A DNA stretch of 32,441 bases from an uncultured Opitutia bacterium. GTDB lineage: Bacteria > Verrucomicrobiota > Verrucomicrobiia > Opitutales > Opitutaceae. Below the pieces are notes generated by a model. It was given only the letters and a program-made list of their open reading frames with translations. It was not told the DNA's origin and did no database searches. The stretch is taken from contig CAIRCN010000036.1 of assembly GCA_903877135.1 (NCBI GenBank), positions 1 to 32,441 on the forward strand, given 5' to 3'. Shown here in pieces: positions 1 to 32,441 of this stretch (position 1 is its first letter; each line of letters begins with the position of its first letter). Both the position numbers and the translations under genes were made by a program.

Positions 1-51
1 AACCGCCCGGGCCAACTCGACACGCGCTGACAGGGTGATTTTTGTTTCCAT
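1..51 (-). CDS. Probable transposase/integrase N-terminus, cut by window edge
   Basis: Reading leftwards from the ATG at 51, seventeen codons are open to the window edge and give METKITLSARVELARAV. From memory this resembles the first residues of DDE-type (rve) transposases, whose N-termini commonly read like ..TxRxELxxAxxxRY before a helix-turn-helix region. The start lies about 25 bases from a pair of direct repeats at 78-135 that would be the outer end of the element. Only 17 residues are visible, so the family cannot be fixed. The alternative is a short chance frame. Confidence 0.45.
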   Translation of the reverse strand, partial: METKITLSARVELARAV

Positions 52-77
52 GGGATCCTCGATTGAGAGGCGACCAT

Positions 78-135
78 GGTAACAGTTACCGTGAGGCAAC
101 GACTAGCTCGGGTAACATTTCGGGTGAGGCAACGC
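78..135. repeat. Two direct repeats with 33-bp period, likely insertion-sequence end
   Basis: A 24-base unit beginning GGTAACA and ending GTGAGGCAACG occurs at 78-101 and again at 111-134, with four mismatches. The first copy also contains a perfect inverted repeat, GGTAAC-A-GTTACC (78-90). A weaker similar string, GTTACGGCGAGCAACG, lies at 199-214. Together with the leftward transposase start at 51, these look like transposase-binding repeats in the terminus of an insertion sequence. They could instead be a repressor operator. The outer boundary of the element cannot be set from this window. Confidence 0.45.
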
Positions 136-787
136 GACCGGACCACCCCGAGCACGAGCGAATGGCCGACAAAAATGGGGGGGGCAAACCAGTCCGCGGT
201 TACGGCGAGCAACGAAAGCAACAGCGCCATCCACCCCCAAGGGAGTACCCGCCGGGGCGATCCCTCCGTCAAAGATGACTGTGCCATCAGAATATCGTCG
301 GTTGGCGCCAATGGCAGTCAAGCATGGCGCCGCTTGCCGCCGGCCCGGGGAGGTGAGGTATGCCTCCTGGGGAGAAAGAACCGGCCTTTCCGCTCGCGCG
401 CCATTGGCGGAATTACGCCCCTCCTTGGTTGTCATCCAATTAAGACCATCTCTTGCCTTCAGAGAAGCCAACTTGTGGCGAAGTGAAGATGGGGATGTGC
501 GACGATTATTCCGAAAGCTGCGTACGTGTTTTCACGGCTCTGATTGCCGGGGGGAAGCGACTGCTGGCGTCAAACTCGGATGGCGCGCGCGCCGGGGGGC
601 GGCCAATCTCGGTTGGTATTACCCATTGACGCAGCATGCTGCCAGGGACTATCCTCCGGTGTGGTTACCCCTCGAAGAGAAGCTTCCGTCTGCTCCCGGT
701 GAATCAGCCCCGCAATCCGCCTTCCTTCCGACTTCCATTTTGGATCGGCAACCACCACCAGTGCCGCTCGGAGCTGAGCTCTGCGGC
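136..787. other. Intergenic stretch without a recognised gene
   Basis: No frame here resembles a known protein. The plus-strand frame of the downstream kinase is open from 275, but its roughly 170 residues before the ATG at 788 are rich in Arg, Pro and Gly, have no recognisable domain and precede a typical cytoplasmic-start/membrane-segment N-terminus. This region must contain the promoter of the kinase operon, but I see no convincing -35/-10 pair. Confidence 0.5.
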
Positions 788-3700
788 ATGAAAACAGCGG
801 CGCCCGCAAATTGCCCTGGTAGCCAGCGTGCCAGCGAGGCACCGGAACGACCGTCGGGCGGGCGCCGGCGCAGCTTCTGGCTGAGTCTCGCCCTGTTGAG
901 CGTGGGGCTGTTCTTCACCGCGTGGCTCGCGCACTTCGCCAACGCGGAGGTGGATGCGGCGAAAAGGCAGGAGTTTGATTTCAGCTGCGACCAGTTGCAG
1001 GACAAGATTCAGGCGCGGCTGAAGGACTGCGAAACCATTTTGCTCAGTGGCGCAAGTTTTCTCGACCATGCCAGCTGGGTCAGTCGCCAGGAATGGCGGC
1101 GCTTTGTCGAACAGCAGCAGCTTGAACGTCGCTTTCCCGGAATTCAGGGCGTCGGCGTTTCCTGGTTCATTCCGCCCCGGGAACTGGCGCAACATGAAGC
1201 GACGATTCGAGCCGAGGGCTTTCCAGGCTACCAGGTGTGGCCGGCGGGGCCCCGTGAAAGCTACACGGCCATTATTTATCTTGAGCCTTTTGCGGACCGG
1301 AACCTGCGGGCCTTTGGCTATGACATGATGGCCGAGCCCGTGCGGAGGGCGGCGATGGAACGAGCGCGGGACGATAATCAGGCCGCGCTGACCGGAAGAG
1401 TCAAATTGGTGCAGGAAACCGACCGTAATAACCAAGCGGGAACCCTGATGTTCGTGCCGGTGTATCACCAAGGGATGCCAGTTGCTTCGGTGGCGGAGCG
1501 GCGCGCCGCGCTTTTGGGTTGGGTCTACAGTGCCTACCGGATGGGCGACTTGATGGGCGGCATCCTCGAAGGGCGGGATTTGGCGGGTGAACGTCGCATC
1601 CACCTGGAAATTTTCGACGGGGTGCGGACCACGCCGCAGAGTCTGCTGCACGACACTGCGCCGGGCATCAGCGAATCGCAGGAAACCTCCGCCCGCCTGA
1701 TCGGGTTGCGCCGCATCGTTGCAGCCGGCCGTCCTTGGACGATGCGCTTTACCACGACCGAGGCAGAGGCTAACACCGGAATCGATCACTCGGTCTGGCT
1801 GGTGTTGCTCGGCGGCACCAGCATCAGTCTGCTCCTGGCCGGGTTGCAGTTTTCTCTCCTTACCACCCGGGTACGGGCAGGGCAGCTGGCCGATCAGTTG
1901 ACGGCGGAAATCAAGGCCAGCGAGGAGAAGTTTCGCGCGATTGCGAACTACACGGCGGGTTGGGAATCATGGTTCGACCTCAACGGCAGCCTCCGGTGGG
2001 TGAATCCCGGCGTGGAGCGTATCACCGGCTACTCGCCGGAGGAGGTCATGGCGCTGCCCGACCTCAGTGCGGCGATTGTAGCGCCAGAAGACCGCGACCG
2101 GTTCAACGCGCTCGCCCAAGGGGGCGTACCCGACGGCAAGGCCGACGGAATCGAGTTCCGATGTATCAGGAAGAATGGAGGGAGGTTTTGGCTGAGCATG
2201 TCGTGGCACCCGATCCTGGGCGCCGATGGCCGGGCGCTCGGCATTCGGGCCAGTGGGCGCGACATCACCGAACTCAAGCGCGTTGAGACGGATCTTCGCC
2301 AGGCCAAGCTGGTGTTGGAACAGGCCAATACCTCAATCATGATCGCCGACCACCACGGGATCATCGAATACACCAACGACGAGTTCACGAAGGTCACCGG
2401 ATACACCAAGGCTGAGGCGGTGGGCCGAAATCCGCGTTTCCTGCAGTCTGGCCAGACGAGCCCGGCCACCTACGTGGAAATGTGGCGGAATCTCCTGGCG
2501 GGAGGCAGCTGGCAAGGGGAGTTCCAAAATTGGAGGAAGGACGGCACGACGATTTGGGAATCCACGGTGATCTCTCCTCTCCGGGACCACTTCGGGCAGG
2601 TCACGCACTACGTGGCCATCAAGCAGGACGTAAGTGAGCGCAAGCGGCTGCAGCTGGCGTTGCAGGAGAGTCTGAGCAACTTCCGCACTTTCTTCGAGAC
2701 CATCACCGACATGGTCTTTGTCGGCAGTCCGGAGGGGAAGCTGATCGCCACCAACCGTGCGGTCCCGGATTCGCTGGGCTACACGCCCGACGAACTGGTT
2801 GGCATGGACGTGCTGGAAATCCATCCGGCGGACCAGCAAAAGGAGGCGGCCGCAATCTTCGCCGCGATGATTCGGGGTGAGCGGTCGAGCTGCCCCCTGC
2901 CGCTGGCGCGCAAGGACGGCACCCTGGTTCCAGCCGACACCCGGGTTTGGCATGGGCAGTGGAACGGTTCCCGATGCATCTTTGGCATCTCCAAGAATCT
3001 CAGCGCTGAGCAGGAGGCCCGGCAGCGTTTCGAACGCCTCTTCCGACACAACCCGGCCCTGATGGCGCTCACCGCGATGCCCGAGGGGGTGTTCGCCGAC
3101 GTGAATTACAGTTTCCTGCGGGTACTTGGCTACGAGTTGCATGAGGTCATCGGCAAATCCCCCGCCGAACTCAGCCTCTTCATCGATCCCCAGTGCCAGG
3201 CCAGGGCCGCGGGAGAACTCGTGCGCGACGGGCGTATCGCCAACATTGAACTGCGCCTCCGGCGGCGCGACGGGGGCCTCTTGCACGGCCTCTTCTCGGG
3301 GGAAGTGATTTGGAGCCAGGGCAAGCAGTACTTCCTGACGGTGATGATCGACGTCACCGAGACCAAACGGATGGAAGTTGCGCTCAAGGAGTCCAATGAA
3401 CGCCTCTCCCTGGCCACGCAGGCGGGTGGCGTGGGGCTGTGGGACTACGATGTGATCAAGAACCAGCTGGTCTGGGACGACCAGATGTTCCGTCTCTACG
3501 GGACCACCAGGAATCAGTTCAGCGGGGCCTACGACGCCTGGCAGCGGGGCGTTCATCCCGATGATCGGCATCGCTCCGACCAAGAAATCCAGAACGCGCT
3601 GCGCGGCGAAAGGAACTTCAACACCGAGTTCCGCGTGGTCTGGCCCGACGGCAGTGTGCACGACATCCGCGCCCTGGCGCTGGTGCAACGTGACGCCGCG

Positions 3701-4900
3701 GGCCTGCCCCTGCGCATCGTCGGCACAAACTGGGAAATCACCGCCGAAAAGCAGGCGGCAAAAACCCTGCGGTGGAATCAGGAACTCCTGCAGTTGATGG
3801 CGACGTCGTCCCCCCTGGGCTTCCTGGTGGTCGACAATCGCACGGACAAGATTCTGCACTTCAACCAGCGCTTCTGCGTGATTTGGGGCATCGAGCACCT
3901 GGCCGACCAGATGCGCCGCGGTGAATTGAAGAATAAAGACGTTATTCCCCATTGCCTCGCCGCGCTCGTCGACGTGCCGGCCTTCGCCGCCTCCTGTGTG
4001 CCGTTGCAGGACGAATCCAATCGCATCGTCCTCACGGACGAAATCCTGTTTACCCACCACCGCACGATCCGCCGGTTCACGACCCAAATCAGGGACGCGG
4101 AGGACCGGTACTACGGACGGTTTTACATTTTCGAGGACGTCTCGGATCTCAAGCGGCGCGAAGCCGAGGCCGTCGCGATGCTCGAAAAGGAGCGTCAGAT
4201 CTCCGAGATGAAAACCCGCTTCATTTCGGTCACTTCGCACGAGTTTCGTACGCCGATGGCTGCCGCGGTGGCGTCCACCGAGTTGCTCGCCAATCATCAC
4301 GACCGGCTGGCCCCGGCCAAGCGCAATGAACTGCTGCTCCGGATCATCGGTTCGCTGCGCCGCATGGAGACGATGCTCGACGAAATTCTGCTGTTGAACC
4401 GCCTGGATGAGAGCCGCGTGGAGGTGACACCCTCACCGGTGGATCTGCAGCTCCTTTTGCCCGAACTCGTCGATGAGATCCGAATGGGGGATCGCGATGC
4501 CCACCGCTTTGTAATTGTCGCGTCCGGCGCCGATGGGATGATCGACTCCGATCCCTCTTTGTTGCACCATGTTTTCAGCAACCTCCTGAGCAATGCCGTG
4601 CGGTATTCGCCTCCGGGCACGACCGTCCGCGTGCGGTTAGAGGCGGGGGCCGAGCAGGTGCGGGTCGTGGTCGAAGACGAGGGGATTGGCATCCCGCCCG
4701 CAGATCGGGTCCGCATCTTTGAGCCCTTTGAGCGTGGTTCAAACGTCGGCAACATCCAAGGTACGGGCCTCGGCCTTAACATCGTAAAACGCATGACCAC
4801 CTTGCTGGGCGGCACCATTGCCGTTGAGAGCGTTGAGACCGGAGGAACCCGCTTCACCGTGGTCTTCGCCCGTTCCACCAGTCCGGTGTCCGCCTCATGA
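788..4900 (+). CDS. CHASE-domain, six-PAS membrane sensor histidine kinase
   Basis: A 1370-residue membrane sensor kinase. After a basic N-terminus comes a membrane segment (about 30-50), a periplasmic CHASE-type sensor region (about 60-300), and a second membrane segment (about 333-355). Six PAS/PAC units follow (about 379-500, 505-628, 629-744, 745-865, 870-995, 996-1130). Then comes a HisKA domain with H-box SHEFRTP (phospho-acceptor His1151) and a HATPase with N-box SNLLSNAVRYSPPG, EDEGIGIPP and GTGLGLNIV. There is no receiver, so the phosphoryl group must go to another protein; the next two genes both begin with receivers. I chose ATG 788 because the membrane segment follows directly; an earlier in-frame ATG at 275 would add 171 residues without domain character. 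No Shine-Dalgarno sequence is evident. The stop overlaps the next start (ATGA). The ligand is unknown; CHASE domains sense small extracellular molecules. Confidence 0.9.
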   Translation: MKTAAPANCPGSQRASEAPERPSGGRRRSFWLSLALLSVGLFFTAWLAHFANAEVDAAKRQEFDFSCDQLQDKIQARLKDCETILLSGASFLDHASWVSRQEWRRFVEQQQLERRFPGIQGVGVSWFIPPRELAQHEATIRAEGFPGYQVWPAGPRESYTAIIYLEPFADRNLRAFGYDMMAEPVRRAAMERARDDNQAALTGRVKLVQETDRNNQAGTLMFVPVYHQGMPVASVAERRAALLGWVYSAYRMGDLMGGILEGRDLAGERRIHLEIFDGVRTTPQSLLHDTAPGISESQETSARLIGLRRIVAAGRPWTMRFTTTEAEANTGIDHSVWLVLLGGTSISLLLAGLQFSLLTTRVRAGQLADQLTAEIKASEEKFRAIANYTAGWESWFDLNGSLRWVNPGVERITGYSPEEVMALPDLSAAIVAPEDRDRFNALAQGGVPDGKADGIEFRCIRKNGGRFWLSMSWHPILGADGRALGIRASGRDITELKRVETDLRQAKLVLEQANTSIMIADHHGIIEYTNDEFTKVTGYTKAEAVGRNPRFLQSGQTSPATYVEMWRNLLAGGSWQGEFQNWRKDGTTIWESTVISPLRDHFGQVTHYVAIKQDVSERKRLQLALQESLSNFRTFFETITDMVFVGSPEGKLIATNRAVPDSLGYTPDELVGMDVLEIHPADQQKEAAAIFAAMIRGERSSCPLPLARKDGTLVPADTRVWHGQWNGSRCIFGISKNLSAEQEARQRFERLFRHNPALMALTAMPEGVFADVNYSFLRVLGYELHEVIGKSPAELSLFIDPQCQARAAGELVRDGRIANIELRLRRRDGGLLHGLFSGEVIWSQGKQYFLTVMIDVTETKRMEVALKESNERLSLATQAGGVGLWDYDVIKNQLVWDDQMFRLYGTTRNQFSGAYDAWQRGVHPDDRHRSDQEIQNALRGERNFNTEFRVVWPDGSVHDIRALALVQRDAAGLPLRIVGTNWEITAEKQAAKTLRWNQELLQLMATSSPLGFLVVDNRTDKILHFNQRFCVIWGIEHLADQMRRGELKNKDVIPHCLAALVDVPAFAASCVPLQDESNRIVLTDEILFTHHRTIRRFTTQIRDAEDRYYGRFYIFEDVSDLKRREAEAVAMLEKERQISEMKTRFISVTSHEFRTPMAAAVASTELLANHHDRLAPAKRNELLLRIIGSLRRMETMLDEILLLNRLDESRVEVTPSPVDLQLLLPELVDEIRMGDRDAHRFVIVASGADGMIDSDPSLLHHVFSNLLSNAVRYSPPGTTVRVRLEAGAEQVRVVVEDEGIGIPPADRVRIFEPFERGSNVGNIQGTGLGLNIVKRMTTLLGGTIAVESVETGGTRFTVVFARSTSPVSAS

Positions 4901-5961
4901 AATTTCACCGTCAAGAAACCATTCTGGTCGTCGAAGACGACGATTCCGTGCTGCTCAACTTGACCGACATTCTCGAATTGCACGGGTTTCGGGTCGTAGT
5001 CGCCACGAACGGGCTGGAGGGATTCGAGGCGGCGCGGCGCGAACTGCCTTCCCTGATCATCACGGACGTGCAGATGCCCGGCATGACGGGGTTCGAACTG
5101 CTCGAAGCCTTGCGCCGCGATGAGGCGCTGCGCGCCATCCCGGTGATTGTGATTTCAGCCGCGGTCGAACGCGCGTCCACGCGGCATGGGATGGAACTTG
5201 GCGCCGCGGATTTCATCACCAAACCCTTCAGCGAAGACGAAGTCATCCGCTCCATTGCCGCCCGGCTGGAGAAAAAGGAACTGTTGGATGAGCTCGATGC
5301 GTTCGCCCACACGGTGGCGCATGATTTGAGGAATCCGTTGGCGACGCTGATGGGCCGGTTGGAGCTGCTGGACATGACCTGGGAAATATCCGACCCGAAG
5401 GCCATCCGCCACGGTTTGAAGGAAGCCAGTACGGCGGCCAGGCGCTTGAACACGATCATTGACGAACTGCTGGTGCTGGCCGGGGTCCGCCGCCAGCACG
5501 TCGTCGCCGAACCGCTGGATATGGTGGCAATTGTCGCAGAGGCGAGGGCGCGACTGGAGGAATTCCTCCACCGCAGCGGAGCGACGGTAGTCTCGGCGGC
5601 GGATTGGCCGGTGGCGGCCGGGCATGCCCCATGGGTCACCCACGTCTGGACCAACTACATTGGCAACGCCGCCAAGTATGCCGGCCCCGCCGCCCAGATC
5701 ATGCTGGGAAGCGAGGTGATGTCCGAAGGGCGCACGGTGCGCTTTTGGGTGGCGGATCGTGGCCCGGGACTCAGTCCGGAAGCCCAGGCCCGGCTGTTCG
5801 TGCCCTTTACCCGCATCTCCGCCAGCCGTGCCAACGGCCATGGACTCGGCCTCTCCATCGTGCGCCGCATCGTCGAAAAACTTGGAGGCCAGGTCGGGGT
5901 CGAAAGTGCCGTCGGCGCCGGCGCCAAGTTCTGGTTTGAATTGCCCACCGTCGCTCGCTGA
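4897..5961 (+). CDS. Receiver-histidine kinase (REC-HisKA-HATPase)
   Basis: A 354-residue soluble protein with a receiver at its N-terminus and a complete kinase core behind it. The receiver (about 8-125) has the acidic pair in VVEDDDS, phospho-acceptor Asp57 in ITDVQMPG and the conserved Lys109 in FITKPFS. The HisKA H-box is AHDLRNPL with His142. The HATPase carries an N-box around HVWTNYIGNAAKY, then VADRGPGLS and GHGLGLSIVRRIVEKLGG. Its start overlaps the stop of the upstream kinase in an ATGA, implying translational coupling. The domain order suggests that phosphorylation of the receiver by the CHASE kinase controls its own kinase module. It has no DNA-binding domain, so any transcriptional output lies elsewhere. 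Confidence 0.9.
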   Translation: MKFHRQETILVVEDDDSVLLNLTDILELHGFRVVVATNGLEGFEAARRELPSLIITDVQMPGMTGFELLEALRRDEALRAIPVIVISAAVERASTRHGMELGAADFITKPFSEDEVIRSIAARLEKKELLDELDAFAHTVAHDLRNPLATLMGRLELLDMTWEISDPKAIRHGLKEASTAARRLNTIIDELLVLAGVRRQHVVAEPLDMVAIVAEARARLEEFLHRSGATVVSAADWPVAAGHAPWVTHVWTNYIGNAAKYAGPAAQIMLGSEVMSEGRTVRFWVADRGPGLSPEAQARLFVPFTRISASRANGHGLGLSIVRRIVEKLGGQVGVESAVGAGAKFWFELPTVAR

Positions 5962-6006
5962 GGCAACCGGCGCCGTCTTCCGCGCGGCGCCCCGCAATTT
6001 TACCTT

Positions 6007-7086
6007 ATGAAAATCCTCATCATCGAAGATGACCTAGAGATTCGAAACTCCCTGCACGACATGCTGGAAATCCACGGTCATGCCGTGATCGATGCCGCCG
6101 ACGGGCTCGAGGGGATCCAGTTGGCGAAGTCGTCCCTGCCTGATTTGATTTTCTGCGATATCGCGATGCCTGGCATGGGCGGTTACGATGTCATCACCGC
6201 CATCCGGCAGCACCCGCCGTGCTGTGAGATCCCCTTCATTTTTCTCACGGCGCGAGCCGATCGAGCGGACCAACGCCATGGCATGTCCCTGGGGGCCGAC
6301 GACTACATTACAAAGCCCTTCTCCGAGAAAGAGATTCTTGATGCCGTCGCGGCGCGAATCCGTCGGCAGCAACCGTCGCGGGAACGCGTCACCCGGCTCC
6401 TCGCCGAGCGCCGGATCGTGGCCGACGCACCCTGGTCCCACGAGCTGATGACGCCGCTCTGCGGCATCCTCGGCGGTTTGGAACTGCTCGAAGGGACCGC
6501 GGAGCCCGTTGATCCAGGCGAGCTGAAAAACGTGGTCGCGATCATCCGTGCCGGGGCGGAAAGGCAGCATGCCTTGGCGCGAAAACTCGTGATCTATTAC
6601 GATCTGGAGCGACTGAAGGCGGCCGCGCCGCGGGAATCGATTTATAGCTGTGACGCCGTCGCCACCGTTATCGCCGGCGCGGCGCGGGCTGCGGCGGAGG
6701 AAAAGCGTGCGGACGATTTGGTTGTCCGGTGTGAGCCGGGCACGGTGCCGGTGAGCGAGGCGCATCTCCTCGCGGCGGTAGCGGAGTTGGTCGGTAACGC
6801 ATTCCATTTCTCGAAAAGGGGGCTCCCCGTGACGGTGGCAGGGATCCGCGACCGGAATCATTACCGGATTGAAGTCGTCGACCAAGGGGTGGGCATGACC
6901 GCAGAACAGCGGATGAAGGTCGACGCCTTTAGGCAGTTTGGACGCGAGAAACGCGAACAACAGGGGCTGGGGATCGGGCTGGCGATTGTCCGCTCCGTGG
7001 CGGAGCTCGCCGGGGGCGAACTTACCCTCGAAACAGTTTTTGCCGGCAAGGGCTTGAAGGCGACTTTCGAGTTGCCATGCAGCTGA
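6007..7086 (+). CDS. Second receiver-histidine kinase (REC-HisKA-like-HATPase)
   Basis: A 359-residue protein with the same layout as its upstream neighbour. The receiver (about 2-120) has EDD at 7-9, Asp51 in FCDIAMPGMGG and Lys103 in YITKPFS. A shorter, more diverged dimerisation region carries the H-box SHELMTPL (His145). The HATPase shows VAELVGNAFHFS (N-box), VVDQGVGM and QGLGIGLAIVRSVAELAGG. It begins 45 bases after the previous stop on the same strand, so it probably shares the transcript. The resemblance suggests duplication and divergence. Substrate or partner specificity cannot be read from the sequence. No Shine-Dalgarno sequence precedes the ATG. Confidence 0.87.
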   Translation: MKILIIEDDLEIRNSLHDMLEIHGHAVIDAADGLEGIQLAKSSLPDLIFCDIAMPGMGGYDVITAIRQHPPCCEIPFIFLTARADRADQRHGMSLGADDYITKPFSEKEILDAVAARIRRQQPSRERVTRLLAERRIVADAPWSHELMTPLCGILGGLELLEGTAEPVDPGELKNVVAIIRAGAERQHALARKLVIYYDLERLKAAAPRESIYSCDAVATVIAGAARAAAEEKRADDLVVRCEPGTVPVSEAHLLAAVAELVGNAFHFSKRGLPVTVAGIRDRNHYRIEVVDQGVGMTAEQRMKVDAFRQFGREKREQQGLGIGLAIVRSVAELAGGELTLETVFAGKGLKATFELPCS

Positions 7087-7221
7087 CGGTGCGTTCGGAG
7101 CGGCGCCCGCTCGCGGCCAGCTGAAGGGAGCGGGTCGGCTGCGAGTGCCGGTGGAGTCAGGCCGCGTCTGCCCCCCGGCGGGGCCCGGCACCGCGTATTC
7201 ACCAATTATTCCAGTGATTGA

Positions 7222-7311
7222 ACCCGAATCGAGGGAGCAAGCGCGCTGCAGCTCGACTCCGGCCCGGACGGCGCTGGGGTCAAGGTGACCATGCTGCTAC
7301 CGCTGGTGTAA
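7222..7311 (+). pseudogene. C-terminal scrap of a histidine kinase ATPase domain
   Basis: This short frame ends LQLDSGPDGAGVKVTMLL-PLV-stop. It matches the usual tail of HATPase domains, in which a beta strand plus a G-G-[AT]-x-[VF]-x-[VL] turn leads to an LP ending. An in-frame stop (7219-7221) precedes it and there is no plausible start, so it is a remnant, not a gene. It lies end-to-end with the response-regulator gene at 7345-8040 and could be what is left of a partner kinase or of a third receiver-kinase copy. The fragment is short, so a chance match is possible. Confidence 0.5.
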
Positions 7312-7314
7312 GCT

Positions 7315-7342
7315 CGCGGGGGGCAAAGGCGGGCGCCCCGCG
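7315..7342. terminator. GC-rich hairpin between convergent genes
   Basis: CGCGGGG (7315-7321) pairs perfectly with CCCCGCG (7336-7342), with a 14-base loop. It sits immediately beyond the stop codon of the minus-strand response regulator and after the plus-strand kinase operon, where a terminator is expected. There is no T-tract on either side, so intrinsic termination is uncertain. Confidence 0.3.
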
Positions 7343-7344
7343 TC

Positions 7345-8040
7345 CTATCGAATCAGCATCGGATCGAGCAGGCCGTTGTGCAGCGCATAGGCCACCATCT
7401 CCTGCTGATTGCGGGCGTTAATCTTCAGCCGGAGCCGGGTGCGCGCCTTGTAAATCGTGAAGCGCGAGCGGTTCCATTCCGCGGCGAGTTCCTTGGCGGT
7501 GACGCCGTGGACCAGCCGGGTCAGAAGATCGACTTCGCGTTGGGTCAACTCGACGCCGCAAGCAGACGGGGCCGCATTGATAATGCGCTGGGCGAGTTCT
7601 CGTGGCGTGCCCTCGCCGAAGTAGAGCCGGCCTTCGCGGATGGCCTGCAGGGCGGGGAGCAGTTCCTCCAAGGGGGCGGTCTTCTGCACGTAACCGACGG
7701 CACCGAGGCGGATTGCCATGGCCAGCGAGTGGGGGGTGGCCTGTCCGCTCAGGATCAGCACTGCGGGGGGATTTTCCCGCTGCCGGATACGTTCCATTAC
7801 ATGGAAACCGCCAGCCCCGCGCAGTTGCAGGTCAAGGAGCACGAGGTCCACCGCGCCGGCCCCGATCGCCGTGTACAATTGATCCTCGTCCTCCCCGGTC
7901 CCGGCAATCTCGATGCCGGGCAGCAGTCCGAGAAATTCCGCGAGCAGTTCACGAAAGCACTGTTGATCTTCAAAAATCCAGATGCGCCTGATGGAGCGAC
8001 GGGCAGGCGCGTCTGCGGGAGGAGAGATGAGGGTATTCAT
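7345..8040 (-). CDS. NarL/FixJ-family response regulator (REC-LuxR HTH)
   Basis: A 231-residue transcriptional regulator. The N-terminal receiver has the acidic residues in IFEDQQ, phospho-acceptor Asp70 in VLLDLQLRG and the switch Lys in GYVQKTAP. The C-terminal LuxR-type helix-turn-helix begins at GVELTQREVDLL and contains the recognition-helix region NRSRFTIYKARTRLRLKI. I placed the start at the ATG at 8040 because the receiver follows it with normal spacing. The frame stays open to 8154, but those 38 residues look like upstream sequence. No kinase adjoins it in the same operon; the scrap at 7222-7311 may be a lost partner. Confidence 0.85.
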   Translation of the reverse strand: MNTLISPPADAPARRSIRRIWIFEDQQCFRELLAEFLGLLPGIEIAGTGEDEDQLYTAIGAGAVDLVLLDLQLRGAGGFHVMERIRQRENPPAVLILSGQATPHSLAMAIRLGAVGYVQKTAPLEELLPALQAIREGRLYFGEGTPRELAQRIINAAPSACGVELTQREVDLLTRLVHGVTAKELAAEWNRSRFTIYKARTRLRLKINARNQQEMVAYALHNGLLDPMLIR

Positions 8041-8182
8041 GCGGAAAAGGAGCAGCGGCAATGATTGGGCCCAAAGGTTGGAAAAGAAAATAAGGGGAAT
8101 TACGCAGCGTTTGCCGTGACGCTTACCGTGGGTCGTCGAGGCGGAGGGCCGCATGCCTGGTGGCGTCGCGATCCAAAAGAGT

Positions 8183-8216
8183 CACCGGCCCGAAGGGCTG
8201 CGCCTCCGGGCCGGTG
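8183..8216 (-). terminator. Hairpin terminator downstream of the truncated gene
   Basis: A perfect 10-bp stem (CACCGGCCCG at 8183-8192 with CGGGCCGGTG at 8207-8216) encloses a 14-base loop. On the minus strand it is followed by ACTCTTTT. It lies about 40 bases past the stop codon of the minus-strand fragment at 8255-8785, so it is a plausible intrinsic terminator with a weak T-tract. Confidence 0.5.
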
Positions 8217-8254
8217 CGGACAGCTGCGCTGGGCAGCTGGGAACGGGGGGTGAA

Positions 8255-8785
8255 TTACTTCTTCGGGGGCAGGCGCGTGAAGAGGTCGGCATCGGCCACT
8301 TCGGGCTCGACCACGGCGCCTTCCCGCAGGAGCGGCACGGCCGAGGCGTCGGCGACGTTGGAGAGCTGGTTCTTTGGCGTGATGGTCTTGGAGGTGCCGT
8401 CGAGCTCAAACACGGTCCAGAGGTTGCCGGTTTGGCCGGTGGGCACGTTGAACGTCGCAATCTGGGTGCTGCCTTGGAACACCTTCACCAGCGCGGTGGA
8501 CTGGCTGCTCATCACCGTGCTGGTCGTGCTGCCGCGGTTGCTGAAGTCGTGCACCGAATACCGGTAGATCCCGGGCAGGAACTGGCTGATCGTGCTGGTC
8601 TCGGGGCCGTAGGAACTCGTTTCGTCGACGTCGAGGCTTACTCCCGTCGTGGTCTTGGCCTGGTAATACACGTGGAAGCGCGAGGTGCTCGTAGTGGGCC
8701 TGGTGATACGGGGGAACAGTTTCTCGCCTTTCCGCAGCGCCTCATCCGCCAACTTCTGCCCAGCGCTGCCGCTGAGCCCAGCCAG
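8255..8785 (-). pseudogene. C-terminal remnant of a secreted beta-sandwich-type protein
   Basis: The open frame encodes about 176 residues with no ATG. Coding-like sequence (LAGLSGSAGQKLADEA) continues upstream of the only possible start, a TTG at 8752, until an in-frame TAG at 8786-8788. The body is rich in Thr and Ser and contains PGIYRYSVHDFSNRGST, ALVKVFQGSTQIATFNVP and NLWTVFELDG. This pattern is typical of extracellular beta-sandwich repeats (YfaP/DUF2135-like), in which a short polar loop precedes VYxGxxxxATFxVP. It is a natural C-terminus (FTRLPPKK-stop) followed by a terminator hairpin. The simplest reading is a large surface or secreted gene that lost its 5' part. A short gene starting at TTG 8752 is the alternative. 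Confidence 0.55.
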
Positions 8786-8788
8786 CTA

Positions 8789-9181
8789 AAAGGATTTATG
8801 ATCGTCCCGTCTGGCGGTATCGATGCAGGGAAACACTTACCGATTGGAAAACCGCTTTGCCGCGGCGTGCCCGTTTTCGCCGCATGAGCACTGCTTGTTC
8901 ACGGTAGTCTGGTGTCGGCCATAGTTTCCCGCCGGGGCTGAGATTTTTTGCTGTTTCCAAAGGGAACCTATCCGGCACGGGCACGGTTTTTCAGCCTTCT
9001 AACCGCCTTCCCGGCAAAGTTGGGCGTGCCCCTGACGGTGGGTATTGGGACGCGACACTTTGGTGCAGATTTTCCGGGATTTGATGATTCGCCGATGCGG
9101 TAAGCGACCGCGGAAATCGCCGCGACTGCGAGGCTGCACAGAGGCGATGCTGGCCCGGTGTTGCGAGCGCAGGGTTTGCGA
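8789..9181. other. Intergenic region, no recognised gene
   Basis: This 393-base stretch lies between the end of the hybrid kinase and the truncated gene. Small open frames exist on both strands, for example a plus-strand frame ending FGADFPGFDDSPMR-stop near 9100, but none has a start with support or a recognisable family. I see no RNA gene and no repeat array. Since the adjoining gene fragment is truncated close to 8786, a recombination junction probably lies at the edge of this region. Confidence 0.4.
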
Positions 9182-12100
9182 TCATCGCGAGGCATCGCGG
9201 AGTCCATCGCGTGCCCCCACGTCATTCGTCGATCCGGTGGTCGGGTTCCTGGCCGTCAGGGTTTGGCGCAGGGCGACGAGCAGTTTCTCCACCTCGAAGG
9301 GCTTGGCCAGCAATGGGACCGCATCGAGCCCTTCCAGCCCTTTGAATGTCCCCTGCTCGATCAGCCCGGTCATGCCGAGTATGGGCAGGCGCGCGTCCAG
9401 TTGCCGCAGCGCCCGGACCAGCTTCGGTCCGTCCATGCCGGGCATCATCATGTCGGTGAGGACGGCTTTGATCTCGGTGCGGTGCCGGGCAAAGAGCACC
9501 AGCGCCGCTTCACCTTCGGCCGCAGCCAGGACCCGATAACCATATTTCTCCAGCACGCGCTGAGTTGTGCCGCGCACCGTGGCTTCGTCGTCCACCACCA
9601 GGATCAATTCGCCGTGCCCGCGCGGCATCCTCACCTCACGCTCAGCCGGGTCGGCCGGCGTCGCCTCGGGCGAGGCCGGGAGGTAAAGCTCGAAGGTCGT
9701 ACCCTGTCCCACCCGGCTATCCACGCGCACCGAACCGCCGTGCCCACGCACGATGCCCAGCGCGGTGGGCAGCCCGAGCCCGGTGCCTTTGCCGACTTCC
9801 TTCGTGGTGAAAAACGGATCGAAGATGCGCTCCAAGTGTTCGGCTGCAATGCCGGTGCCAGTGTCGGTCACGCACAGGCGCACATGAGGCCCGGGCTTGG
9901 CGTCGAGCATCAGGGCGGCGGACGCGTCATCGAGGGTGACATTGTCGGCCGCGAGCGTCAGCGTGCCGCCGTCAGGTATGGCGTCGCGGGCATTGACGCA
10001 CAGGTTCATGAGCGCCTGATAAATCTGGGTCGTGTCACCCACAACCGGCCAAAGTTCCGGAGGCACGGTGACAGCCAGGTGGAGATTGCGAGGGAAGGTC
10101 TCGCGGATGAGCTTTTCCATCTCGCGCAGCAGTTGGCGCACTGGCACCAGGGCGCGCACGCCGGGCTGGCCGCGGGCAAAGGTGAGCAGTTGCCGGACGA
10201 TGTCGGCGCCGCGCTGGGCGCTGAACTGCACGGAATCGAGCAGTTGGCGGCCCTCGGCATCGCGGACCGCGTCGCGCAGGAGCGACGCGGACATCATGAT
10301 CGGCGTCAGAATGTTGTTCAGGTCGTGGGCGATGCCGCCCGCCAGCATGCCGATGCCCTCCATGCGCTGGGCCCGGAGGTATTGGGACTCCAACTGTTTC
10401 TTGTCGGTGATATCCGTGTTGATGGCCAGAACCTCCCTGGGGTGGCCCTGCTCGTCGCGGAGCAACGTCCAGCGGCAAAAGACGACGTGCTCCTTACCGT
10501 CCTTGCCGGTCTTGTTCACTTCGCCGGACCAATCGCCATGCGCCAGGAGCGCCGCCTGCGCCGTGGCGAAACCCGCCGGTTCGACCAGCCCCAGTTCGGT
10601 GAGCTTGCGGCCGATCGCCTCCGCCGGCAACCAGCCGTAGAGCCGCTCGGCGCCGAGGTTCCAGTAAGTCACCGTGTGGTCCAGCAGGCGGACGTAGATG
10701 GCGTCGGTGGCGGAATCGAGCAGTGTGGCCTGCCTGCGCAACCGCTCCTCCGCCTGCTTGCGCGCGGTGATGTCGCGCACGAAAACCAAGAGGCTGCCAC
10801 CATCCGGTGCATAGTATAGGGCGCTGACTTCCACGAGGAACGTGCTTCCATCCTTGCGGCGTTGCCAGCTCTCGAAGCGGTCCGCGCCTTGCGTCATGAC
10901 TTTTCGAATGTGGGCGGCAGTGTCGGTGGTCGTTTCAACGACCACCAGTTCGGGAACGCTCATGGCCAGCAGTTCCTGCTCGGTGTAGCCGCTCATCCGG
11001 CAATAGGTCCCGTTGACTTCGAGAAGACGCCCCTGCAAGTCCACCCGCCAGAATCCATCCATCGCCGTGTGCGCAATGGCGCGGTGCCGCTCCTCACTCG
11101 CGCGCAACTCGGTCTCTGCATGTTTGGCTGAAACGATGTCCCAGGCCAGATTGGCCAATTGGGAGATGCTCCCCATGTCCTCCGGCCCATATTCGCGCGG
11201 TTTGTTCCCGACACCCAACAGAGCCACGACCTGCTCGTTTCGCAGCACGGGAACGACCAACTCGCGGAGCACCGTCGCGTGGCCGGGCGGCAGGCCATGG
11301 CGATGGGGCAGGCTGGCGTAGTCATTGTACACCACTGGGCCGCGCTCGCGAAGGGCATCCACCCAGACCCCGGCCACGTCCGCCGAATAGTGCTGCCCCT
11401 TGCCCTCGGCGGTGCACATGTGCCGCAGGGTGTTGGTGGACCAAGTCTGCAAGGAGAGCGTTTTCTGGTCGGCCTCTACAAAGTGGAAGAAGCCAATCGT
11501 GCTGCCGGTCAGCAACTCGGCTTCGTCCAGCACCCGGGTGAGCAGCTCATCAAGGGAATTATTGAGCGCATATTCACTGAGCCGCACCCGGGCCTGTAAA
11601 ATGCCCTCCGCCTGCTTGCGCTCGGTGATGTCGCGGATAACGGCGGTAAAATTTTTCCCCTCTGCAACCTGCCATTCCGAGAGGGAGAGGAGGAGCGGAA
11701 ATTCACTGCCATCTTTGCGCCGCCCTTGCACTTCAACCGTCTGCCCGATGACGTGGGGTGCGCCGCCCGACTGCACCCGCGCCAGGCCAGCCCGGTGGCG
11801 GTCGTGGTATTGGGCGGGCTGCAGCAGCGTGATCGGCCGACCGCGGACTTCGACTTCCGTGTAGCCGAAGATGCGTTCAGCCGCGGGGTTCAAACTCACG
11901 ATGTTGCCCGCGCTGTCAGCGCTGATGATGGCATCGTTGATCGAGTGAACCAATGCCTCGTAATGCGCCGCGCTCTCGTGCACCGCCTTCTCGGCGGCCT
12001 TGCGCTCGGTGATGTCGCGCACGATGACGACCATGCCGGCAGGGGATCCGTCCGCCTCCCGGATGAGTTCGCTGTTTACCTCGATGTCGAAGGTGGTGCC

Positions 12101-12796
12101 ATCGCACCGCAGCCCACGGTATTCGCTCGGACCCGTGATGACACCTTGGTGTTTTCGGGCTACTTGCACCCTGGCGCGGTCTCGATCCTCGGGAATGAGG
12201 AAGTCGGTGAGCAGCCGCCCCACGAATTCCTCGTCTCCCGCCTGTCGAAACATAGTCCTCGCCACAGGAGACACCATGATGATTCGGCCGTCTCGATCAG
12301 TGATCGTGATGTCATCGGGAGAGGCGTTGAGAATCGAGCGATATCGTTCCTCGCTCCGACGCAGTGCGTCATTGGCCTTTTCCAGGGCACCATTGACGCG
12401 CCGCAAATCGAGTAAATCGGCGTGGCGCGCGATGGCGATTGCGATGGCCCGCTCCAGTTCCTGGGCTTGCGGAGGCTTGAGCAAAAACGCCCCCACGCCG
12501 GCCAAGGTTGCCCTGGCCACCAACTCGGCTTCGTCGTGGGCGGTGAGGATAACCACCGGGGTCGGGCAACTCACCTGGATGGCAGCTGCAGCCTCGATGC
12601 CATCCATTTTGGGCATCGTGATGTCCATCAGCACCACGTCGGGCTTCAGCTCAAGCGTCATGTCCACGGCCAGTTTCCCATTGGCGGCGATGCCGACGAC
12701 GATCAGGCCAATCGATGCCAATTCATCTCGAATAATGCCGGCGACCAAAACGTCGTCTTCGGCAATCAATACTCGGATTTCACGGTTGGTTTTCAT
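9182..12796 (-). CDS. Hybrid histidine kinase with receivers at both ends (REC-PAS-PAS-GAF-PAS-PAS-HK-REC)
   Basis: A 1204-residue soluble hybrid kinase. The N-terminal receiver (about 7-125) has AEDD and Asp58 in VLMDITMPKMDG. Next are two PAS/PAC units (about 145-265, 275-395), then a GAF-type domain (about 405-575) with the family-typical GFFHFVEADQ and NDYASLPHRHGLP. Two more PAS/PAC units follow (about 585-820). The HisKA has GGIAHDLNNILTP with His824; the HATPase shows MNLCVNARDA and GKGTGLGLPTALGIVRGHGG. The C-terminal receiver has LVVDDE and LTDMMMPGMDG. It starts 27 bases after the stop of the MASE1 kinase on the same strand, so the two are probably co-transcribed. The first receiver could accept phosphate from that neighbour. 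Each PAS/PAC unit ends in DITERK or DITARK-like sequence. No membrane segments are seen. Confidence 0.92.
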   Translation of the reverse strand: MKTNREIRVLIAEDDVLVAGIIRDELASIGLIVVGIAANGKLAVDMTLELKPDVVLMDITMPKMDGIEAAAAIQVSCPTPVVILTAHDEAELVARATLAGVGAFLLKPPQAQELERAIAIAIARHADLLDLRRVNGALEKANDALRRSEERYRSILNASPDDITITDRDGRIIMVSPVARTMFRQAGDEEFVGRLLTDFLIPEDRDRARVQVARKHQGVITGPSEYRGLRCDGTTFDIEVNSELIREADGSPAGMVVIVRDITERKAAEKAVHESAAHYEALVHSINDAIISADSAGNIVSLNPAAERIFGYTEVEVRGRPITLLQPAQYHDRHRAGLARVQSGGAPHVIGQTVEVQGRRKDGSEFPLLLSLSEWQVAEGKNFTAVIRDITERKQAEGILQARVRLSEYALNNSLDELLTRVLDEAELLTGSTIGFFHFVEADQKTLSLQTWSTNTLRHMCTAEGKGQHYSADVAGVWVDALRERGPVVYNDYASLPHRHGLPPGHATVLRELVVPVLRNEQVVALLGVGNKPREYGPEDMGSISQLANLAWDIVSAKHAETELRASEERHRAIAHTAMDGFWRVDLQGRLLEVNGTYCRMSGYTEQELLAMSVPELVVVETTTDTAAHIRKVMTQGADRFESWQRRKDGSTFLVEVSALYYAPDGGSLLVFVRDITARKQAEERLRRQATLLDSATDAIYVRLLDHTVTYWNLGAERLYGWLPAEAIGRKLTELGLVEPAGFATAQAALLAHGDWSGEVNKTGKDGKEHVVFCRWTLLRDEQGHPREVLAINTDITDKKQLESQYLRAQRMEGIGMLAGGIAHDLNNILTPIMMSASLLRDAVRDAEGRQLLDSVQFSAQRGADIVRQLLTFARGQPGVRALVPVRQLLREMEKLIRETFPRNLHLAVTVPPELWPVVGDTTQIYQALMNLCVNARDAIPDGGTLTLAADNVTLDDASAALMLDAKPGPHVRLCVTDTGTGIAAEHLERIFDPFFTTKEVGKGTGLGLPTALGIVRGHGGSVRVDSRVGQGTTFELYLPASPEATPADPAEREVRMPRGHGELILVVDDEATVRGTTQRVLEKYGYRVLAAAEGEAALVLFARHRTEIKAVLTDMMMPGMDGPKLVRALRQLDARLPILGMTGLIEQGTFKGLEGLDAVPLLAKPFEVEKLLVALRQTLTARNPTTGSTNDVGARDGLRDASR
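10747..10777 (-). repeat. PAC-end DNA repeat, copy 1 (one mismatch)
   Basis: This 31-base string encodes the end of a PAC motif on the minus strand and differs by one base from the identical copies at 11605-11635 and 18787-18817. It lies inside the hybrid kinase gene. Confidence 0.7.
11605..11635 (-). repeat. PAC-end DNA repeat, copy 2
   Basis: The plus-strand string beginning CCTCCGCCTGCTTGCGCTCG and ending GTGATGTCGCG is identical, over 31 bases, to 18787-18817 in a different kinase gene. On the coding strand it specifies the R-D-I-T-E-R-K-Q-A-E stretch that closes a PAS/PAC unit. Confidence 0.75.
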
Positions 12797-12823
12797 CGGC
12801 GAGATGGCGTGCGCAGAGCCGGG

Positions 12824-15800
12824 CTACGTGCGAGTTTCCTCCTCGAGCGCAATACGCAGCGTAGTGACCGCTCCATGGTCGTTGGCGATGGCAACCTGCC
12901 CACTGAGGGTGCCTTTTACCAGTTCCTTGATCAGCTTGAGGCCGATGTTGGACCGCTCCAGCGCCAGCACGTCGGGGGGATAGCCCGGACCGTTATCGCG
13001 GTAGCGCAGGGTCATGCCCTCCGGATCGCTTTCCGCCTCAAACCCAATCGTCACCGCGCCCCCTGCCGGGTTGGCATGTTTCACCGTGTTGGTGGCCAGT
13101 TCGTTGATCACCATCGCCAGGGCCCCGGCCTGCCGCGGCGACACTTTTTCCGCGCCGGGCTTGACGGTCACCACGGCCGCGTGCCGCCACGGCGCCGCCT
13201 GCAGGGCGGCGTGAATCAACTGTTCCGCCAGCTCATGCACTGGGACCGGAGCCCACGCCGACTGCGACAACATCCGATGGACGTGCAGGAGCCCCCGGAT
13301 GCGCTGGTCGAGTCGCGCCAGAGCCGCCATGATTGATTGTGGATCGCCTCGGGCGTGGCTCTTTTCAAAGGACATCAGCCCGAGCACCGCCACCAGGTTG
13401 TTCGTCACCCGGTGGTTCACCTCGCGCAGCAGTTCGCTCTTGGTGCGCGCGTCCTGCTCGGTCTGCGTGAGTAACGCCTGCAGCTTCTGCACCTGCGCGA
13501 TCCGCTCGGTGATGTCGGAAAACGAACAGACGACGGCTCGCGCCTTGGCCTCTTCAGGCCGCATGATGGGTTCCGCATTGATGTTGATCCATCGAAACGA
13601 GCCATCGGGGAGGTTGAGCCCCATTACGACATTGGAGCAGGATTGCCCCGTCCGCAGGCTCACCACCGCAGGATGTTCCTCCCCGGGGAAACGGCGGTGG
13701 TCCTCTTTCACTGCATTCCACCTGGGGTCCAAGGAAGTTCTCCCCAGAATCTGGTCCCGTGTGAGGCCCAGGATCTTCTCCGCCTGCACATTGCAGTCGA
13801 TGATGGTGGCGTCGGCCAACTGCAGCACGAGTCCTTCCGCCATCGCTGAGATCACGGTGCGGAGCCATTCGGTGCTCTGCCGCAGGGTCTCTTCCGCCTG
13901 TTTGCGGTCGGTGATGTCCATGTGCGTCCCCACCAACCGCAGGGCGCGACCCAGCTCATCGCGTTTGATGCACTTGCCCCGGCCCAGAATCCAACGCCAC
14001 TCCCCGTTCTTGGCCCGCAGGCGGTATTCCACGGCAAAATGTTCACTCCGACCCTCAATGCAGTCCAAGTTTATCCGCAGGACGGACTCGCGGTCGTCGG
14101 GATGAATCTGGGTCTGCCAGGTTTTGCCTGCCATCGCGAAATCGCCCGGCTCGTAGCCCAGCATGCGATAGTAACCGGGGCTGAAATATCCCGAGTCAGT
14201 CTTGATGTCCCAATCCCACAGCCCATCGCTGGTCGCCTCCATGCTCAGGCGGAACCGTTCCTCGCTCGCCTGCAGCGCCTCATCCGCCCGCTTGCGTTCG
14301 CTGATATCCTGCAGAGATCCGAAGAGACGGGTGGCCTTTCCGCCGGAACCAATTTCGGCATGGCCGCGGGCCAGGCACACCCGAGTCTCACCATCCGCCC
14401 GCAACGCGCGCATTTCCAACTCGTATGCCCGCCCCTCGTTCACCGCGGCCTCCACCGCGGCTTTGAGCTGCGCCATGTCCCCGGGATAATATAACTGTTC
14501 TTGTTCCACGAAGGAGGGCGCCCCCTTGGCCGGGTCCCTCTGGAAAATACGGAACAGTTCTTCCGGCCAGATCACCGTGCCAGTCGCGACCTCCCACTCC
14601 CAGTTGCCGACCTGCGCAATCTGCTCCGTTCGGGCCAGCATGGCTCGGTGGTGCTGCAATGCCTCTTGCGCCTGCTTGCTGGCGGTGATGTCGGTGGCGA
14701 TGCCCTCGATGATGATGTCCTCACCCACCTGCTGGCGACCAATGGAACGATCCCGCAGCCAATGCCACCGCCCGGCCGAGTCTTTGATCCGGTATTCGAT
14801 GTCGAAGGGCTCGCCCGTGGCGAATTTCTGAACGGCGAGGCGAATCCCCTCCAAGTCGGCCGGTTCAATCGAATTCTGCCAGAGGAGGGGATGATCCAGG
14901 AGATGTTTCACGGAGTAGCCCAGGACGGCTTCCACGTGAGACGAATAATAAAGGCCGCCCCGCTGGCTGGAAAACGTGTAGATGATGTCCGGGGCTCCTT
15001 CCACGAGCCGGCCATATTTTCCTTCAGCTTTCCGCCGCTCCTCTTCTGCCTCCTTGCGCAGGGTGATGTCTCTTCCGATGCCGATGACGGATGCGACTTG
15101 TCCCTCTTGGGAAAGCACCGCTTTTGCGGACCAAGCGAACCACCGCCAACCGGCGGCAGTCAGGGCCCGTTCTTCATGCTGAGCCTCATGGGGTGGTGCC
15201 AATATTCGTTTCAGAGATTCCTGCACCCTTGACTTGTCGTCCTCATGCACCAGCGGCAGAAAATTACTGCCCACCAACTCGGCCTCGCTCTTGCCAAACG
15301 TCGCGCAGTAAGTGGGGCTCACGAACTGAATGCGGCTCGCGGAATCAAATTGGATGACCAGATCGCTCTGGTTCTCAACCAGGAGCCGGTATTTTTCTTC
15401 GCTCACTCGCAGCGTCGCCTCCGTTGCCTTGCGCTCGGTCACGACGGCGGCCAGGGTCAGTCCGGTTAGCACGACGACCCCCAGAAAAAGCTGCACCATT
15501 TGCAGGTGTTCGACCGGATTGGCGCCACCGAGGGGAAACTCGCCCCGACCCGTCACGGTGATCCAGACGGCAATCGCCACGAGCAAGGCCAGCAGCAGCA
15601 TTGTGACCCTGGACCCGAATCGCAGCCCCACCCACACCAGCGGCACGCACATCCAATACGGCCGTGGTACCACCGGAAGTTCAGTGGTGGCACCGAGGAA
15701 GCCGAGCCAAGCGAAGACGCACCAGACGGCGCCGAGCGCCATGACCTCCAACCAGCGCAGCCAGTGCCTGGCCGTGATCCGCCGCCAAGGTTGAGCGCAG

Positions 15801-16354
15801 ACGACGATCAAGGGCGTCACCAGTAGGAGGCTCATTCCATCGGAAATCCACCAAGTCACGTAGAACTCGCGGAACGGCGCGTTGACGGCGAGCAGTGCTG
15901 CGGTGGCACCGACGAGCGAAGAGACGCTGTTCACCAAAAGGACACAAGCGGCCAGCGCCGTCACTTCATTGGCGCGTGCAAATGTCACGCGTCGTTCTCC
16001 GCACCACCGGGCGAACAGCCAGGCGCCGCCCCACGATTCGAACATGTTGGCCACCATGAACCCAACGCTGGCGAGCGCCGGCCGGCCCGACAGGAGATTT
16101 ACCACGTTGCCGGTGACAAAAATGGTCGCGAGGATCGCCCGCCGCTGCCGACGCGGACTGAGCAATAGCGCCGCCAACGCCACGCCACCGGGCGGCCAGA
16201 CTGCGGCGAGTATGCCGGCTGCGTCCGGCAAAAACAGCGCCAGCTTGAGCGTGATGGCATATCCGAAAGCGATCAGCATGAGCCGCCGTGCATCGACCCA
16301 GCGCGAGTTTTCGGCTGGTGCCGGTCGCGACTCAGCGTCTGTTGTGCTCATCAT
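12824..16354 (-). CDS. MASE1, five-PAS, HisKA_2-type sensor histidine kinase
   Basis: An integral-membrane sensor of about 1176 residues. The N-terminal 25-315 residues form a MASE1-type membrane sensor with many hydrophobic segments and the typical AVWPPGGVALAALLL motif. Five PAS/PAC units follow (EEKYRLLVENQSDLV, GKYGRLVEGAPDIIY, ARTEQIAQVGNWEWEV, EERFRLSMEATSDGLWDWD and EWLRTVISAMAEGLVL begin them). The kinase core is HisKA_2-like, with LLREVNHRVTNNLVAVLGLM (His981), then an ATPase with MVINELATNTVKHA and YRDNGPGYP. It lacks its own receiver; the gene 27 bases downstream starts with one, and a LuxR regulator gene lies just upstream on the same strand. I chose the ATG at 16354 (another at 16351); the frame is open to 16441, but that extension is Pro/Val rich and unlike a MASE1 leader. 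Confidence 0.9.
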   Translation of the reverse strand: MMSTTDAESRPAPAENSRWVDARRLMLIAFGYAITLKLALFLPDAAGILAAVWPPGGVALAALLLSPRRQRRAILATIFVTGNVVNLLSGRPALASVGFMVANMFESWGGAWLFARWCGERRVTFARANEVTALAACVLLVNSVSSLVGATAALLAVNAPFREFYVTWWISDGMSLLLVTPLIVVCAQPWRRITARHWLRWLEVMALGAVWCVFAWLGFLGATTELPVVPRPYWMCVPLVWVGLRFGSRVTMLLLALLVAIAVWITVTGRGEFPLGGANPVEHLQMVQLFLGVVVLTGLTLAAVVTERKATEATLRVSEEKYRLLVENQSDLVIQFDSASRIQFVSPTYCATFGKSEAELVGSNFLPLVHEDDKSRVQESLKRILAPPHEAQHEERALTAAGWRWFAWSAKAVLSQEGQVASVIGIGRDITLRKEAEEERRKAEGKYGRLVEGAPDIIYTFSSQRGGLYYSSHVEAVLGYSVKHLLDHPLLWQNSIEPADLEGIRLAVQKFATGEPFDIEYRIKDSAGRWHWLRDRSIGRQQVGEDIIIEGIATDITASKQAQEALQHHRAMLARTEQIAQVGNWEWEVATGTVIWPEELFRIFQRDPAKGAPSFVEQEQLYYPGDMAQLKAAVEAAVNEGRAYELEMRALRADGETRVCLARGHAEIGSGGKATRLFGSLQDISERKRADEALQASEERFRLSMEATSDGLWDWDIKTDSGYFSPGYYRMLGYEPGDFAMAGKTWQTQIHPDDRESVLRINLDCIEGRSEHFAVEYRLRAKNGEWRWILGRGKCIKRDELGRALRLVGTHMDITDRKQAEETLRQSTEWLRTVISAMAEGLVLQLADATIIDCNVQAEKILGLTRDQILGRTSLDPRWNAVKEDHRRFPGEEHPAVVSLRTGQSCSNVVMGLNLPDGSFRWININAEPIMRPEEAKARAVVCSFSDITERIAQVQKLQALLTQTEQDARTKSELLREVNHRVTNNLVAVLGLMSFEKSHARGDPQSIMAALARLDQRIRGLLHVHRMLSQSAWAPVPVHELAEQLIHAALQAAPWRHAAVVTVKPGAEKVSPRQAGALAMVINELATNTVKHANPAGGAVTIGFEAESDPEGMTLRYRDNGPGYPPDVLALERSNIGLKLIKELVKGTLSGQVAIANDHGAVTTLRIALEEETRT

Positions 16355-16542
16355 GCTCAGGGTTAGGCTTATGAAGCGATGGGTGGGGCGGACCGGGAAC
16401 ACAAGCACCGGGATTGAGCACGCCGCGGCGGGCGGGTTCATTGTTCTCGGTTGTTGGACTCTCAGCTGAGCCCGATTTTCGCTGTTCCAACAGGAAGCTC
16501 ACGGAAACAACCGACGCTGGTTTTTCCTGCCACGGAGCCCGG

Positions 16543-17304
16543 TCAGACAATCGTCAGCTTCACGCCGCTCTCGACGGTGCCTGTTGCGATGGCGTAACGG
16601 GTGAGGTCAGCCGCCTCATGGATGTTGAGTTTGTCCATCGCATGCTGCCGGTGCTTTTCAACCGCAACGACACTGATACTGAGGGTTGAAGCGACCTTCT
16701 TGTTCGACTGTCCTTCCGCCACGAGTTGGAGCACCTGCGTTTCCCGCGCCGTAAGGCGCACGCCATTGGGCTTGAGCAAGCCGTCGAAATTGCGCGACCA
16801 GTTTTTGCCGTTGGTCATGCGTTTGGCGATGGCCGCGCTAAAGAACCGACGGCCCTTGACCACTTCGCGGATTGCCTCGGTGAGAAATTCCGCCGCCGTC
16901 TGCTTCTCCAGAAACCCCACCGCGCCGACCGTTGTCATGCGCTCAATATACGCGTCGTCGCTGTGCGCGGAGAGGATGAGCACTTTAGCTGCAGGGTTGG
17001 CGGCGAGTATTTGTCTTGTCGCTTGGAGACCGTTGAGCACAGGCATGGCAATATCCATGAGGATGACATCGGGCCTGAGGGTCCGCGCCATCGTCACCGC
17101 TTCACGACCATTCCGCGCCTGTCCGACCACCTTGATTTGGCCTTCTTCCAATAACTCGCGTAGACTCCGACGTATGACAGCATGGTCGTCCGCCAGTAGG
17201 ACGGTGATCTTTTTCAACGGGCTCACGCGAGTCTCCGCGGTTGATAACAGGATCTTCCCGGCGGTCGTCGGTTTCGCCTTTTTTGATCGGTGAGGGTAAG
17301 CCAT
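16543..17304 (-). CDS. NarL/FixJ-family response regulator (REC-LuxR HTH)
   Basis: A 253-residue DNA-binding response regulator. The receiver starts at KKITVLLADDH, with acidic residues Asp39-Asp40, phospho-acceptor Asp84 in VILMDIAMPVLNG and Lys in VGFLEKQTAAEF. The LuxR-type helix-turn-helix spans GVRLTARETQVLQLVAEGQ to VVAVEKHRQHAMDKLNI, the signature of this family. About 30 residues precede the receiver, so a later start is possible (for instance a GTG giving VSPLKKI). It lies 188 bases upstream of the MASE1 kinase on the same strand and is the best candidate for that kinase's output, by proximity only. Confidence 0.88.
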   Translation of the reverse strand: MAYPHRSKKAKPTTAGKILLSTAETRVSPLKKITVLLADDHAVIRRSLRELLEEGQIKVVGQARNGREAVTMARTLRPDVILMDIAMPVLNGLQATRQILAANPAAKVLILSAHSDDAYIERMTTVGAVGFLEKQTAAEFLTEAIREVVKGRRFFSAAIAKRMTNGKNWSRNFDGLLKPNGVRLTARETQVLQLVAEGQSNKKVASTLSISVVAVEKHRQHAMDKLNIHEAADLTRYAIATGTVESGVKLTIV

Positions 17305-17538
17305 TCGGCAGGATATTTATCTGAAAGCGAGTTAGCACGCTCTATCCGGAGATCACTATGGGGTAAAATTCTACTATCGGTGCCGCGGTTCACCTGCGGG
17401 AACCTCGTTCAGCATGAAACGAACCCTCGATGAGAACCTCAGGTCGCGCCGCATCGCCGTCGCTGGCGAACTCATTGCTCCCGGCCAGCAAGCACTACGC
17501 CGGTCCTGATCTTCGTCTGTGCCGAAAATCAATAGGAA

Positions 17539-17558
17539 CGTCCTCCCCGCCGAGGACG
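17539..17558 (-). terminator. Possible hairpin downstream of the 728-residue kinase
   Basis: CGTCCTC (17539-17545) and GAGGACG (17552-17558) form a perfect 7-bp stem with a 6-base loop, about 40 bases past the minus-strand kinase stop. The following minus-strand bases (TTCCTATTGATTTTC) give only a poor T-tract. Confidence 0.3.
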
Positions 17559-17599
17559 AGGATCAACCGCTTGCGGTCGCGACGCCAGAACTCTCGGCG

Positions 17600-19786
17600 T
17601 TAGTGTGGCAGAATCTGATTGATCGCGTCGATGAGCACCTTCGCCTCATAGGGTTTGTGCAGGAACGCTTGGGGCCGCTCGGGATGGTCGCCTGCCATCG
17701 CCTGGGCCTCGCTGTAGCCGCTGGCCAGAATCACCCCGATGCCCGGCACAAGTTGGCGCAGGGCCGTCAGAGTCTCCCAGCCGTTCATCCGTGGCATGGT
17801 CAGGTCGCACACCACGCAACCGATTTCGTCCCGGTGTTGGCGGAACAGCTCCACCGCCGCAACGCCGTCCTCCGCTTCGAGCACGGTAAATCCAGAGCGC
17901 TTGAGCGCGACCGTGACCACTTTGCGCACCACCGGCTCATCTTCGACCACCAGCACCGTGGCCCCCCGCCGGACGTTTTCGGAGATTAGGCCCACTGACG
18001 CTTGGACCGGGTTCTGACGGACGGCTTCCTCCGACACCGGAAAAAAGACCCGGAAGACGCTCCCGCGGCCAGGCTCGCTCTCCACGGTGACGACCCCGTC
18101 GTGAGACCGCGCAATTCCGAGAACGACCGGCAGACCAAGGCCTCGGCCGGTGAACTTGGTGGAAAAGAATGGATCGAAGAGTTTGTCCAAATGCTTGGCC
18201 GCAATCCCGCCGACCGCGTCCGCCACTTCCAGACAGGCATAGGTCGTGGCGTTGTCCTGCGGTTGCCAGTTGATGGGAAAGCGGACTGCGGCGGGGATAT
18301 CCACGGCAGAAACCGTCTTGACGCGCAGACGAATGGCACCCCGCCCCTCACCGCTGGCCTCCCAAGCGTTGGTCATCAGGTTGGTCAGAACCTGCTGAAG
18401 CTGGTTCGCGTTGGCGCTGATGACCGGACCGGGAGTAGGCTGGTCGGTCTCCAAAACCACGCCCGGTGGCATGGCAGGTCGCAGCAGGGCCAGACTCTGT
18501 TGGCAAACCTCGGCAAGATCCAGCGGGGCATTCTCGACCTGTGCCTGCCCGAGGTAGGTCAGCATCAGGGAGCTCACTTCCGCCGCCTTGCGGGCGGACT
18601 GCTGCGCTTCGACCAGACCCTCGAGTGGTTCCGCATTTTGGGGCTGACTGTTCGTCACCATTTCCAAGCTCAGCATCATCGCCTGAAGTTGGTTGTTGAA
18701 GTGGTGGGCAACGGCCCCGGCCATGCGACCCAGGCTTTCCGTCTTCAGGAGTTGCCGGTTCAACGCCTCCAGCTTCCTGTGCTCATCCTCCGCCTGCTTG
18801 CGCTCGGTGATGTCGCGCGCCGTCGCCATGATCGCAGTACGGCCGAGGTAATTAAAGACAACGTTGTGGAGCTCGACTGCAATCTTGCGGCCGTCCCGGG
18901 TGCGGTGCATGCCTTCCCAACTGGCATGGCCTTTGGCCTGCAAGCGCTGCATTGCCGCGGGGATCGCGGCCAGCCCCTCGGGTGCGTCCAGATCCATCGG
19001 ACGCATCTCCAGCAATTCAGCATGGGTGTAACCGTAGCGCCGGGTTGCCTCGGCGTTGGCTTCGATGAACTTCCCGGGCAATTCGCCCGGCACGAATTCA
19101 TGGACCAGAATGGCGTCGCGACTACCGTCAAACAGCAAGCGCAGTCGCTCTTCCTTTTCACGCAGGACCAACTCCGCCTGTCGGCGGGCGGTGAGGTCGA
19201 TGAGGACCATCTGCCGGCAGGGCTGCCCCCGCCAGCGAATCGCGGAGGAAGTAGCGTGGAGGCTGCGGGTGACGCCATCCTTGCGGCGGATGGAGAATTC
19301 GAATGCCGGAGAAACCGTCTCGCCGTGCGCCTCACCGGCCAGGCGCTGGAGAATCATCTCGCGAAATTCGGACACCACGGATTCGGGGAGCGCAGTTTCG
19401 ATCAGTTCGTCCCGGGTGCAACCGAAGAGATCGAGCAGCGCGCCATTGGCGAAGATAATTTGGCTGCCCGATAAGATGCCGACGCCCACCAGCGTATTGT
19501 CGACGAGGGCGCGAATCTGGGCCTCGCTCTCCCGCAGTTCCGTGCACGTCTTGTCGTGGCGGCAGAGATATCCTTCCAGAATGTAGAGCAGGAAGCCCAC
19601 CGTCAGTGCCGTGGCGCCACCCACGATCAGGTGCTCCTCGTCGAAATAGGGAATTTCGGGATTCAACACGGCTTCGGTCAGCGCCCCTAGGTTGGCCAAG
19701 AACAGGGTGACGGACCCAAAGGCAAGCCGCCGATATCGCGTGAATAGGACGGAGCTTAACGACCATCGAGGGATTTGGGTATTCAT
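17600..19786 (-). CDS. Two-PAS membrane hybrid histidine kinase
   Basis: A 728-residue hybrid kinase. Two hydrophobic segments (about 21-40 and 53-72) with a short acidic loop between them form a minimal membrane anchor. Two PAS/PAC units follow (about 82-210, 218-335), the second ending ATARDITERKQAEDE. The H-box is variant, GAVAHHFNNQLQ (His361), with a second His where Asp is usual. The ATPase has LTNLMTNAWEASGEG and GRGLGLPVVLGIARSHDG. The C-terminal receiver (about 610-725) shows LVVEDEP, Asp in CVVCDLTMPRMNG and Lys in FLHKPYE. A 43-codon membrane-type micro-ORF ends seven bases upstream. No Shine-Dalgarno sequence is visible at ATG 19786. The signal is unknown. Confidence 0.9.
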   Translation of the reverse strand: MNTQIPRWSLSSVLFTRYRRLAFGSVTLFLANLGALTEAVLNPEIPYFDEEHLIVGGATALTVGFLLYILEGYLCRHDKTCTELRESEAQIRALVDNTLVGVGILSGSQIIFANGALLDLFGCTRDELIETALPESVVSEFREMILQRLAGEAHGETVSPAFEFSIRRKDGVTRSLHATSSAIRWRGQPCRQMVLIDLTARRQAELVLREKEERLRLLFDGSRDAILVHEFVPGELPGKFIEANAEATRRYGYTHAELLEMRPMDLDAPEGLAAIPAAMQRLQAKGHASWEGMHRTRDGRKIAVELHNVVFNYLGRTAIMATARDITERKQAEDEHRKLEALNRQLLKTESLGRMAGAVAHHFNNQLQAMMLSLEMVTNSQPQNAEPLEGLVEAQQSARKAAEVSSLMLTYLGQAQVENAPLDLAEVCQQSLALLRPAMPPGVVLETDQPTPGPVISANANQLQQVLTNLMTNAWEASGEGRGAIRLRVKTVSAVDIPAAVRFPINWQPQDNATTYACLEVADAVGGIAAKHLDKLFDPFFSTKFTGRGLGLPVVLGIARSHDGVVTVESEPGRGSVFRVFFPVSEEAVRQNPVQASVGLISENVRRGATVLVVEDEPVVRKVVTVALKRSGFTVLEAEDGVAAVELFRQHRDEIGCVVCDLTMPRMNGWETLTALRQLVPGIGVILASGYSEAQAMAGDHPERPQAFLHKPYEAKVLIDAINQILPH
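18787..18817 (-). repeat. PAC-end DNA repeat, copy 3
   Basis: This is 31 of 31 bases identical to 11605-11635, and lies in the 728-residue kinase at the ARDITERKQAED coding stretch. The shared DNA between two distinct kinase genes could support recombination. Confidence 0.75.
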
Positions 19787-19792
19787 CGCGAG

Positions 19793-19924
19793 CTAGAGTG
19801 CGAAAGGCTGCCGGCTGGATGATTTCGTGAAACTGGCAGCCAAAAAAGACGCGATCAAACCCGCCAGCAGCAGAGCCCAAGCAGACCAAATCCTGCGGCG
19901 GCTTGCACGTCTGGACAAATCCAT
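19793..19924 (-). CDS. 43-codon membrane micro-ORF, possible kinase 5' remnant
   Basis: The frame runs from ATG 19924 to TAG 19793 and encodes a basic start (MDLSRRASRRIW) followed by one membrane helix (SAWALLLAGLIASFLAASF) and a short polar tail. The arrangement is that of the first membrane segment of CHASE-type kinases; compare the basic leader and helix of the kinase at 788. It may therefore be the surviving 5' end of a deleted kinase gene. Alternatively it is a genuine small membrane protein encoded just upstream of the 728-residue kinase, which starts seven bases later. It fills most of the 158-base gap between two kinase genes. No homologue is recognised. Confidence 0.4.
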   Translation of the reverse strand: MDLSRRASRRRIWSAWALLLAGLIASFLAASFTKSSSRQPFAL

Positions 19925-19944
19925 GCCCCCGCGTTCAGGCGGAT

Positions 19945-22900
19945 TCATTTGAAATCTCCGGGTTGCGGTGAGGAGTCGCCTAAAGACGTCCGCACCTTGG
20001 CCGCCAGATCACCAATCGAGAACGGTTTTTGGATGAAGTTTACTCCTGCCTCCAGCACGCCGTGATGGCCAATGACATCGGCCGTGTAGCCGGACATAAA
20101 CAGGCACTTGAGCTTCGGCCGGAGCGCCAATAGTCGGGCGTTCAGATCTCGGCCGTTCATTCCGGGCATCACTACGTCGGTGATTAACAAATGAATCTCT
20201 CCAACGGGCGTCTCGGCCAATCGGATCGCCTCGCCCGGCGTGCTCGCGGCCAGCACCTTATAGCCCAACCGTTCGAGAATCATCCGGGCAATGCCCCGGA
20301 CCGCCGGTTCGTCCTCCACCAGGAGCACCGTCTCCCCGGTACTCTTGGGCATTTCCGCTACGATTGCCGTCCCGGTCGCCGTGGCCTGCCCTGCGTGCCG
20401 TGGCAGGTAGACCGTGAAGGTCGTGCCGTGGCCAAGCTCACTGTAGACAGTGATGAACCCGTGGTTCTGTTTGACGATGCCATACACCGTGGGCAGCCCC
20501 AAACCCGTGCCCGATCCGCTGCCTTTGGTCGTGAAGAAAGGTTCGAAAATTTGGGCCAGGGTGGCCTGGTTCATTCCGCAGCCATTGTCGCTCACAGTTA
20601 GTCGCACATATTCACCCGACATATACCTCGGGTGATCGACGCAGTAAGCCGCGTCGAAGGCAGCATTCGCCGTTTCGATCGTGACTTTGCCCACCCCGCC
20701 GATGGCGTCGCGGGCGTTGACGCAAAGGTTGGCGAGAATCTGGTCAACTTGAGTCGGGTCCACCTTGACCAGTCCCAGGTCCCTCGCAGGCAACCACGCC
20801 AGGTCGATGTCCTCGCCGATGAGCCGCCGCAGCATCTTGAGCAGACTTTCCAAGGTGGCGTTTAAATCCAGCACCTTGGGCGCGATGGTCTGGCGGCGTG
20901 CAAATGCCAGCAATTGCCGGGTCAGATCGGCGGAGCGCTCCGCACATTTTCGGATTTCTCGCAGGCCCTCGTCCGTCGGGCTGCCCAACGGAACCCCCTC
21001 CAACGCCAGGTCCACATTGCCCAGAATGGCCTGGAGCATGTTGTTGAAATCGTGGGCCACGCCACCCGCGAGGCGGCCGACAGACTCCATCTTTTGAGCC
21101 TGCTGGAACTGGGCTTCGAGTTTGACCTTCTCTGCTTCGGCCTCCTTGCGTGCGGTGACGTCCTGGCTGGTGCCACGCAACCTCAGTGCACGGCCTTGGT
21201 TATCTCGTTCCAAGGAGGCCCGGCTCCAGAGCCAGCGCTCGGCTTGGTCGGCCACACGGATGACACGATACTCCTTGTCGAACGCCTGGTCCCGGCCAAT
21301 CACTTCGTTTGTAAAGTAGCCAGCCACCATGGTCCGGTCGTCCGGATGGACCACCGCCAGCCACCCCGCCATTGAGTGTTCGTAGGCGTGGTCGATCCCA
21401 AGCAACTGGTCCAGCACCTCCGAACTCCTCCATGTCCCGTTGATGAGATCAAACACAAAGCTGCCGAGGCGGGCAATGTGCTGCGATTCCTTGAGCGAAG
21501 CCTCGCTCTCGCGCAATTGCGCTTCCGCCCGTTTGCGTTCGGTGATGTCGGTAGACACGCCACACACGGCATAGAGCTTACCTCCGCTTGTTCGGAGAGG
21601 AAATTTGGATGAGAGATACGTGCGGACGTTACCATCGCACTCCACCTTTTCCTCCATTTCCCGCGCCTGTTCGGTAAGAATGACCAACCGGTCATTCCTG
21701 ATGAATCCCTCCGCGATATCCCGGGGGAATATTTCGTAGTCGGTTTTCCCTTGAATCGCGGCGACCTTGATATGAAACAACTCTTCAAAGACATGGTTCA
21801 CGTAGATGTACCGGCCGGCCATGTCCTTCATGTAAATGACCGCTCCGGCATTGTCCGTGATCGCGCGCAACCTCGCCTCGCTCTCCCGCAGCGCCAGCTC
21901 CGCTCGCCGGCGTTCGGAGATGTCGCGGCAGACTGAGAGGATGCGCGCTTCTCCCCCTTTCCCCTCAACGGTCGCGCTGACCTCGACCGGCGTAATCCGC
22001 CCGGTGTGATCCACATAATCAAGGACCAGGTTCCTGATCGAGCCCTCGGTTACGCACCTAGCCACCGCCTCTGCGTTTTTCGTCTTTTCATACTCCGCGG
22101 TCCATTCCACGACGCTTCTGCCGAGAATTTCGCGCAGTTCCCGATGGCCGCTCAGCCGCACATATTCGCTGTTCGCGTCAGCGACCCGGCCTTTGCCGTC
22201 TAGAATGAGATACCCCGTCCCGGTGCTCTCGATGAGCGCACGGTACTTGGCCTCGCTTTCCCGCAGCGCATCTTCCGTTCGCCTGCGCTCCGTGATGTCC
22301 TGGGTAATCTCCACCACTTGGATGACCTTACCAGTGGCATCACGGATCGGTGAGGTGGTCAGCGCGAGGATTCGGCCCGCCCCAGCCGGAGTGCCTATAC
22401 CCGAGCGCTCGGCCGTGACAACCTCGCCAGTCTGGAACGTGATCTGCGCCGGACATTTGGAACAGATGGCATTCCGGCGCTCAAATACCTCAAAACAGTT
22501 CCGTCCTCGGATCTTACCGAGGGGGCCAAACCAGCCTTCGAACAGACTATTGTACCACGTGATTGTATAGTCTGGATTGAGAATGGACATCCCGATGCCA
22601 GCGGATTGGGCGATGGCATTGAGCATATGCTTGAGCTCCAGCGCATCCTCCGCCTCTTTCTGTCTGGTTAGGTCGCTCAGCACGCCAAGGGCGCCATCAA
22701 AATTCCCATCTTTATCGTACAGCGGAGTGGTCGCAATGCGGGTCAGCACCTTTCTGCCGTCCTTGTGTATAAACAGAAACTGATGTGGTTCCTTCACCCC
22801 GGTCGTACGGCGTTTTTCAAGTTCCTTGGCCCGCGCCACCCACTCCGGATCGCCGAAATCATACCAACTTCGCCCCACCATTTCCTGACGCGTGTATCCG

Positions 22901-24135
22901 AGGATCTGCTCTACTGAATGGTTCACGTAAACCGTCATGAACTGCTTGTCGAGCAGCCAGAAACCATCGGAAGCCGATTCCACCAGCACGTGGAAGATTT
23001 CCTGTGCGCCCACCCTGACCTTCAGTTCCTCCAGCGCCGCCGCTGTCTGTTTACGCTCGGTGATGTCGATGCAAATGCCGGTCATGCGCACTGGCTGCCC
23101 TGACTGATCGTAGGTGGTGTTCCCCAAGGCGCTGATCCAACGTACGCGGCCGTCGGGATGGACAACGCGATACTCGTTGGTGAGTGGTAATTTCTCTCTG
23201 ACCGCACGCGCAATGCGATCAGCGGCATTCGCTCGATCCGCGGGGTGAATCACCTGCTTCCAGGTCTCGAAGGTCGCGCCGGCCCCACCCGGATCCAATC
23301 CAAAGAGACTGTAAAGCTCTCGCGACCACTCCAGATGTTGATCGATCATATCCCAGTCCCAAGTGCCTGCGCCAGCGGACCGGTGCGCCAGTTCCAGCCG
23401 CTGCTTGCTCAATTCCATCGTTTTCTCTGCTTGTTTCCGCGCGGTGATGTCCTGAACCGTGGTGCGAATCCCAGTGATTCTGCCATCTTTGCCCCGCAGG
23501 AGCCGATCCTGGATGAGCACCGATATCTTCGCGCCGCCTTTCCTGCAGAAAGTGCGTTCGATACTTTGCGCAGTCGAAACCATGCCCGCGAGTTTCTCCA
23601 ATACGGCTTCTTGAGAAACAGCTCTTTCCTCCACAAACTCCCACACGGGGCGGCCCAACATCTCCTCGGCGGAATAACCCAGCAGCGCGAGTTCCGTACG
23701 GTTGACGCGGACAATGCGTCCCTCGGCGTCAAGTTCATGGTAGCCGGTCGGAGCATCATCGAACATCGACCTGAAGCGCGTCTCGCTTTCCTGCAGGTTC
23801 TCCTCCGCCTGCTTGATCACGGTGATGTCACTCAGGGTGACGCGGCACACGGGAGCGCCGGCGGCATCCCGGTCGTCGCCGAGACCACGGGCCTCATCGC
23901 CGTCAGCGGCGAAGCCAAGAAGCTCGGCCTCAAGCGCAATACTCGCGTCGCCGAAGCACGCCAGCTCTGCCCAGGCATCGTCATCGTGGAGTCGCGCCCC
24001 GAAGTTTACATCGACTACCACCGCCGCCATCAACATCGGGACCCGGGTCCTGTTCGTCCCCGCGCTCCCCGAACGCCAGCGACGTCCTCGGCCGGATGTC
24101 GCCAGGAAGGGGCAGCGCCTTGCCGCCGACCCCAA
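19945..24135 (-). CDS. Seven-PAS hybrid histidine kinase, 5'-truncated by rearrangement
   Basis: The open frame encodes 1396 residues, but kinase homology starts only at about residue 89 (near 23,871), in the middle of a PAC motif (DAAGAPVCRVTLSDIT). The first 88 residues are antisense to a Y-family DNA polymerase fragment and are not kinase-like, so the original N-terminus and start are lost. Seven PAS/PAC units follow (from about 118, 245, 375, 505, 630, 755 and 880). The fourth has Cys558 and Cys561 in an ICSKCP motif. The HisKA is GGVAHDFNNMLQ (His1028); the ATPase has LANLCVNARDAIGG and GSGTGLGLPTVYGIVKQNHG. The receiver (about 1272-1390) has LVEDEP, Asp in LLITDVVMPGMNG and Lys in FIQKPFS. 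The catalytic half is intact; whether it is expressed, from ATG 24135 or an internal start, is unknown. Confidence 0.8.
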   Translation of the reverse strand: MGSAARRCPFLATSGRGRRWRSGSAGTNRTRVPMLMAAVVVDVNFGARLHDDDAWAELACFGDASIALEAELLGFAADGDEARGLGDDRDAAGAPVCRVTLSDITVIKQAEENLQESETRFRSMFDDAPTGYHELDAEGRIVRVNRTELALLGYSAEEMLGRPVWEFVEERAVSQEAVLEKLAGMVSTAQSIERTFCRKGGAKISVLIQDRLLRGKDGRITGIRTTVQDITARKQAEKTMELSKQRLELAHRSAGAGTWDWDMIDQHLEWSRELYSLFGLDPGGAGATFETWKQVIHPADRANAADRIARAVREKLPLTNEYRVVHPDGRVRWISALGNTTYDQSGQPVRMTGICIDITERKQTAAALEELKVRVGAQEIFHVLVESASDGFWLLDKQFMTVYVNHSVEQILGYTRQEMVGRSWYDFGDPEWVARAKELEKRRTTGVKEPHQFLFIHKDGRKVLTRIATTPLYDKDGNFDGALGVLSDLTRQKEAEDALELKHMLNAIAQSAGIGMSILNPDYTITWYNSLFEGWFGPLGKIRGRNCFEVFERRNAICSKCPAQITFQTGEVVTAERSGIGTPAGAGRILALTTSPIRDATGKVIQVVEITQDITERRRTEDALRESEAKYRALIESTGTGYLILDGKGRVADANSEYVRLSGHRELREILGRSVVEWTAEYEKTKNAEAVARCVTEGSIRNLVLDYVDHTGRITPVEVSATVEGKGGEARILSVCRDISERRRAELALRESEARLRAITDNAGAVIYMKDMAGRYIYVNHVFEELFHIKVAAIQGKTDYEIFPRDIAEGFIRNDRLVILTEQAREMEEKVECDGNVRTYLSSKFPLRTSGGKLYAVCGVSTDITERKRAEAQLRESEASLKESQHIARLGSFVFDLINGTWRSSEVLDQLLGIDHAYEHSMAGWLAVVHPDDRTMVAGYFTNEVIGRDQAFDKEYRVIRVADQAERWLWSRASLERDNQGRALRLRGTSQDVTARKEAEAEKVKLEAQFQQAQKMESVGRLAGGVAHDFNNMLQAILGNVDLALEGVPLGSPTDEGLREIRKCAERSADLTRQLLAFARRQTIAPKVLDLNATLESLLKMLRRLIGEDIDLAWLPARDLGLVKVDPTQVDQILANLCVNARDAIGGVGKVTIETANAAFDAAYCVDHPRYMSGEYVRLTVSDNGCGMNQATLAQIFEPFFTTKGSGSGTGLGLPTVYGIVKQNHGFITVYSELGHGTTFTVYLPRHAGQATATGTAIVAEMPKSTGETVLLVEDEPAVRGIARMILERLGYKVLAASTPGEAIRLAETPVGEIHLLITDVVMPGMNGRDLNARLLALRPKLKCLFMSGYTADVIGHHGVLEAGVNFIQKPFSIGDLAAKVRTSLGDSSPQPGDFK
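23863..24024 (+). pseudogene. Internal fragment of a Y-family DNA polymerase (DinB/UmuC type)
   Basis: Fifty-four codons on the plus strand read from GIPVVAETTGLIAVSGEAKK through RVAEARQLCPGIVIVESRPE to VYIDYHRR. This is the finger/palm segment of DinB/UmuC-like translesion polymerases, in which an SxEAKxxGxxxxTxxxEARxLCP pattern is followed by ExRPxxYxxYH. The preceding catalytic N-terminus (with its metal-binding Asp) and the following palm with the SxDE site are both missing. It lies antisense to the start of the truncated kinase frame and is unrelated in sequence to the ImuB gene at 29,876. It is a relic left by rearrangement, not a functional polymerase. Confidence 0.8.
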
Positions 24136-24238
24136 TTACCCGTCCCCGGCCGATATCGAGCGCATGACCAAGGAGGTCGTGGATGAAATATTGCGCGGGC
24201 TGCCGGACCCGGGTCTCGATGGGGAAGGTGCAAATTGA
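24025..24238 (+). pseudogene. Coding-like fragment of unknown function
   Basis: Directly after the polymerase fragment, in another frame, the plus strand is open and ends ARKGQRLAADPNYPSPADIE-RMTKEVVDEILRGLP-DPGLDGEGAN-stop at 24,238. The charged, helix-like C-terminal part reads like real protein, but no upstream start exists that is independent of the polymerase relic. I do not recognise the family. It may be the tail of a small protein whose beginning was lost in the same rearrangement, or chance. Confidence 0.3.
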
Positions 24239-24780
24239 GTTGAGCCACCGCCACGCCAGGACTCCGGGATCGATGGGTTTGGTGGTTGTGGATGACGCGA
24301 GCACCGGCCGCCCGCGCCATTCCATAGGTCTTTTCAGCCAGGTTCTGGCTATCCCAAGAGTTCGCCTGCCCGAGGATGTTGAGGGCGCCCATAGCGCCAG
24401 CGGCCCACAATGAAATTCTATCACCGAGCGGCCGCATGAGTTTTTTGACCATACGGGAGACTAGATGGTCCCAACTACTCCGCGAAAATCTCGTGTCTAC
24501 AAAACGCACGTCAGCGAAACGCCCGGTCCGCTCAATACCCGGATCAACGTATCGGCGTCCGACGGTTTTGTGCAAAGCGTTGAACGAGGTTTCTCGTCAG
24601 AATCGGTAGGTATGTGAACGCGCCGCTTTGGCGCAAGGACCCTACGCCGGCGGCGTTCCTCCTCCTTGCCTGCGCCTTCGGACGGACGATCACTGGGGCC
24701 GTGGGGCGTGGCAGACTCTGCAAATCGACCGAGGGCGCGGCAGACGTCGATGGGATCGAACAATACTGTTGCCACTCCTC
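24239..24780. other. Intergenic stretch without a recognised gene
   Basis: About 540 bases between the gene fragments and the AbiEi gene. A minus-strand frame here contains KKLMRPLGDRISLWAAG and AMGALNILGQANSWDSQNLA, which looks mildly coding-like but has no family I recognise and runs into antisense sequence of the fragment to its left. No RNA gene or repeat array is seen. Confidence 0.4.
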
Positions 24781-24800
24781 GGTAGTTATGAATATCTACC
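24781..24800. promoter_or_regulatory. Palindrome just upstream of the AbiEi gene, candidate operator
   Basis: GGTAGTTAT-GA-ATATCTACC is an inverted repeat of 9-base arms with one mismatch, ending one base before the ATG at 24,802. AbiEi antitoxins of type IV systems are known to repress their own operon by binding inverted repeats in the promoter, so this is a natural operator candidate. It includes an AT-rich TATGAAT string that could serve as a -10 element. Binding is inferred. Confidence 0.45.
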
Positions 24801-24801
24801 A

Positions 24802-25413
24802 ATGTCTCAAAACATGCTTTCCAAGGTCCAAATCATCGAGCGCCTTGCTGGGAAGCAGGGGAGCATCCGCCCTCGCGATCTCAAGCAGCGCGGGCTGCCG
24901 AGCGTTTATCTCGGCCGGCTGGTCAAGCGAGGCCGGCTCGTACGGCGTGCTCGTGGGGTGTATGTTCCCGCCGACCAAGAGATCAGTGGCACGCACGATT
25001 GGGACCTGGCGTGCCTGCAGCTGCCCAAGGGCGTGCTGTGCCTCCTGTCGGCGCTCGTGTACCATCAGATCGGCGCCCAGAACCCGTCCTCAGTCTGGAT
25101 GGCCATCGACGTCAAGGCTTGGCGCCCAAGAGTGAAGTATCCCCCGATGCGCATCGTGCGTTTCTCCGGGCCGGCGCTTACGCATGGCGTGATGGTGGTG
25201 CAAGCCGGCCACGCCACCCTGCGGGTTTACAATCCTGCCAAGACCGTCGCGGATTGCTTCAAATATCGCCACAAGATCGGATTGGAAGTCGCCGTAGAAG
25301 CACTCCGCGAAGGCTGGCGCGCAAAGAAGTTCAGCCTTGAAGAACTCGCTCGCGCGGCCCGTGTCTGCCGTGTTCGCCGAGTCATCCAGCCGTACCTCGA
25401 AATGCTCTCATGA
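24802..25413 (+). CDS. abiEi: Type IV toxin-antitoxin AbiEi-family antitoxin/transcriptional regulator
   Basis: A 203-residue protein of the AbiEi antitoxin family. The N-terminal winged-helix region (about 5-65) reads VQIIERLAGKQGSIRPRDLK and YLGRLVKRGRLVRRARGVYV. The C-terminal domain carries the characteristic VYNPAKTVADCFKYRHKIGL and EVAVEALREGW motifs, where PAKTxxDCFK(Y/H)RxKIGxDVA is typical. Members antagonise the AbiEii nucleotidyltransferase toxin and autorepress. I chose the ATG at 24,802, just after a palindromic candidate operator; the frame is open to 24,628, but that extension is not family-like. Its stop overlaps the start of the AbiEii partner in ATGA, the normal operon arrangement, but that partner is destroyed. 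It may now act as a free regulator, a protector against related toxins, or be a relic. Confidence 0.85.
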   Translation: MSQNMLSKVQIIERLAGKQGSIRPRDLKQRGLPSVYLGRLVKRGRLVRRARGVYVPADQEISGTHDWDLACLQLPKGVLCLLSALVYHQIGAQNPSSVWMAIDVKAWRPRVKYPPMRIVRFSGPALTHGVMVVQAGHATLRVYNPAKTVADCFKYRHKIGLEVAVEALREGWRAKKFSLEELARAARVCRVRRVIQPYLEMLS

Positions 25414-25592
25414 GCACGGCCAAACCCAAGAACCTGCCGGCCTCCGGGAAAGCCCTGGGGCTCAGCCTGGCGACCAGCTTGACCCATTGCTCACACCCAA
25501 ATCGACCTTCCGGCAGATCTCGCGGCACAGCGCAGCAAGACTGCCAACGGCGACCCACCGGATACTGCCATCTTTTCCGTGATAACGTTTGA
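25410..25592 (+). pseudogene. abiEii: Truncated AbiEii nucleotidyltransferase toxin gene
   Basis: The gene begins with the ATGA overlap expected after AbiEi and encodes MSTAKPKNLPAS followed by GKALGLSLA. This fits the usual AbiEii start (KPKNLxASVRxRLLNLA). After about 21 codons the similarity ends and the frame continues as low-quality sequence (CSHPNRPSGRSRGTAQQ) to a stop at 25,592. None of the nucleotidyltransferase core of the roughly 300-residue toxin is present. The toxin was removed by a deletion whose left breakpoint lies near 25,475, leaving the antitoxin alone. Confidence 0.65.
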
Positions 25593-25617
25593 CGTTAGTA
25601 ACGCAGTACGTAACTAC
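25589..25617 (+). promoter_or_regulatory. Candidate promoter/operator of higBA
   Basis: TTGACG (25,589-25,594) is a good -35 match. It runs into an imperfect inverted repeat, GTTAGTAACG followed by CGTAACTAC (25,594-25,617), that ends eight bases before the higB ATG. HigA antitoxins autorepress by binding such palindromes. No clear -10 sequence is visible at standard spacing, so the promoter assignment is tentative. Confidence 0.35.
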
Positions 25618-25625
25618 TGTTCTAG

Positions 25626-25907
25626 ATGATTATCTCGTTCCGCTGCGACGCCACCGAGCAAATCTTCAAAGGAGAAAAGTCGCCGGACTTGCCAGCCGAC
25701 ATTCAGAAAGTTGCACTCCGCAAACTCCAACAACTCGACATCGCCCAGAAACTCGACGACCTGCGGGTTCCTCCCGGCAATCGGCTGGAACCGCTCAAGG
25801 GCGACCGCAAGGGGCAGTACTCCATTCGCATCAACGCCAAGTACCGCCTCTGCTTTACTTGGACCGACCGCGGAATCGAGGGCGTCGAAATCGTGGACTA
25901 CCATTAA
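25626..25907 (+). CDS. higB: HigB-family toxin (RelE superfamily mRNA interferase)
   Basis: A 93-residue toxin of the HigB/RelE fold, which cleaves translated mRNA on the ribosome. The family signature PPGNRLEPLKGDRKGQYSIR followed by INAKYRLCFTW covers the conserved beta-sheet, and the protein has full family length. The toxin gene precedes the antitoxin gene, which is the characteristic order of higBA loci, with three bases between them. No Shine-Dalgarno sequence is present; the ATG follows a palindromic control region. The pair is intact, unlike the neighbouring AbiE system, and would be active as an addiction module. Confidence 0.92.
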   Translation: MIISFRCDATEQIFKGEKSPDLPADIQKVALRKLQQLDIAQKLDDLRVPPGNRLEPLKGDRKGQYSIRINAKYRLCFTWTDRGIEGVEIVDYH

Positions 25908-25910
25908 ATC

Positions 25911-26216
25911 ATGACGAAGAAACTGCCACTCCCTACTCCGGGTGAAATGCTCCGTGAAGAATTCCTGACCCCACTGGGCCTCACCCCCTATCAGTTGGCA
26001 AAAGACCTCCACGTGCCCCAGACCAGGATCTCGGCCATTTTGGCTGGCGAGCGCACCATTACCGCCGACACCGGACTACGCCTGGATCGCTATTTCGGAC
26101 TTTCCGACGGGTGGTGGGTCCGCCTCCAACTGGACTGCGATCTGCGCAGAGCCCAACGGGAATTCGGCGCGCGCATCGCCCGGGAGGTCAAGCCGCGCGA
26201 ATTTGCCGCCGCTTGA
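25911..26216 (+). CDS. higA: HigA-family antitoxin (HTH XRE)
   Basis: A 101-residue antitoxin with an XRE-type helix-turn-helix. TPGEMLREEFLTPLGLTPYQ leads into LAKDLHVPQTRISAILAGER and TITADTGLRLDRYFGLSDGW, all typical of HigA. It neutralises HigB by binding it and represses the higBA promoter; the palindrome at 25,594-25,617 is the probable site. It starts three bases after the higB stop, so the genes share one transcript. The C-terminal ARIAREVKPREFAAA tail is a little charged but within the normal family range. Confidence 0.93.
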   Translation: MTKKLPLPTPGEMLREEFLTPLGLTPYQLAKDLHVPQTRISAILAGERTITADTGLRLDRYFGLSDGWWVRLQLDCDLRRAQREFGARIAREVKPREFAAA

Positions 26217-26499
26217 GCTGAGCTGGCATCGAGACATGGCAAACAACCATCGCCCACCGTGAATCAGAGCGTTGGCCAAACTCAACCGTTCGCGGCAAAG
26301 GTGTTGGCTTGCCACATGTCTTGGACGATTGGATACAGACCCATCAGCACCGCCTGAACGATTTGCCACGGATTTGCCAGAAGGCGTGTTTTTCGCTTGT
26401 TCTCGCTGCATTTCCGCGCACTTTCCTGCCCGTTCTAACTCACTTCTAACCAACCTAAAGCACGCTTAACGAAGCTTTTCTGTTGCCAGGACAAACTCC
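26217..26499. other. Spacer between higA and the tRNA fragment, no recognised gene
   Basis: A plus-strand frame is open from 26,222 to 26,449 (75 codons, including ETWQTTIAHRESERWPNSTV and LPHVLDDWIQTHQHRLNDLP) but has no usable start and no family I recognise. It may be the tail of a lost gene. The region is less GC-rich towards its right end. No integrase is seen here, although it is the place where one might be expected next to an attachment site. Confidence 0.35.
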
Positions 26500-26523
26500 G
26501 TTCGAGTCCCGTCCATCCCGCCA
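26500..26523 (+). other. tRNA 3'-end fragment, probable integration (att) scar
   Basis: GTTCGAGTCCCG followed by TCCATCCCGCCA is the T-loop (TTCGAGT), T-stem 3' half (CCCGT), acceptor 3' strand (CCATCCC), discriminator G and CCA of a tRNA. The bases to its left (CTCCG) do not pair with the T-stem half, and no matching 5' acceptor (GGGATGG) lies in the preceding 90 bases, so the rest of the tRNA is absent. A strong terminator follows five bases later, as after a real tRNA gene. Such a duplicated 3' end is what integrases leave at the far junction of elements inserted into tRNA genes. The orientation predicts that the element lies to the left, with the intact tRNA beyond its other end. Confidence 0.6.
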
Positions 26524-26527
26524 GTTT

Positions 26528-26562
26528 AAAATCCCGTAATCAAACGATATACGGGATTTTTT
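26528..26562 (+). terminator. Strong intrinsic terminator after the tRNA fragment
   Basis: AAAATCCCGTA (26,528-26,538) pairs perfectly over 11 bp with TACGGGATTTT (26,550-26,560), loop 11 bases, and is followed by a run of six T (26,557-26,562). It reads as a rho-independent terminator for plus-strand transcription, and fits the former transcription end of the tRNA gene. Confidence 0.8.
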
Positions 26563-26564
26563 GT

Positions 26565-26771
26565 GCCCCAAAATGACGATGATCCAAATGCCTTGAAATT
26601 ACGTAAATCACGTAAAATCACATCAAATCAGAAGCCTTCGTCAATTTTACGTCAATTGGCATTCTCAAACCAATCATAACTGCCGACTCATGACCGGAAA
26701 ATACCTTTATCTCATGTGACGCAAAGTGTCTTCCCTCATAAATTCCGGATTCACGCGGAAGCCCACACGTA
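26565..26771. other. AT-rich spacer with short tandem and inverted repeats
   Basis: This region is clearly more AT-rich than its surroundings. About three tandem copies of a 9-10 base unit (ACGTAAATC, ACGTAAAATC, ACATCAAATC) lie at 26,601-26,629. ACGTAAAAT at 26,610-26,618 recurs as its exact reverse complement at 26,644-26,652. These could be integrase or regulator binding sites beside the attachment scar, or chance in AT-rich DNA. A minus-strand frame downstream of dnaE2 (ending IDVKLTKASDLM) is open but unsupported. Confidence 0.4.
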
Positions 26772-29700
26772 TCAGCGGAAATCATGGCTTGCCTGGGCCG
26801 GCAACGCCGCGTTGGGCATGGCCACAATCTCCTCCGCCATAATGTGAATCGTGCCCTGCTCGTTCTGCACGCGGCCCCTGATGATGAGCGCCGGCTCCAG
26901 GTTAATAACCAGACGGCTGTCTTCAAACAGGTCCGGCCGCACGATGGCGTTCGCGTGTCCGGTTTCATCCTCAAGGGTAATGAAGCAAAATCCCTTGGCC
27001 GTGCCGGGCCGCTGACGGGTGATGACAGCACCGCCGATCTTCACCCGTTCCCCGTGCCGCGCCTGCTTGAGCGACCCGGCCGTCCAAAGTCCCGGCAGGT
27101 TCTCCCGCAACAGCCGCATGGGATGCCGGCCGGTCGTAAGGCCGAGGGTCTCATAATCGGCCTGCAGCCGCTCCAGATGGGTCATCATTTCCAGCGGCGA
27201 CAACGCCGGTTCCGGCGCTTCCACCGCCACCAACCGGAACAGCTCGCCGCTGCTCTCCGAATCCTCCACCTGCCACAAGGCCGCCCGTCGGTGTTGGGCG
27301 AGCTCATTGAGCGCTCCGGCCTTGGCTAGTGCCCGCCGCTCCGCCGCGCTGAAATCCGTCCGGCGCAGGAAGTCCGCGGTTGACACGAACGGAAGATTTT
27401 TCCGGGTCTCTAGCATCGCCGAGACGTTCGCCGCCCGGACTCCGCGCACCGAGGAAAAGCCCAAGCGGATCGTGTCGTCGCTTTCGACGCGGCAGTCCCG
27501 CTCGGACACCTGCACGCAGACCGGCAGCGTCTTGATGCCGTGCCTCCGCGCATCTTGCACCAGACTCGCCGGCGAATAAAATCCCATGGGCTGGTTGTTC
27601 AGGAGGCTCGCGTAGAACGCGGCCGGCCGGTGGACCTTGAGCCACGCCGACGCGTAGGCAATCAAGGCGAAAGAAATCGCATGGCTCTCGGGAAAACCAT
27701 ACAACGCAAACGAAGCGAGCGACTGCTGAATGGAGGTGATGGCGGGCGGGCTGACACCGTTACGTGCCAGGGCAATGGCCAGCTTCTCCTTCATGCGGTT
27801 CAGGCGTTCCTGCGAGCGCGTGAACCCGATCGCCCGGCGCAGTTCGTCGGCCTCGGAGGCCGTGAACCCGCCCAACTCCATGGCCAATCGTAAGATCTGC
27901 TCCTGAAAAAGCACTACTCCCAGTGTCCGCTCCAGAATCGGCTTCGCCCGCTCGTCGGGATAGGTGACCGGTTCGCGGCCTGCTCTCCGGGCCAGGTAGG
28001 GATTCACGGCGTTCCCCTGGATCGGCCCCGGTCGGATGATCGCGACTTCGATGGCGAGGTCATAAAACGTCTCCGGTTTCATGCGCGGCAGGGTCGACAT
28101 CTGCGCGCGGCTCTCGATCTGAAAGAGCCCGACCGTGTCCGCCTCCTGGATCAGCTTGAACGTGGCCGGGTCGTCCTTGGGGATGCGCGCCAGGTCCACC
28201 GGTTGGCCCCGGACCGAACAGATTTCAAGGGTGTCCTGCAGCACGGCCATCATGCCCAGCCCGAGCAGGTCCACTTTCACGATGCCCATGTCCTCGCAGT
28301 CTGATTTATCCCACTGCAACACGCTGCGGCCCGGCATCCGGGCGTTCTCGAGCGGGACGTAGTCGTTCAATGGACCCGCGCACAGCACCATGCCGCCCGA
28401 GTGCTGTCCCAGATGACGGGGAAGGCCATAAACCCGCTGACAAGTGTCGAGCAAGGCTGGCAGGCGCGGATGGTCCGCCGTCACCCCAGCCATTTTCAGT
28501 TGTTCCGCCAGCTGGATCGTCTGCGGATAGTCCCCGCCGTGAAAGAGTGACGAAAAGCGGTCCAACACATCGTCCGGAATACCGAGCACCTTCCCGACCT
28601 CGCGCATCGTGCTTTTGCCTCTGAAGGTGATCACGTTCGCCGTCATGGCCGCACCGCGCCGACCGTAGCGGCGATAGACCTCCTGAATCACTTCCTCGCG
28701 CCGCTCCATGCTTGGCAAATCCAAATCAATGTCGGGCCAGTCTGTGCGACCCTCACTCAGGAACCGCTCAAAGAGGAGCTTGCTGCTGATCGGGTCCACG
28801 GCGGTGATCCCGAGTGAGTAGCACACTGCGCTGTTGGCCGCACTGCCTCGCCCCTGCACGAGAATCCCGCGTTCGCGGGCAAAAGCGCACAGATCCCATA
28901 CAATCAGAAAATATCCGGAAAATCCCAGTTTGCCGATGAGCGTGAGTTCGCGTTCGAGCTGGCGGCGCACCTCCCCGGCCACGGACCCATACCGCTGCTG
29001 CGCGCCAAAGTAGGTCATCTTCCGCAGAAACGACTCCTGGGTTTCTCCCACCGGCACGCCGTAGTCGGGAAAACGGTAGCCGAGATTCGCCAACGTGAAC
29101 TCAAGCCGCTCCGCCAGTCGTTCGGTATTGCTTACCGCCTCGGGCAAGTCCGTAAAGAGCGCGGCCATCTGCGGCGCGGCCTTCAGGTGCCGTTCGCGGT
29201 TGAGGGCCAGTTTCCTGCCCGCGGCGTCAAGGGTGACATGCTCCCGGAGACAGGCGAACACATCGGCCACGTTGCGGGCCTCCGGGGTGGGGTAGGTCAC
29301 GCCGTTGGTGGCGAGAAGCGGCAGCCCATGGGCCCGCGCCCAATCGATTAGAAATTCGTTCTCATCCTCCTCGCCGGGCACGTAGTGGCGTTGCAACTCC
29401 ACGAAGAGCCGGTCGGGCCCGAAGACTTTCCGGAGTTTTTCTCCCGCTTCGGCGGCTGCGTGCGCCCCTTGCGCACGCCATACTCGCCGCACAGGTCCTT
29501 CACCATCGCCGGTCAGAGCAATCAATCCCTCATTGCTCTCGGCCAGCTCCCGCCAGGTTACGCGGCCCTCGCCCTTTGGTGTGCGGAGATTGGCTGTGGT
29601 GAGCAATCCACCGAGCCGGCGGTAGCCGGCCTGCGTGGCAACGAGCAGAGGCACAACCGCGCCGTCCTCCATCGTGAGTTCGCAGCCGACCAGCGCACGA

Positions 29701-29876
29701 AAGCCGCCCTCCTTCGCCGCCATGTGCAGGCGCACTGCGCCATAAACTCCATCGCGGTCACAGAGGGCCAAAGCCGGCAGTTGCAGGCGGCCAGCCTCTA
29801 GGGCAAGAGACTCCGGCAAAGAGCCCCCGCGCAAAAATGAGAAGGCGCTGCGCGCATGAAGTTCGACATAGGGCAT
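26772..29876 (-). CDS. dnaE2: Error-prone DNA polymerase DnaE2 (ImuC)
   Basis: A 1034-residue C-family polymerase, the usual DnaE2 length, which performs mutagenic translesion synthesis with ImuA and ImuB after DNA damage. The PHP domain opens with YVELHARSAFSFLRGGSLPE. The catalytic aspartates are in WPDIDLDLPS (Asp382, 384, 386), and KVDLLGLGMM carries a further conserved Asp. GQHSGGMVLC, YGFPESHAISFALIAYASAW and the C-terminal SHDFR ending are hallmarks of DnaE2 as opposed to DnaE1. The C-terminus carries an OB-fold region (GAVITRQRPGTAKGFCFITL). Its ATG overlaps the imuB stop (ATGA), so it is translated as the last gene of the SOS operon. It would be repressed by LexA encoded at the head of the cassette. 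Confidence 0.96.
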   Translation of the reverse strand: MPYVELHARSAFSFLRGGSLPESLALEAGRLQLPALALCDRDGVYGAVRLHMAAKEGGFRALVGCELTMEDGAVVPLLVATQAGYRRLGGLLTTANLRTPKGEGRVTWRELAESNEGLIALTGDGEGPVRRVWRAQGAHAAAEAGEKLRKVFGPDRLFVELQRHYVPGEEDENEFLIDWARAHGLPLLATNGVTYPTPEARNVADVFACLREHVTLDAAGRKLALNRERHLKAAPQMAALFTDLPEAVSNTERLAERLEFTLANLGYRFPDYGVPVGETQESFLRKMTYFGAQQRYGSVAGEVRRQLERELTLIGKLGFSGYFLIVWDLCAFARERGILVQGRGSAANSAVCYSLGITAVDPISSKLLFERFLSEGRTDWPDIDLDLPSMERREEVIQEVYRRYGRRGAAMTANVITFRGKSTMREVGKVLGIPDDVLDRFSSLFHGGDYPQTIQLAEQLKMAGVTADHPRLPALLDTCQRVYGLPRHLGQHSGGMVLCAGPLNDYVPLENARMPGRSVLQWDKSDCEDMGIVKVDLLGLGMMAVLQDTLEICSVRGQPVDLARIPKDDPATFKLIQEADTVGLFQIESRAQMSTLPRMKPETFYDLAIEVAIIRPGPIQGNAVNPYLARRAGREPVTYPDERAKPILERTLGVVLFQEQILRLAMELGGFTASEADELRRAIGFTRSQERLNRMKEKLAIALARNGVSPPAITSIQQSLASFALYGFPESHAISFALIAYASAWLKVHRPAAFYASLLNNQPMGFYSPASLVQDARRHGIKTLPVCVQVSERDCRVESDDTIRLGFSSVRGVRAANVSAMLETRKNLPFVSTADFLRRTDFSAAERRALAKAGALNELAQHRRAALWQVEDSESSGELFRLVAVEAPEPALSPLEMMTHLERLQADYETLGLTTGRHPMRLLRENLPGLWTAGSLKQARHGERVKIGGAVITRQRPGTAKGFCFITLEDETGHANAIVRPDLFEDSRLVINLEPALIIRGRVQNEQGTIHIMAEEIVAMPNAALPAQASHDFR

Positions 29877-31324
29877 CAGTCAAAAACCCCCTCGATGCAC
29901 CAGCCCTTGTCGCTGCGGGCCAGTTGATAGACCACGGCGTCCTCCAGTTCGACCTGCCACGTTTCGCTCATCCACGCCTCCGGCCGCCACCACTCCCCGT
30001 CGGCCCGCCACGGTCCATTGACCTGGCGGATTGACCCGATGAGTCCGCCAGCGAGCGCCGTGGGCTGCTCGTCCACCAGCGTGACCTGCACCGGCCACGC
30101 GGGCCGAAACCGCCGCAGCACCAGTCCACGCGCAGCGTGCACAGAGGACTCCTTGGATGCCGGGACAGTGTCAGCCGGACGAACCAAGGTGAACGCATCT
30201 GGACGGTGGGTGTCCACCCTCACGGGTGTGCCGACGCGATCGTCGCCAATCAGGGCGCCGACCCGGGCAAGATTTTCCCAAAAAGCCGCCGGGTCGCGCA
30301 GTCCGGTTTCGAACAAGCCGGCTTGTTTTTGCGCCGGCCGGACCGGTGTTGCCATCAGCTGCGCCCCGATCAGGTGAGAGGCCAATCGCACGGTCTCTAA
30401 ATGGGAGATGAGCACGCGCATCCAAGAGGCCACATCGCTTCCCGGCTCCGGCAGCCGAAACTCCCGCCGGTATGCGCTTTCGTCCTCGAGCTTAAGGGTC
30501 AGGGTCAGTGACTCGGCCACCAACCCCGCCCCGCGCAATTCAAAGGCGAGCCGCTCGGCAAAACGCTGCAGCTTGAAAGTCAGTGGCTCCAGCGTGTCGA
30601 TGGAGGTGGCATACTCCCAGGCCGCGGCGAAGGTCCTGACTGGTTCCACTAGCCGCAGCACGCGAGTCGCCTCCCCCGCGGCCCGTTCCCACAGAGCCAC
30701 GCCCTCCGCCCCGAGCCGCTGCCCCACGTCGGCCTTGGTCAGCGCGGTCAGAGCACCGAGAGTTTTCAGGCCCCAGCCCTCCAAAATCACCCGCTGCCCT
30801 GGGGTCGGCTCGGCGACGGCCAGAGGCAGGGACTGCAGGAATTTCCAGTGATCGTGCACGAGCAAAACCGACTCCGCGCTGCGCGCAGCATAACGGGCGA
30901 GGAGCGGCGTGGCGCCCGCACCAGCCCGAGCGGGTATTCCCATTTGGTTGAGTTCGATCACTCGCAGTCTCATCGCCGCTTCCGTCTGGTCCGCATCGGC
31001 CCCCTGCAGATCAATGGTGCAAATGCCGGCCGCAGTGGCCTCGACTCGGGGCGACAGCGTGAAGGCGGCGGCGAGCAGTATTCGCTGAGCTTCGACTTCT
31101 GCCGCCGGATCCCGCGTGCGCAGGATAATCCCGGGGCAGCGGGCCATCGCCATGGTGGCAGTCAGGCCCGGGGTTACTCCCGTTGCCTCCGGCGACACTT
31201 CGGTCAGCGCAGCTCTCCGACCTTCCCCGGCGACCAAGGCCACCGGCTTCCCCACCAGGGCCGGTTCGCTCCGTCGCAAGGCGTGCAGCGCAAAGTCCGG
31301 CACGATGAGCACGGCGTAGTTCAT
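29876..31324 (-). CDS. imuB: ImuB, catalytically inactive Y-family polymerase homologue
   Basis: A 482-residue Y-family homologue that serves as the clamp-binding hub of the ImuA-ImuB-DnaE2 mutasome. The N-terminus reads MNYAVLIVPDFALHALRRSE, in place of the Y-family DMDxFFxxVE catalytic motif. Around residues 95-108 (ATAAGICTIDLQG) the acidic SxDE pair is missing, so polymerase activity is not expected. The fold is otherwise clear: GVTPGLTATMAMARCPG and a helix-hairpin-helix-like part (GWGLKTLGALTALTKADVGQ). A beta-clamp-binding motif QAGLF lies at 334-338. The start is ATG 31,324, overlapping the imuA stop in ATGA and preceded by a good Shine-Dalgarno AGGAGG (31,340-31,335). The frame is open further upstream, but that part lies over imuA. 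Confidence 0.94.
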   Translation of the reverse strand: MNYAVLIVPDFALHALRRSEPALVGKPVALVAGEGRRAALTEVSPEATGVTPGLTATMAMARCPGIILRTRDPAAEVEAQRILLAAAFTLSPRVEATAAGICTIDLQGADADQTEAAMRLRVIELNQMGIPARAGAGATPLLARYAARSAESVLLVHDHWKFLQSLPLAVAEPTPGQRVILEGWGLKTLGALTALTKADVGQRLGAEGVALWERAAGEATRVLRLVEPVRTFAAAWEYATSIDTLEPLTFKLQRFAERLAFELRGAGLVAESLTLTLKLEDESAYRREFRLPEPGSDVASWMRVLISHLETVRLASHLIGAQLMATPVRPAQKQAGLFETGLRDPAAFWENLARVGALIGDDRVGTPVRVDTHRPDAFTLVRPADTVPASKESSVHAARGLVLRRFRPAWPVQVTLVDEQPTALAGGLIGSIRQVNGPWRADGEWWRPEAWMSETWQVELEDAVVYQLARSDKGWCIEGVFD

Positions 31325-31968
31325 CCGGCTAATTCCTCCTGCGGCAGGTGCCCCCGTGTCACCTGCACATCCAATGCCGCGAGCAACTGGTCCTGCGTGG
31401 TCCGGCGGACCGCGAGTCCGAGAGGTGTGCCGAGGTGCAGGCGCCATGGCACCGCTGGCACCAATGCTTTGGTCGTCTGAACAAGCACGGCCGCAGGTCG
31501 GCTCTCCGCAGCCCGATGCAAGCGGTGCCACTGGCTCGACGGCGTCGCATGCAACACCCGGGGTTCGATCCCGCGGAGGTCGAGCACTACGAGCGAGTAA
31601 TTTCCATCCCGCACCAGCAGGTCCGCCGTCGCGAAGGCCTCGGTCAAGGTTTTCGGGCGGGCCCACACCAAATGCGTCAGCGCATCACATGGCACGCTCT
31701 CCGGCACGAACCCGTCCGCGGCGTCCACGAGGGCGACCCGCTGCTGTTCCGCCCGCGTACTCTGCAGCAATTTCGCCAACACCAACTGACCGCCACTACT
31801 GGCGCACGCCGAAACCAATTCCGTCAGGCGGCCCCCGGCGAGCCCGCCGCCCAAGGCCCGGTCAATCGACCCAACCCCGGTGGCCACAACCCCGGCCGGC
31901 TTCCGCACGGACGTGGGGAAGCGGGCGTCCACGAGGGACCGCAAGGCGGTGATGGTCGGGTGGGACAC
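31321..31968 (-). CDS. imuA: ImuA, RecA-like SOS mutasome protein
   Basis: A 215-residue RecA-fold protein of the ImuA/SulA-like group, needed with ImuB and DnaE2 for damage-induced mutagenesis. TGVGSIDRALGGGLAGGRLT followed by ELVSACASSGGQLVLAKLL corresponds to the RecA region ahead of and around the P-loop, but the Lys-Thr of a working Walker A motif is missing. LVVLDLRGI stands where Walker B would be. The start is a GTG at 31,968: an upstream ATG at 31,978 is in another frame, and an in-frame TGA lies three codons before the GTG. Fourteen bases separate it from the lexA stop. Its own stop overlaps imuB. Confidence 0.9.
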   Translation of the reverse strand: MSHPTITALRSLVDARFPTSVRKPAGVVATGVGSIDRALGGGLAGGRLTELVSACASSGGQLVLAKLLQSTRAEQQRVALVDAADGFVPESVPCDALTHLVWARPKTLTEAFATADLLVRDGNYSLVVLDLRGIEPRVLHATPSSQWHRLHRAAESRPAAVLVQTTKALVPAVPWRLHLGTPLGLAVRRTTQDQLLAALDVQVTRGHLPQEELAG

Positions 31969-31982
31969 GGGCTTTCATGCGC

Positions 31983-32441
31983 TCAGGCAATCTTCCGCCG
32001 GATCACCCCGACCACCACGCCCTGGCATTCCAATCGCGAGGGCAGGAGGTCGGGGTAGCGTGGATTTTCGGCTCGTAACAGTGTTCGACCGCGTTCGCGG
32101 ACGAACCGCTTCAAGGTCGTGGTGGTTTCATCCACCAGAGCGGCGATGATGTCACCCGGCAGCGGGTCCCGCCGGACCAGCGCCACGAGATCGCCACCTA
32201 AAATATTCGCGCCGGTCATCGAGTCGCCCTTCACCCGCAGGAACCAGAAATATCCCGGCCGCGGTTTCCGCACGCCGAAGATCGCGGGGTCGACGTTCAC
32301 CTTCTCGTCGGGCTCCTGCTCCTCCATGGCCGGCAGACCGGCGGGGATCGTGCCATACACGGGGAAAGTAAAGTGATCCTGAACCTCCGCCACACTCAGC
32401 CCCCATTTTCCATCGGCCAGTTTTTGCACCCGGCCCTGGCG
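31983..32441 (-). CDS. lexA: LexA-type SOS repressor, C-terminal part (cut by window edge)
   Basis: The visible 152 residues include the self-cleavage and catalytic domain of a LexA repressor; the N-terminal winged helix lies beyond the right edge. The frame is open to the last base, so the GTG giving MQKLADG is internal and not the start. Cleavage would occur at the Ala-Gly bond in GTIPAGLPAMEE (codons at about 32,342-32,337). The catalytic Ser is in KGDSMTG (codon 32,222-32,220) and the Lys in TTLKRFV (codon 32,111-32,109). It heads the imuA-imuB-dnaE2 cassette on the same strand, as in many LexA/ImuAB operons, and would repress it until RecA-stimulated self-cleavage. The promoter and operator lie outside the window. 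Confidence 0.92.
   Translation of the reverse strand, partial: RQGRVQKLADGKWGLSVAEVQDHFTFPVYGTIPAGLPAMEEQEPDEKVNVDPAIFGVRKPRPGYFWFLRVKGDSMTGANILGGDLVALVRRDPLPGDIIAALVDETTTTLKRFVRERGRTLLRAENPRYPDLLPSRLECQGVVVGVIRRKIA

Follow-up and report, generated by a model that had tools for sequence, protein, structure and literature searches.

Bacterial gene remnants at rearrangement breakpoints are truncated pseudogenes, internal or terminal pieces of genes that lie out of context and are joined at very short stretches of similarity. Hybrid histidine kinases with PAS repeats combine these repeats with HisKA, HATPase_c and receiver domains, and the DinB-type polymerases of Opitutaceae carry the IMS domain (PF00817), followed by C-terminal domains. 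In the register in which two genes are antisense to each other codon on codon, stop codons arise only opposite TTA, CTA and TCA codons.

These elements meet in the window analysed here, which is the entire contig C36 (32,441 bases) from a 4.23 Mb draft assembly with 87 contigs (Table 1). A sensor-kinase gene that has apparently lost its 5′ part borders on a row of decayed gene fragments, and its extra N-terminus is probably spurious, the whole being a case of ordinary gene decay; the probability of this reading is put at roughly 0.8. The breakpoint interval is a scrap yard in which several gene remnants stand in a row, the polymerase piece being one of them. On the kinase side, between positions 275 and 24135, large PAS kinases and response regulators are crowded together on both strands. 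Neither RNA families nor tRNAs were found in the window.

Table 1. Features at and around the breakpoint interval, with positions in the window.
Feature	Position	Strand	Basis
Hybrid sensor histidine kinase: PAC tail, seven PAS domains, HisKA, HATPase_c, receiver; 5′ part apparently absent	19945–23871	−	Profile matches
Junction zone in which at most about 15 bases fit kinase (PAC tail) and dinB alike	23856–23874		Alignments; fit of the PAC tail
88 codons prolonging the kinase frame through foreign DNA	23872–24135	−	Open reading frame; no relative found
DinB-type (Y-family) polymerase gene, reduced to about 54 internal codons without either end	23866–24027 (onset uncertain, about 23856–23869)	+	Pfam IMS; amino acid identity
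Small FlgM-like gene (about 100 aa), preserved as a 3′ remnant that includes the stop codon and lacks the 5′ part	24047–24238	+	Homologues; weak FlgM matches
AbiEi-type antitoxin gene, apparently complete	24802–25413	+	Pfam AbiEi_4, 42.7 bits
Presumed stub of an AbiEii toxin gene	25410–25592	+	Start overlap; likeness by eye
HigB-like toxin gene, complete by profile coverage	25626–25907	+	HigB-like_toxin, 72.9 bits, positions 2–91 of 91
HigA-like antitoxin gene, complete by profile coverage	25911–26216	+	TIGR02607, 92.4 bits, positions 5–80 of 81
DnaE2-like gene	26772–29876	−	Sequence comparison
ImuB-like gene	29876–31666	−	Sequence comparison
LexA-like S24 gene, cut by the contig end	31983–32441	−	Sequence comparison

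The open reading frame of the kinase occupies 19945–24135 on the minus strand and encodes 1396 amino acids from a TTG start. Profile searches found the HisKA, HATPase_c and receiver domains as well as seven stretches of the PAS S-box model TIGR00229, in agreement with the first-pass annotation, which had described a seven-PAS kinase. Ahead of the first complete PAS domain stands a PAC tail, CRVTLSDITVIKQAEE, whose own PAS core is missing, and this tail is the furthest point to which kinase similarity can be traced. The residues RDAAGAP before the tail motif fit the PAC consensus R-D-A-x-G-x-P, by eye, after a shift of one residue, and the similarity is therefore taken to reach about position 23871. 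Compared without gaps, the positions ahead of the DIT motif give no PAC-tail score against 56 PAC-like tails, which were collected among the fetched loci by the pattern D-I-T..K..E and thus agree at these residues by construction. With kinase similarity extending to this point, the stretch that fits both kinase and dinB comes to the small size given in Table 1.

The N-terminal side of the kinase was compared with relatives in two ways. Among 252 Opitutaceae genomes, the own genome included and two candidates scored in each, 74 matched the kinase at an E value of 1e-90 or better. The strongest matches listed after the kinase itself covered mainly its C-terminal half. Among the others listed, the longest spanned residues 204–1296 of 1309 at 29% identity, and no full-length orthologue was present among the matches listed. 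The 312 N-terminal residues were also scanned against genome_contigs with six exact 8-residue patterns, a procedure that reaches close relatives only and whose scope possibly leaves out the own genome; 123 pattern matches gave no confirmed relative. Both results are weak negatives of limited reach, and in neither was any relative confirmed to carry the 88 additional residues that the first-pass annotation had declared spurious. N-termini differ, by eye, among four relatives of the first PAS domain (PAS1). As no full-length orthologue was found, it is the orphan PAC tail, rather than a direct comparison, that suggests a formerly longer N-terminus. A kinase split by an inserted island, with its N-terminus beyond, was rejected, given that the next large minus-strand gene (26772–29876) is dnaE2-like and encodes no PAS protein.

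The DNA that meets the PAC tail belongs to a polymerase gene. Plus-strand sequence at 23848–24036 matches Pfam IMS (PF00817) with an E value of 1.8e-8 and 34.8 bits, above the curated cut-off of 23.2, and the match covers profile positions 25–78 of 148, so that both ends of the domain are absent. The first-pass annotation had placed the end of kinase homology in a PAC motif near 23,871 and the onset of an internal DinB/UmuC-type segment lacking both ends at 23,863; both positions proved right to within a few bases. The piece was compared with 31 loci of Opitutaceae type, drawn from 40 dinB loci found, the nine others (L157–L165, mostly Akkermansiaceae) having 52–57% identity. Amino acid identity was 70–91% over all 31 and 89–91% to the five closest, two of which are interrupted by a contig end that falls within the gene or close to it. 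Nucleotide alignments started within 23855–23878 in 30/31 loci and ended within 24023–24033 in all 31, and the 3′ edge at 24027 was equally sharp codon by codon in three loci. In the relatives, the dinB frame measures 437–484 codons from stop to stop in 21/31 loci; it is longer in six and short in four, all four of the latter being cut by a contig end. With an incomplete IMS domain and homology ending near 24027, the piece does not represent a functional Y-family gene.

Several sources of this piece were considered. A recent copy of the intact dinB on contig C32 of the same genome was rejected, as identity to it is 78%, against 89–91% for the closest genes in other genomes. Relatives of the kinase, AbiEi, HigBA or DnaE2 occur in none of the fetched flanks (up to 3 kb) of the 31 dinB loci. 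A relic of the adjoining SOS cassette is unsupported on two grounds: dnaE2 is found in 0/31 of these flanks, and no relative of the piece occurs in the best 11 dnaE2 loci after the own one. An inverted repeat at 24027–24050 and 24205–24228 (83%) resembled the ends of a MITE or other repeat; it centres on a short palindrome, and of the eight matches listed elsewhere in the same genome (11 of 81 candidates scored) none passes 24026, so this candidate was dropped.

The age of the piece was approached through codon differences. Against the relative L129, 53 codons show 11 synonymous and 5 non-synonymous differences, and against nine relatives the ranges are 11–24 and 3–8. Among these nine relatives, in 20 of the 36 comparisons, the values run from 1 + 1 up to 16 + 11 or 14 + 12 (synonymous + non-synonymous). 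Since decay is undetectable in the dinB piece, the event may be recent, or the piece may be too short to tell; so little decay counts against the reading as gene debris.

The first-pass annotation had stated that the kinase frame happens to stay open through the foreign DNA, thereby creating an 88-residue spurious N-terminus. The frame is indeed open, and its openness across the dinB piece is expected rather than lucky, because it is codon-on-codon antisense to a GC-rich gene, where stops are rare. In 13 stop-to-stop dinB-holding frames picked from the 31 loci, the same antisense register was open in 5286 of 6284 overlapping 54-codon windows (84%). The extent of the polymerase part also needs correction. 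About 52 of the 88 extra codons lie over dinB, and the other 36 lie over different DNA, mostly the 5′ part of the FlgM-like remnant. Codon scores amount to 0.263 bits per codon for the antisense part over dinB, 0.299 for the kinase body and −0.231 for the outer 36 codons. With the antisense codons so close to the kinase body, codon use is no proof that the dinB-overlying part is spurious. Overall, the 88-codon extension probably did not evolve as part of the kinase and presumably lacks a function.

The codon scores over dinB and over the outer codons are also the reason why a gene finder might prefer an ATG at 24036 or 24030, yielding 1363 or 1361 residues, to the TTG at 24135, from which the first-pass annotation had expected automated annotation to accept a full-length protein of 1396 residues. 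The ATG at 24036 has an AGGA 11 bases upstream, a long though conceivable spacing for a ribosome-binding site. No well-placed ribosome-binding site was seen by eye before the eight listed ATG, GTG or TTG codons of the extension.

Beyond the dinB piece, in a different plus-strand frame, lies the 3′ remnant of a small gene with its stop codon at 24236–24238. Homologues are widespread, being detected in 140 of the 252 family genomes (own included) at a loose E value of 0.1, at which the weaker matches are possibly due to chance. Nine of them were read; they have 95–150 residues between stops and share a C-terminal motif around LAADPxYPS. Pfam FlgM matched two of four homologues with 15.4 and 12.8 bits (E 0.022 and 0.15), below the cut-off of 25, and did not match the other two or the window piece. 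Neighbours resembling the flagellar genes fliD or fliS, by eye, occur in two of four stretches around such genes. With matches at this level, the remnant is designated FlgM-like. A comparison of the piece with plasmids gave a single match with an E value of 0.8. A minus-strand frame at 24198–24596 has a protein-like reading; it belongs to no family in Pfam, PHROGs or NCBIfam and has no plasmid match. In the 252 genomes it was found in the own genome and eight others, the latter being weak matches of which six contain internal stops.

Further along the interval, toxin–antitoxin genes are found in various states of preservation. The AbiEi of the window has 51% amino acid identity to an annotated plasmid AbiEi, and a search for distant plasmid similarity with 23000–25200 matched two plasmids only, both within the abiEi part. 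The stub that follows begins with an ATG overlapping the abiEi stop codon by 4 bases, the same overlap as in three intact annotated abiEi–abiEii operons. Its likeness to AbiEii comprises about 20 residues by eye, the remainder of the gene being absent, and tblastn with three AbiEii proteins gave no significant match in the window, the stub included. A complete AbiEi/AbiEii system is therefore lacking, since AbiEi is present and the toxin has no significant match; the region 24802–25592 has the look of an orphan antitoxin followed by a presumed toxin stub. Elsewhere in this genome, AbiEii profile matches occur on contig C22 only, at 11560–12361 (L124, L125), in two pieces in differing frames, possibly another broken AbiEii gene. 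The HigBA pair at 25626–26216 is apparently complete and stands inside the decayed interval.

The interval is followed by 26772–32441, which we take to be a lexA–imuB–dnaE2 cassette of putative SOS mutasome type. In the best 11 dnaE2 loci after the own one, imuB was found in 10 and lexA in 8, in the same order. As for the three loci without lexA, two start at a contig start just before imuB, and the third (L087) has neither lexA nor imuB in the 2.7 kb before dnaE2. In one of the 11 loci (L086), a kinase core (9683–11488) follows some 3 kb after dnaE2 and is oriented as here; it has 45% identity to the window kinase over 387 residues, and a metallo-hydrolase-like frame, by eye, separates it from dnaE2. 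Conservation of a kinase downstream of dnaE2 was rejected; the occurrence is taken as chance because many kinases match at such a level.

In the favoured reading of ordinary gene decay, a rearrangement, by deletion or through illegitimate joining of ends that share a short similarity, would have removed the start of the kinase gene and set the PAC tail directly against the opposite-strand piece of an Opitutaceae-type dinB gene. On its other side, this piece would have become attached to the end of a FlgM-like gene, and the kinase frame would run into foreign DNA only because GC-rich codon-on-codon antisense seldom holds stops. The homologues fix the identities of the dinB piece and of the FlgM-like tail together with their borders; the joining mechanism is a proposed one. 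An assembly chimera, in which the assembler attached reads of a co-occurring strain, from a conserved segment of dinB, to the kinase contig, would produce similar junctions, and the fragmentation of the genome into 87 contigs is compatible with it. The dinB region is evidently troublesome for assemblers, since in two MAGs the gene is split over two contigs (L127/L130 and L135/L138, with overlaps of 392 and 443 bases at 92–93% identity) and in a third MAG (Verrucomicrobia, L128:850–1116) about 33 codons within this segment are duplicated in tandem and in frame. The split contigs suggest strain mixtures, and the duplication is either real or an assembly artefact. However, at about 15 bases at most, the dual-fit stretch between kinase and dinB would make a short overlap for an assembly, and the FlgM-like remnant and the missing abiEii indicate that the interval is decayed anyway, so that a chimera is considered unlikely.

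Another explanation concerns the fate of the frame rather than the origin of the junction. If the kinase were translated from the ATG at 24036 or 24030, it would be a recently formed fusion protein that took its start from antisense dinB debris, a natural protein N-terminus born by antisense overprinting. The two in-frame ATGs at the far border of the dinB piece, one of them with its upstream AGGA, the open frame with gene-like composition over the dinB part, and the catalytic part of the kinase, which is still an intact open frame, are consistent with this. The spacing and placement of candidate ribosome-binding sites speak against it, and the searches yielded no relative on which selection could be judged; it is considered less likely still than a chimera. 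Under gene decay, the kinase core may or may not be expressed.

For genome annotation, the locus carries a caution. In GC-rich genomes, the strand opposite a coding fragment, read codon on codon, is usually open and resembles a gene; therefore, truncated genes can gain false N-terminal extensions, which neither the length of the reading frame nor codon use would flag. In biological terms, the locus places a decayed interval beside a cassette of SOS mutasome type.

Compared with the systems outlined above, the locus shares with truncated pseudogenes at breakpoints the out-of-context pieces joined at very short similarity. Unlike in these, one piece is codon-on-codon antisense to the flanking gene, whose reading frame thus looks longer. 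The kinase has the domain set of PAS-repeat hybrid histidine kinases, but it is without a recognisable native N-terminus, its similarity starting within a PAC tail. The dinB piece resembles Opitutaceae DinB-type polymerases closely over its roughly 54 codons, whereas it is without a start, the rest of the IMS domain and the C-terminal domains, and is a fragment rather than a gene.
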